Shown here in pieces: positions 1 through 49,015 of a stretch of 49,015 bases of DNA. This stretch comes from an uncultured Bacillota bacterium. GTDB lineage: Bacteria; Bacillota_I; Bacilli_A; Erysipelotrichales; Erysipelotrichaceae. The stretch lies in the NCBI GenBank assembly GCA_946537295.1, contig CAMNFQ010000005.1, positions 1 through 49,015 on the forward strand, read 5' to 3'. Position 1 is the first letter of the stretch. Every line of letters starts with the position of its first letter. The position numbers and the translations under genes are program-made. The notes below the pieces were generated by a model. That model worked only from the letters and a program-made list of their open reading frames with translations, made no database searches and was not told the DNA's origin.

Positions 1-44
1 ACGTCCGGAAAAATAGAATAGTTTAAAATCAAAAACATTGTATT

Positions 45-71
45 CCACAGGTAATAAGCCTGTGGTTTTTT
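45..71 (+). terminator. Intrinsic terminator of a gene upstream of the window
   Basis: Perfect 7-bp inverted repeat CCACAGG / CCTGTGG with a 7-nt loop, followed by TTTTTTAT. It would end a plus-strand gene lying left of the window. Bases 1-21 could be its last codons (reading to TAG), but that is too short to judge. Confidence 0.75.
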
Positions 72-85
72 ATAGAAAGAATAAT

Positions 86-135
86 AAAACCTTCTTTCTA
101 TCATCAGGAATACCTGTGATATAAAAGAAGGTTTT
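86..135 (-). terminator. Terminator of the class A PBP gene
   Basis: A 12-bp outer stem (AAAACCTTCTTT at 86-97 with AAAGAAGGTTTT at 124-135) carries inner helices TATCA/TGATA and CAGG/CCTG with an AATA loop. It sits 17 nt past the PBP stop. On the minus strand it runs into GTTTTATTATT. It is nearly symmetric, so it may stop transcription from both sides. Confidence 0.8.
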
Positions 136-151
136 TGAAATATGTTTTGTA

Positions 152-3100
152 TTATCCGGCTGAAACAGTAACACAGGCTTGTGAACTCATAGCGCTTGTT
201 GATACACAGACCTGAGCTCGTGAAGCACTGCCAACTTCTTCGGAGAATGATGTATCATCGGTAGCGTTTTCGATGACCAGACCATTATCCATTGTGATCG
301 TATAGAAATATGGTGGATCAGCAGTACCGGTATATACTGCATTCCAGTGTGGGAACCAGATTCTGCCGGAAGCATATGTTGATTCATCATAGACGTTAGT
401 CGCTGAGATATCACATGCTTCTCCTGTACAGAAGCCATCAGATGTTCCTGCTCCGGTACCAAATGTAGCCCAGACTGTGTTGCCATCATATGCAGCATTA
501 AGGCCTGAGATACCAGCGGCAATATATTTCTTATTGTTTTTAGCGTATTCCAGAGCTTCAGAAACTGATACGAGTGGATGCTCATCGAGAACTTTTTTGT
601 TTATATATCCAGTAACAGGTTCGTAGCTTCCATCATATTTGGCATATGGATATGCGCCTTTAACATGAGTAAATTCGACAACAGTATCAGGTTTTTCTAA
701 TGGTTTATATGGATCATATTCACCAAGATGATGAGTTTCCAGTTCATCAAGAATCTTAGATACAATCTTTGATTTAGTGTTTTCCTGATATTCATAGGCG
801 GTAAAATAAGCGCCTTTTTCTAACTTATCGTAACCGGTCCAGCAGGAGATGGTATATTTGTTTGTCTGCATAACCAGCCAGCTGTCTTTGGTTGCTCCGG
901 TAGGAATTCCAAATTCTTCACCAGAATCACCCCAGTCAGTTGTACCAGTCTTGCCATAGAGAGGATAATCTCTTCCTTTCTTGCAATACCACATCAGCGA
1001 TGAGAATGAACCAGTCATATTGTAATCTTCAAGATAAGCCACCATCCAGGCTGTTTCCTTGGAGATCATCTGTTTACCAGTCGTATCAGCAACAAAGTCA
1101 TCTCTTCCGTCAGTATACTTTATGTATTTGACGGTATGAGGTCTGATATATCTACCGCCATTGATGAACATTGCATGTGCACCTGCCATCTGCAATGGTG
1201 TGACAAGACATCTGTTACCTCCGATCGCAAACTGCAGATCGAAGTCAGAATACTCGAAGTTGAATCCGATTGAATTCAGATAATCAACGACGTATTCTTC
1301 ACCTTTTTCTTCAACAACTGCTGCTAGGGCCTGAACGGCAGGAGTATTCTGCGATCTGCCAAGAGCTTCTGTCATCAGCATATCGCCATAGTAGACATGA
1401 TCATAATTTGAGATAAGCACATTACCATCGTAAAGATAGTAAGGCATATCGGTAAAGGTATGTGAGGTAGCATAGCCCAGCGTTTCGATAGCCAGAGCGT
1501 AATCGACGACTGGTTTGATTGAAGAACCAGGATTCAGATAAGCTGAAGTAGCTCTATTGAACTGTCTGGCTGAATCAGTCTCACCTCTTCCGGCACCTAA
1601 AGCTTCAATAGCTCCGATCTGATTATCCATAACGACCAGTGCACTCTGACACAGTTCATTAGGGAATTCGATGCCGGTATATTCTTCTTCGTTCTGTAAG
1701 TCGTAGATATATTCCTGCATGTAGGCATTCATGTTTGTATATATTTCCATGCCTACCTTATATGGACTTTCGCCTGTTGTTTCGGTAACTTCATCGATTA
1801 CTGCATCGATGTAAGCCTGATATTTCTCATTAACTTCATGGAAGCTTTCAGCTACACCAGCAAGCTGATCTTCAATCCTGATGGATTTGGCCAGTTTAGC
1901 TTCTGCTTCACTGATATATCCATGATCCAGCATCAGATTAAGAACTTCATTTCTTCTTTCAACTGCGTTTTTCAGATATTCGGATTCAGGATCCAGATAA
2001 TAATTGTCATGTTTAAGCAGATCATTATATGGATTGTAGGTATTTGGAGAATTTATCAGACCAGCCAGGAAGGCAGATTCTGACAGATTCAGGTTCTTGG
2101 CATCTTTACCGAAATAGTATTGGGCAGCTTTCTGCACACCACGGATATTGTTTCCGTAATTGACCTTGTTTATATACATTGCGATGATATCCTGCTTAGG
2201 TACTTTCTTGATGTTTTCAAGTTCCAGCGCCAGCACGATCTCTTGCATTTTACGTTTGACACCACCCATACCGCTTCTTTCGGCAATGGTTGAATTTTCA
2301 TCATCATCGATTGAATAGTAGGTGTTTTTGATCAACTGCATCGTTATTGTCGAACCACCCTGGGAAAAATCATGAGTCTTGATATTTTCGATGATCGCCT
2401 TTGTGAAACGCGGAATATCGAAGCCATTATGTTCAAAGAAACGTGAGTCTTCAATTGCCAGGAAGGCATCAATCAGACAGTTAGGCATTTCGTTGTATCC
2501 GATATTTTCTCTAAGATACATACCCAGTTCCATGATCTCATTACCTTCGGAATCATAGATTGTGGATGAATCAGGAGCAATCAGATCTTCAACGACCAGT
2601 TCTGGCTTATCTTCGCACAGTTTATAGGCGAAGATGAAGGCTCCAATCACACCACATACTCCAATAAACAGGATTATGCAGACTAATATCGCCATCGCCA
2701 TGGTAAACGGTTTACCTTTTGGCCTGTTATTATCTTTCTTTATCTTTTCCTTCTTTGTGGAAGCAGATTTCTTATCAAATATAGATCCGCCAGCAACGAT
2801 ACTATTACTTTGTTTATTGGTTTTTTCAGCAATCTTTTCCTGAACCACTTCAGCATCTTTACTGATCTTGTTTTTCAGTTTTTTGAAGGAATCGGTAATT
2901 TTATTGCCTAAACCAGATAGTTTTTTCTTTGTTTCAAGCACCAGATCTGTTTTTACAACGCTCTTCTGTGGCTTTTTACTACTGGTTTCAGCCGTTTCAG
3001 TCGGCTTACTTTCCTTGGCAGCCGCTTTTCGGCGGGTATTTTCTTTTTTGATGAGTTCTTCTGAAATAAGGACTTCTTTTTCAGGTTTTGTTATATTGTT

Positions 3101-3283
3101 TTCACTTTTTATTTCAGGTGTTTTTTTATTTACGGTTTTTTTGATAGATTTCACATCAGAAACCTTATCTTCAGCTTTGAGATATTCTTTTTTCTCCTGA
3201 TGTTTTCTCGCACGCTTTTTAACTTGATTTAAACTGCGTTCCTGCGATTCGTTTAGTTCGATTTCCTGTTTCATACAACTCAT
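152..3283 (-). CDS. Class A penicillin-binding protein (bifunctional transglycosylase/transpeptidase, PBP1a type)
   Basis: It polymerises and crosslinks peptidoglycan at the outer face of the membrane. From the proposed start the protein is 1043 aa. About 190 residues of Lys/Glu-rich, low-complexity cytoplasmic sequence come first, then one membrane segment (about 194-219). The GT51 domain follows, with EDSRFFEHNGFD and GGSTITMQL. The transpeptidase domain has SSIKP (catalytic Ser), SQN and KTGTT. The tail resembles a PASTA-like or other small extracellular domain (region around SVSEALEYAKNNKK) and is rich in Ser/Thr/Gly. The longest frame opens at 3325 inside the divergent promoter. I chose ATG 3283 because TATAGT lies exactly 6 nt upstream; ATG 3274 is the alternative. 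Family assignment is sure; the start is less so. Confidence 0.93.
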   Translation of the reverse strand: MSCMKQEIELNESQERSLNQVKKRARKHQEKKEYLKAEDKVSDVKSIKKTVNKKTPEIKSENNITKPEKEVLISEELIKKENTRRKAAAKESKPTETAETSSKKPQKSVVKTDLVLETKKKLSGLGNKITDSFKKLKNKISKDAEVVQEKIAEKTNKQSNSIVAGGSIFDKKSASTKKEKIKKDNNRPKGKPFTMAMAILVCIILFIGVCGVIGAFIFAYKLCEDKPELVVEDLIAPDSSTIYDSEGNEIMELGMYLRENIGYNEMPNCLIDAFLAIEDSRFFEHNGFDIPRFTKAIIENIKTHDFSQGGSTITMQLIKNTYYSIDDDENSTIAERSGMGGVKRKMQEIVLALELENIKKVPKQDIIAMYINKVNYGNNIRGVQKAAQYYFGKDAKNLNLSESAFLAGLINSPNTYNPYNDLLKHDNYYLDPESEYLKNAVERRNEVLNLMLDHGYISEAEAKLAKSIRIEDQLAGVAESFHEVNEKYQAYIDAVIDEVTETTGESPYKVGMEIYTNMNAYMQEYIYDLQNEEEYTGIEFPNELCQSALVVMDNQIGAIEALGAGRGETDSARQFNRATSAYLNPGSSIKPVVDYALAIETLGYATSHTFTDMPYYLYDGNVLISNYDHVYYGDMLMTEALGRSQNTPAVQALAAVVEEKGEEYVVDYLNSIGFNFEYSDFDLQFAIGGNRCLVTPLQMAGAHAMFINGGRYIRPHTVKYIKYTDGRDDFVADTTGKQMISKETAWMVAYLEDYNMTGSFSSLMWYCKKGRDYPLYGKTGTTDWGDSGEEFGIPTGATKDSWLVMQTNKYTISCWTGYDKLEKGAYFTAYEYQENTKSKIVSKILDELETHHLGEYDPYKPLEKPDTVVEFTHVKGAYPYAKYDGSYEPVTGYINKKVLDEHPLVSVSEALEYAKNNKKYIAAGISGLNAAYDGNTVWATFGTGAGTSDGFCTGEACDISATNVYDESTYASGRIWFPHWNAVYTGTADPPYFYTITMDNGLVIENATDDTSFSEEVGSASRAQVCVSTSAMSSQACVTVSAG

Positions 3284-3289
3284 AATTAT

Positions 3290-3295
3290 ACTATA
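3290..3295 (-). promoter_or_regulatory. -10 element of PBP gene (leaderless arrangement)
   Basis: TATAGT on the minus strand, 6 nt before ATG 3283, with no Shine-Dalgarno. An overlapping TATAAT at 3285-3290 would fit ATG 3274 (10 nt). No good -35 is visible. Confidence 0.5.
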
Positions 3296-3311
3296 TTTGC
3301 TTAATAAATGA

Positions 3312-3317
3312 TAATAT
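3312..3317 (+). promoter_or_regulatory. -10 element of the aminopeptidase P gene (leaderless arrangement)
   Basis: TAATAT followed by AAAAGC and then ATG 3324. There is no purine-rich ribosome site. The place where a -35 would sit (about 3289-3294) coincides with the divergent PBP -10. Confidence 0.5.
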
Positions 3318-3323
3318 AAAAGC

Positions 3324-5078
3324 ATGATAAAACAACGATTACAAGCACTAAAAACGTTTATGGAAAAAGAAGGCGTTGATGTATACTATATGAACACTTC
3401 TGATTACCATATGTCCGAATACGTTCCTGAGTATTTCAAGACAATTGCCTACTTCTCAGGTTTTACCGGATCCATGGCAACATTGCTGGTAACAATGAGC
3501 GATACCTTCATCTTTGTTGATGGAAGATATCATGTACAGGCAGACAGACAATGTCTTCCTAATGGCATCAAAGTCATTAAGCTGGGCATGGAAGGGGTGT
3601 TATCACCAGCTGAATTCATCAAACGCAATTTTGCGAACAAAGTTGTCGGCCTTGATGGCAAGCGTACCAGTATTGATTTTGCCCGCGAGCTTCTTGCAAG
3701 CAACATCAGGATTAAAAGTGTCGATATCTATTCCGGTCTGATCGTTGATCGTCCGGCTTTAGGAAGTGATCCGATCTATGAACTTTCTGAAAAGTATACC
3801 GGCATTTCACGTAAGAAGAAGCTGCAACTCATCAGATACTGTCTTGGTGATAAGGTTCATGTTGTAAACAATCTTGAAGCTATTGCCTATGCTTTGAATC
3901 TGAGAAGTAACGATATCAGACATACTCCGGTCTTTATGGCATATCTTGTCATCATGCCTAAGGAGATATATCTGTTTGCGGATGCCAAGAGATTATCTGA
4001 CAAGCTGCTTGATGAACTGTTTGATGATGATGTCATCATCAGACCATATGATACCTACTATGAATTCCTTGATCATCTCAAGGATCGTAAAGTTATTCTT
4101 GATAAAGACAAGGTCAATTATGAAACCTATCTGCATCTTCATGAAAAGAATACACTGATCTATCGTTCATCTGTAATCGATGAGATGAAATCGATCAAGA
4201 ATCCGGTCGAACAGCGTAACATGCGACTGGCTCATATCTATGATGCCGTAGCAGTCTTACGTTTTTTGATGTGGATCGATTCAGTTGATAAGACAACAAT
4301 ATCCGAAAAGGATGCTGCTGATAAGATCGATTCTTTAAGATTGGAATTTAAGGCCAAGGATCTTTCATTTGACTCGATCGTTGCCTATAACGAAAATGCT
4401 GCACAAATGCATTACATGGCAACAAAAGACAACTGTAAGATGCTTGATAATAAGGGAATACTTCTGTTTGATACCGGTGGACAATACAACGAAGGAACTA
4501 CTGATATCACCAGAACAATCGCCTTGGGCGAAGTAACTGATGAGGTTAAGAAATATTTCACTTTAGTGCTTAAATCGATGTTCAACCTCAGTGAAGTAAA
4601 ATTCCTCAAGGGTATGAATGGCAATCAGCTTGATATTTTAGCCAGAAAAGATCTTTGGGAATTAGGAATCGACTACCGTTGCGGTACAGGACATGGTGTA
4701 GGATATAACCTCGCTGTACATGAAGCTCCACCTAATATCCGCTATGGTCATAATGGCAATAAGACGGAACTGGTGGAATTCAAACCTGGCATGATCACAT
4801 CCGATGAACCTGGTGTCTATTTTGAGGGTAAATTCGGCATAAGATGTGAAAACATGCTGCTATGTCGCAATGATATCAAGAATGAATATGGCCAGTTCTT
4901 GAGTTTTGAAACACTTACACTGGTACCATTTGATATCAATCTGATCGATAAGAGATATCTTGATCAGAAAACAATTGATGTGATCAACAGCTATCACAAG
5001 AGAGTTCATGATACGCTTCTTCCTTATCTGACAGATGAAGAAGCTGACTTCCTTGAGAAGCTGACGAGGGAAATATAA
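3324..5078 (+). CDS. Xaa-Pro aminopeptidase, three-domain M24B family
   Basis: A cytosolic metallopeptidase that removes N-terminal residues preceding proline. At 584 aa it matches the long three-domain form (two creatinase-like N-terminal domains plus the pita-bread domain) rather than the roughly 420-aa form found at 43135. Dinuclear metal ligands are visible: the Asp pair in FDTGGQYNEGTTDITRT, His in GTGHGVGYNLAVHE, Glu in SDEPGVYFEG and Glu in GIRCENM. It leads a tightly spaced unit with exoA and pepV (1- and 4-nt gaps). ATG 3324 is supported by a -10 six bases upstream. A second aminopeptidase P in the same window suggests heavy use of proline-rich peptides. Confidence 0.94.
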   Translation: MIKQRLQALKTFMEKEGVDVYYMNTSDYHMSEYVPEYFKTIAYFSGFTGSMATLLVTMSDTFIFVDGRYHVQADRQCLPNGIKVIKLGMEGVLSPAEFIKRNFANKVVGLDGKRTSIDFARELLASNIRIKSVDIYSGLIVDRPALGSDPIYELSEKYTGISRKKKLQLIRYCLGDKVHVVNNLEAIAYALNLRSNDIRHTPVFMAYLVIMPKEIYLFADAKRLSDKLLDELFDDDVIIRPYDTYYEFLDHLKDRKVILDKDKVNYETYLHLHEKNTLIYRSSVIDEMKSIKNPVEQRNMRLAHIYDAVAVLRFLMWIDSVDKTTISEKDAADKIDSLRLEFKAKDLSFDSIVAYNENAAQMHYMATKDNCKMLDNKGILLFDTGGQYNEGTTDITRTIALGEVTDEVKKYFTLVLKSMFNLSEVKFLKGMNGNQLDILARKDLWELGIDYRCGTGHGVGYNLAVHEAPPNIRYGHNGNKTELVEFKPGMITSDEPGVYFEGKFGIRCENMLLCRNDIKNEYGQFLSFETLTLVPFDINLIDKRYLDQKTIDVINSYHKRVHDTLLPYLTDEEADFLEKLTREI

Positions 5079-5079
5079 T

Positions 5080-5835
5080 ATGAAGCTGATCAGCTGGAAT
5101 GTCAACGGACTTCGTGCTGTCATGAGTAAAGGAAATCTGATTCCCTTCATGAACAGTGAAGATCCTGATATCATGGCTTTTCAGGAAACAAAGATGCAGG
5201 AAGATCAGCTGACATTCAATTTTGACGGCTATCTTCGTTATATGAACAGTGCAGAAAGAAAAGGCTATTCCGGCACAATGGTTTTAAGTAAGATCAAACC
5301 TTTAAGTGTTGAATATGATTTTAAAGGTGAAGACCATCCCAAGGAAGGAAGAGTCATTACTTTAGAATATGAAGACTTCTATTTTGTCTGTGCCTATGTG
5401 CCAAATTCAAAAGATGGTCTGAAAAGACTTGATTATCGTATGCATTGGGAAGATGATCTTCGCAAGCATCTTATGAAGCTGGATAAGAAAAAACCAGTCA
5501 TCTATACTGGTGATCTCAACGTTGCGCACAATGAGATCGATCTGAAAAATCCTGATGATAATCATTTCTCAGCAGGATTCTCTGATGAAGAAAGAGAAAA
5601 GTTTTCAAAGTTACTGGATAGTGGCTTTAAAGATTCTTTCAGAGAACTCTATCCTGAAAAAGTCAAATATTCCTGGTGGTCATATCGCACCAAAGCCAGA
5701 GAAAGAAATGTCGGATGGAGAATCGATTATTTTGTCGTATCTGAACGTCTGTTGAAAAATGTGGAAGACTCACTGATCTATGATGATATTGAAGGGTCTG
5801 ACCATTGTCCAATAGGACTGATAATGAAAGGATAA
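5080..5835 (+). CDS. exoA: Exodeoxyribonuclease III / AP endonuclease
   Basis: Cleaves DNA at abasic sites and trims 3' ends in base-excision repair. The 251 aa match the exonuclease III family in length and motifs: WNVNGLRA (N-terminal Asn), QETKMQ (metal Glu), GDLNVAHNEIDLKNP (catalytic Asp/Asn), WRIDYFVVS and the terminal DHCPIGL (catalytic Asp-His). The start follows an AGGGA site, one base after the upstream stop. It is co-transcribed with two peptidase genes, so it is probably a housekeeping gene without its own damage control. Confidence 0.96.
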   Translation: MKLISWNVNGLRAVMSKGNLIPFMNSEDPDIMAFQETKMQEDQLTFNFDGYLRYMNSAERKGYSGTMVLSKIKPLSVEYDFKGEDHPKEGRVITLEYEDFYFVCAYVPNSKDGLKRLDYRMHWEDDLRKHLMKLDKKKPVIYTGDLNVAHNEIDLKNPDDNHFSAGFSDEEREKFSKLLDSGFKDSFRELYPEKVKYSWWSYRTKARERNVGWRIDYFVVSERLLKNVEDSLIYDDIEGSDHCPIGLIMKG

Positions 5836-5839
5836 GTGT

Positions 5840-7189
5840 ATGGAAGTAAAACAGTTTATTGAAAACAATCTTGAAAACATGAAAGCCGATCTGGGCAAAC
5901 TTGTCGCAATCAATTCAGTATATGGTGAAGATGAAAAACCTTTTGGTTCCGCAAACAGAAAAGTCCTGGAAACAGCACTTGGTCTGATGAAAGAAAAAGG
6001 TCTTCTGGAACATAATGTCGATTATTATTGCGGATATGGTGAAACAGGAACAGGTGATAAACTCATCGGTATTCTGGCTCATCTTGATATTGTGCCGGCA
6101 GGTGATGGCTGGGAAAGTGATCCTTTCACTTTAACTGAAAAGGATGGTTTCTTATTCGGCAGAGGTGTATCAGATGATAAGGGTGCAGCTGTTGCCTCAA
6201 TGTATGCCTTGAAATATCTGATCGATGAAAAATATCCTTTCAAGAAAAGAGTAAGACTGATCCTGGGTTGTAATGAAGAGACCGGATCAAGATGTATCGC
6301 CCATTATGTTGAAAAGTGCGGACAGATCGATTATGGCTTTACTCCTGATGGTGACTTCCCTGGCATCTATGCGGAAAAGGGTATGGTTTCTGCTCTGATA
6401 GAAGCACGTAATTCAAAAATAATTGAAATCTATGGTGGCGATGTCTCGAATGCTGTATGTAAGAAGTGTACAGCAATCGTTCCACAAAACTCATTTGATG
6501 AAAACCGTTTCGCATCCTTCATGGATGAACATCAGATCAGATTTGATCTAAACAAAAATGAGAATATAGAGATCACAGTTCATGGTAAATCCGCTCACGC
6601 TTCCAGACCTGATGAAGGAATAAACGCTTTCCATTATCTTATGGAAGGATTATATGCTGCAGGATTTGATGACAGCTTTACGAACTGGTTCCATAAAAAC
6701 TTTGCTTTATCGCTTCATGGCGAACTGTTAGGATATGAAACCCTGAAGGATGATATCACTGATACTTCAATCAATCTTGGCGTTATCTCTACAAAAGATC
6801 ACGTTATTAATGTAACGCTTGATATGCGTTTTCCTGTCAAGACTAATTCTGAAAAGGTTACTGCCTTACTTGCAGTCAATGATGAGAATAATAAGATCAT
6901 TATCAGAAACACCATTGAGCCACTTTTCTTTGATCAGAACACACCAATGATAAAAGCTTTAAAGAAAGCTTACGTTGATCTGACTGGCGATGATCAGACA
7001 CAGATGGCTGCAATAGGTGGAGGAACTTACGCTAAAGCTATTAATAACTGTATTGCCTGGGGATGCGAATTCCAGGGCGAATCAAATAATATTCACGATG
7101 TTAATGAAAGACTTAATATCGACAGTTTCAAAAAACAAGTTGAACTCTATGTTCAAGCCATCAAAAACCTCAATGAAATAGAAGACTAG
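5840..7189 (+). CDS. pepV: Dipeptidase PepV (M20 family, Sapep type)
   Basis: Zinc-dependent cytosolic dipeptidase that finishes breakdown of imported peptides. The 449-aa length and motifs fit PepV/Sapep: LAHLDIVPAGDGW (metal His), GRGVSDDKGA (bridging Asp), NEETGS (catalytic Glu), TPDGDFP, the lid-domain HGKSAHASRPDEG, and NIHDVNE near the C terminus (last metal His). An AAAGGA site lies 6 nt before ATG 5840. It is the last gene of the 3324 unit. The terminator hairpin overlaps the stop codon. Confidence 0.94.
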   Translation: MEVKQFIENNLENMKADLGKLVAINSVYGEDEKPFGSANRKVLETALGLMKEKGLLEHNVDYYCGYGETGTGDKLIGILAHLDIVPAGDGWESDPFTLTEKDGFLFGRGVSDDKGAAVASMYALKYLIDEKYPFKKRVRLILGCNEETGSRCIAHYVEKCGQIDYGFTPDGDFPGIYAEKGMVSALIEARNSKIIEIYGGDVSNAVCKKCTAIVPQNSFDENRFASFMDEHQIRFDLNKNENIEITVHGKSAHASRPDEGINAFHYLMEGLYAAGFDDSFTNWFHKNFALSLHGELLGYETLKDDITDTSINLGVISTKDHVINVTLDMRFPVKTNSEKVTALLAVNDENNKIIIRNTIEPLFFDQNTPMIKALKKAYVDLTGDDQTQMAAIGGGTYAKAINNCIAWGCEFQGESNNIHDVNERLNIDSFKKQVELYVQAIKNLNEIED

Positions 7190-7206
7190 TTCTTCTATTT
7201 TTTATT
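7176..7206 (+). terminator. Terminator overlapping the pepV stop codon
   Basis: AAATAGAAG (7176-7184) pairs with CTTCTATTT (7192-7200) around a 7-nt loop that contains the TAG stop (7187-7189). T-rich sequence follows. The stem is AT-rich, so efficiency is uncertain. Confidence 0.65.
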
Positions 7207-7218
7207 CTGGCTGTTTGC

Positions 7219-7224
7219 TATAAT
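7219..7224 (+). promoter_or_regulatory. -10 element for the HAD phosphatase / glycogen unit (leaderless)
   Basis: Perfect TATAAT, then ATTCAT (6 nt), then ATG 7231. No ribosome-binding site. The -35 is not recognisable. Confidence 0.7.
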
Positions 7225-7230
7225 ATTCAT

Positions 7231-8037
7231 ATGAAAAATGTTAAGTTAGCGCTTATCTATGACTTTGATAAGACTCTTTCTCCTAAGGATATGCAGGAGT
7301 TCCATTATATAAAATCGCTGGGCTATGATAATCCAGGTGATTTCTGGGATGAATGTGAAAGATTTAAAGAGAAACATAATTGTGATGGGATCCTTTCCTA
7401 TATGTATCTCATGGTTAAAAAGAATAAGGATCTAACCAGACATCAGCTTGTGGAAGAAGGAAAGTATGTCAAGCTCTACAAGGGTGTCAACACCTGGTTT
7501 AAAAGGATCAATGAATATGGAAAGAAACATCATGTAAATGTTGAACACTATATCATATCATCAGGACTTACTGATATCATCAGAGGTACTGAGATCGCCA
7601 AGGAATTCAAGAAGATCTACGCATGTACCTATGCCTATGATGAAAATGGTAAAATCCTCTGGCCATCAAGAGTCGTCAATTTCACTATGAAGACCCAGTA
7701 TCTTTTCAGAATCAATAAAGGTGTCTTTGATGAAAAGAATGACGAGGATCTCAATGATTCCATTCCGGAAAAATATGTTCCGTTAGAGAATATGGTGTAT
7801 TTTGGTGATGGAAGTACCGATGTACCAAGCATGAAAGTCGTACAGCAGAATGGCGGTACAACAATCGCAGTGTTTGGTGATGATTCCAAGCGCAAGAATG
7901 CAGAAAAGCTCTATGCTGATAAGCGAGCTACTTTTGCGGTAAAAGCCGACTATTCAAAAGGATCAAAGATTGAAAGGATTACACAGGGCATAATCGATTC
8001 TCTTGAAGCAAGAAACCGTTTAGAAGAATACAGGTAG
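7231..8037 (+). CDS. HAD-superfamily phosphatase, phosphoserine-phosphatase-like
   Basis: A soluble HAD hydrolase of 268 aa. Motif I is YDFDKTLS (nucleophile Asp11, acid/base Asp13). Motif II is the Ser in YIISSGLTD. Motif IV is FGDGSTDVPSM, which binds Mg2+. A helical cap of about 70 residues follows motif I, as in phosphoserine phosphatase relatives. The substrate cannot be read from sequence. It directly precedes the debranching enzyme gene (2-nt gap) and has its own leaderless promoter, so it may be transcribed with the glycogen genes. A sugar-phosphate substrate is possible but unproven. Confidence 0.85.
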   Translation: MKNVKLALIYDFDKTLSPKDMQEFHYIKSLGYDNPGDFWDECERFKEKHNCDGILSYMYLMVKKNKDLTRHQLVEEGKYVKLYKGVNTWFKRINEYGKKHHVNVEHYIISSGLTDIIRGTEIAKEFKKIYACTYAYDENGKILWPSRVVNFTMKTQYLFRINKGVFDEKNDEDLNDSIPEKYVPLENMVYFGDGSTDVPSMKVVQQNGGTTIAVFGDDSKRKNAEKLYADKRATFAVKADYSKGSKIERITQGIIDSLEARNRLEEYR

Positions 8038-8039
8038 AT

Positions 8040-9731
8040 ATGTTTGTAGATATTAGTGGTTTCAATATAAAAAAACTGGGTAATTTCTATTCAAAATCAA
8101 AGACAGTTTTTAGAGTATATGCTCCTGAATATGATGAACTATATCTTAATCTGGGAACTCATCAGTTTAAGATGCACAGAAAAGGCAAGTGTTTTGAAAT
8201 AGCACTTTCAGGTGATCTGGAACTGTATCGCTATAATTATTCAAACAACAAAGGAGTCAGTTTTACTGATCCTTTTGCGTATCTTTGTGATGATAATTTC
8301 TCATATATCCTGGATAAGAATAAGTTCAACAAAGAAGTGATCCAGGTAGATAGGCCAAGCATTCCTGCGGTAGTTTATGAATGTTCTGTCAGAGATTTTT
8401 CTCATAATGACAGCTACCCGGGAAAATATAAAGGAAAGTTTTTAGCTTTTTGTGAAACAGGCTTAAAGGAAGATGATTATTATGTGCTGGGAGTAGATTA
8501 TCTTAAGAATCTTGGCATAACTCATGTTCAGCTGATGCCTGTTTTTGATTTTGATAATGATCACAGTGATTACAACTGGGGCTATAATCCAGTAGCTTAT
8601 AACTATGTCAAGAAGGACTATGTCTATGATCAGTCTGATGCCTATGCCTATATAAATGAACTTCGTAAGAGTGTTAATTTCCTGCATTCAAATGGCATCA
8701 GGGTCATACTGGATGTTGTTTTCAATCATGTCTATAATGTCAGAAAAAATAATCTGGGCAAGATGCTCAAGGGAAGACTATACAGATATCGTAATGACGG
8801 ATCATTAGCAGAAGGAACGATGTGCGGCAATGAAGTAAGAAGTGAAGACCGCTTTGTCAGAGCCTATATCGTTGAGATGGTCCAGCGCTATGTTGAACTG
8901 TTTGATATCGATGGAATAAGAATGGACCTGATGGGTATTACTGATTATCAGACAGTTAATCTGATTCATGATACTTTAAGAAAAATAAAAAGTGATTTCT
9001 ATATTTCTGGGGAAGGCTGGAATATGGGTGATGTCTTGCCAGAAGAAGAAAGAGCTTCGATCAATAACGCCTATAAGATGCCTGATGTGTTGATGTTCAA
9101 TGATCGATTCAGGGAAACGATCATCAGTTATGTATCAGGCAATATGAACGTTAACGAAGATGTCAAACAGGTACTGATGGCAGAAAACTATCTGAATTTT
9201 TCACATAGCCTGAATTATATCGAATGCCATGATGGCTTTACGATGTTTGACAGAATGCAGAACTACATGTATGACGAAGATGAATGGGTGAGAAGAAGAA
9301 GGTGTACTCTGGGCCTGGCACTGGTAATGGTGGCCAGAGGTACTCCGTTTATTCATGCCGGTCAGGAATTCTTAAGGACCAAATATGGAATTGAGAATTC
9401 CTATAATCGTGGAGATGATATCAATCAATTTGATTGGAATCTTAGAGTATACAATAATACCATCTGCGATTATTTCAAGGATCTGATTGCGATCAGAAAA
9501 GAAAATCCGGATTTTGATGATCCTGATGCGGAAACAAGTGTATCAAATTACTATGAATGTCTGATCTACAGAGTTGGTTCTTTGATCATTTTCATCAATC
9601 CAACGGAGAATGAACACATCTATGATGATGGTGAAACTTATCTGGTCTTGCATGATGGTGAAACAAAACTTAATCAGAGAAGAGGGGTTATTTCAATTTC
9701 TTCATATTCTCTGGTGATATGCAAACTTTAA
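8040..9731 (+). CDS. GH13 debranching enzyme, type I pullulanase-like
   Basis: Predicted to hydrolyse alpha-1,6 branch points of glycogen-type glucans. The 563 aa begin with a CBM48-like N-terminal domain (about 1-95). The GH13 barrel then has YNWGYNP (the pullulanase signature with Asn for the usual Asp), VVFNHVYN, GIRMDLMG (nucleophile Asp), ISGEGWNMG (acid Glu) and ECHDGFTMFD. A short beta domain ends the protein. It is shorter than secreted pullulanases and has no signal peptide, so it probably acts in the cytosol on stored glycogen. An AGGT-type site precedes ATG 8040. The gap to glgC holds a second promoter. Confidence 0.88.
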   Translation: MFVDISGFNIKKLGNFYSKSKTVFRVYAPEYDELYLNLGTHQFKMHRKGKCFEIALSGDLELYRYNYSNNKGVSFTDPFAYLCDDNFSYILDKNKFNKEVIQVDRPSIPAVVYECSVRDFSHNDSYPGKYKGKFLAFCETGLKEDDYYVLGVDYLKNLGITHVQLMPVFDFDNDHSDYNWGYNPVAYNYVKKDYVYDQSDAYAYINELRKSVNFLHSNGIRVILDVVFNHVYNVRKNNLGKMLKGRLYRYRNDGSLAEGTMCGNEVRSEDRFVRAYIVEMVQRYVELFDIDGIRMDLMGITDYQTVNLIHDTLRKIKSDFYISGEGWNMGDVLPEEERASINNAYKMPDVLMFNDRFRETIISYVSGNMNVNEDVKQVLMAENYLNFSHSLNYIECHDGFTMFDRMQNYMYDEDEWVRRRRCTLGLALVMVARGTPFIHAGQEFLRTKYGIENSYNRGDDINQFDWNLRVYNNTICDYFKDLIAIRKENPDFDDPDAETSVSNYYECLIYRVGSLIIFINPTENEHIYDDGETYLVLHDGETKLNQRRGVISISSYSLVICKL

Positions 9732-9736
9732 TGATG

Positions 9737-9742
9737 TATAAT
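9737..9742 (+). promoter_or_regulatory. -10 element of an internal glgC promoter, with leader
   Basis: TATAAT lies 29 nt before ATG 9772, with an AAGGGG ribosome site at 9755-9760. Unlike the leaderless units, this one leaves a short conventional leader, which allows glgCDAB to be expressed apart from the debrancher. Confidence 0.6.
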
Positions 9743-9771
9743 TAGATTAGTATCAAGGGGTATTAATTATC

Positions 9772-10926
9772 ATGAAAAAGAATAATATGGTAGCAATGAT
9801 ACTTGCAGGTGGAAGAGGATCTAGGCTTTTTGATTTGACCAAGAAAGTCGCAAAGCCTGCGGTTCACTTTGGCGGCAAGTATCGTATTATCGATTTTGCA
9901 TTGTCTAACTGTGCAAATTCACACATTTCGACAGTAGGAGTTCTTGTTCAGTATGAATCTATCCTTTTGAGTTCATACTCAGCCAGAAGTTCTACCTGGG
10001 GTCTTGATTCTAACGGCGGTGGTGTCTATGTATTGTCACCTCGTGAAAAGGATGAGACCGGTTTAGGACTTTATAATGGTACAGCTGATGCGATCTATCA
10101 GAACCTTGACTTCCTTGATCAGGAAGATGCTGACTATGTTCTGATCCTTTCTGGTGACCATATCTACAAGATGGACTATGAAAAGATGCTCAAGGCTCAT
10201 ATCGAAGCTAATGCTGAAGCAACCATTGCTGTTATTGAAGTTCCTAAGAAGGAAGCCAGCCGTTTCGGTATCATGAATACTGATAAGAACGACAGGATCA
10301 TTGAATTTGAAGAAAAACCTAAAGAGCCAAAATCTAATCTGGCTTCCATGGGTGTCTATATCTTTTCATATAAGACACTAAGAAAATATCTGAAAGAAGA
10401 TGCCAAGAATACTGATTCTGCCCATGATTTCGGTAAGAATCTGATTCCTGCTTATATCAGAGATAATCTTAAGCTTCAGGCTTACCGTTTCAAAGGCTAT
10501 TGGAAGGATGTAGGAACAATCGATTCCTTATGGGAAGCAAATATGGATCTGCTCAAGAGCAATTCCGGACTCGATCTATTCGATCCTGAATGGAAGATCT
10601 ATACTGATGATGCTTCTGCTACACCACAATGTATCGGTTCTAAAGCTAAGATCGATTCTGCTTTCATTACACAGGGTGCGATCGTTAATGGTGAAGTTAA
10701 ACAATCTGTTATTTTCTCAGGAGCAGAGATTCAGGAAACTGCCAAAGTTACTGATTCAGTTATCATGAATAATGTTGTAGTTGGTAAGGGCGCCAAACTG
10801 ACAAGATGTCTGGTAGCTGATGATGTTAAGATACCTGACGGAATGGTTTTAGGAAAGAAGAACTCTTCAGATATCTTACTTGTATCAAAAGCCCTATTAG
10901 CAAAGGCAGGTGAATCTCATGAGTAA
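9772..10926 (+). CDS. glgC: Glucose-1-phosphate adenylyltransferase, catalytic subunit
   Basis: Makes ADP-glucose from ATP and glucose-1-phosphate, the committed step of glycogen synthesis. It is 384 aa. The nucleotide-binding loop is [23 protein letters not shown]. The substrate region has [14 protein letters not shown] and GYWKDVGTI. The C-terminal third is a left-handed beta-helix with hexad-like repeats ([26 protein letters not shown]). Its end overlaps the start of glgD by 8 nt, consistent with the GlgC/GlgD heteromeric enzyme of Firmicutes. Confidence 0.97.
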
Positions 10927-12034
10927 AGTCTTAGGTATTCTTAATTTTGAACCTTCTTATGTTCATGTAAGAGGATTGGAAGAATTCCGTCCTATTTCCG
11001 CAACATCGATTCTGGGAAGATATCGTGTAATCGACTTCATGCTATCAAATTTCACCAATTCCGGTGTTGAAGCTATTAAGGTATTTATCAAGAACAGACC
11101 TCGTTCAACAGTTGAACATATTACACATACCAGCTATAATCTGAACTCCAAGAGAGGTAAGATCCAGCTGTTACATGGTGATGTAGATTACAGCAATAAC
11201 GAGATCTTCAATGTTGATGTTCAGGCATTCAAGACTTATATGCAGTTTATTGATGTTGAGAATCCGTCATATGTCATAATTGCACCTTCTCATTTCATCT
11301 TCAAACAGGATTTCTCTGAACTGCTGGATTATCATTGCAAATCAAAGAATGATATCACTGTTCTTTATCAGAATGCCAAGAACACTGATAAGGAATATCT
11401 GATGGGTGATCTTTTATCAATTGATGATAATAAACGTATCACAGCATTCCACAAGAACCGTGGAAAATACAAGAGTGGCAATGTTTCGCTTGAAACCTAT
11501 GTTATGTCTACTTTGACTTTCAAACAGCTGGTCGAAGAAGCTACAATGACTTCAAGCCTGTATTCACTTTCTGATATCGTTTCAGATTGTGCCAGAGCTA
11601 TGAAGATCGGCGCATATCAGCACCGTGGTTTCTGTGCTTGTATCTCTACACTCAATGCTTACTATGAAGCCAACATGCAGATCAAGAAGGAAAAGGAACT
11701 TCTTAATCTGATCAATGATGATTGGCCAATCTATACAATGACTAATGACTCATGTCCAACTTTATACAAGAGTGGTGCCAAGGTATCAGGATCTATCATC
11801 GCTAACGGATGTCAGATCGAAGGTACTGTCATCAATTCTGTCATTGGCCGTAATGTCATTATCAAAGAAGGCGCTGTCGTCAAGGATTCAGTTATTCTCC
11901 CTGATACCTTTATCGATAAGAACGTAAAGCTGGATTATGCGGTTGTCGACAGACTTTCGATCATTACTCATATCAAGGATCTTAAAGGAACAAGAGAAGA
12001 ACCTATCTATATCAAGCGAGGAGATCGTATCTGA
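10919..12034 (+). CDS. glgD: Glucose-1-phosphate adenylyltransferase, regulatory-type subunit GlgD
   Basis: Paralogue of GlgC that in Firmicutes pairs with GlgC and raises its activity. It keeps the fold ([21 protein letters not shown]; beta-helix with [21 protein letters not shown]). It lacks the GGxGxRL nucleotide loop and the GDH catalytic motif, having PSHFIFK there instead. ATG 10919 is preferred over an in-frame GTG at 10910 because AGGCAGG lies 8 nt upstream. It overlaps glgC at the start and glgA by one base at the end, which indicates translational coupling. Confidence 0.94.
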
Positions 12035-13476
12035 TGACAAAAGTACTGTTTGTTTCTTTTGAATCGCTGCCGTTTGTCAAGACAGGCGGTTTGGCAGATG
12101 TTGTATATGCATTACCCAAAGCTTTAGATAAGAAAGAATTTGACGTCAGAGTAGTAATGCCGATGTATAAGACTGTCAAAGAAAAATACTATGAAGGTAT
12201 GACGTTCAAGGATCATATCTATGTTCATAGTGGATTCATTAAAGAGGAAGCAGACATCTACTCATATATAAATGAAGGAGTTGAATATCTCTTTATTGAT
12301 AACGATACCTTCTTTAATCGGGATGGCGTCTATGGCTATTCAGATGACGCCGCCAGATTTTCTTTCTATAATGTGGCAGTAATTGAGATGATGTTGAAGA
12401 TGGAATATTATCCTGATATCTGTCACGAACACGATTATCATACCGCTGTCTTACCAGCCTTATGTAAACTGAAATACAATGCGATCGAAAAGATCAGAAA
12501 TATCAAACATATCCTGACTATTCATAATCTGGCATATCAGGGTGAATATGACAAGAGTGTGCTGTTTGATTATCTGAATTTTGATTATCAGTACTATGAA
12601 AATGGTGATCTGAGATTTAATGATTACTGTAATTTCATGAAGATCGGTATTGTATTTGCGGACTTTGTCACAACTGTCTCAAAGACCTACGCTAAGGAAA
12701 TACAGACGCCGGAATACGGTTGTAAACTTGATGTGATATTACGCTATCGCAACAAGGATCTCTATGGCATTGTGAATGGTATCGATACCGAATCATTCAA
12801 TCCGGCAACAGATGAAAATATTCATCATAAATATTCATTACGCAATTACATAACCGGTAAACGTGAAAACAAGCGTTCTTTACAATATCGTCTGGGCTTA
12901 GAAGATAAACCGGATACAATGCTGGTAGGTATGGTCTCAAGACTTACTTTCCAGAAGGGCGCTGATATCTTCTTAGGTGCGATCCAGGAGATCCTGCGTC
13001 GTGATATTCAGGTTGCGGTATTAGGAACCGGTGAGTCCAAACATGAATACTCATTCAAGATGCTGGAAAATGAAAACAAGAACCGTTTTGTCTATTATTG
13101 CGGTTATGATGAAGCACTTGCACACAGTATGTATGCCGGACTGGATATGCTGATGATGCCATCTTTATTTGAACCTTGTGGTATCTCACAACTGATCGCA
13201 ATGCGTTATGGAACCTTGCCTTTAGTAAGAGAAACAGGTGGTTTAAGAGATACAGTTGAACCATTAAATGAATATACCAATACCGGAAGAGGATTCTCAT
13301 TTGGTCCATATACCACTCATGACTTCCTCAATGTATTCAATTATGCCTATACGCAATATTATGAATATCCAGAAAGATGGAAGATGCTGATCAAAAACGC
13401 CATGAAATATGATGTCTCTTTTGATAAATCAGCTAGAGAATATGAAGAATTATATAGAAAGGTTTTGAAAAAATGA
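12034..13476 (+). CDS. glgA: Glycogen synthase (GT5)
   Basis: Transfers glucose from ADP-glucose to the growing alpha-1,4-glucan. The 480 aa match bacterial GlgA. N-terminal KTGGLADVVYALP is the ADP-glucose binding signature. EHDYHTAVLPALCK and MVSRLTFQKGADI follow. The C-terminal PSLFEPCGISQLIAMRYGTLPLVRETGGLRDTV holds the conserved Glu and Thr-Gly-Gly loop. It is coupled to glgD and glgB by overlaps (stop/start TGATG at 12032-12036; ATGA at 13473-13476). Confidence 0.97.
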   Translation: MTKVLFVSFESLPFVKTGGLADVVYALPKALDKKEFDVRVVMPMYKTVKEKYYEGMTFKDHIYVHSGFIKEEADIYSYINEGVEYLFIDNDTFFNRDGVYGYSDDAARFSFYNVAVIEMMLKMEYYPDICHEHDYHTAVLPALCKLKYNAIEKIRNIKHILTIHNLAYQGEYDKSVLFDYLNFDYQYYENGDLRFNDYCNFMKIGIVFADFVTTVSKTYAKEIQTPEYGCKLDVILRYRNKDLYGIVNGIDTESFNPATDENIHHKYSLRNYITGKRENKRSLQYRLGLEDKPDTMLVGMVSRLTFQKGADIFLGAIQEILRRDIQVAVLGTGESKHEYSFKMLENENKNRFVYYCGYDEALAHSMYAGLDMLMMPSLFEPCGISQLIAMRYGTLPLVRETGGLRDTVEPLNEYTNTGRGFSFGPYTTHDFLNVFNYAYTQYYEYPERWKMLIKNAMKYDVSFDKSAREYEELYRKVLKK

Positions 13477-15335
13477 ATCTGGATTATTTCTTTTCCGGAC
13501 TTGATACACAAGCTTATAAATACATGGGTTGTCATAAACGCGACAATGGCGTTGAGTTTTATGTGTGGGCACCTCATGCCAAAAAAGTTGAAGTCTTCAT
13601 GTCAAAAGATGATTTCAAGGTTTTCTATGAGCTGAAAAAGACTGATTATCGTGGTATCTGGCATCTGTTTATCGATAATTGTGAATGCATCTATTCCTAT
13701 CGTTATCGCATAACCTGTGCCAACAATAATGTGGTCTATAAATCTGATCCATACGCTTTCTATTCAGAAAAAAGGCCAGCAAACGCATCAGTAATGTATG
13801 ATCTTTCACAGTATCATTTTACTGATGATGAATATATGGAAAAACGTAATTTTTCCTATAATAATCCACTTAATATCTACGAAGTTCATGTGAATGGTTT
13901 TAAACATGAAGGTGAACTCACAACATATCAGGAATTAAAAAAGGAACTGATCCCTTATGTCAAGAATATGGGCTATACTCATATCGAGATGATGCCGATA
14001 GGTGAATATCCTTTTGATGGTTCATGGGGCTATCAGGCTACTGGTTTCCTTTCTGCTACCAGCAGATATGGAACACCATGGGATCTGATGGATTTCGTCA
14101 ATGAATGTCATCTTAACGGAATAGGGGTAATCCTTGATGTTGCCTATGTTCATTTCGCAACAGATGGCTATGGCTTAGTTTCGTTTGATGGCCAGCCATG
14201 TTATGAATACTCTGATCCGCGCATTGCCAGATCACAATGGGGATCATATCAGTTTGATATGGGCTCAGGTCCAGTCATCTCATATCTGATGTCAGCTGCC
14301 AATATCTTTATCAGCGAGTATCATTTTGATGGTTTAAGAATGGATGCTGTCTCAAATATCATCTTCTATGATGGCAATAAGAACATCGGTGAAAACAAAG
14401 CAGGCCTTTCCTTCATCAAGCGTTTTAACTATTCAATCAAGAAGGAACATCCGGATGTCATGCTGATCGCTGAAGATTCTACTGATTATCCTCATGTCAC
14501 CGTACCAACTGAATATGATGGCCTGGGATTTGATTATAAGTGGGATCTGGGATGGATGAACGACACCCTGAAATACTATGAAATGGATCCGGAGTATCGT
14601 CAGTATCATCATAATATGCTGACATTCTCAATGGCCTATTTCTATTCCGAGAAGTTTATTTTACCTTTCTCACATGATGAAGTAGTTCATTCCAAGAAGA
14701 CGATCGTTGATAAAATGTGGGGTGATTATGATACCCAGTTTGCTCAATGTCGTAATCTCTTCCTGTACATGTTTACTCATCCGGGAAAGAAACTGAACTT
14801 CTTGGGTAATGATATGGCAATGTATCGTGAATTTGATGAGACGAGGGGTCTTGACTGGGATATTCTGAAATATCCGATGCATGATTCATTCAATCGTTAT
14901 TTCCATGATCTTTGTAATATCTACAAGACTTATAAAGTCTTTTATTCCTACGATTACGATCCTAATTCATTCCGTTGGATCGATGCCGATAACTATAAGC
15001 AGTCTATCTATATCTATACAAGATATGAAGAAGACTACTGCTTCCTGATTGTTTTAAATATGAAACCTATTTCATATACTGATTTCAGGATCGGTGTACC
15101 ATATCGTGGAGTATATACTGAAGTTATCAATTCGGAAAAAGATATCTATTCCGGCTGTAACATGTGTAACTTCAAACCGGTAAGATCAAAGAAAATAAAA
15201 GCACATGGTCTGCCAAACTCGATCGCAATCGATCTGGCACCATATGCAGGAGTAATGTTCTCAGTTAAAGCTAAGAATAAGATTCCGGTATTTGAAGAAC
15301 CGGTCAAAGAAAAGAAGAAGCAAAGTAACGCCTAG
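13473..15335 (+). CDS. glgB: 1,4-alpha-glucan branching enzyme (GH13)
   Basis: Creates alpha-1,6 branches in glycogen. It is 620 aa: an N-terminal CBM48 (about 20-110), then a GH13 barrel with YEVHVNGFKHEG, SWGYQATGFLSATSRYGTP, VAYVHFATDGYGL, GLRMDAVSNIIFYDG (nucleophile Asp), LIAEDSTDYP (acid Glu) and LPFSHDEVVHSKKT, then a C-terminal beta domain and a short Lys-rich tail. It is the last gene of the glycogen operon. Its TAG stop shares CTAG (15332-15335) with the opposing alkD-like stop. The apparent terminator lies 42 nt farther on, inside that gene. Confidence 0.96.
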   Translation: MNLDYFFSGLDTQAYKYMGCHKRDNGVEFYVWAPHAKKVEVFMSKDDFKVFYELKKTDYRGIWHLFIDNCECIYSYRYRITCANNNVVYKSDPYAFYSEKRPANASVMYDLSQYHFTDDEYMEKRNFSYNNPLNIYEVHVNGFKHEGELTTYQELKKELIPYVKNMGYTHIEMMPIGEYPFDGSWGYQATGFLSATSRYGTPWDLMDFVNECHLNGIGVILDVAYVHFATDGYGLVSFDGQPCYEYSDPRIARSQWGSYQFDMGSGPVISYLMSAANIFISEYHFDGLRMDAVSNIIFYDGNKNIGENKAGLSFIKRFNYSIKKEHPDVMLIAEDSTDYPHVTVPTEYDGLGFDYKWDLGWMNDTLKYYEMDPEYRQYHHNMLTFSMAYFYSEKFILPFSHDEVVHSKKTIVDKMWGDYDTQFAQCRNLFLYMFTHPGKKLNFLGNDMAMYREFDETRGLDWDILKYPMHDSFNRYFHDLCNIYKTYKVFYSYDYDPNSFRWIDADNYKQSIYIYTRYEEDYCFLIVLNMKPISYTDFRIGVPYRGVYTEVINSEKDIYSGCNMCNFKPVRSKKIKAHGLPNSIAIDLAPYAGVMFSVKAKNKIPVFEEPVKEKKKQSNA

Positions 15336-16000
15336 AACGATTTTATCCTTTCTTTTTCGTTCTTGGCAACTCTATGGGAATCCAGAGTTTTCTGGATTCC
15401 TTTTTTTAAGACAAATTCATCAATTTTGTTATTACTGATAAAGTCAAAAGTCTGATCAAAATAGTTGATAAACAGATAAGAAAGAAGCCAGGCTCCAGCC
15501 ATCTTTGAATAATAACCGTTGTATTTTTCTTTTCTGATTATTTCAAATAGATCTGATAAATATTTTTCATCCATATAGTAGTCAAGAAGGACCACCAGTC
15601 CAAATCTCTGATAGTATTCCTTATTGCTATTAAGATACTTTCTGACCTGTTTATAATAGATATCTTTATGCTTTTTGATGTCTTTTAAGGATGAAACAAA
15701 ACTGTCACATATTCCCCAGTTATCGATTAGTGGCAGAAAACTGTCGATCATTTTGACTTTTTCCTCAAAGGAACATTTTAAAGCTCCAATATACATTCCG
15801 TGTAAAAGAACTTCTTCATAGTATTTGTCTTTGAAGACAGGCGCTTTTTCCTGTTTCAGGAGTTCCTTACAATAGTTTCTGAGTTCAGGTAGTCTTACAC
15901 CAATCATTGGATAGGACGTCTCTCCTATAATCCTGGCATTAAAATCACGATATTTTATATCCTGCATTGCATAAAGATGCTGGTGTATTTTGCTTATCAT
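15332..16000 (-). CDS. AlkD-like DNA alkylation repair protein
   Basis: Predicted HEAT-repeat DNA glycosylase of the AlkD family, which removes cationic N3- or N7-alkylpurines without base flipping. The 222 aa are all helical in character. They include the family signature IDNWGICDSF (Trp and Asp of the catalytic cleft) and a second conserved Trp in GAWLLSYL. ATG 16000 is supported by TATAAT six bases upstream. The gene converges on glgB with a 4-nt overlap, and a strong plus-strand terminator occupies its codons near the 3' end (KKGIQKTLDSH). No damage-response operator is visible. Confidence 0.85.
   Translation of the reverse strand: MISKIHQHLYAMQDIKYRDFNARIIGETSYPMIGVRLPELRNYCKELLKQEKAPVFKDKYYEEVLLHGMYIGALKCSFEEKVKMIDSFLPLIDNWGICDSFVSSLKDIKKHKDIYYKQVRKYLNSNKEYYQRFGLVVLLDYYMDEKYLSDLFEIIRKEKYNGYYSKMAGAWLLSYLFINYFDQTFDFISNNKIDEFVLKKGIQKTLDSHRVAKNEKERIKSF
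15377..15407 (+). terminator. Glycogen-operon terminator embedded in the alkD-like coding sequence
   Basis: GGAATCCAGA (15377-15386) and TCTGGATTCC (15391-15400) form a perfect 10-bp stem with a GTTT loop, followed by seven Ts. It is 42 nt past the glgB stop and wholly inside the opposing gene. On the alkD strand no T-tract follows, so it should be directional. Confidence 0.88.
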
Positions 16001-16006
16001 AGCTTT

Positions 16007-16012
16007 ATTATA
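16007..16012 (-). promoter_or_regulatory. -10 element of the alkD-like gene (leaderless)
   Basis: TATAAT on the minus strand, 6 nt before ATG 16000. No ribosome site between them. Confidence 0.65.
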
Positions 16013-16017
16013 AATGT

Positions 16018-16023
16018 TAAAAT
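16018..16023 (+). promoter_or_regulatory. -10 element of the PPC / G3E GTPase operon (leaderless)
   Basis: TAAAAT, then 7 nt, then GTG 16031. It lies 5 bp from the divergent alkD -10, so the two promoters overlap. Confidence 0.5.
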
Positions 16024-16030
16024 AGGTATT

Positions 16031-16429
16031 GTGAAAGAGCTGTCAGTAAGATTAACAGAAGGTGCAGATCTTAAGCGTTCAATTGAAGAATTGTGCCTGA
16101 AAAATGGTGTTGATACAGCAGTGCTTGTCTCTTGTGTCGGTAGCCTGAGCAAAATTAAAATCAGGCTCGCTAAAGCTGTCGATTATCTTGAAGAAGAAAA
16201 TGATTATGAGATCATTTCGGTAAATGGTACGATCAGTAAGGGCAAAGCACATCTACATATTGCCGCATCAGATTCTGATGGAAAACTCATTGGAGGGCAT
16301 TTGTGTGAAGGCTGCATCATCAACACGACCTGTGAACTTGTGCTGATGGTTCTGGAAGAATATTCGTCATATAGAGAATATGACCAGAACACTGGATATA
16401 AAGAAATAGTTTTTAAGGAAATGAGGTAG
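16031..16429 (+). CDS. PPC-domain (DUF296) protein
   Basis: A single PPC/DUF296 domain, 132 aa if translation starts at GTG 16031. The family forms trimers and is found in plant AT-hook proteins and as stand-alone bacterial proteins. Seen here: the early RLTEGADL strand, VLVSCVGSLSKIKIRLA, and the metal-site region GKAHLHIAASDSDGKLIGGHL, whose three His fit the zinc site known for bacterial members. An upstream in-frame ATG at 15977 would read through the divergent promoter, so I prefer the GTG. It is 5 nt before a zinc-type G3E GTPase gene, which points to a metal-linked role. DNA binding is not shown by the sequence. Confidence 0.82.
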   Translation: MKELSVRLTEGADLKRSIEELCLKNGVDTAVLVSCVGSLSKIKIRLAKAVDYLEEENDYEIISVNGTISKGKAHLHIAASDSDGKLIGGHLCEGCIINTTCELVLMVLEEYSSYREYDQNTGYKEIVFKEMR

Positions 16430-16434
16430 ATTGT

Positions 16435-17442
16435 ATGATTAATGTTTATATTGTTTCAGGTTTTTTAGGAGCAGGAAAGACCACTTTTATTCAGAAACTG
16501 CTGAGTGAAAAGAAATTCGATAAGGTAATGCTTCTGGAAAATGAATTTGGAGAAGTTGGTGTCGATGGGGCTTTCTTTGACAAGTCATTAAATATCAAGG
16601 AAATCAATAACGGCTGTATCTGCTGTTCGCTGCAGGGTGATTTTGAAACAGCTCTGGAAGAGATTGAAGATATGGGTGTTTCTGATCTGATCATTGAACC
16701 TTCAGGTGTTGGTAAGCTTTCAGAAATAATCAATGTTGTAAAGGCTGATCCGGATTTCAGAATCGTTTCGCACATCTGTATCGTAGATGTCAAAACATGC
16801 AGAAAATATCATCTTAATTTCAAGGAATATTTCAACGATCAGGTTGCAGCTGCAAACGCTATTATCCTTTCTCATACCGATGTAGCTGATGAAGATACTA
16901 TCAACAAGGCTATCGATATCGTAAAGGAACTCAATTCTGATGCGCAAATCGTCACTAAACCAATCAGTGAGTATTCAATTGAAGAATTGCTTAATATAAT
17001 CGTTTCCGGTGGAGATATCCTTCCAGAATTTGAGGAAGAACATCATCATCACCATCACGAGTGTTGCGAAGGAGAGGAGTGTGAATGTCATCATGATCAT
17101 GAGCATCATCACGATGATGAAGATGAACATGAACATCATCACCATCACGATCATGATCACGACCACCATCATCACCACCATGATGATGAACTGTTCAAGA
17201 ATCAGATCCTTCGTCCAGCTCGCAAGTTCACAAAAGCAGAACTTGAAGATATTCTGAAGAAGATCCCGGAAGATATTATCAGAGTAAAAGGTTATGTACA
17301 TGGCGATAATGAAACGCTGTACTTCAATTATGTTCTGAATGAATATAATGTCTATTTTGGTGAGGCCAGAGATGAAGCTCTTGTTTCAGTAATTGGAACA
17401 GAAATAGACGAACACTATTTCGAGGAACTGTTCCATGACTAA
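16435..17442 (+). CDS. G3E-family GTPase (COG0523, CobW-like) with His-rich metal-binding insert
   Basis: Probable metallochaperone GTPase. The 335 aa start with Walker A GFLGAGKT (residues 9-16). The CxCC metal motif is at Cys61, Cys63 and Cys64, and ENEFGEVGVDG is the switch region. The usual NKxD guanine motif appears as SHTD. Residues about 203-252 are a dense His/Asp/Glu stretch with several Cys (ECCEGEECEC), encoded at 17041-17190. A CobW C-terminal domain follows. COG0523 members with His-rich loops are tied to zinc handling; nickel or cobalt cannot be excluded. It overlaps the second GTPase gene by 8 nt. No Zur-like operator was recognised. Confidence 0.92.
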   Translation: MINVYIVSGFLGAGKTTFIQKLLSEKKFDKVMLLENEFGEVGVDGAFFDKSLNIKEINNGCICCSLQGDFETALEEIEDMGVSDLIIEPSGVGKLSEIINVVKADPDFRIVSHICIVDVKTCRKYHLNFKEYFNDQVAAANAIILSHTDVADEDTINKAIDIVKELNSDAQIVTKPISEYSIEELLNIIVSGGDILPEFEEEHHHHHHECCEGEECECHHDHEHHHDDEDEHEHHHHHDHDHDHHHHHHDDELFKNQILRPARKFTKAELEDILKKIPEDIIRVKGYVHGDNETLYFNYVLNEYNVYFGEARDEALVSVIGTEIDEHYFEELFHD

Positions 17443-18364
17443 ACCGGTATATGTCTTTTCCGGATTTCTTGATTCAGGCAAGACTACTGCAATTAAAGGA
17501 ACCTTACGCAATCCCCGTTTTAATGAAGGTGAATCTTCATTGATCATCTGTTTTGAACAGGGTGATGTGGAATATGAAGAAAAGTTTCTTAAGCTGACTA
17601 ATTCCCAGGTTCTATATCTTGATTCTGTCAATGATCTGACGATCGAGAAACAGAAGCAGATCGATAAGGAATATGATGTGGAAAGAATCTTCATTGAACT
17701 GAATGGTATGGAAGATGACAACATCTTATACAATACCGGTTTTATCAAGGATTGGGAACTTGCCCAGACTTTGACAACAATCGATGCTTCAAAGTTTACG
17801 ATCTTTATGCAGAACATGCGTCAGTTTCTGTATAACCATGTCGTAAATGCTGAGGTTGTCATCTTAAACAGATCTGATGGCGTTGATAAACGTTATCTGC
17901 GTAATAATCTGAAATCAATAAATCAGTATATTGAACTTATCTATGAAGATAAGAATGGTAATGTAACAAATAAGATTGAAGATGAGCTGTTTGATACCAG
18001 CAAAGATCTTGATATCTCTGATATGGATTATGGTCTCTGGTTCATGGATGCTGTTGATAATCCGATGAAATATGATAAGAAGAATCTCAGTATCAAGGTA
18101 AAATATGCCGGGAAGATCGATGAATATGATAATGTATTGATCATGGGCAGAAAGGCTATGGTATGTTGTGCGGAAGATATCACTGATATCGCCTTACCTT
18201 GTCTTGGCTTACATGAAAAGGATATAGATAAAGATAAATATTATAAACTCAGCGGCGTAGCTCGCTGTATACAGAATGAAGAGGGCATAAAGATGTGCGC
18301 TTTAAATGTTAAGAAATTTGAAGTAGCAGATGCACCAAAAGATGAACTTGTAACATTCAATTAG
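17435..18364 (+). CDS. Second G3E-family GTPase, lacking the CxCC motif
   Basis: A CobW/HypB-superfamily GTPase of 309 aa with Walker A GFLDSGKT (residues 10-17), IFIELNGM near Walker B and NRSD as the guanine motif. The metal-binding CxCC and the His-rich loop of its neighbour are absent. The C-terminal part instead carries scattered Cys (MVCCAEDI, LPCLGL, ARCIQ, KMCAL). It starts 8 nt inside the first GTPase gene, so the two are co-translated and may work as a pair. The missing CxCC argues for a different partner or a regulatory role. Substrate unknown. Confidence 0.88.
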   Translation: MTKPVYVFSGFLDSGKTTAIKGTLRNPRFNEGESSLIICFEQGDVEYEEKFLKLTNSQVLYLDSVNDLTIEKQKQIDKEYDVERIFIELNGMEDDNILYNTGFIKDWELAQTLTTIDASKFTIFMQNMRQFLYNHVVNAEVVILNRSDGVDKRYLRNNLKSINQYIELIYEDKNGNVTNKIEDELFDTSKDLDISDMDYGLWFMDAVDNPMKYDKKNLSIKVKYAGKIDEYDNVLIMGRKAMVCCAEDITDIALPCLGLHEKDIDKDKYYKLSGVARCIQNEEGIKMCALNVKKFEVADAPKDELVTFN

Positions 18365-18373
18365 GAGAATACC

Positions 18374-19210
18374 ATGAACTTTTTAAAAGCAATCTTTTTT
18401 GGGATTATTGAAGGAATAACAGAATGGATGCCGGTTTCATCAACGGCACATATGAAGATCCTTAATGCGATCATGCCTTTATCAGTCAGTGCAGAATTCT
18501 ATGAAGTGTTTGAAGTTGTTATTCAGCTTGGAGCTATCTTGGCACTGTTACTGATCTTCTGGAACAAGGTATGGCCTTTTGGAAAAACAAAGAATCCTTT
18601 GGGTAAAGGTATTCTGGCGAATGTTAAAAAGGATAAGTTCTATCTTTGGATCAAGATCATTATTGCCTGTTTACCGGCGATCATTTTTGAACTATTCCTG
18701 GAAGACCTGTTTACATTTGTAACACCAGAAAATGAAATGACTATTATCGGAATCGCTCTGATTCTGGTCGGTATCATTTTCATTATTGTTGAGTATCTGA
18801 TCAAAGATCGTAAACCGATCGTTGAAACAACTAAGCAGATCACATATATGCAAGCTATAACCATTGGTCTGGCTCAGCTGGTTGCGGCCTTATTTCCAGG
18901 TGTTTCCAGATCTGGGGCAACAATCATTGCTGCTTTGATCATGGGTATATCACGTTCTACTGCAACTGAATTTACCTTTGAACTGGCTATACCAGTCATG
19001 TTTGGTGCTTCACTGATGAAGATCGTCAAATATGGTGCTGCCATAACATTCTCTGAAATTCTGATATTGATCATCGGTTGTGTATTTGCATTCGTTGTAT
19101 CACTGTTCATGATCAGATTCATTATCAGCTATATTAAGAAGAATAATTTTGTCCTGTTTGGTATCTATAGGATCCTGATGGGAATTGTTGTATTACTGTT
19201 ATTAAGATAA
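18374..19210 (+). CDS. uppP: Undecaprenyl-diphosphatase UppP (BacA)
   Basis: An integral membrane phosphatase that recycles undecaprenyl pyrophosphate to the lipid carrier used for cell-wall synthesis. The 278 aa contain the hallmark EGITEWMPVSSTAH near the N terminus and PGVSRSGATI in the middle, with about eight hydrophobic segments. An AGGAGA site precedes ATG 18374, nine bases after the GTPase stop. It confers basal bacitracin tolerance in other bacteria. Its place in a metal-GTPase operon has no obvious mechanistic explanation. Confidence 0.96.
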   Translation: MNFLKAIFFGIIEGITEWMPVSSTAHMKILNAIMPLSVSAEFYEVFEVVIQLGAILALLLIFWNKVWPFGKTKNPLGKGILANVKKDKFYLWIKIIIACLPAIIFELFLEDLFTFVTPENEMTIIGIALILVGIIFIIVEYLIKDRKPIVETTKQITYMQAITIGLAQLVAALFPGVSRSGATIIAALIMGISRSTATEFTFELAIPVMFGASLMKIVKYGAAITFSEILILIIGCVFAFVVSLFMIRFIISYIKKNNFVLFGIYRILMGIVVLLLLR

Positions 19211-19211
19211 G

Positions 19212-20372
19212 ATGGACTACAAACTATTAGGTGGAATATTTCTGGAAGGAGTTCTCTCGTTTCTGTCTCCTTGTGTCCTGCCCCTGATACCTTTGTATAT
19301 GACATATCTTGCCGGCGATAATAAACAGACAGATGAAGAAGGGAATGTGCATTATGACAAAGCGAAAGTGTTTATCACAACACTTTTCTTTGTGCTTGGT
19401 ATATCTTTAACCTTTGTCCTTCTTACTGCTTCACTTAAAACGATCGCCGGTTCCATAAATAAGTATGCCGAGATCATATCAATTATTGGTGGAACCTTAC
19501 TGATAGTCTTTGGTCTTCATGAACTGGGAATCATCCATATCGATCTTCTGAATAAAGAGTTAAAACTTAAAATGGATCTGCATTTAGAAAAGATGAATTA
19601 CCTTAAAGCCTTTATTCTTGGCTTTGTCTTTTCTTTAGGATGGTCGCCTTGTATTGGACCATTACTGTCAAACGCCATCTTACTTGCGGCGACAGATCCC
19701 CAAGGATATATCTATATAATTGTCTATGCTTTGGGTTTGATCATACCGTTTATCATAACCGGATTGTTCACAACATCTGTACTTAATCTGATAAATAAAA
19801 ATAAGAAGATCCTTAACTACGTCCTTAAAATAGCTGGTATCGTTCTTATCCTGTTTGGCATCTATATGATCCATCAGGCATCAGAAAAGATCCTGATAGC
19901 TAAAGAACTTGAAACAACCCACAATTCACAAAGCAGCACAGAAAATATGATCCTGGATTATGAATTTGTTGATGAAAAGGGCAATAAGATCAGATTGTCA
20001 GATTATAAAGGAAAATATCTCTTCCTAAATTTCATGACAACCTGGTGCACATATTGTGAGATGGAAAGACCAGAATATATCAAATTTGCGGAAAATAAAG
20101 ATATCAAATGTCTTTATGTCATGTCACCATTAAATGAAAATGATGGCATGGAAAGCATAAATAAATATCTGAATGATAATGAAATACCGATCACAACTCT
20201 GATCGATACCGAAGGATCGCTGTTCTATTATTGTGGTATCTCAGGATATCCGACTATCTATGTAGTTGATCCTGATGGCGAATTCCTGGCCTATGCTTCC
20301 GGAGTTCTTGATCTGGAAGGTTTCAATGGCTTGTATGATTACGCCAAAGAGCTCTATGAAAACAAACAGTAA
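19212..20372 (+). CDS. CcdA-TlpA fusion: membrane thiol transporter with extracytoplasmic thioredoxin domain
   Basis: Predicted to carry reducing power across the membrane to an outer-face thioredoxin. Residues 1-225 form a six-helix CcdA/DsbD-beta domain with paired Cys in LSPCVLP (Cys21) and WSPCIGP (Cys147). After a Ser-rich linker, residues about 245-386 are a TlpA/ResA-like domain with WCTYC (Cys279, Cys282) and the cis-Pro loop GYPT (Pro347). CcdA and TlpA are usually separate proteins, though fusions are known in Firmicutes. No cytochrome maturation or MsrAB gene is adjacent. A plausible client is the secreted lipoprotein at 45165, but that is inference. It abuts the opposing GDPD gene with no spacer. 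Confidence 0.92.
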   Translation: MDYKLLGGIFLEGVLSFLSPCVLPLIPLYMTYLAGDNKQTDEEGNVHYDKAKVFITTLFFVLGISLTFVLLTASLKTIAGSINKYAEIISIIGGTLLIVFGLHELGIIHIDLLNKELKLKMDLHLEKMNYLKAFILGFVFSLGWSPCIGPLLSNAILLAATDPQGYIYIIVYALGLIIPFIITGLFTTSVLNLINKNKKILNYVLKIAGIVLILFGIYMIHQASEKILIAKELETTHNSQSSTENMILDYEFVDEKGNKIRLSDYKGKYLFLNFMTTWCTYCEMERPEYIKFAENKDIKCLYVMSPLNENDGMESINKYLNDNEIPITTLIDTEGSLFYYCGISGYPTIYVVDPDGEFLAYASGVLDLEGFNGLYDYAKELYENKQ

Positions 20373-21191
20373 TCAGTCCTTTTTCTTTGGAACAAAGGAA
20401 TCAAAGATAAAACACTGATAATACTTTCTGTTTTCAGCTAACGCATCTTCTGATTTGATCGTCCAGGCCACACATTCTGCCTTATAAAGAAGTGAAACGA
20501 TCTTGAAGGAAAGATTATAGGTTGAATTGCAATCATAAGCGATATAATCAGGTTTATTATAGAAATTCAGAAGCAGATTGGTGAAGATGATCTTAATGAT
20601 CAGTGGCAATCTGCTTTTTGCATCCGCAATTGAATCATAGGAAAGCTGTCCTCTGATGATCTGTGGTTCATTTATTCTCAGATATCTGACAACCAAAGGA
20701 TTGAATGATTCCATATTATAGAGACCATCATAATTTCTCATCATTTCGACAGTTCTTTTTGTTGTTTCGATATATCTTCCTTCTGGTTTGATCTCGATGA
20801 CTAATGGCGTATCTTTTTTAAGGACTTTAAGAACGTCTTCAAAAAGGGGAATTCTTTCTTCAGTATCAAGTAATCTGTAGTTCTCTAGTTCATCAAAACT
20901 GCATTCTATCAGATCCTTATCAATACCTGTCATTCTCTTTAAGGAAACATCATGGAAAACCACAAGTTTATCATCGGTTGTAAGCTGGACATCCAGTTCA
21001 ATGCCGAAATCATTATCAACGGCTTTTTTGAAAGCAGTCAGTGAATTTTCTGGGACATCTTTATTGTTGAAAAGACCACGATGAGCTATATACTTCTCTT
21101 CGTAGGGTTTCAAGGCCTGCTTACGGGAAGTATTAGGATATAGAGCAAACAGATAAAGCAGTATAAGAATAAAAATAATAATTAGTATCAT
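20373..21191 (-). CDS. Membrane-anchored glycerophosphodiester phosphodiesterase family protein
   Basis: GDPD domains hydrolyse glycerophosphodiesters to an alcohol and glycerol-3-phosphate. From ATG 21191 the protein is 272 aa. A hydrophobic N-terminal segment (MILIIIFILILLYLFAL) is a signal anchor, which places the enzyme outside the cytosol. The GDPD core follows: AHRGLFNNKDVPENSLTAF, GIELDVQLTTDDKLVVFHD (metal Glu/Asp and His), LVIEIKP. The longer frame from 21212 runs through the TATAAT box, so I reject that start. The gene is tail to tail with ccdA-tlpA. A candidate plus-strand terminator lies inside it. Confidence 0.9.
   Translation of the reverse strand: MILIIIFILILLYLFALYPNTSRKQALKPYEEKYIAHRGLFNNKDVPENSLTAFKKAVDNDFGIELDVQLTTDDKLVVFHDVSLKRMTGIDKDLIECSFDELENYRLLDTEERIPLFEDVLKVLKKDTPLVIEIKPEGRYIETTKRTVEMMRNYDGLYNMESFNPLVVRYLRINEPQIIRGQLSYDSIADAKSRLPLIIKIIFTNLLLNFYNKPDYIAYDCNSTYNLSFKIVSLLYKAECVAWTIKSEDALAENRKYYQCFIFDSFVPKKKD
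20571..20619 (+). terminator. Candidate ccdA-tlpA operon terminator inside the GDPD coding sequence
   Basis: AAGCAGATTG (20571-20580) and CAATCTGCTT (20607-20616) are perfectly complementary over 10 bp and lead into a five-T run. The 26-nt interval holds a second small helix (TGATC/GATCA). It is about 200 nt past the ccdA-tlpA stop and the loop is long, so this is weaker than the other embedded terminators. Confidence 0.45.
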
Positions 21192-21197
21192 AACTAT

Positions 21198-21203
21198 ATT
21201 ATA
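21198..21203 (-). promoter_or_regulatory. -10 element of the GDPD gene (leaderless)
   Basis: TATAAT on the minus strand, 6 nt before ATG 21191. It decides the start, because the longer frame would place this box inside the gene. Confidence 0.7.
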
Positions 21204-21210
21204 GACCTTC

Positions 21211-21246
21211 AATAAAATAAAAAGTCTTCTGTTTCCAGAAGACTTT
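21211..21246 (-). terminator. str operon / tuf terminator
   Basis: A perfect 11-bp stem, AAAGTCTTCTG paired with CAGAAGACTTT, with a GAAA tetraloop on the minus strand. It runs into TTTTTATTTTATT. It lies 30 nt beyond the tuf stop. Confidence 0.92.
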
Positions 21247-21276
21247 AAATATTAAACAATTTTTATCAGTTAGTAA

Positions 21277-22461
21277 TTATTTAATGATCTTAGTTACAGA
21301 ACCTGAACCAACTGTTCTACCACCTTCACGAATAGAGAACTTTGTTCCTTCTTCGATAGCGATAGGAGCGATCAGTTCAACAGTCATTTCAACGTGGTCA
21401 CCAGGCATAACCATTTCAGCACCGCCTAATTCCTTAACGATACCAGTTACGTCTGTTGTACGGAAATAGAACTGAGGACGGTAGTTAGCTACGAATGGAG
21501 TATGTCTACCACCTTCTTCTTTAGTTAATACGTAGACCTGAGCAGTGAATTCAGTATGAGGAGTAACTGAACCAGGTTTAGCTAAAACCTGACCTCTTTC
21601 GATTTCGTCACGGTTAACACCACGGAGTAATGCACCGATGTTATCACCAGCTTCAGCTTCATCTAACTGTTTGTGGAACATTTCAAGACCTGTAATAACT
21701 GTCTTTCTTGTTGGTCTTAAACCAACGATTTCAGCTTCATCATTAAGGTGAGCAACACCACGCTCAACTCTACCAGTAGCAACAGTACCACGACCAGAGA
21801 TTGTGAATACATCTTCTACTGACATTAAGAATGGCTTATCCATTTCTCTAGCTGGAGAAGGGATATACTCGTCACAAGCATCCATTAATTCATCAATAGC
21901 GCCAACCCACTTTTCATCACCTTCAAGAGCCTTAAGAGCAGAACCACGGATTACAGGAGCATTGTCACCATCGAATCCATATTCATTTAATAATTCTCTG
22001 ACTTCCATTTCAACGAGGTCGATAAGTTCAGGATCATCAACCATATCGCACTTATTTAAGAAACATACGATGTAAGGAACACCAACCTGTCTAGCTAACA
22101 GGATATGTTCACGAGTCTGAGGCATTGGTCCATCAGTAGCGGCAACTACGAGGATAGCACCATCCATCTGAGCAGCACCAGTGATCATGTTCTTGACATA
22201 GTCAGCGTGTCCCGGGCAGTCAACGTGAGCATAGTGTCTCTTTGCTGTTTTGTATTCAACGTGTGCAGTATTAATAGTGATACCACGAGCCTTTTCTTCA
22301 GGGGCTCCATCAATCTGGTCGTAAGCCTTGAATTCAGCCTGACCCTTTTCTGCTAATCTCTTAGTAATAGCAGCAGTTAAAGTTGTTTTACCATGGTCAA
22401 CGTGACCGATAGTACCGATATTGACATGTTCCAGGGAACGGTCAAATTTCTCTTTTGCCAT
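21277..22461 (-). CDS. tuf: Elongation factor Tu
   Basis: Delivers aminoacyl-tRNA to the ribosome as a GTPase. It is 394 aa with GHVDHGKTT (Walker A), the switch I region [24 protein letters not shown] and NKCDMVDD, followed by domains 2 and 3 ending in SVTKIIK. An AGGAGG site lies 9 nt before ATG 22461. It is the last str operon gene and also has its own promoter in the fusA-tuf gap. Confidence 0.99.
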
Positions 22462-22492
22462 CTTAAGTTTTTCCTCCTATTTAAACATTATT

Positions 22493-22521
22493 ATTTTAAG
22501 ATAAAACACTATATTTAGCAA
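22493..22521 (-). promoter_or_regulatory. Internal tuf promoter
   Basis: On the minus strand, TTGCTA (22516-22521), a 17-bp spacer, then TAAAAT (22493-22498). The predicted leader is about 25 nt and ends in AGGAGG. This would raise tuf output over the rest of the str operon. Confidence 0.65.
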
Positions 22522-22524
22522 TTG

Positions 22525-24618
22525 CTACGAAGCGTTTTTCTTGGCAATTTCTTCTGCGATGCTGGCTGGAACTTCTGCATAGTGATCCATCTGCATCATG
22601 TAGTTTCCACGACCCTGAGTATTGGATCTCAGGTCGGTAGCATAACCGAACATCTGTGAGAGAGGAACGTACGCTCTGATAACGATCGCATTACCTCTTT
22701 CTTCCTGGTCATTGATATGACCACGACGCTTGGTTATATCACCCATAACAGTGCCGAGGTATTCACTAGGAACAGTTACTTCGACATCCATGATAGGTTC
22801 AAGGATAACCGGATTACATTTCTTAGCTGCTTCTTTCAAAGCCAGACTTGCTGCTGTCTTGAAGGCCATTTCTGATGAATCGACTTCATGGTATGAACCA
22901 TCAAACAGAGTTGCTTTGATATCAACTACCGGATATCCGGCAATAAGTCCATTGTCCAAAGCGGCTTTTAATCCTTCCATAGTAGGCTTGATGTATTCTC
23001 TTGGAACACTTCCACCAACAACGGCATCAATGAATTCAAATCCTTTACCAGTCTCATTTGGTTCAAACTTGATCCAGACGTGACCATATTGACCTCTACC
23101 ACCTGACTGTCTGACAAACTTGCCTTCACAATCGGCAGCGGTTCTGATCGTTTCACGATAGGCAACCTGAGGTTTACCAACGTTACATTCGACTTTGAAT
23201 TCACGCTTCATTCTATCGACGATAATATCCAAATGTAATTCACCCATACCGGCAATGATCGTCTGACCTGTTTCTTCATCAGTGTATGTTCTGAAGGTAG
23301 GGTCTTCTTCAGCCAGTTTACCTAAAGCGATATCCATCTTGTCTGAATCAGCCTTTGTCTTTGGTTCAACAGACATCTGAATAACTGGTTCTGGGAATAC
23401 CATTGATTCCAGAATAATAGGGTGTTTTTCATCACACAAGGTATCACCTGTTGTAGTATTTTTAAGTCCTACAGCAGCAGCAATATCACCAGCATCTACT
23501 TCTTCAATATCAGCACGGTGGTTTGCATGCATTTGTACCAATCTTCCAAATCTTTCTTTAGTATCCTTAGTAGCATTTAACACATAAGAACCGGCAGCAG
23601 CTACACCAGAGTAGACTCTGAAATATGTAAGCTTACCGACAAACGGATCGGTCATGACCTTGAATGCTAGGGCAGCGAAAGGTTCCTTATCGTCTGCTTT
23701 TCTTTCGGCTTCTTCGCCATTCTTGAGTGTACCCTTGATTGCAGGTACTTCTACTGGAGAAGGCAGATAGTCGATAACAGCATCAAGCAGCAGCTGAATA
23801 CCTTTGTTCTTATATGCGGAACCGCATAGAACTGGGAAGAATTCTGAACTTAGAACTGCTTTTCTGATTGCTTTTTTGATCATTGAGATCTCAGGATCTT
23901 TTCCATCGAGGAAGATTTCCATCAGATCATCATCAAAATCACACAGTTTTTCGATCAGTTCATTTCTTAATGCTTCTGCTTCTTCTTTGTACTGATCTTC
24001 GATTTCTGATTCCTTGATATCAGTTCCCTGATCATTAGGATACATATACTGTTTCCTTTCAACCAGGTCAATGATTCCACGGAATGTATTTTCTGCACCG
24101 ATCGGCATCTGAATTGCAGCTGCTTTAGCAGCAAGCTTTTCTCCGATCGATCTTACTGACATCATAAAGTCAGCGCCTGTAGCATCCATCTTGTTTGCGA
24201 AGACAATTCTTGGGACTTTATAAGTCGAAGCCTGTCTCCATACTGTTTCGGTCTGAGGTTCAACACCAGCTTTTGCATCCAATACCGTAACAGCACCATC
24301 TAATACTCTGAGCGATCTTTCAACTTCAACTGTGAAGTCAACGTGTCCCGGAGTATCAATGATGTTGATTCTGGTTTTTGGCATCTGGTTCTTTGAACCG
24401 CCCCAGAAGGTTGTGGTAGCGGCAGAGGTTATAGTGATACCTCTTTCCTGCTCCTGTTCCATCCAGTCCATCTGACTGGCACCATCATGTGTTTCACCGA
24501 TTTTATGTGTTTTACCAGTAAAGAATAGGATTCTTTCGGTACAGGTAGTCTTGCCTGCATCGATATGCGCCATGATGCCAATATTTCTTGTATTCTCTAA
24601 AGCATATTGACGTGACAT
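22525..24618 (-). CDS. fusA: Elongation factor G
   Basis: GTPase that drives ribosomal translocation and helps recycling. The 697-aa length is standard. Motifs: [23 protein letters not shown] (switch I), [12 protein letters not shown], and the domain IV region [17 protein letters not shown] site precedes ATG 24618. It is third in the str operon, 15 nt after rpsG. I saw no departures from the family that suggest an EF-G paralogue. Confidence 0.99.
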
Positions 24619-24633
24619 AACGTTTCCTTTCTA

Positions 24634-25104
24634 TTACCAGCGATAATGTGCAAACGCCTTGTTTGCTTCAGCCATCTTATGAGTATCGTCTTTCTTCTTG
24701 ACAGACTGACCTGTTCCGTTAGAAGCATCGATAATCTCGGCTGCTAATCTTTCTTCCATTGTTTTTTCAGATCTCAGTCTTGAATAGTTAACGATCCATC
24801 TGAGACCTAAAGTTAATCTTCTTTCATCTGAAACTTCTACAGGGACCTGGTAGTTAGCACCACCAACTCTTCTTAACTTAAGTTCCAGTTCAGGCATAAC
24901 ATTGTCCAATGCTTTTTCAAATACTTCCATTGGCTGCTGTCCTGTTTTCTTTTCTACGATATCGAATGCATTATACAGAATATTCTGTGCGACACCTTTT
25001 TTACCATCTAACATGATCTTGTTGATTAAACGTGTCACAAGTTTTGAATTGTAGATAGGATCTACTAATACATCTCGTTTCGCAATATGTCCTTTTCTTG
25101 GCAT
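24634..25104 (-). CDS. rpsG: 30S ribosomal protein S7
   Basis: Primary 16S rRNA 3'-domain binder and assembly initiator. It is 156 aa, the usual length: [20 protein letters not shown] at the N terminus, then [11 protein letters not shown] and a C-terminal AHYRW. A GAAAGGAG site precedes ATG 25104. It sits 21 nt after rpsL. Confidence 0.99.
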
Positions 25105-25125
25105 TTTTTAATCTCCTTTCATGTT

Positions 25126-25536
25126 TTATTTAGGTTTTTTCGCACCGTATAATGAACGGCCTTGTTTTCTTCCATCAACACCTGCACAGTCTAATGTGCC
25201 TCTGATGATATGGTAACGGACACCTGGTAAATCCTTAACACGTCCGCCACGAATCATGACAACTGAGTGTTCCTGAAGATTGTGTCCGATACCTGGAATG
25301 TAAGCTGTAACTTCCATACCATTTGATAAACGTACACGGGCATACTTTCTTAAAGCTGAGTTTGGCTTCTTAGGAGTCATAGTACCTACACGGGTACATA
25401 CACCTCTTTTTTGTGGAGAAGCCAGATCAATAGGGCGGTTCTTTAAAGAGTTATATCCTTTATTTAAAGCCGGAGCCTTTGACTTGAATGTTCTCGCAGT
25501 TCTGCCTTTTCTTACTAACTGATTAATTGTTGGCAT
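25126..25536 (-). CDS. rpsL: 30S ribosomal protein S12
   Basis: Decoding-centre protein. From ATG 25536 it is 136 aa and starts [11 protein letters not shown]. An upstream in-frame ATG at 25566 is rejected because AAAGGAG lies 6 nt before 25536 and the conserved N terminus starts there. [11 protein letters not shown] and [14 protein letters not shown] keep the Lys residues whose changes give streptomycin resistance elsewhere, so this copy looks wild type. First gene of the str operon. Confidence 0.99.
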
Positions 25537-25623
25537 TCTTATCTCCTTTCTTTGGTTTATGCACACTTATTCAGGTGTGCCACATATCTGACGAATATAT
25601 AGATCCTTTCGGATCCAGTCAGC
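25537..25623 (-). promoter_or_regulatory. Leader of the str operon with two small hairpins
   Basis: The roughly 87-nt predicted leader has GGATC/GATCC with a GAAA-containing loop (25602-25615) and GCACAC/GTGTGC with an 8-nt loop (25561-25580), then the AAAGGAG site. It may hold a ribosomal-protein or attenuation control element; I do not recognise a known class. Confidence 0.4.
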
Positions 25624-25629
25624 TTTTTT

Positions 25630-25658
25630 ATATTACCAGAAGAACACGTCCAAATCAA
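25630..25658 (-). promoter_or_regulatory. str operon promoter
   Basis: On the minus strand, TTGATT (25653-25658), exactly 17 bp, then TAATAT (25630-25635). Directly upstream is an A/T-rich imperfect inverted repeat (25659-25689) that could serve as an UP element. Confidence 0.75.
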
Positions 25659-25689
25659 GCAAAAAATGCTTATTTTTAGCACTTTTTGC
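25659..25689. repeat. Imperfect inverted repeat between the str and pncB promoters
   Basis: GCAAAAA then TGCT on the left, AGCA then TTTTTGC on the right, with one mismatch and a 7-nt centre. It abuts the str -35. Operator, UP element or chance are all possible. Confidence 0.4.
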
Positions 25690-25750
25690 TGTATCACGGC
25701 TTCAGTTGTGCCAAAAACGATAAAAATGCCTGATTCAGATACACTGATTG

Positions 25751-25764
25751 TATAATTAATTATA
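25751..25764 (+). promoter_or_regulatory. pncB promoter -10 lying in a perfect palindrome
   Basis: TATAAT (25751-25756) is the first half of the 14-bp perfect palindrome TATAATTAATTATA, which would cover the -10 and the transcription start. ATG 25786 follows after a leader with a GGAAAGAAG purine stretch. Confidence 0.5.
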
Positions 25765-25785
25765 TAGGAAAGAAGAATTTAATAT

Positions 25786-26994
25786 ATGGAACAAATCATT
25801 AAAAGTCTTCTGGAAAACGATCTTTACAAGTTCTCCATGGGGCAGGCAATCTATCATCTTTATTCTGACTACAAGACGACCTGGTCATTTAAATGTCGTA
25901 ATGAAAATATCAGATTCACGGCAGAAATGATTGAAGAAATCAAAAGACAGATCCGATTATATTGTGAATTAAGATTCAGTGAAGATGAACTGGAATATCT
26001 CCACTCAATTCGCTGGATCAAAGGAAGTTATGTGGATTTCTTAAGATTATGGAAACCACGTTATGAGGATTTCAGTATTTCTGATGATGGAAAGGGAACA
26101 TTATTATTAGAAACCAGCGGTACATGGCTCAATACTTCCATGTATGAAGTTCCAACCCTGGCAATCATAAATGAAGTCTATTTTTCCATGAGTGGCGATT
26201 ATGACAAACTCATCGCTGATTTTAAGAAAAGAGCTGATGAAAAATGTCAGAAGATCATTGATGGTACATATAAACTTGGTGTCTATTCGGAATTTGGTCT
26301 GAGAAGAAGATTATCGGCTGAATCTCAGGATTATATTGTGAAAAAGTTAAGTGACACCAAAGCTGAAGAATCAAGATTTTTAGGAACGTCCAATGTCTAT
26401 CTGGCCAGAAAATATAATCTGACTCCGGTTGGAACGATGGCACATGAGTGGATCATGTGTGTCGGTCAGGGTGATCACAGACACAATCCGGCATATTCCA
26501 ACTATTACGCATTAAACAGCTGGGTCAAGGAATATGGGGTACTTAATGGTACGGCTCTTACTGACACGATCACGACAGATTGTTTCTTAAGAGACTTCCG
26601 TCTTACTTTTGCGACTCTGTTTACCGGTGTGAGACACGATTCAGGTGATCCTTTTGTCTGGGGTGATGTCATGTTGGCACACTATGAAAGACTTGGTATT
26701 GATCCAAAAGGAAAAACTTTGCTTTTTTCTGACAGTCTGAATTTTGAAAAAGCCACCAAAATCTATGAATACTTCAAAAACAGATGTAATGTTGCTTTCG
26801 GTATTGGTACATATCTGTCAAATGATACCTATATGACCCCATTGAATATCGTTATCAAGGTCACCAAATGTAATGGTCAGGATGTGGCAAAGATATCCGA
26901 TGTACCAGGCAAGAGTATGTGTAAAAATCAGGACTATGTTGATTACCTGAATCGAAGCATTGACTGGAGAATGAAAAACGAGGTGATTAAATAA
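25786..26994 (+). CDS. pncB: Nicotinate phosphoribosyltransferase
   Basis: Converts nicotinate and PRPP to nicotinate mononucleotide, the entry step of NAD salvage. The 402 aa are similar in length to E. coli PncB. They include LYKFSMGQAIYHLY at the N terminus, GTMAHEWIM (regulatory His region), VRHDSGDPFVWGD (substrate binding) and LLFSDSLNFEKA (phosphoribosyl binding). It is followed by nadE with a one-base overlap and then nadD, so this operon covers NAD salvage from nicotinate to NAD. Transcription probably starts at the palindromic -10. Confidence 0.95.
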   Translation: MEQIIKSLLENDLYKFSMGQAIYHLYSDYKTTWSFKCRNENIRFTAEMIEEIKRQIRLYCELRFSEDELEYLHSIRWIKGSYVDFLRLWKPRYEDFSISDDGKGTLLLETSGTWLNTSMYEVPTLAIINEVYFSMSGDYDKLIADFKKRADEKCQKIIDGTYKLGVYSEFGLRRRLSAESQDYIVKKLSDTKAEESRFLGTSNVYLARKYNLTPVGTMAHEWIMCVGQGDHRHNPAYSNYYALNSWVKEYGVLNGTALTDTITTDCFLRDFRLTFATLFTGVRHDSGDPFVWGDVMLAHYERLGIDPKGKTLLFSDSLNFEKATKIYEYFKNRCNVAFGIGTYLSNDTYMTPLNIVIKVTKCNGQDVAKISDVPGKSMCKNQDYVDYLNRSIDWRMKNEVIK

Positions 26995-27752
26995 TGTTTG
27001 ATGCTGTAAAGGAAAAAGATCGTATTATCGCTTTTATCAGAGATTATTATCAGAAAAACAAGCTCAAGGGCGCCGTTCTGGGTATTTCCGGAGGCAAGGA
27101 TTCTGCTGTTGTTGCCGGACTGATGTGCGAAGCACTGGGAAGTGAAAACGTTGTTGGTGTCACCTTGCCATGTCATTCAAAGGAAGCTGATGCCGCAGAT
27201 GCGATGTTGGTAAGCGAAAAATTTGGCTTTGAGATGCTGAACATTGATCTCACTTCAGTCTTTGATGCATTCAAAAATGAAGCAATGAAACTGGGTGATT
27301 TCACTAGTGAGGAATGCAAGAACTCCGACATTAATCTTAAACCAAGACTAAGGATGTCTTCGGTTTACTATTTGGCAGCTCTTCTTTCCGCTACCAGAGG
27401 AGGAACATATATCGTCCCTGGCACCAGTAATGCGTGTGAACTTTATGTCGGATATTTCACCAAAGGTGGTGATTCAGTCTATGATATTGCCCCGATCTAT
27501 TCTCTAACCGTTGAAGAGGTTATTAAAGTTGGAGAAGTTATCGGTGTACCAGAAAAAGTTCTATATCGCACACCGGATGATGGTATTTCCGGCATCAGCG
27601 ATGAAGATAAACTTGGTGTAAAATATGCTGATATTGCCAAAGTTATCAATAATGAAGATCTTGATCCTGAACAGGCTGAAAAGATCAGGATCCTGCATGA
27701 AAAAGCAGCACATAAGTTTAACGTACCTGTCTATAAGAAAAAGGAAGACTGA
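26994..27752 (+). CDS. nadE: NH3-dependent NAD synthetase
   Basis: Last step of NAD synthesis: amidates nicotinate adenine dinucleotide using ATP and ammonia. The 252 aa contain only the synthetase domain, with the PP-loop GISGGKDSAVVAG and the substrate region PGTSNACELYVGYFTKGGDSVYD. There is no N-terminal glutaminase domain, so free ammonia or a separate amidotransferase is needed. It overlaps pncB and nadD by single bases. Confidence 0.95.
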   Translation: MFDAVKEKDRIIAFIRDYYQKNKLKGAVLGISGGKDSAVVAGLMCEALGSENVVGVTLPCHSKEADAADAMLVSEKFGFEMLNIDLTSVFDAFKNEAMKLGDFTSEECKNSDINLKPRLRMSSVYYLAALLSATRGGTYIVPGTSNACELYVGYFTKGGDSVYDIAPIYSLTVEEVIKVGEVIGVPEKVLYRTPDDGISGISDEDKLGVKYADIAKVINNEDLDPEQAEKIRILHEKAAHKFNVPVYKKKED

Positions 27753-28309
27753 TGGCCAGAATCGGTATCTATTGCGGTTCTTTTTCACCGGTTCATAAAG
27801 GCCATATCAGGATCGCCAAGCAATGTCTGAAACAGAAACTTGTCGATAAAGTCATGATCATTGCGACAGGATCATATTGGAATAAGAATGATCTGTTGCC
27901 GCTAAAGGACAGGCTGAACATGTTGGATCTGGTTAAAGATAAAGGGATCATCATTGATAAAAAGCACAACGAGTATCCCTATACCTATCAGATCTTCAGG
28001 GAACTAAAAAAGGAAAGACCTGGCGATACGTTTTCACTGATACTAGGTGCAGATAATCTGATTAACTTTTCTGACTGGAAAGAATATAAAGAACTGCTGG
28101 AATATGATTTTATCATTGTCAACAGACAGGATATCGATGTCAGAAAGTATCTTGCTGAACTGAATAAGACAAACTATCACATCCTGGAACTGGAACAGAT
28201 GGATATCAGTTCCAGCTATATCAGAGATCATCTTGATGATTATCAGCTGATTAAAGATATGATCGATGAAAGAGTATATGAATATCTTAAAAAACGAAAG
28301 GATTCATAA
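27752..28309 (+). CDS. nadD: Nicotinate-nucleotide adenylyltransferase
   Basis: Adenylates nicotinate mononucleotide to nicotinate adenine dinucleotide, the step between PncB and NadE. The 185 aa show the nucleotidyltransferase motifs GIYCGSFSPVHKGHIRIAK (HxGH) near the N terminus and ISSSYIRDHL near the C terminus, plus the internal LILGADNLINFSDWKEY. Operon position makes NadD much more likely than a PPAT or a bifunctional NMN enzyme. Confidence 0.93.
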   Translation: MARIGIYCGSFSPVHKGHIRIAKQCLKQKLVDKVMIIATGSYWNKNDLLPLKDRLNMLDLVKDKGIIIDKKHNEYPYTYQIFRELKKERPGDTFSLILGADNLINFSDWKEYKELLEYDFIIVNRQDIDVRKYLAELNKTNYHILELEQMDISSSYIRDHLDDYQLIKDMIDERVYEYLKKRKDS

Positions 28310-28310
28310 T

Positions 28311-29342
28311 ATGCAACACGAGATCGTGAATAGTCATCCTTTGCTGGATGAAAACGGACATCTGATTGAAACAGGCTATGCTAAGAGACTGATCCTTGAT
28401 TATGATCGTAAAAGTATCAAGGCGCACCCATTGAGAATCAAGGAATGGGATTACTATCTTATCTGTAATGATGATCATGCTTTGGCACTGACGATCGATG
28501 ATAATTCCTATATGGCACTGGATTCAATATCATTACTTGATTTCAGGAATAATAAGCAATACACCAATTCACCAATGAAGTTCATGACTTTAGGAAAACG
28601 TAATTTTCCATCCAGTTCGAAATATGGTGATGTTAAAGCTACTGGTAAAGGCTATGAAATAGAATTTATTAAGAAAGATAATCAGCGAGTATTGAGCTTT
28701 CATATGGATAATTTTGCTGAAAACAAGCCGATCGAAGGCCATATCGTTCTTGATGATCCAGATGATGAGTCCATGGTAATCGTTACTCCGTATAAGGAAA
28801 GCAAAGTTCATTTCTATTACAATCAGAAAATCAACTGTATGCCAGCTGAAGGAAAGTGTCTTTTTGATGGCAAACAATACATCTTTGAAAAGAAAAACAG
28901 TTTTGGAACCTTGGATTGGGGAAGAGGTGTCTGGACCTATAAGAATACCTGGTACTGGGGCTCTGGATCAGGATCAGTTGATGGTCATCGCTTTGGTTTC
29001 AATATTGGCTATGGCTTTGGAGATACTTCGGCTGCCAGTGAAAATATGCTGTTTTATGATGGCAAGGCTCATAAACTTTCAAAGGTTACATTCAACATTC
29101 CTTTTAAAGATGGCAAGGAAGACTATCTGTCTGATTGGACTTTCACTTCTGATGACGGTCGTTTTGAGATGAATTTCAAACCGATCATGGATAGAGCGTC
29201 CAATACGGACTTTGTCATTCTTGGTTCTGATCAGCATCAGGTATTTGGCCACTTTTCGGGAAAAGCTATTCTTGATGATGGCAAAACTATTGAACTAAAA
29301 GACTTTCTTGGCTTTGCCGAAAAAGTTTCAAATAAATGGTAA
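28311..29342 (+). CDS. DUF2804 family protein
   Basis: A 343-aa protein of unknown biochemical role. It has the family's hallmark DWGRGVWTYKNTWYWGSGSG in the second half and many aromatic/Gly-rich beta strands, giving a probable all-beta (lipocalin- or calycin-like) fold. No signal peptide or membrane segment is seen, so it is probably cytosolic. ATG 28311 is chosen because AAAGGA lies 9 nt upstream; a longer frame from 28266 would overlap nadD. It closes the NAD operon, one base after nadD, and a terminator follows. A link to NAD or lipid metabolism is only positional. Confidence 0.8.
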   Translation: MQHEIVNSHPLLDENGHLIETGYAKRLILDYDRKSIKAHPLRIKEWDYYLICNDDHALALTIDDNSYMALDSISLLDFRNNKQYTNSPMKFMTLGKRNFPSSSKYGDVKATGKGYEIEFIKKDNQRVLSFHMDNFAENKPIEGHIVLDDPDDESMVIVTPYKESKVHFYYNQKINCMPAEGKCLFDGKQYIFEKKNSFGTLDWGRGVWTYKNTWYWGSGSGSVDGHRFGFNIGYGFGDTSAASENMLFYDGKAHKLSKVTFNIPFKDGKEDYLSDWTFTSDDGRFEMNFKPIMDRASNTDFVILGSDQHQVFGHFSGKAILDDGKTIELKDFLGFAEKVSNKW

Positions 29343-29348
29343 AGAAAA

Positions 29349-29367
29349 GGGAAGATTGATTCTTCCC
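29349..29367. terminator. Shared terminator between the NAD operon and pepC
   Basis: GGGAAGA / TCTTCCC, a 7-bp stem with a TTGAT loop. Minus-strand exit is CCCTTTTCTTT (good T-tract, for pepC). Plus-strand exit is TAATTTATTATT (weaker). Confidence 0.75.
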
Positions 29368-29374
29368 TAATTTA

Positions 29375-30709
29375 TTATTCTGCAAGTGAACCAAACGGAT
29401 CCCATGGGTCAAGGACACGTGGTTTTTTCTTCAGAGCTTCTTTCTGTTTTCTGTTTAGATATTTCTTGTTGACAACAGCTTCAAAGACGTATTTATCAAA
29501 CCAGGTATCAGAGGCGATATAGTAGCCTTTGTTGCCGGCTTTATCACCCCAGGAATTTTCGATCTTCCAGCGATTTGGCTTATTTGAAACAAGGTTTACA
29601 CCGGTAAAGACCATCGCGTGATTCATAGCTGATTCTCTGCTGTCGAGCATTTCAGCCTTATCCATGCTCAGATCAAGATCAAGTGTATGTTCATAGTCAA
29701 AGCCCTGATCATCCCATAAACCCAGCTCACGATCTGAATCTTTGGAACAGTCACAACCAAACCAGACCAGTTCATTGTCTTTAAGCTGTTTAAGGATAAG
29801 ATCCTTGAAATCCTTTATTGGAAGATTAAGGAAGAAGACCTGATTATCACTTCCGGCAACATTACCAAGATATTTGACGGTATAGGTCTGATAGAATGGT
29901 TTATCTTTTGTTGGACCATTGATGATACCCACATATTCATCAAGATCGATACCCAGATGTTTTTCATACATTTCAAGTGGTGTGACATTGTGATAGGCAT
30001 GATATTTATCTTTGGTGTCATAGAATTCAAAGGTAAATGATTTTGGCGGAACACCAAAGCAATCACAAAGTAAGCCATATGTCTCTTTAAGACATTTATC
30101 TTTTAATGTCTGGATATCAGAGCTGTCCTTTGTCTTTCTAAGATCGATCGCAAATTTTCTTAAGCGACGATTCAGGATTCTGTTCATTTCACCAGTATGA
30201 GATGACTGGAAGGTTTCCGGCATAGCTGTTTTAGGACAGATGCCATATTTTTTGACCAGTGCTACCATCATATCCCATTGACCGCCATCACCAATTGCCG
30301 TCTGCAACAGATAACGCATTGTTTCGCTGTTAAGGTCGCTGTCTTTTTCTGCAATCATCGATTCCAGGAAGAAATTAACTTTCTCCAGCTTGTCATAGAA
30401 GGCAATATAGTTCTGCGATAATTCGAACTGATCTTTGATCTTGTATTTTTTGGCGATCATTTCTCTTAACAGTGTCATTGATGAGAAGATCCAGCATCTT
30501 CCTGAACGTAGCTGATTTGTTACAGGAAGTGTCTTGATATTGATAGAGAACAGATCAGGATTGTCTGCTTTTGATTCAAATCTTCTTGAGATTGTTGAAA
30601 TATCGTTATTTGTCAGAGCATTTCTGACCACTCTTGCCTTAGGATCAGCGAGATATTCTTTATTTAACTGAGTAAGCTTCTTTTCGTTTAATGCTTTAAA
30701 TCTGTACAT
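29375..30709 (-). CDS. pepC: Aminopeptidase C (bleomycin hydrolase family, C1B)
   Basis: Cytosolic papain-fold aminopeptidase, 444 aa, the usual length. The catalytic triad is visible: Cys in LRSGRCWIFSSMTLLREM (an R-S-G-R-C-W variant of the common SGRCW), His in MNHAMVFTGVNL and Asn in WKIENSWG. The C terminus extends to block the cleft, which makes the family exopeptidases. AAGGA lies shortly before ATG 30709, and GATAAT at 30731-30736 is a probable -10. With two aminopeptidases P and PepV in the window, this fits a peptide-using organism. Confidence 0.95.
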   Translation of the reverse strand: MYRFKALNEKKLTQLNKEYLADPKARVVRNALTNNDISTISRRFESKADNPDLFSINIKTLPVTNQLRSGRCWIFSSMTLLREMIAKKYKIKDQFELSQNYIAFYDKLEKVNFFLESMIAEKDSDLNSETMRYLLQTAIGDGGQWDMMVALVKKYGICPKTAMPETFQSSHTGEMNRILNRRLRKFAIDLRKTKDSSDIQTLKDKCLKETYGLLCDCFGVPPKSFTFEFYDTKDKYHAYHNVTPLEMYEKHLGIDLDEYVGIINGPTKDKPFYQTYTVKYLGNVAGSDNQVFFLNLPIKDFKDLILKQLKDNELVWFGCDCSKDSDRELGLWDDQGFDYEHTLDLDLSMDKAEMLDSRESAMNHAMVFTGVNLVSNKPNRWKIENSWGDKAGNKGYYIASDTWFDKYVFEAVVNKKYLNRKQKEALKKKPRVLDPWDPFGSLAE

Positions 30710-30751
30710 AATATGTCCTTCTTTCCATGAATTATCATAACATCATTTTGG

Positions 30752-30765
30752 CATAATCGCTTATG
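30752..30765. repeat. Small inverted repeat over the uvrB promoter
   Basis: CATAA-TCGC-TTATG. It covers the expected -35 position of uvrB (about 30759-30764). It does not match the CGAAC-N4-GTTCG box of Gram-positive LexA. Confidence 0.3.
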
Positions 30766-30781
30766 ATCGAAGTTCTTACGG

Positions 30782-30787
30782 TATAAT
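30782..30787 (+). promoter_or_regulatory. -10 element of uvrB (leaderless)
   Basis: TATAAT followed by 8 nt and ATG 30796, with no ribosome site. Confidence 0.65.
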
Positions 30788-30795
30788 AGATAAAT

Positions 30796-32769
30796 ATGGA
30801 AGATAAACTATTCAAACTTGTCTCAGACTATCAGCCAATGGGTGATCAGCCACAGGCTATTGCCAGCTTGGTTGAAGGACTGAAAGAAAATAAACATGAA
30901 CAGGTCTTGCTTGGAGCTACTGGTACCGGTAAGACTTTTACGATCGCCAACGTCATAGCGCAGGTTAATAAACCAACCCTGGTTTTTGCCCACAACAAGA
31001 CGCTTGCAGGTCAGCTCTATTCTGAATTCAAAGCTCTATTTCCGGAAAACGCTGTTGAGTACTTCATTTCCAACTTTGATTTCTATCAGCCTGAAGCCTA
31101 TATGCCTAAGACTGATACCTATATTGAAAAAAATGCAGTAACCAATGATGAGATCGATATGCTCAGAATGTCAGCCTATAATTCGCTTCTGGAAAGAAGA
31201 GATGTAATAGTTGTAGCATCAGTAGCCTGTATCTATGCCGGCAGTAATCCTGAAGATTACAAGGACATGTTTTTTACGCTCAAAGTTGGTGAGAACATTG
31301 ACAGACAGGATCTGATCAAAAGACTCATTGTCATGCAATATCAGCGCAATGATATTGATAATCTGCGCGGTACTTTTTCTGTCAAAGGCGATGTGATCGA
31401 AGTTAATCCGGGACATACTGATAAGTTCATCATCAGGATCGAGATGTTTGATGATGAGGTGGAAAGAATCACGGAAGTAGATCCTGTTACTAAGAACGTC
31501 CTAAATGGCTATACTGTCTATTCCTTCTTTCCTGCCAGTGGTTATGCCCGCAATCAGAATGATATCAACATTGCGTGTGACAATATTGAAAAGGAGCTGG
31601 AAGAAAGACTGGAATATTTCAAGAAAAACAATAAACCACTTGAATATGAAAGGCTTGAACAGAGATGTCGCTATGATATCGAATCGTTAAGAGAAATGGG
31701 CATGTGCTCCGGTATAGAGAACTATGCAATGCATATTGACCATCGTGTACCGGGCGAAAGACCATATAATCTTTTTGATTATTTTGGTGATGATTTTCTG
31801 ATTGTTGTTGATGAATCGCATGTATCATTACCACAGATCAGAGGTATGTACAATGGCGATCATCAGCGTAAGCAGACGCTGGTTGATTATGGTTTTAGAC
31901 TTCCTAGTGCTTTGGAAAACAGACCAATGACTTTTGAAGAATGGGAGGAACTTAAAGCTCCAAGGATCTATATGTCGGCAACACCCGGTGATTATGAACT
32001 GGAAAGATCAGGAAAACCGATTGAACAGCTTATTCGTCCTACCGGCTTGCTTGATCCTACAATTGAAGTCAGAAAGACTTCAGGTCAGGTCGATGATCTG
32101 ATGGAAGAGATCAGACAGAATATCGCAAGAAATGAACGTACACTTGTTACTACGCTTACGGTAAAGATGGCTGAAGATCTTACTGACTATCTCAAGAAGC
32201 TGAACTTTAAGGTGGCTTATCTGCATCATGAGACCAAAACACTGGAAAGAAGCGAGATCATTCATGATCTGCGTGCCGGCAAATATGATGTCTTAGTTGG
32301 TATCAACCTGCTTAGAGAAGGCTTGGATATACCAGAGGTATCATTGATAGCGATATTGGATGCTGATAAGGAAGGCTTTTTAAGAAGCAGCAGATCTCTG
32401 ATCCAGACGATCGGTAGAGCTGCCAGAAACGAACATGGCCGAGTCATCATGTATGGTGATGTCATTACCGATTCCATGAAACAGGCAATCGATGAGACCA
32501 ACAGAAGAAGAACGATTCAGGAAAAATTCAACGAAGAAAACCATATTACTCCTCGCTCTATCCGCAAGGAACTCAACGAAGTAATCCATTCGAAGGAAAC
32601 TCGTGAGATGAGCAGGAAGTATCGTGAGAAACATAAACATTCTAAGGCTGAAAAAGAAAAGATGATGGCTTCAATCGAAGCAGAAATGAAACAGGCGGCA
32701 AAACAGCTGAATTTTGAAAGAGCTGCCGAATTAAGAGATATACTTTATGAACTCAGAGACGAAAAATAA
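30796..32769 (+). CDS. uvrB: UvrABC excinuclease subunit B
   Basis: Damage-verification helicase of nucleotide excision repair. It is 657 aa, the full family length: [16 protein letters not shown] (Walker A), the beta-hairpin region [69 protein letters not shown] and QTIGRAARN, and a C-terminal UVR domain ([18 protein letters not shown]). uvrA is not adjacent here. No LexA box was recognised. The last 23 bases overlap the next gene. Confidence 0.98.
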
Positions 32770-33355
32770 TATAAAGAAACTTACTGTATCTATTATAGGG
32801 GTGATGCTTGTCGGTGCTGGTGTTGCCTTGGCGACATTACCCGAACTTGGTTCAGATTGTCTGGCCAGTTTTAATGAAGTAGTTTCCCGTAAATTAGGAA
32901 TCAGTTTTGGTTATATGACGACCATTACCGAGATCATCATGACAATTATCGCTTTTATGATGAACAGGAAAAATGTCGGTGTTGGTACATTAATGGCTAT
33001 CCTGTTTGTTCGTTTTCCAATCGATCTGACGTATCAGCTTATCAGCAAGCCAAGTTCCATCATTGTCTGCTTATTGTATGTAGTGATAGGTACTTTGATG
33101 GTTGCTCTTGGGGTTGAACTGATCATTCATGCTGATCTGGGTATGGGAACATATGAAGCCTTTATGTATGGTATTGCCGAAAAGACTTCCATTAAGTTTA
33201 TCTATGTCAAATATATCTGTGATGCAACATTTCTATTTCTGACACTTATTTTAGGTGGCTTTATAGGATTAGGAACTATCATCAACTATATTCTTTGTCC
33301 TAAAATGATGGACATTTTTGATGGATTAATAAGTAAACACCTTTCATTTAAATAA
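32747..33355 (+). CDS. YczE/YitT-like membrane protein
   Basis: An integral membrane protein of 202 aa with about five hydrophobic segments and no soluble domain. It resembles the YczE group (e.g. [41 protein letters not shown], with a repeated half around [20 protein letters not shown]). The two halves look like an internal duplication. Function is unknown; the family is sometimes discussed as transport-like. Translation from ATG 32747 overlaps uvrB by 23 nt and would be coupled to it. The next gene has its own promoter. Confidence 0.7.
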
Positions 33356-33376
33356 GATACACCATAAAATGTGTTA

Positions 33377-33382
33377 TATAAT
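33377..33382 (+). promoter_or_regulatory. -10 element of the rapZ operon (leaderless)
   Basis: TATAAT, then GAAATC (6 nt), then ATG 33389. It fixes the start: a longer frame from GTG 33371 would contain the promoter. Confidence 0.7.
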
Positions 33383-33388
33383 GAAATC

Positions 33389-34231
33389 ATGAAAAAACTG
33401 GTACTGATAAGTGGTATTTCAGGAGCGGGAAAATCTACTGCTTCCAACATTCTGGAAGATATGGGCTATACCTGTATAGACCAGTATCCGGTAGAACTTC
33501 TCAGAGATCTTCTGGAACTCATCAAAAGCAATAATTCCATCAAATACGACAAGGTAGCTCTCACAATCGGATTAAGCGATCTTGATAAGTTTTCACATCT
33601 GCTTTCCAATTCAGATTTTGATGTAAAACTTATTCTTTTAGACTGCAGCAAGGAAGTCATAATTAATCGTTACAAATTCACCAGAAGGGTTCATCCGCTG
33701 GTCGTCGCAAACACTGCAGCAACCTTGGAAGAAGCGGTCGATATTGAAAAAAACATCCTGAAGAAATTCAGAAAGAGAAATATTCACATTATCGATACGA
33801 CTAATCTCTCCGTTAAACAGCACAAGGAAAAACTTGATAAGATCCTGGATTATGATGATTTCAATAATCTGGCGATCACTTTTGAATCATTTGGTTTCAA
33901 GAACGGTCTTCCTGATGATGCTGATGTCATACTGGATGTCAGGATGCTGGATAATCCTTTTTACGTTGAAGAACTGAAACATAAGACAGGTAACGATAAG
34001 CCGGTCAGCGATTACGTTCTTTCATCAAAGTTGACACAGCGCTATATCAAGAAAGCTCTGGCTTATCTCGATTTTATGTTCAGGGCCTATGATAATGAAG
34101 AAAAAAGACATCTGACAATCTGTGTAGGATGTACCGGTGGCCAGCATCGTAGTGTGACGCTTGCCAACTATTTTTACGATCACTATAAAGACAAATATAT
34201 GTGCTATCTGACGCACAGGGAACTTAAATAA
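33389..34231 (+). CDS. rapZ: RapZ/YvcJ-family nucleotide-binding protein
   Basis: A P-loop ATPase/GTPase of 280 aa. In E. coli RapZ is an RNA adaptor controlling glmS; in B. subtilis YvcJ affects competence. Seen here: ISGISGAGKSTA (Walker A), TRRVHPL and the C-terminal ICVGCTGGQHRSVTLA signature. The usual DNLP after the first strand reads DQYP. It forms the conserved rapZ-yvcK-whiA cluster. Whether it binds RNA in this lineage is unknown. Confidence 0.94.
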   Translation: MKKLVLISGISGAGKSTASNILEDMGYTCIDQYPVELLRDLLELIKSNNSIKYDKVALTIGLSDLDKFSHLLSNSDFDVKLILLDCSKEVIINRYKFTRRVHPLVVANTAATLEEAVDIEKNILKKFRKRNIHIIDTTNLSVKQHKEKLDKILDYDDFNNLAITFESFGFKNGLPDDADVILDVRMLDNPFYVEELKHKTGNDKPVSDYVLSSKLTQRYIKKALAYLDFMFRAYDNEEKRHLTICVGCTGGQHRSVTLANYFYDHYKDKYMCYLTHRELK

Positions 34232-34232
34232 C

Positions 34233-35171
34233 ATGAACGACATAGTAGTAATAGGCGGAGGACATGGCTTATCCACGATTTTAAGTGGCATCAGGGATCT
34301 TGAGAATACTTCGATCTCCGCTATCGTAACTGTTGCAGATGATGGTGGATCAACAGGACGATTGAGAAAACGTTATACGATCCCGGCGATGGGTGATATA
34401 AGAAATGTCCTATTGGCACTTTCTGATTCAGAACCGCTTCTTCATGAACTGATGAATTATCGTTTTGAAGGTGAAGACAATATGGATATTGCCGGTCATT
34501 CGTTGGGTAATCTGATCCTAACGGCTTTAACTAATATGACCGGATCTTTTGATGAAGCGATCAGGATCACATCCACAATGCTTCAGGTAAAAGGGGAGAT
34601 CATTCCTTCAACTTTGCAGAATGTTACATTGTTCGCCCAAATGGATGATGGTACGATCGTTAAAGGTGAAGCTAATATACCAAGTTTAATCCATAATATA
34701 GAAAAAGTATTCTATCAGCAGGAAGTGGATGCCAATGTCGAAGCGATCGAGGCTATTCATAATGCTGAATTGATTATATATGGTATCGGATCTTTATATA
34801 CTTCGATCTTGCCTAATACGATCATCAAAGGTATCAATGAGGCTATCAATGCTTCTAAGGCTCATAAGATCTATATTGCCAACTGTATGACGCAATCTAA
34901 TGAAACATATAATTATGATCTTAAGAAACATATTCAGGCTTTAAAAGATCACAACACTGATGTTGATATGGTACTGATGCACAATGACAGGATCCCGGAA
35001 AATATCCTCTATCGTTATGCTCAACAGAATTCGATTGAAGTTGTCGATAACGGTGATTGTGGCCTGGAAGTTTTCAAATATCCCTTACTGAAATTTGACA
35101 ATAATCTTGTCAGACATGATCCAATTAAAATCAAAGCAGCACTCAAACAGATCATGGAGCGGATCCTTTAA
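34233..35171 (+). CDS. yvcK: YvcK/GlmR-family gluconeogenesis factor
   Basis: CofD-like Rossmann protein that binds UDP-GlcNAc and tunes carbon flow into cell-wall precursors in Bacillus and Listeria. The 312 aa show GGGHGLSTILSGIRD, VADDGGSTGRLRK, PAMGDIRNVL, AGHSLGNLIL and GIGSLYTSILPN. It follows rapZ by one base and overlaps whiA by one base. Control of glmS-type flux fits its neighbours better than a CofD transferase role. Confidence 0.95.
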   Translation: MNDIVVIGGGHGLSTILSGIRDLENTSISAIVTVADDGGSTGRLRKRYTIPAMGDIRNVLLALSDSEPLLHELMNYRFEGEDNMDIAGHSLGNLILTALTNMTGSFDEAIRITSTMLQVKGEIIPSTLQNVTLFAQMDDGTIVKGEANIPSLIHNIEKVFYQQEVDANVEAIEAIHNAELIIYGIGSLYTSILPNTIIKGINEAINASKAHKIYIANCMTQSNETYNYDLKKHIQALKDHNTDVDMVLMHNDRIPENILYRYAQQNSIEVVDNGDCGLEVFKYPLLKFDNNLVRHDPIKIKAALKQIMERIL

Positions 35172-36106
35172 TGTCTTTTACTGCTGATATTAAACAGGAA
35201 ATAGCCAATCAGGAACTGGAAGATCATTGTAAGAGAGCACAACTTGCTGCTCTGATACAACTGACCAGTTCTTTGACGATATCCAAAGGAAGTTATGGTC
35301 TGATCATCAGAAGCGAGAGTCCTACTACAGCAAAAAGGACGATGTTTCTGCTTAAGGAACTCTTTGCGGTTGAGACGAGTTTACAGATAATCAAAAAGAC
35401 CAACCTTAAGAAAAACAATGTCTATACCATCGAGATAAGTGAAAATGGTACGGATATTTTAGCGGGACTGGGTTTGTATTCATCACGTGGTATTGAATCT
35501 CATCCAAACTATGAAATACTCATGAAGAACTGTTGCGCCGCCTCGTATCTTGCTGGAGCATTTCTGGCCTATGGTTCCTGTAATGATCCTCATAATCCTA
35601 ACTATCATCTGGAAATATCTTTACATGATATTGAATATGCCAACTATATCGTTAAACTGATCTCCCGTTTTGAAATCAAGGCCAAGATCGCCAAGAGAAG
35701 AAATCGTTATGTAGTCTATCTGAAAAAGGCAGACTATGTTTCTGATTTTCTGACCCTGATCAGAGCTTTTGATGCAAGACTTCGTTTTGAGGATGAAAGG
35801 ATCATTCGTGATGCCAAGAATTCCTTAAGCCGTATCGATAACTGTGAGATCGCCAATGTTGAAAAGATCATCAGAGCAGGGCAGAAGCAGATCAATAAGA
35901 TCGAAACAATCAAAAGAAGCGGTAAATATGATAAGCTGCCGGAAAAGTTAAGGAATGTTGCTGAACTGAGACTGGATAATTCTGAAGCATCACTTTTGGA
36001 ACTGTGTGATCTCTATCAGAAGAAATATGGTGATGTCATATCAAAATCAGGTATGAAACATCGTTTGAATAAGATTGAATCCTATGCGGATTCTCTGGAG
36101 GTGTAA
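35171..36106 (+). CDS. whiA: WhiA (DUF199) DNA-binding protein
   Basis: A LAGLIDADG-fold plus helix-turn-helix protein, 311 aa, implicated in cell division and chromosome segregation in Gram-positives. Seen: N-terminal MSFTADIKQEIANQELE, CCAASYLAGAFLAYGSCNDPHNPNYHLE (degenerate LAGLIDADG) and a C-terminal WhiA HTH (LRNVAELRLDNSEASLLELCDLY, then SKSGMKHRLNKIE). It has no nuclease residues, as expected. It is third in the conserved cluster. Confidence 0.96.
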   Translation: MSFTADIKQEIANQELEDHCKRAQLAALIQLTSSLTISKGSYGLIIRSESPTTAKRTMFLLKELFAVETSLQIIKKTNLKKNNVYTIEISENGTDILAGLGLYSSRGIESHPNYEILMKNCCAASYLAGAFLAYGSCNDPHNPNYHLEISLHDIEYANYIVKLISRFEIKAKIAKRRNRYVVYLKKADYVSDFLTLIRAFDARLRFEDERIIRDAKNSLSRIDNCEIANVEKIIRAGQKQINKIETIKRSGKYDKLPEKLRNVAELRLDNSEASLLELCDLYQKKYGDVISKSGMKHRLNKIESYADSLEV

Positions 36107-36894
36107 TGATGAAAGTAGTATTGGTTACTGGAGCTTCCAGTGGCATTGGCAAAGAATTTGCCAGACAGTTTGCGTATCGTGGCTATAATCTGCTCTTAGT
36201 TGCCAGAAGAAAGGATCTTCTGGAAAACATAGCGGAAGAATTCAAGGAAGAATATCATGTTGAGGTAGAATGTTTTGCGTGTGATCTGAGCAAGGATCCT
36301 AAAGCGGTCTATGATTATTGTCTTGAAAAAGATCTGCAGGTATCAGTACTGATCAATAATGCCGGTTTTGGTGACTATGGATTGTTTGAGGATGCCGATA
36401 TCAAGAAACTTCAGGATATGATCGATCTTAATAATAAAGCTCTGGTCACTCTGACTTACTATATTCTTAAGGACATGAAGAAAAATGGTTTTGGTCATAT
36501 CATCAATGTTGGTTCAGTGGCATCCTTTGTTCCAGGACCATATATGGCTGTCTATTATGCCAGCAAGGCCTTTGTGATGAGTTTCTCTCTGGCTTTAAGA
36601 GAAGAACTCAAAAAGGAAAATATCAGAGTTTCTGTTCTCTGTCCGGCACCGACTAAATCTGATTTCTGGAAGGTTGCGGATGGTGAAGATTTCAGGATCA
36701 ATGAACTGGGCTTTGCCAGAACAAGTACAGATGCTGCTGTTAGTGGTTATAGACTTTTTGAAACAAATAAGCCTTATATAATTGATGGAATGGGATATAA
36801 GATCCTGCTTGGTATTGCCAGACATATGCCTTTAGAACTGGCTGCCAAGGCAGTAAGAATCATTCAGAAGAAGACTAAGGGACAACCTAAATGA
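36106..36894 (+). CDS. Short-chain dehydrogenase/reductase
   Basis: Classical SDR of 262 aa, or 261 if ATG 36109 is used; the GGAGG site is better spaced for 36109. TGASSGIGKEFA is the NADP-binding glycine motif, followed by an Arg pair (ARRKD) that favours NADPH. NNAGFGDYG and the catalytic YYASK (Tyr, Lys) with the Ser in NVGSVASF complete the active site. Substrate unknown. It overlaps whiA by a base and converges on rlmA with an 8-nt overlap. The operon's terminator appears to lie inside rlmA. Confidence 0.88.
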   Translation: MMKVVLVTGASSGIGKEFARQFAYRGYNLLLVARRKDLLENIAEEFKEEYHVEVECFACDLSKDPKAVYDYCLEKDLQVSVLINNAGFGDYGLFEDADIKKLQDMIDLNNKALVTLTYYILKDMKKNGFGHIINVGSVASFVPGPYMAVYYASKAFVMSFSLALREELKKENIRVSVLCPAPTKSDFWKVADGEDFRINELGFARTSTDAAVSGYRLFETNKPYIIDGMGYKILLGIARHMPLELAAKAVRIIQKKTKGQPK

Positions 36895-37660
36895 TCTTTC
36901 TGTAAATATCAATCAGAAAACAAAAACTGACATCCAGAGAGTCAAGATGATCAAGTTTCTCTTTATCAGAAGCTGATGTCGTATTGTAATAAGGTGTCAT
37001 AGTAAAAAGATTTTGAAGATCGCTTTTCACAAGTGATCTTTTTTCTTGAATTGCGATCTCTTTTTCCAGTTCCATGCCCTCAATAGGAATATCTTCAACT
37101 TCATTCACATAGGGATCATCGTATATAGCTTTTTTAAGTTCATAAAGATGCATCACATCCGGTTTTACCAGAATAAAACGTCCATCATCTTTTAAGATCC
37201 TTAGGATCTCCTTTTTCGCAATTGGGGCAAATATCGTCGTGATCTTACTAGCGCTTTTATCTTCCAGAGGGTTATGAAAAATGGAATTAAGCAGATAAGT
37301 AGTTGTCTTATCGCTTTTGGAAGCGATCTTTAATCCTGACTTGGACAGATCGATGCCGATCTTATCTTTACAGATGAATCCTGAAGAATAATATCCTTCC
37401 CCACACGCCAGATCAACCAATGAATCATTCTCATCAAGCAGTTCATTGACCTTGTTTTTCAGAAAATCATAGTAGCCTTTTTCTAAGAACGCTTTTCTTG
37501 CCTTTATCATTTCAGGGTTATCCCCGGTATTTTTAGAATTCTTCAGATTGAGGTTAAGATATCCTTCTTTGGCGATATCAAAACTGTGCCCTTGAGCACA
37601 TTTATAGGTCTTTTCATCTTTATAGAGGATATTTCGACATTTTGGACACAAGATATTCAT
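36887..37660 (-). CDS. 23S rRNA (guanine-N1)-methyltransferase RlmA
   Basis: SAM-dependent methyltransferase acting on 23S rRNA helix 35 (G745 or G748 type). The 257 aa start with a zinc-binding domain (CPKCRNILYKDEKTYKCAQGHSFD: three Cys and one His). The Rossmann core follows, with LVDLACGEGYYSSGF (SAM motif I). The RlmA(I)/(II) subtype, which matters for tylosin-type macrolide response, cannot be settled by eye. ATG 37660 has TAGAAT exactly 6 nt upstream. It converges on the SDR gene. Confidence 0.88.
   Translation of the reverse strand: MNILCPKCRNILYKDEKTYKCAQGHSFDIAKEGYLNLNLKNSKNTGDNPEMIKARKAFLEKGYYDFLKNKVNELLDENDSLVDLACGEGYYSSGFICKDKIGIDLSKSGLKIASKSDKTTTYLLNSIFHNPLEDKSASKITTIFAPIAKKEILRILKDDGRFILVKPDVMHLYELKKAIYDDPYVNEVEDIPIEGMELEKEIAIQEKRSLVKSDLQNLFTMTPYYNTTSASDKEKLDHLDSLDVSFCFLIDIYRKII
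37016..37047 (+). terminator. rapZ-yvcK-whiA-SDR operon terminator inside rlmA
   Basis: AAGATCGCTT (37016-37025) pairs with AAGTGATCTT (37031-37040) over 10 bp with one G-U pair and a TTCAC loop. The stem's last two Ts extend to six in a row, then CTT. It is about 120 nt past the SDR stop, fully within rlmA coding sequence. Confidence 0.75.
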
Positions 37661-37666
37661 ACTTAT

Positions 37667-37672
37667 ATTCTA
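37667..37672 (-). promoter_or_regulatory. -10 element of rlmA (leaderless)
   Basis: TAGAAT on the minus strand, 6 nt before ATG 37660. Confidence 0.6.
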
Positions 37673-37682
37673 GATTATGTAG

Positions 37683-37688
37683 TAGAAT
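37683..37688 (+). promoter_or_regulatory. -10 element of gmk (leaderless)
   Basis: TAGAAT, then AAATGT, then ATG 37695. Mirror image of the rlmA box 10 bp away. Confidence 0.6.
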
Positions 37689-37694
37689 AAATGT

Positions 37695-38261
37695 ATGAAA
37701 AAAGGATTATTAATTGTATACAGCGGGTTATCAGGAGTAGGTAAGGGTACAATCTTAGAAAAACTGATGCCTATGAAAGAACTTAACCTGGCTTATTCTG
37801 TTTCGATGACTACCCGTCAGCCAAGACCGGGAGAAAAAGAGGGAGTCAACTATTTCTTTGTCTCTAAAAAACGTTTTGTGGAAGCGGTGAAGAATGGTGA
37901 ACTGCTGGAACATGCTCGTTTTGTCGATAACGATTACGGAACACCTAAAGAGTACGTAGAGAGAATGAGAGAAGAAGGCAAGAACGTGATCCTGGAGATC
38001 GAGATAAGAGGTGCAAAGCAGATCATGGAAAAATGTCCTGATGCCTTGAGTATCTACATCGTTCCGCCTTCAATCGAAGAACTGGAAAGAAGATTAAGAG
38101 AAAGAAGTTCTGAAGATGAACAGACGATCATGAAGAGGATCGCCAAGGCCAAAAGAGAACTGAAAGAAACAGACATGTATGAGCATATCGTATGCAATGA
38201 TGATCTTGATAAAGCCGTAGAAGAGGTCAGACAGATAATACTCGATGAGATGAACAAATAG
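37695..38261 (+). CDS. gmk: Guanylate kinase
   Basis: Phosphorylates GMP to GDP. The 188 aa match the family: VYSGLSGVGKGTI (P-loop), SVSMTTRQPRPGEKEGVNYFFV (GMP-binding), FVDNDYGTPKEYV, ILEIEIRGAKQI and IVPPSIEELERRLRERSSEDE (lid). It is monocistronic, with its own leaderless -10 and a terminator that includes its stop codon. In Bacillus, gmk usually sits before rpoZ; that link is absent here. Confidence 0.97.
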   Translation: MKKGLLIVYSGLSGVGKGTILEKLMPMKELNLAYSVSMTTRQPRPGEKEGVNYFFVSKKRFVEAVKNGELLEHARFVDNDYGTPKEYVERMREEGKNVILEIEIRGAKQIMEKCPDALSIYIVPPSIEELERRLRERSSEDEQTIMKRIAKAKRELKETDMYEHIVCNDDLDKAVEEVRQIILDEMNK

Positions 38262-38276
38262 TTCATCTTTTCTTTT
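38249..38276 (+). terminator. gmk terminator overlapping the stop codon
   Basis: GATGAAC (38249-38255) and GTTCATC (38261-38267) form a perfect stem with an AAATA loop, followed by TTTTCTTTT. The TAG stop (38259-38261) lies at the loop/stem junction. Confidence 0.8.
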
Positions 38277-38285
38277 GGCAACTAT

Positions 38286-38315
38286 AAAAAAAGAACTCCA
38301 TTTAAGGAGTTCTTT
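38286..38315 (-). terminator. rpsD terminator (partly bidirectional)
   Basis: AAAGAACTCC / GGAGTTCTTT, a perfect 10-bp stem with a 6-nt loop. The minus strand exits into a seven-T run. It is 8 nt past the rpsD stop. Confidence 0.88.
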
Positions 38316-38322
38316 ATGAAGA

Positions 38323-38928
38323 TTATCTGTTGTAGTATTCGATAACAAGCAGTTCGTTGATTTCCTGATTGAGTTCTTTTCTTTCAGGTAATCTTACGTA
38401 TTTGCCTTTGCGGGCATCCTTGTCAACTTCAACGAAATCTTTGAATGATGTAGTAGCTTCAAGTGATTCTGCAACGAACTGATTGTTCTTGTAGTTGTCC
38501 TTGATCTCTACAACTGATCCAGGCTTGATCTGGCATGAAGGGATATCAACCTTCTTACCGTTAACTAATACATGGCCATGAGATACGACCTGTCTTGCCT
38601 GTTTTCTGGTGCTGGCGAATCCCATACGGTATACGAGATTGTCAAGTCTTGATTCCAGCATGATGAACAGGTTAGTACCAGTAACACCTTTCATTCTGAC
38701 AGCCTTAACATAAGTGTTATAGAACTGTTTTTCGCTTAAGCCGTACATATGTCTCATTTTCTGCTTTTCAGCTTTCTGTAAGCCATAGTTTGACTGCTTA
38801 ATGCGCTTTGTAGGAGAGCCGTGCTGTCCTGGGATGTAAGGTCTCTTTGTTAACTCTTCACCTGTTTCGAGAACAGAGAAGTTTAAACGTCTGGATATTC
38901 TCCAAGTAGGACCTGTGTTTCTTGCCAT
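38323..38928 (-). CDS. rpsD: 30S ribosomal protein S4
   Basis: Primary 16S 5'-domain binder. From ATG 38928 it is 201 aa starting MARNTGPTWRISRRLNFS, with the RNA-binding S4 domain (SRLDNLVYRMGFASTRKQARQVVSHGHVLVNGKKVD). A longer frame from 38970 is rejected because GGAGG precedes 38928. It is a stand-alone gene with a long structured leader, as expected for an autoregulated S4 gene in Firmicutes. Confidence 0.98.
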   Translation of the reverse strand: MARNTGPTWRISRRLNFSVLETGEELTKRPYIPGQHGSPTKRIKQSNYGLQKAEKQKMRHMYGLSEKQFYNTYVKAVRMKGVTGTNLFIMLESRLDNLVYRMGFASTRKQARQVVSHGHVLVNGKKVDIPSCQIKPGSVVEIKDNYKNNQFVAESLEATTSFKDFVEVDKDARKGKYVRLPERKELNQEINELLVIEYYNR

Positions 38929-39077
38929 AAGTTTTTTCCTCCTTAAGTAAGTACAGGTGTAAATCATCATTGGGTGTGTCAGTATTCGATTTTCATCATA
39001 GCGCTTGACTACTTATCTCCGTTTCCGGTACTGATACAAAACCAGTGACTTTACATGCTGCTATAAAATTTATGTGC
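38929..39077 (-). promoter_or_regulatory. Structured rpsD leader, candidate S4 autoregulatory element
   Basis: About 150 nt between the predicted start and ATG. Nested pairings on the minus strand: UGUAAA/UUUACA (39050-39055 with 38958-38963), UCAGUA/UACUGA (39029-39034 with 38979-38984), and a CCG-GAAA-CGG hairpin (39019-39028) inside. S4 feedback on its own leader is known in Bacillus; identity here is inferred from position and fold. Confidence 0.55.
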
Positions 39078-39083
39078 TTTAAT

Positions 39084-39112
39084 ATTATCGCAAATTGGAC
39101 CTAGGAAGTCAA
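39084..39112 (-). promoter_or_regulatory. rpsD promoter
   Basis: On the minus strand, TTGACT (39107-39112), a 17-bp spacer, then GATAAT (39084-39089); an alternative TAATAT gives a 19-bp spacer. Its -35 directly abuts the ezrA -35. Confidence 0.75.
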
Positions 39113-39141
39113 TTGAAAAAAGGCTATTTAAATAGTAAAAT
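39113..39141 (+). promoter_or_regulatory. ezrA promoter (leaderless)
   Basis: TTGAAA (39113-39118), exactly 17 bp, TAAAAT (39136-39141), then 8 nt to ATG 39150. It is the clearest full promoter among the leaderless units and supports a start at or next to the A of ATG. Confidence 0.78.
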
Positions 39142-39149
39142 GAACCTGT

Positions 39150-40856
39150 ATGGATAGGACTACTCAGATATTGATTATAGCAGGGATTGTAATATTTGTC
39201 GTAGCAATCGTTGTACTGATATCGATCAGAAAATCTCACAAGAAAAATCTCAAGAAACAGCTTGATGAGCTGTATGTACGTTTTACTGCTGTCAAGACTG
39301 TACCATTGGCTTTCAAACTGAATAAGGCTCAGGCTATGGCCAGAAAGAGCGAAGAATTAAGCAAATCGGTTGAAGCCTACTTCAGCAAGTATGAAGAAAC
39401 CGAAAAAAAGATCAATGAGATCCAGAATATGCTCAATGATGCCGATGATAATGCCAATGACATAAAATATAAGGATTCCTTAGAAGAAATGTCTCGCGTT
39501 TCAGAAAAGCTTGATGAATGCGAAAAAGAAGTAAAGGAGATTGATGATTTCCTTAATACCTTCTCCAAACAGGAAAATGAACAGCGTGAATATTCAACCA
39601 GACTTAAAGAAAAATATCGTGTCGTAAAGACAACTATCAATAAGAATTCTCAAAAGCTTTCGATCACTTATGACGGTTTTCTGAATAAACTGTCGGAATG
39701 TGAAGATCTTTTCTCGCATTCAGAAGAGATGATGTATGCATCTGATTATATCAACGCGGAAAATTCTCTGGAGAAGATTGAAGCTCTGCTTGAAGAGATC
39801 AAGAATTCTGCCAATGCTGTACCAAAGCTTATCAAGGATACCAAGGGCGTACTTCCTTTGATGCTTGATGAGACAAAACGTGAGCTGGCTCTTACCAAAC
39901 AAAGAGGAGTCTACATTGAACATCTTGATATCGATAATAAGATCGCCAAGATTGAAAAAGATCTAAGTGATGATGTCAAAAAACTTACAATGGCTGAGGT
40001 TGATGGAATCAGGGAGAATATTACTGAATCCAAGGATATGCTTAATCAGCTGAATGAACAGCTTTCTGATGAAAACAGATCATATAAACAAGCCAGAGAG
40101 ACAAATGAAAGAGCTTATGAACACATCAGCGATATGGAAAAGGTCGAGTATTATGTTCGTGTTGCCTATGATAAGGATTCAGCTCGCTTCGGGTTAGGAA
40201 ATCTTAAAGATATCCTTAAGCAGATGCGTGATAATATCGCAAAATACAAAGATGAATATAAACAGATCAGTTCAGATCTTGGTTCATGTATAAAACCGGC
40301 ATCACAGATCCTTAGCGATGTTGAAAAACTGGACAATGATATCGAAACTGATATGAAACAGCTCTATTCCTATAAAACTACTATCGATAAGTCAACCGAT
40401 GGTGAATCAAGAGCTATTACCCAGCTTACCAAATTGCAGCTGGTCGTCTCGGAAGTTGAGACCAAGATCGCAGAATATAAACTGCCTACAATCAATGAAT
40501 CATATAAGAATGATCTTAAGAAGGCCAGAGATTATATTGCTCAGATCAGAACAGCTACTTCTCAGATTCCAATCAATATTGAAGAGCTGAATAAGCTCTT
40601 AGATGAAGCCATTGATTTCATCTACAAGTTCTATAACAACATCAACAATGTCGTAGGTATGAGTGTCATGGTTGAAAACGCAATCGTCTTTGGAAACAAA
40701 TATCGTTCAACTTTCCCGGAGATTGATCGCGAACTGTCAAAAGCAGAGTTCCAGTATCTAAATGGTGAATATACCAAGGCATTAAAAACAGCTATTACCT
40801 GCATGGAAACACTCTTCCCGGATAATGCTGATGAAAAAATTCTGGAGAATGCCTGA
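39150..40856 (+). CDS. ezrA: Septation ring formation regulator EzrA
   Basis: Single-pass membrane protein that modulates FtsZ ring assembly. At 568 aa it matches the family. The N-terminal helix ILIIAGIVIFVVAIVVLISI (residues about 8-27) faces a short outside tail, then KSHKKNLKKQLDELYVRF begins a long cytoplasmic series of coiled-coil or spectrin-like helices to the C terminus. The ezrA-nifS-thiI order is the conserved Bacillus arrangement. It overlaps the stop of ezrA with the next start by one base. Confidence 0.93.
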   Translation: MDRTTQILIIAGIVIFVVAIVVLISIRKSHKKNLKKQLDELYVRFTAVKTVPLAFKLNKAQAMARKSEELSKSVEAYFSKYEETEKKINEIQNMLNDADDNANDIKYKDSLEEMSRVSEKLDECEKEVKEIDDFLNTFSKQENEQREYSTRLKEKYRVVKTTINKNSQKLSITYDGFLNKLSECEDLFSHSEEMMYASDYINAENSLEKIEALLEEIKNSANAVPKLIKDTKGVLPLMLDETKRELALTKQRGVYIEHLDIDNKIAKIEKDLSDDVKKLTMAEVDGIRENITESKDMLNQLNEQLSDENRSYKQARETNERAYEHISDMEKVEYYVRVAYDKDSARFGLGNLKDILKQMRDNIAKYKDEYKQISSDLGSCIKPASQILSDVEKLDNDIETDMKQLYSYKTTIDKSTDGESRAITQLTKLQLVVSEVETKIAEYKLPTINESYKNDLKKARDYIAQIRTATSQIPINIEELNKLLDEAIDFIYKFYNNINNVVGMSVMVENAIVFGNKYRSTFPEIDRELSKAEFQYLNGEYTKALKTAITCMETLFPDNADEKILENA

Positions 40857-41959
40857 TGAAAGTCTATCTTGATGCTGTTTCAACAACTTCTCTGGATCCT
40901 ATGGTAAAAGAGACGTATAAGAAACTTCTTGATCAATACTACTGTAATAGCGATGCCCTTTATGATGATGGCGTCGCTATTTATGATATGCAAGAAAAAT
41001 CCCGTAAAATGGTCGCTGAATATCTCGGTGTCAAAAAAGACGAGATCATTTTTACTTCTGGCGCATCAGAGGCCAATTCACTTGCGATCAAAGGATTGTG
41101 TTTTAAACATAAAGACAGGAAACATCTCATTACTTCTTTTTATGAACATTCTTCCGCATATAACAGTTTCAGACAACTGGAAGAGGAATTTGGTTATGAG
41201 GTGACATATCTGAAACCTGATCAGGATGGAAAGATCACACCTGAAGCAGTAAAAAGTGCATTAAGAGATGATACTTTGCTTGTATCGATCATGCAGGTAA
41301 ATAACGAGATTGGTGCGATCAATGATATTGAAGGTATCGCAAAGATTGTCAAAAAACATAGCGGCACATATTTTCATTCTGATATAACTCAAGGCCTTGG
41401 CAAAATAGCTGCAGATCTGAGTAATGTCGACATGGCTAGTTTTTCGGCACATAAGATCCATGGCTTGAAAGGCTCTGGTGCACTGATGAAGAAAGAATTT
41501 GTAGAACTCTTACCAATCATTTCCGGTGGTCAGCAGGAGTTTTCACTAAGAGGTGGTACTTCCAATGCTTTAGAAAACATTGTACTGGCTAAGACTATCA
41601 GGATCGCACTGGAGAATAAAGAAAAATATCATGACAAGATCATGAAGATGAATGCTCATCTGCTGGAAAGTCTAAGTGATCCGATCAGAATCAACTACAG
41701 TTCAGGTTTACCGACACTTATCAATATTTCAACACCGATGCAATCGGAGGTGTTATTGAATGCTTTGAATGATCGGGGTATCATGGTTTCTTCAAAGTCA
41801 ACCTGTGGTTCCAGAAAGAATGAAGAAAACAGAGCGTTAAGTTCATTAGGAATTGATGAAAACTATGCGATAAGAGTCTCTTTTGACTATACAAATACTA
41901 TGGAAGAAATCGATTATTTTATCAGTAATCTGAAGGAGATATTAGAGAAATATGCTTGA
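40856..41959 (+). CDS. Cysteine desulfurase (NifS/NifZ class)
   Basis: PLP enzyme that removes sulfur from cysteine. The 367 aa include TSGASEANSLAIKG, catalytic-site His98 (YEHSS), NNEIGAI, PLP Lys200 in SAHKIHG, and persulfide Cys317 in SSKSTCGSR. Immediate fusion to thiI by an 8-nt overlap indicates a dedicated sulfur donor for tRNA 4-thiouridine, as NifZ serves in Bacillus, rather than the general Fe-S donor; no iscU or sufU is adjacent. Confidence 0.95.
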   Translation: MKVYLDAVSTTSLDPMVKETYKKLLDQYYCNSDALYDDGVAIYDMQEKSRKMVAEYLGVKKDEIIFTSGASEANSLAIKGLCFKHKDRKHLITSFYEHSSAYNSFRQLEEEFGYEVTYLKPDQDGKITPEAVKSALRDDTLLVSIMQVNNEIGAINDIEGIAKIVKKHSGTYFHSDITQGLGKIAADLSNVDMASFSAHKIHGLKGSGALMKKEFVELLPIISGGQQEFSLRGGTSNALENIVLAKTIRIALENKEKYHDKIMKMNAHLLESLSDPIRINYSSGLPTLINISTPMQSEVLLNALNDRGIMVSSKSTCGSRKNEENRALSSLGIDENYAIRVSFDYTNTMEEIDYFISNLKEILEKYA

Positions 41960-43151
41960 AATGTTATATGACCATGTGGTCGTCAGATATGGTGAATTAT
42001 CAACTAAGGGTAAAAACCGCAAGGAGTTTACCAGACAGCTTACCAACAATATCAGGAAAAGGCTCAAAGATTTTCCATCGCTGACTTATAACACTCTTCA
42101 TGATGGACTTTTCATCAAACTGAATGGTGAAAACTATGATGAGATAAAAAAGGCTCTAAAAAATATTTTTGGTTATAGTTATTTCTCTGGTGCTATCAGG
42201 GTTTCGAAAGATATGGATGAACTTAAGAAGGTGACACTTGAGCTTGCCAAGAACCATAATGCCAAGACTTTTAAGATCGCAACCAAGCGACATGATAAAT
42301 CTTTTGCTTTACGCTCTGATGAAATAAACAGAGCGGTTGCCGGCAATATTCTTCATAATACTTCATTACTTGTCGATGTTCATGAACCTGATCTGATGAT
42401 TTATATCTCCGTTGATAGAGACTTTATCTATGTCATGGATGAAAAAGTGAGAGGTGGCGGTGGCTATCCAACCGGTATCAATGGTATGGCGATGGTAATG
42501 ATGTCTGGTGGCATCGATTCACCAGTTGCAGCCTATATGACAATGAAAAGAGGCTTGCGGATTGAATGTATTCATTTTGCCTCTGAACCATATACTTCCA
42601 AACAGGCTTTGGATAAAGTGCTTACGCTGGCAGAAAAGCTTTCTTATTTCCAGGAAGAAGTCAATGTACACATTATTCCGTTTACTGATCTGCAACTTGC
42701 GATCTACAAACATATCGATGAACCATATTGCATCACAATCATGCGTCGTATGATGTACAGGATCGCTGATCAGATCTGTAAGAACAGGAAGATCAAAGTC
42801 ATCAGTAATGGTGAATCGATCGGCCAGGTCGCTTCACAAACTCCTGAATCGATCAGTGTGATTGGAAAGGTTGCTGATACGCTGATCCTCAGACCTCTTT
42901 GTATGATGGATAAACTGGAGATCATTGATATAGCTAAGAAGATCGATACCTATGAGACTAGTATCTTGCCATATGAAGACTGCTGTACGATCTTTGATCC
43001 AAAGAATCCTGTAACAAAACCAAAAGAAGACAAATGTCTTTACTATGAATCACTATTTGATTATCAACCAATGGTTGACGAATGCATAAAGAACGAAAGA
43101 ATTGTAAAAGTTTCATATAGAAAGGAAGATGAAGATGAATCTATATTCTAA
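41952..43151 (+). CDS. thiI: tRNA 4-thiouridine synthase ThiI
   Basis: Adenylates and thiolates U8 of tRNA, using sulfur from the adjacent desulfurase. It is 399 aa: NFLD and THUMP domains (about 1-165, including VVVRYGELSTKGKNRKEF), then an adenine-nucleotide hydrolase-like PP-loop MMSGGIDSPVAAYMTMKRG and YEDCCTIFDPKNPVTKP with a Cys pair. It lacks the C-terminal rhodanese domain of E. coli ThiI, typical of Bacillota. A start at 41961 is also possible. Confidence 0.95.
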   Translation: MLEMLYDHVVVRYGELSTKGKNRKEFTRQLTNNIRKRLKDFPSLTYNTLHDGLFIKLNGENYDEIKKALKNIFGYSYFSGAIRVSKDMDELKKVTLELAKNHNAKTFKIATKRHDKSFALRSDEINRAVAGNILHNTSLLVDVHEPDLMIYISVDRDFIYVMDEKVRGGGGYPTGINGMAMVMMSGGIDSPVAAYMTMKRGLRIECIHFASEPYTSKQALDKVLTLAEKLSYFQEEVNVHIIPFTDLQLAIYKHIDEPYCITIMRRMMYRIADQICKNRKIKVISNGESIGQVASQTPESISVIGKVADTLILRPLCMMDKLEIIDIAKKIDTYETSILPYEDCCTIFDPKNPVTKPKEDKCLYYESLFDYQPMVDECIKNERIVKVSYRKEDEDESIF

Positions 43152-44382
43152 CAGACGAAATAAAGTTCTTAAGGCGATCTCAGACAATGCTGCTGTAATG
43201 CTTTTTTCTGGTAAAGCTCCCATGCGTTCAGAAGATGAGGCATATCCTTTTACAGTTGATCGTAATTTCTACTATCTGACTGGTTTAGATAAGGAAGAAA
43301 TGGTCTTACTTATGTATACCATCGATGGTATCAGCAGGCAGACTCTGTTCATCCAGCCATATGATGAAACAATGGCCAGATGGGTAGGTGGACGAATGCT
43401 AAAGGAAGAAGCGAGTGAGATAAGCGAAATAGAAGATGTCAGAGATATCAGTGAACTTGATGATGTTATTGCTTCGTTAATGAATCGTACAAGAAGGATA
43501 CGTTCCTTCAGTTTCTTCTTCGACTTCTGGCATTATGAAATGGAACAGAGTGATACACTGGCTAGCCGATATGCCAAGAAACTGAAAGACAGATATCCAT
43601 ATATCAATACTCAGGATCTGTTTACGATCATGGCAGGCCTAAGACTGCTCAAGGATGAGTATGAGATCTCCTGCATCAGAAAAGCGATCCATACTACCAA
43701 CATCGGTATCCAGCAGATGATGAGAACAATCAAGCCGGGTATAAATGAAATGTCTCTTGAAGGAGTGTTCAATTTTGTACTTGCTCAATCTTTATGCAAT
43801 GAAAACGCCTTTAAGACGATTGCCGCCAGTGGTAAAAGAGCTACGATCCTTCATTATTCCGACAATAATCAGATAGTAGGAGATGATGAACTCTTCCTTT
43901 GTGATCTTGGTGCAACATACGATCACTATTGTGCAGATATTTCCCGTACTTTCCCGGCAAATGGACATTTCAGCGAAAGACAAAAGGAGATCTATCAGAT
44001 CGTCCTTCGTGCTCAACAGATCGTTAAAGAAAACGCCAGAGTTGGCGCTAATATGCGAGACCTGAACAAGATGGTGGTTGATTTCTATCGAAATGAACTT
44101 CCACTTCATGGTCTGAAAAAGGATGTATCCGAATATTATTTCCATTCCGTATCACACCATCTTGGTTTAGATACACATGATATTGATGGCGGTTTAGGTA
44201 CAGCGCTTCAGGCAGGAAATGTCATTACCAATGAACCGGGATTATATATAGCTGATGAAGGAATTGGTATCAGAATTGAAGATGATCTTCTGATAACCGG
44301 TACCGGATGTGAAGTTCTTTCTGCCGAGATCATCAAAGATCCTGATGAGATCGAAGCTTTCATGAATAGCAACCAGCAGTAA
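43135..44382 (+). CDS. Xaa-Pro aminopeptidase, short M24B form
   Basis: Aminopeptidase P with an AMP_N domain (about 1-130) and a pita-bread catalytic domain, 415 aa. Metal ligands: Asp pair in LCDLGATYDHYCADISRTFP, His in SVSHHLGLDTHDID, Glu in TNEPGLYIA, Glu in IRIEDDLLI. ATG 43135 is favoured over 43129 because AAAGGAA is then 7 nt away; it overlaps thiI. It is a different subtype from the 584-aa enzyme at 3324, and the two may differ in substrate length. Confidence 0.95.
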   Translation: MNLYSNRRNKVLKAISDNAAVMLFSGKAPMRSEDEAYPFTVDRNFYYLTGLDKEEMVLLMYTIDGISRQTLFIQPYDETMARWVGGRMLKEEASEISEIEDVRDISELDDVIASLMNRTRRIRSFSFFFDFWHYEMEQSDTLASRYAKKLKDRYPYINTQDLFTIMAGLRLLKDEYEISCIRKAIHTTNIGIQQMMRTIKPGINEMSLEGVFNFVLAQSLCNENAFKTIAASGKRATILHYSDNNQIVGDDELFLCDLGATYDHYCADISRTFPANGHFSERQKEIYQIVLRAQQIVKENARVGANMRDLNKMVVDFYRNELPLHGLKKDVSEYYFHSVSHHLGLDTHDIDGGLGTALQAGNVITNEPGLYIADEGIGIRIEDDLLITGTGCEVLSAEIIKDPDEIEAFMNSNQQ

Positions 44383-44417
44383 TCAATGATCCAACTTCAT
44401 TAAGAGAGAGGTAGCAT

Positions 44418-45083
44418 ATGAAGACCGTAAGATTTTATTATGTAAGACATGGTCAGACCCTGTTTAATGAAATAGGCAAGATGCAGGGCTGGTGTGATTC
44501 GCCATTGACTCAAAAAGGTATTGAAGATGCTTATAGAGCCAGAGAAACATTAAAAGATATTAATTTTAATCGAGCTTATTCATCTTCCAGTGAAAGATGT
44601 ATCGATACTGCCAAGATTATATTAAAAGGCCGAGACTGTAAACTGACAAGTCTGAAAGGCTTAAAGGAATTTAACTTCGGTCGCTTTGAAGGTGCAACGA
44701 TAAGTAATCATCAGCAAGAGATCGATAAACGCCGATTTAATACATATGACTGGAAAGATGTCGGTGGCGAAGATCTTGAGATGCTTAAACATAGAGTTTT
44801 AAAAACCTATGAGAGAATCTTTAATGAATGTGATAAAAACGACAATGTGCTGATTGTCTCACATGGTGCAGTTTTCCTTCATATGCTTGGTTTTATGTTT
44901 GATCTTGATAAAAACTATTATCTGGAACAGATAAAGAAAGGTCCTGAGGAAGATATGCCGATACCTAATGGTTTTGCGGCCATTTTCAACAGAAGTGATT
45001 ATGTCTATGATTTGGATAAGCTGATCAAACGAGATGATTCATTGCTTAGTGATCTGAAGCAATTGAGAGTCTATACTTTCTGA
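44418..45083 (+). CDS. Histidine phosphatase (phosphoglycerate-mutase-like)
   Basis: A branch-1 histidine phosphatase of 221 aa. The phospho-His motif is YYVRHGQTLFNEIGKMQGWCDSPLTQKG near the N terminus; the second catalytic His is in VLIVSHGAVFLHML. Many such proteins are broad phosphatases rather than true mutases; this length and the FGRFEGAT motif favour a phosphatase. AGAGAGAGGTAG precedes ATG 44418. It ends the ezrA unit. Confidence 0.88.
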   Translation: MKTVRFYYVRHGQTLFNEIGKMQGWCDSPLTQKGIEDAYRARETLKDINFNRAYSSSSERCIDTAKIILKGRDCKLTSLKGLKEFNFGRFEGATISNHQQEIDKRRFNTYDWKDVGGEDLEMLKHRVLKTYERIFNECDKNDNVLIVSHGAVFLHMLGFMFDLDKNYYLEQIKKGPEEDMPIPNGFAAIFNRSDYVYDLDKLIKRDDSLLSDLKQLRVYTF

Positions 45084-45092
45084 TATTTGAAT

Positions 45093-45119
45093 AACGCAGG
45101 AAACTGCGTTTTCTGTTTT
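45093..45119 (+). terminator. ezrA-to-phosphatase unit terminator
   Basis: AACGCAG / CTGCGTT, a perfect 7-bp stem with a GAAA tetraloop, followed by TTCTGTTTT. It is 9 nt past the stop. Confidence 0.9.
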
Positions 45120-45151
45120 ACTAATTAACTGCAATAACAAACACAAAAGAC

Positions 45152-45157
45152 TATAAT
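45152..45157 (+). promoter_or_regulatory. -10 element of the lipoprotein gene (leaderless)
   Basis: TATAAT, 7 nt, ATG 45165. CTGCAA sits 17 bp upstream as a weak -35. No ribosome site. Confidence 0.65.
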
Positions 45158-45164
45158 AAAAGAT

Positions 45165-46247
45165 ATGAAAAACTTCTTAAAAACACTGATATTTTTACTA
45201 TGTATCTGTCTTACTGGCTGTAAGAGTGTATCTTTACCTTTGCCAGAACTGGAAGATGGTATGAGAGGGCAACTGGGAATAGACAGAAATATCAACGAAA
45301 AAACGATAGACAAGTATCTGAATAGAAATGATGCGGTATACAGAGATATGCGCATGCTGATCGATGAAGCTGATTATGAAGCGATCGGTGGTGATTCCTA
45401 TCTTTCAGGATATGTCAAAGGATTTGAAGTTGTACCTTTTCCATATCTGTGCAATGTTACTGGTCTACCACCAGAAGTTGGTTCAACTTATAGTGGCAAG
45501 ACTTTATTTACTCAGAATGAAAATGGAGAGTATATTGCCAATTATAAAGAGTCGCTGCATATTCTGGAATCACTTTTTCCTAAGGATAAATATATCTTTC
45601 TGATGTGCGGTGGCGGTGGCTATGCCGGTATGACCAAGAATATGCTGGTAGCTCTAGGTTGGGATGAAACCAAGATCTACAACACTGGTGGTTACTGGTA
45701 TTACGAAGGAAACAACAAGATAGAAACGACGTATGAAGAAGATGGTGAGATCTACTATAATTTTTCATCAGTAGACTATCATCCGATCGTATTTGATTCA
45801 TTGACACAGATCAACGAATCGGGAACTGATAATAAGAACGACCCTGCTGATATGGATGATTTTATTGTTATTGAAAATCCTGAAATGCTTAAACAGATGG
45901 AAGAAGAAAAGAAAACTTTTGCAGCCTATGTCTATCTTCCTGGTTGCGTATCATGTGCCTCTTTCTATCCATATGTTAAAGAGTTCAGTGAAAAAAACAG
46001 CATAGACATGTATGCTGTAAAACTAAGTGATTTCTTTTCTGAGAGTAATTCGATCAGTGATAGGGTATCCTATACACCATCAATGTTTATCTATATTGAT
46101 GGTGAAGTAGCTGCCTACCTTGATCCGGGAAGCAATGATGATCTGCCATATTACCAGAGTACAGAAAATCTGGAAAAGTGGTTTTCAGATCATATCGATA
46201 TTTCGTTATTACAATCGGAATGTGAATCTGCCTGCAAGGTAGAATGA
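45165..46247 (+). CDS. Secreted lipoprotein with rhodanese-like and thioredoxin-like domains
   Basis: A 360-aa protein. A lipoprotein signal ends at LTGC (Cys19). Residues about 55-215 look rhodanese-like: the active-site loop CGGGGYAGMTKNML has Cys148, and WDETKIYNTGGYWYY matches the family's strand after the loop. Residues about 245-345 look thioredoxin-like with CVSC (Cys261, Cys264) and a cis-Pro-type YTPSMFIY. It is predicted to sit on the outer membrane face and handle thiol or sulfane sulfur. It stands alone with its own promoter and meets GH2 tail to tail. The rhodanese call rests on the loop and is the less certain part. Confidence 0.8.
   Translation: MKNFLKTLIFLLCICLTGCKSVSLPLPELEDGMRGQLGIDRNINEKTIDKYLNRNDAVYRDMRMLIDEADYEAIGGDSYLSGYVKGFEVVPFPYLCNVTGLPPEVGSTYSGKTLFTQNENGEYIANYKESLHILESLFPKDKYIFLMCGGGGYAGMTKNMLVALGWDETKIYNTGGYWYYEGNNKIETTYEEDGEIYYNFSSVDYHPIVFDSLTQINESGTDNKNDPADMDDFIVIENPEMLKQMEEEKKTFAAYVYLPGCVSCASFYPYVKEFSEKNSIDMYAVKLSDFFSESNSISDRVSYTPSMFIYIDGEVAAYLDPGSNDDLPYYQSTENLEKWFSDHIDISLLQSECESACKVE
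46165..46190 (-). terminator. Candidate GH2 terminator inside the lipoprotein gene
   Basis: On the minus strand, ATCTGAAAA, a CCAC loop, then TTTT, a bulged C and CAGAT, followed by TTTCTG. It is about 60 nt beyond the GH2 stop, within the lipoprotein's coding sequence. The single bulge and short T-tract make it weaker than its plus-strand counterpart. Confidence 0.45.
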
Positions 46248-47867
46248 TCAGATACACTGTTTTTCATAGATATGCTGAAGATCCTGATTTGCCTGCAGGA
46301 TCTTTTCTTTATTGACTTTTAAGACCTGACGATCATAGGTATAGAGCCCGTTTATTTCTCCTTCGACATCACTGATCTGTGTCATGATGGCTCCACAAAG
46401 GCCATTTATGATAGATGGTTTGTACATTTTTTCATACATGTTGATGATCAGGGAAGTGAGTTCTTCTTCACTTTCAGCTTTGCCATAGCCCCATTTCTTA
46501 CCTTGTGGGCTATGATCTTTCACGCTTCTGATAAAGCCACCACATTCTGACAGTAAAAGAACTCTTTTTCCTGTGTTCAATACTTTATTACGGAAATAGA
46601 TATGATAAGAATCAAAATCGCTCTTGTCATCAAAGAACCATCCTGAGGTGGAATCAAACAGTCTTTCATTATCTAGCGGTTTGAGTATTTCATAAACCTC
46701 GGAAGCATTCTGTTGACCCCAACCTTCGTTATAGATGGTGTATCCGATGATACAAGGATGAGAACTCAGATGACTGATAGTATCTTTACAATGTTGAACA
46801 AAGAAATCATAGCGTTTCTGATCTTTGATCTTCTTTCTGACATTTGTAATTCCAATTGTCGGAAGAATGGTATCGATTATAAAACTGTAGTCGCCGGAAT
46901 TGACCATATCCTGGATGACAAGGATACCGTTTTTATCACAATAATAGTAGAAAGCTTCAGGCTCGATCTTGATGTGTTTTCTTAAACAGTTGAATCCTAG
47001 CTGTTTGATACCAACGATATCTTCTTCATAGCTTTCTATTTTTTCAGGGGTAAAGATACCGTCTTTAAAATATCCCTGATCAAGTAATCCGTTGATAAAT
47101 ACCGGCTTGTTGTTAAGGAAGAATCGTTTGACACCATTTATTTCTTTAACTTGTATCTGTTTCAGTGCAAAATAGGATTCTATCTCATCATTAGCAGTTT
47201 TGATCTTCAGGGTATACAGATAAGGATCATCTGTACTCCATAAATGAGGATTATCGATCTTGATCTCAATATCTTTGGTATTAAAAGAATTATTGTATCC
47301 TTCAAAACTAACTGCGAAGTTTTTGCTTAAAGATTCTATATGGATCTTCAAAGTATCCATTGTGGTAGATATCTTAAGATCATCAATACCTTTTGCATCA
47401 TATGCTTCGATCCAGACACTTTGCCAGATCCCGGATACTGGTGTATACCACATACCGGATGGTTTCTTGCTTTGTTTACCATAGGGATAAAAAGTATCCA
47501 GTGTATCTGTAACAATCACTCTAAGCTGATTGTTATCCTCAATAACATCACTTATATCAATCGAAAAAGGCAGATATCCTCCTTCGTGTTTTGTTATTAA
47601 ATGGTTATTAAGGTAAACTTCACAAAGTTGATCTACTGCTCCAAAATGCAGGATCACTTTATCATTCTTATGATAGAAATCTTCTGGCAAACTGAATGTT
47701 TTTGTATACTCCAGATGTTCCATATCACCTTGATATCCGGAAAGATTGGATTGAGGAGGAAAAGGAACAATTATTGTTTTACCATTCAGATTCCATTCAC
47801 CACAAAGTGAAAAGAAAGAGTCTCTTTTTAACATTGGTCTAGGATAATATGATTGATAGCTGTTCAT
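46248..47867 (-). CDS. Glycoside hydrolase family 2 enzyme (beta-galactosidase/glucuronidase type)
   Basis: A cytosolic retaining glycosidase of 539 aa with no signal peptide. It has an N-terminal jelly-roll sugar-binding domain (about 1-150), a short immunoglobulin-like domain and a TIM barrel. GYTIYNEGWGQ holds the acid/base Glu, and LLLSECGGF is the likely nucleophile Glu. It is somewhat short for GH2. The sugar specificity cannot be read. ATG 47867 is chosen over 47885 because TATAAT lies 6 nt upstream. It is divergent from an SDR gene and convergent with the lipoprotein. Confidence 0.88.
   Translation of the reverse strand: MNSYQSYYPRPMLKRDSFFSLCGEWNLNGKTIIVPFPPQSNLSGYQGDMEHLEYTKTFSLPEDFYHKNDKVILHFGAVDQLCEVYLNNHLITKHEGGYLPFSIDISDVIEDNNQLRVIVTDTLDTFYPYGKQSKKPSGMWYTPVSGIWQSVWIEAYDAKGIDDLKISTTMDTLKIHIESLSKNFAVSFEGYNNSFNTKDIEIKIDNPHLWSTDDPYLYTLKIKTANDEIESYFALKQIQVKEINGVKRFFLNNKPVFINGLLDQGYFKDGIFTPEKIESYEEDIVGIKQLGFNCLRKHIKIEPEAFYYYCDKNGILVIQDMVNSGDYSFIIDTILPTIGITNVRKKIKDQKRYDFFVQHCKDTISHLSSHPCIIGYTIYNEGWGQQNASEVYEILKPLDNERLFDSTSGWFFDDKSDFDSYHIYFRNKVLNTGKRVLLLSECGGFIRSVKDHSPQGKKWGYGKAESEEELTSLIINMYEKMYKPSIINGLCGAIMTQISDVEGEINGLYTYDRQVLKVNKEKILQANQDLQHIYEKQCI
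46278..46312 (+). terminator. Lipoprotein gene terminator inside GH2
   Basis: AAGATCCTG (46278-46286) and CAGGATCTT (46296-46304) form a perfect 9-bp stem with a 9-nt loop, then TTCTTTATT. It is 30 nt past the lipoprotein stop and encodes KILQANQDLQ of GH2 on the other strand. Confidence 0.8.
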
Positions 47868-47873
47868 AATCAA

Positions 47874-47879
47874 ATTATA
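47874..47879 (-). promoter_or_regulatory. -10 element of GH2 (leaderless)
   Basis: TATAAT on the minus strand, 6 nt before ATG 47867. Confidence 0.7.
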
Positions 47880-47890
47880 CATCATTAAGG

Positions 47891-47896
47891 TATAAT
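47891..47896 (+). promoter_or_regulatory. -10 element of the SDR/nitroreductase unit, with leader
   Basis: TATAAT 35 nt before ATG 47932, with an AAGGAT ribosome site at 47918-47923 (8-nt spacing). This is a conventional leader, in contrast to the divergent GH2 promoter 11 bp away. Confidence 0.65.
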
Positions 47897-47931
47897 GAAT
47901 TTGTTCTGAAATAGTATAAGGATTAAATAAT

Positions 47932-48723
47932 ATGGATAAAAAGATCGCAATAGTAACAGGCGGAAGTTCAGGTATTGGCCTTTGGGCAGCACATTATCTT
48001 GCTGAAGATAAATATACAGTTTACGAATTATCCCGTCGAGAGAATGATAACATTGAAATCAAACATCTCAAATGTGATGTAACAGACGAAAAGCAAGTCA
48101 AAGCGGCTATTGAATATGTCATGAAGGAAGAAGGGAAGATTGATCTGGTGATCAATTGTGCCGGTTTTGGAATTTCTGGGGCAGTCGAATTCAGTAAAGC
48201 TGATGATATAAAACGACAATTTGATGTCAATTTCTTTGGAATGGACAATGTGAACAGAAGTGTCATCCCGTATCTTAGACAAAGCAAGGGAAGAATCATT
48301 AATATCTCATCGGTTGCTGCAGTAGCATCTATCCCATTTCAGACCTACTATTCTTCTTGTAAGGCAGCTATTAATTCCTATACGCTGGCATTAGCAAATG
48401 AATTACGTCCTTTTGGCATTAGTGTTTGTGCGATTATGCCTGGTGATACTCATACCGGTTTTACCAAAGCCAGAGAAAAATGTATTGATGGAGACGATCT
48501 GTACCAGGGAAGAATCACAAGATCTGTTGAAAGAATGGAAAAAGATGAACTGGGCGGTGTCGATGCCAAAATTGTTGGCAAGTATATTTATGAGATTGCT
48601 ACAAGAAAGATGGTTAAGCCACTATACACTGTTGGAATACAATACAAGATTATTGTTTTTCTGCTGAAGATCTTGCCATATCGTTTGTCAAACTATCTGA
48701 TCTACAGGATCTATGGGCAATAG
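47932..48723 (+). CDS. Short-chain dehydrogenase/reductase
   Basis: Classical SDR of 263 aa. TGGSSGIGLWAAHYL is the glycine motif, NCAGFGISG the NAG-type motif, and the catalytic residues are Ser in NISSVAAV and Tyr/Lys in YYSSCKAA, where Cys precedes Lys in place of the usual Ala or Ser. The C-terminal third is hydrophobic. It differs from the SDR at 36106 and is not an obvious recent duplicate. A nitroreductase follows 18 bases later, so this may be a small redox operon. Substrate unknown. Confidence 0.88.
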   Translation: MDKKIAIVTGGSSGIGLWAAHYLAEDKYTVYELSRRENDNIEIKHLKCDVTDEKQVKAAIEYVMKEEGKIDLVINCAGFGISGAVEFSKADDIKRQFDVNFFGMDNVNRSVIPYLRQSKGRIINISSVAAVASIPFQTYYSSCKAAINSYTLALANELRPFGISVCAIMPGDTHTGFTKAREKCIDGDDLYQGRITRSVERMEKDELGGVDAKIVGKYIYEIATRKMVKPLYTVGIQYKIIVFLLKILPYRLSNYLIYRIYGQ

Positions 48724-48741
48724 TGAATGGAGGGTGGCGTA

Positions 48742-49015
48742 GTGAACGTTATAGAAGCGATCCATAATAGGCACAGTTATAGAGGCAAATATCTCTCTAA
48801 ATCGGTGCCTAAGAGTGATTTAGTGAAGATAATGGAAGCTGGGATAGCTGCTCCATCAGGATGTAATAAACAGACAACCAGTTTTATTGCAGTGGATGAT
48901 TCAGATACATTAAAGAAGATTAATAAAGTTATAGATCCTCCTGTATGTGAAACAGCACCGGCGATAATTGTGGTATTAACTCAAAGAATAAATGCATATC
49001 GTGACAGATGTTTCG
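48742..49015 (+). CDS. Nitroreductase-family protein, N-terminal part
   Basis: A flavin-dependent oxidoreductase running off the window; 91 residues are visible. It starts at GTG 48742, supported by GGAGGG 7 nt upstream. Seen: HNRHSYRGKYLSK (FMN phosphate-binding Arg-Ser-x-Arg-like region) and AGIAAPSGCNKQTTSF, the APSgxNxQ motif of the family. It is likely co-transcribed with the SDR. Confidence 0.82.
   Translation, partial: MNVIEAIHNRHSYRGKYLSKSVPKSDLVKIMEAGIAAPSGCNKQTTSFIAVDDSDTLKKINKVIDPPVCETAPAIIVVLTQRINAYRDRCF

Follow-up and report, generated by a model that had tools for sequence, protein, structure and literature searches.

Two adjacent GTPase genes, which occur in many gut Firmicutes and are almost never separated, form the core of a locus in a 49,015-nucleotide window from an uncultured member of the Erysipelotrichaceae. 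We propose that their products, G3E-1 and G3E-2, constitute an obligate two-GTPase module for the trafficking of a transition metal, most probably zinc, and assign this reading a probability of roughly 0.6. Together, the adjacent GTPases probably hand zinc to the proteins in need of it. Judged by sequence, G3E-1 is presumed to be the metal donor and G3E-2 its partner or acceptor GTPase.

All five open reading frames described for positions 16031–20372 are present, each on the plus strand. The first (16031–16429) encodes a PPC/PCC domain protein (PF03479, E = 2.2e-27; PDB 2p6y, 1.4e-29). G3E-1 (16435–17442) and G3E-2 (17435–18364) follow, and their reading frames overlap by 8 bases. Directly 3′ of G3E-2 lie the undecaprenyl-diphosphatase UppP (18374–19210; BacA, 1.4e-73; NF001391 above cut-off) and a fusion of DsbD_TM with a TlpA/ResA-like thioredoxin carrying WCTYC (19212–20372; DsbD_TM, 7e-16; AhpC-TSA, 2e-14). 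The operon continues into UppP and a thiol transporter, as the initial annotation had it.

G3E-1 is a canonical COG0523 GTPase. It comprises a CobW/HypB/UreG G domain (PF02492, 8.8e-37) and a CobW_C domain above the family cut-off (PF07683, 2.7e-6), and residues 60–64 form the GCICC motif. Residues 197–250 (17023–17184, plus strand) make up a putative metal-binding stretch with 26 His, 21 Asp/Glu, and 4 Cys among 54 residues, in agreement with the CxCC motif and the roughly 50-residue His/Cys/Asp stretch recognized at the outset. This architecture of G domain, switch-region CxCC, His stretch, and CobW_C is shared with the COG0523 metallochaperones ZagA/YciC, ZigA, ZNG1, YjiA, and CobW.

G3E-2 shares the G-domain fold with these proteins. 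Its Walker A motif is intact (GFLDSGKT), cobW is matched over residues 4–161 (PF02492, 4.8e-13), and a fold search places HypB, YjiA, and UreG as the nearest solved folds of the GTPase domain. CxCC is absent from the window protein and from all 123 relatives (0/123). A second GTPase that overlaps the first and keeps the core while lacking CxCC had therefore been read correctly from the sequence. The remainder of the protein was missed: Pfam finds no CobW_C match in G3E-2, and residues 183–304 are occupied by a DUF1980_C domain (17981–18361, plus strand; 2.6e-5), for which the AF2 model has a pLDDT of 92.6 and the fold search indicates an OB fold. The window protein lies at the border of PF21537, with 27 bits in the genome search and 24.3 bits in hmmscan of the protein alone, against a cut-off of 25.9; orthologues reach up to 82 bits. 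TIGR03943 is matched with 31.3 bits (1.3e-7) against a whole-model cut-off of 88.8, and the N-terminal membrane domain of DUF1980 (PF09323) has no Pfam match in G3E-2. The C-terminus is this separate OB-fold domain of the YcgQ type, not a degraded CobW domain. Foldseek and VIA also matched the OB domain with DNA-binding proteins, which was not taken as an indication of function.

Within DUF1980_C, all 123 G3E-2 sequences retain R239 and the CC..D residues C244, C245, and D248 without exception, and the CC..D motif is largely common to YcgQ and to lipoproteins linked to znu genes. The cysteines that had been described as scattered include the invariant C244-C245 pair. We considered that G3E-2 might be purely regulatory, binding GTP and controlling G3E-1 as an activator or as an adaptor to membrane or client, without ever receiving metal, and with CC..D serving as a structural element or disulphide. 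The missing CxCC, a His content of at most 5 per 60 residues (123 sequences), the common use of the OB fold in protein or nucleic-acid binding, and the occurrence of CC..D in extracytoplasmic lipoproteins would all fit such a role. However, the invariance of CC..D and its sharing between these families suggest a metal or redox site over a lineage-specific structure, and we regard the purely regulatory role as doubtful.

The pair is a widespread two-gene unit. The difference between the first and the second GTPase is kept in 123 of 123 distinct complete pairs; therefore, the arrangement of a His-rich and a CxCC-less protein is more than chance. Every G3E-1 of these pairs carries GCxCC and a His stretch (at least 8 His per 60 residues), and the two genes overlap in 56 pairs and lie within 20 bases of each other in 46 more. 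The two genes also occur together genome by genome: across one set of 147 relatives, G3E-2 is present in 97 and G3E-1 in 93; the genomes with G3E-2 only are drafts, at least two of which have the G3E-2 match at a contig end. Moreover, tblastn was used to recheck 13 loci for which ORF calling had overlooked either the neighboring G3E-1 or both genes. Most of them do have a G3E upstream, the rest lie at contig edges, and the sole true exception among the 13 is a paralogue in the window genome itself (C26). This copy and a second G3E-2-like gene without G3E-1 (L274) both adjoin Fe-type alcohol dehydrogenases, and G3E-2 can therefore act alone. Recurrence outside close relatives, on which the initial annotation had made its proposal depend, is found: the pair extends over Erysipelotrichales, other families of Bacilli, Lachnospiraceae, and Clostridium.

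The flanking genes do not share this distribution. The PPC protein retains its His site, as had been claimed: H74, H76, and H90 match HLH...H of 2p6y in the alignment. Of 143 loci, 27 have PPC beside the pair, and all of these belong to this genus or to a few close ones; PPC is also encoded away from the pair, and by genomes that lack the pair. UppP is linked in 19 and the DsbD-TlpA fusion in 26 of the 143 loci, both within part of a single family. The initial annotation had joined PPC, both GTPases, UppP, and DsbD-TlpA into one system of metal sensing or delivery for envelope enzymes. Consistent with that view, most members of this genus have the genes co-directional and tightly spaced, and UppP and DsbD-TlpA also lie close to the pair in a few further genera of the same family, e.g., Holdemania. 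Set against a near-universal G3E-1, however, these tallies, together with PPC in pair-less genomes, render it highly improbable. Metal delivery by the GTPases is supported, with zinc as the best candidate, whereas PPC as an integral part and a general envelope link were dropped. It is the two GTPases that make up the module, and not a PPC-led set. The queuosine genes tgt-queA, seen near the pair in about 10 loci of a second family, look like local synteny because their distance and the intervening genes vary.

Gene neighbors point to zinc as the most likely metal of the pair, and most of this evidence is supplied by DUF1980_C. In five loci, a DUF1980_C lipoprotein is the last gene after znuA-znuC-znuB, in most cases with a Fur-family gene in front, and two of the ZnuA proteins in these loci carry a ZinT domain. 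Four Lachnospiraceae loci contain ZnuA downstream of the GTPase pair, with an ABC ATPase and/or permease where read. A further locus (L272) has the order ZnuA-YcgR-YcgQ-CxCC G3E-CxCC-less G3E, and another (L273) reads ZnuA-ZnuC-ZnuB-Fur-YcgR-YcgQ. Most pair loci have no adjacent zinc transporter. Zur, Fur, PerR, AdcR, and MntR-like boxes were sought upstream of the operons, whose starts were guessed from gene spacing. Matches to a Zur box (B. subtilis type and a few variants) were no commoner than in shuffles; Fur-like palindromes within 3 mismatches occurred at 13 loci versus 4 in shuffles, an excess too weak to use.

Alternatively, the pair might supply a particular enzyme, such as an alcohol dehydrogenase or a hydrogenase, with nickel, cobalt, or iron, and the ties to zinc would belong only to stand-alone DUF1980_C proteins. 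Nickel and cobalt chaperones do exist among the G3E relatives, the window genome has a HypB-like GTPase, and the solitary G3E-2-like copies adjoin Fe-ADH genes. Yet ZnuA lies near the pair itself in the Lachnospiraceae loci and L272, and reading the recurring neighbors by eye revealed no recognizable hydrogenase or cobalamin gene; we consider another metal unlikely. Even less probable is that the pair buffers or detoxifies zinc together with an exporter rather than delivering it. The long His stretches would suit it, and YcgR-type permeases match the SO_0444 Cu/Zn efflux family, below its cut-off. In contrast, the contexts are those of zinc importers, ZinT-ZnuA included, no exporter was recognized among the recurring neighbors of the pair, and the ArsP_1 permease (YcgR) has no PF03773 match in the window genome, which is 95% complete.

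Delivery would probably pass from one GTPase to the other. G3E-1 would collect and hold the metal with its His-rich stretch and the CxCC of its GTP-responsive switch, as a COG0523 metallochaperone. Its same-fold, CxCC-less partner G3E-2 would contribute the OB-fold DUF1980_C domain with CC..D. The two G domains probably meet in a nucleotide-dependent manner, as in HypB and other SIMIBI GTPases, and GTP hydrolysis would then move the metal from the CxCC/His donor to the CC..D domain or to a client recruited by it. G3E-2 appears to have originated when DUF1980_C of a YcgQ-type partner was joined to a CxCC-less GTPase of the kind that adjoins, or is fused to, YcgR-type permeases in other clostridia. 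In C. beijerinckii, a CxCC-less G3E is fused to an ArsP_1 permease beside YcgQ, and these fused GTPases cluster with G3E-2 in the tree (support 91/82, not starred). We advance only tentatively the wider reading of an asymmetric relay, in which donor and acceptor form a GTP-gated heterodimer that passes on zinc, and in which the pair descends, in soluble form, from a YcgR-YcgQ membrane system coupled to a GTPase.

Several known systems resemble parts of this arrangement. COG0523 proteins are reported as single proteins or homodimers characterized by CxCC, whereas G3E-1 has an obligate neighbor in a second GTPase that lacks CxCC. HypB and UreG transfer metal between partners in a nucleotide-driven manner, but are nickel-specific and lack both DUF1980_C and an obligate second G3E gene. 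Ffh and FtsY of the SRP are likewise an obligate pair of paralogous SIMIBI-class GTPases; they act in protein targeting with other accessory domains and serve as a working analogy, homology being claimed only for the G-domain fold. YcgR-YcgQ, an ArsP_1 permease with a TIGR03943/DUF1980 protein, shares DUF1980_C and CC..D with G3E-2, which differs in lacking the N-terminal membrane domain and, in the window genome, the permease.

COG0523 members were selected by CxCC (Haas 2009, PMC2770081), a choice that would leave out G3E-2. In the literature searched, to which the COG0523 review of Edmonds 2021 did not belong, TIGR03943 was not mentioned, and DUF1980 appeared only in a paper on an S. aureus lipoprotein.

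A two-GTPase unit containing a YcgQ domain, together with GTPases beside or fused to YcgR, provides a testable link between COG0523, YcgR-YcgQ, and the handling of zinc by gut bacteria. For COG0523 GTPases, the manner in which clients are selected and loaded is, to our knowledge, an open question. YcgR-YcgQ, termed ScfA-ScfB in Streptococcus pyogenes, is important for the fitness of this pathogen in tissue, and we know of no function assigned to it. If the asymmetric relay holds true, it would also explain the role of the uncharacterized YcgQ/ScfB family.

Within the window, five genes lie in a row on the plus strand, encoding a PPC/PCC domain protein (PPC, 16031-16429), two G3E GTPases, G3E-1 (16435-17442) and G3E-2 (17435-18364), the undecaprenyl-diphosphatase UppP (18374-19210), and a DsbD_TM + TlpA-like fusion (DsbD-TlpA, 19212-20372). 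An AlkD-like and a GDPD gene flank the row, one per end, on the opposite strand. G3E-1 is a typical member of COG0523: it carries a GCICC motif, CobW_C, and a 54-residue stretch containing 26 His, 21 Asp/Glu, and 4 Cys. G3E-2 retains Walker A (GFLDSGKT) and the G domain (PF02492, 4.8e-13) but no CxCC, and its C-terminal domain is DUF1980_C (PF21537, 2.6e-5; TIGR03943, 1.3e-7) in place of CobW_C. The GCICC motif, the His stretch, and the missing CxCC bear out the initial annotation of a His-rich CxCC GTPase followed by a CxCC-less one. In a profile search of the window's own genome (GCA_946537295.1), G3E-2 and one paralogue exceed the PF21537 cut-off.

The two GTPases form a real and widespread unit. 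Among 147 relatives, 97 encode G3E-2 and 93 encode G3E-1 homologues, and the two genome lists match apart from a few drafts: four carry G3E-2 without G3E-1 (G022, G049, G123, G128; at least two with the match at a contig end), while in G083 both searches picked up the same distant COG0523 protein. In neighbourhoods retrieved around G3E-2, with genes called by a simple script, 136 of the 143 strong G3E-2 loci had G3E-1 called directly upstream; for the remainder, a tblastn recheck turned up either a G3E upstream or the end of a contig, the own-genome paralogue being the sole exception. The genes overlap in 56 of 123 distinct complete pairs, another 46 are spaced by at most 20 bases, and one by 470 bases. 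Every G3E-1 of these pairs displays GCxCC and at least eight His per 60 residues, and no G3E-2 contains CxCC. Pairwise distances of G3E-1 and G3E-2 correlate (r = 0.72), as common descent alone could also yield.

The initial annotation had suggested a possible metal module of PPC and both GTPases, in an operon running on into UppP and a thiol transporter; of this, the GTPase pair, most probably serving zinc, stands. PPC, UppP, and DsbD-TlpA lie outside this core, and the operon of all five genes extends the pair locally. PPC adjoins the pair in 27/143 loci, in the window's genus and a few close genera, and also occurs away from the pair and in genomes devoid of it. UppP (19/143) and DsbD-TlpA (26/143) are linked to the pair in loci that all belong to one family, including Holdemania, as judged from kinship labels and record names. 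In five loci (L050, L052, L053, L099, L100), unnamed proteins of ~93-155 residues are encoded between PPC and G3E-1; the two tested had no Pfam match. Some ten loci from a second family of the order have tgt-queA, along with the gene for a small, putatively QueH-like Cys-rich protein, downstream of the pair (L128:8991-11814 and similar). Tgt is a zinc enzyme, and this proximity may be mere synteny.

The AlphaFold2 model of G3E-2 (mean pLDDT 89.7) places its G domain nearest HypB, YjiA, and UreG (VIA-align Z 12.7-14.1; Foldseek HypB 3.8e-7). The isolated C-terminal domain is predicted as an OB fold (pLDDT 92.6), matching PriB/SSB (Foldseek) as well as Ten1 and MCM N-domains (VIA Z about 8-9); this fold is common and uninformative on function. 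C244, C245, and D248 are invariant across 123 sequences, and this CC..D motif recurs for the most part in the TIGR03943/DUF1980 protein YcgQ and in DUF1980_C lipoproteins of znu rows.

In five genomes (L234-L238), a lipoprotein of ~180 residues with DUF1980_C is encoded last after znuA-znuC-znuB, mostly with a Fur-family gene at the front, and two ZnuA of such rows bear a ZinT domain. In the matching row of L268, an additional ORF separates znuB from the lipoprotein gene. YcgQ adjoins the ArsP_1 permease YcgR in L240, and both close a ZnuA-ZnuC-ZnuB-Fur-YcgR-YcgQ row in L273. L272 lines up ZnuA, YcgR, YcgQ, a CobW_C-bearing CxCC G3E, and a 214-residue CxCC-less G3E (cluster at L272:4910-9610), whose C-terminal hydrophobic stretch looks, by eye, like a transmembrane helix. 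C. beijerinckii encodes two fusions of a CxCC-less G3E domain to a YcgR-type ArsP_1 permease (L269:8174-9814; L270:5334-6938), each beside YcgQ; these GTPases share the E-x-N-G form of Walker B with G3E-2 and cluster with it in the tree (support 91/82, not starred). Four Lachnospiraceae loci (L135, L158, L161, L164) have ZnuA on the downstream side of the pair; L161 and L164 add an ABC ATPase, and L161 also the ABC-3 permease. From these settings in related genomes, several of them beside znu/ZnuA genes, we infer that the two-GTPase unit most probably serves zinc.

The own genome yielded no match to an ArsP_1 permease or ABC-3 zinc permease. It encodes one solitary ZnuA-like lipoprotein (L271:10292-11299), whose gene neighbours include one for a DNA polymerase I-like protein and further housekeeping genes. 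Lone G3E-2-like GTPases with DUF1980_C occur without G3E-1 in the own genome (L093:11435-12361) and a distant one (L274:7662-8597), both adjoining an Fe-type alcohol dehydrogenase gene and branching at separate points within the G3E-2 clade.

The pair is found in both families of the order and in additional families of the class, with Erysipelotrichaceae, Holdemania, Lachnospiraceae (e.g. Butyrivibrio, Eisenbergiella), and Clostridium beijerinckii as named carriers; the named records closest to the window are uncultured Erysipelotrichaceae MAGs. In an even sample of the phylum of G549, a Lachnospiraceae-type carrier, the pair is rare, with a full-length G3E-2 in 4 of 249 genomes. CxCC characterises COG0523 proteins (PMC9164220; PMC2770081), and a CxCC-less partner would therefore escape surveys selecting on this motif. 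The literature searched, which did not cover the main COG0523 review (Edmonds 2021), contained no mention of TIGR03943 and mentioned DUF1980 in a single paper. The YcgQ/YcgR homologues ScfB/ScfA are important for S. pyogenes fitness, with no known function (PMC5584981).

HypB, UreG, and the SIMIBI class generally are nucleotide-dependent dimers, as shown for HypB (PMC9164220). The analysis establishes that the genes pair, where they lie, which motifs and domains they encode, and a predicted fold; beyond this, we propose that the G domains of G3E-1 and G3E-2 would likewise pair in a nucleotide-dependent manner, and that metal would pass from the CxCC/His donor G3E-1 to the CC..D domain, or to a client recruited by it. 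The S. aureus COG0523 protein ZigA is reported as a homodimeric Zn-dependent GTPase (PMC13339975). In the window's pair, the partner may be the product of the second gene, G3E-2.
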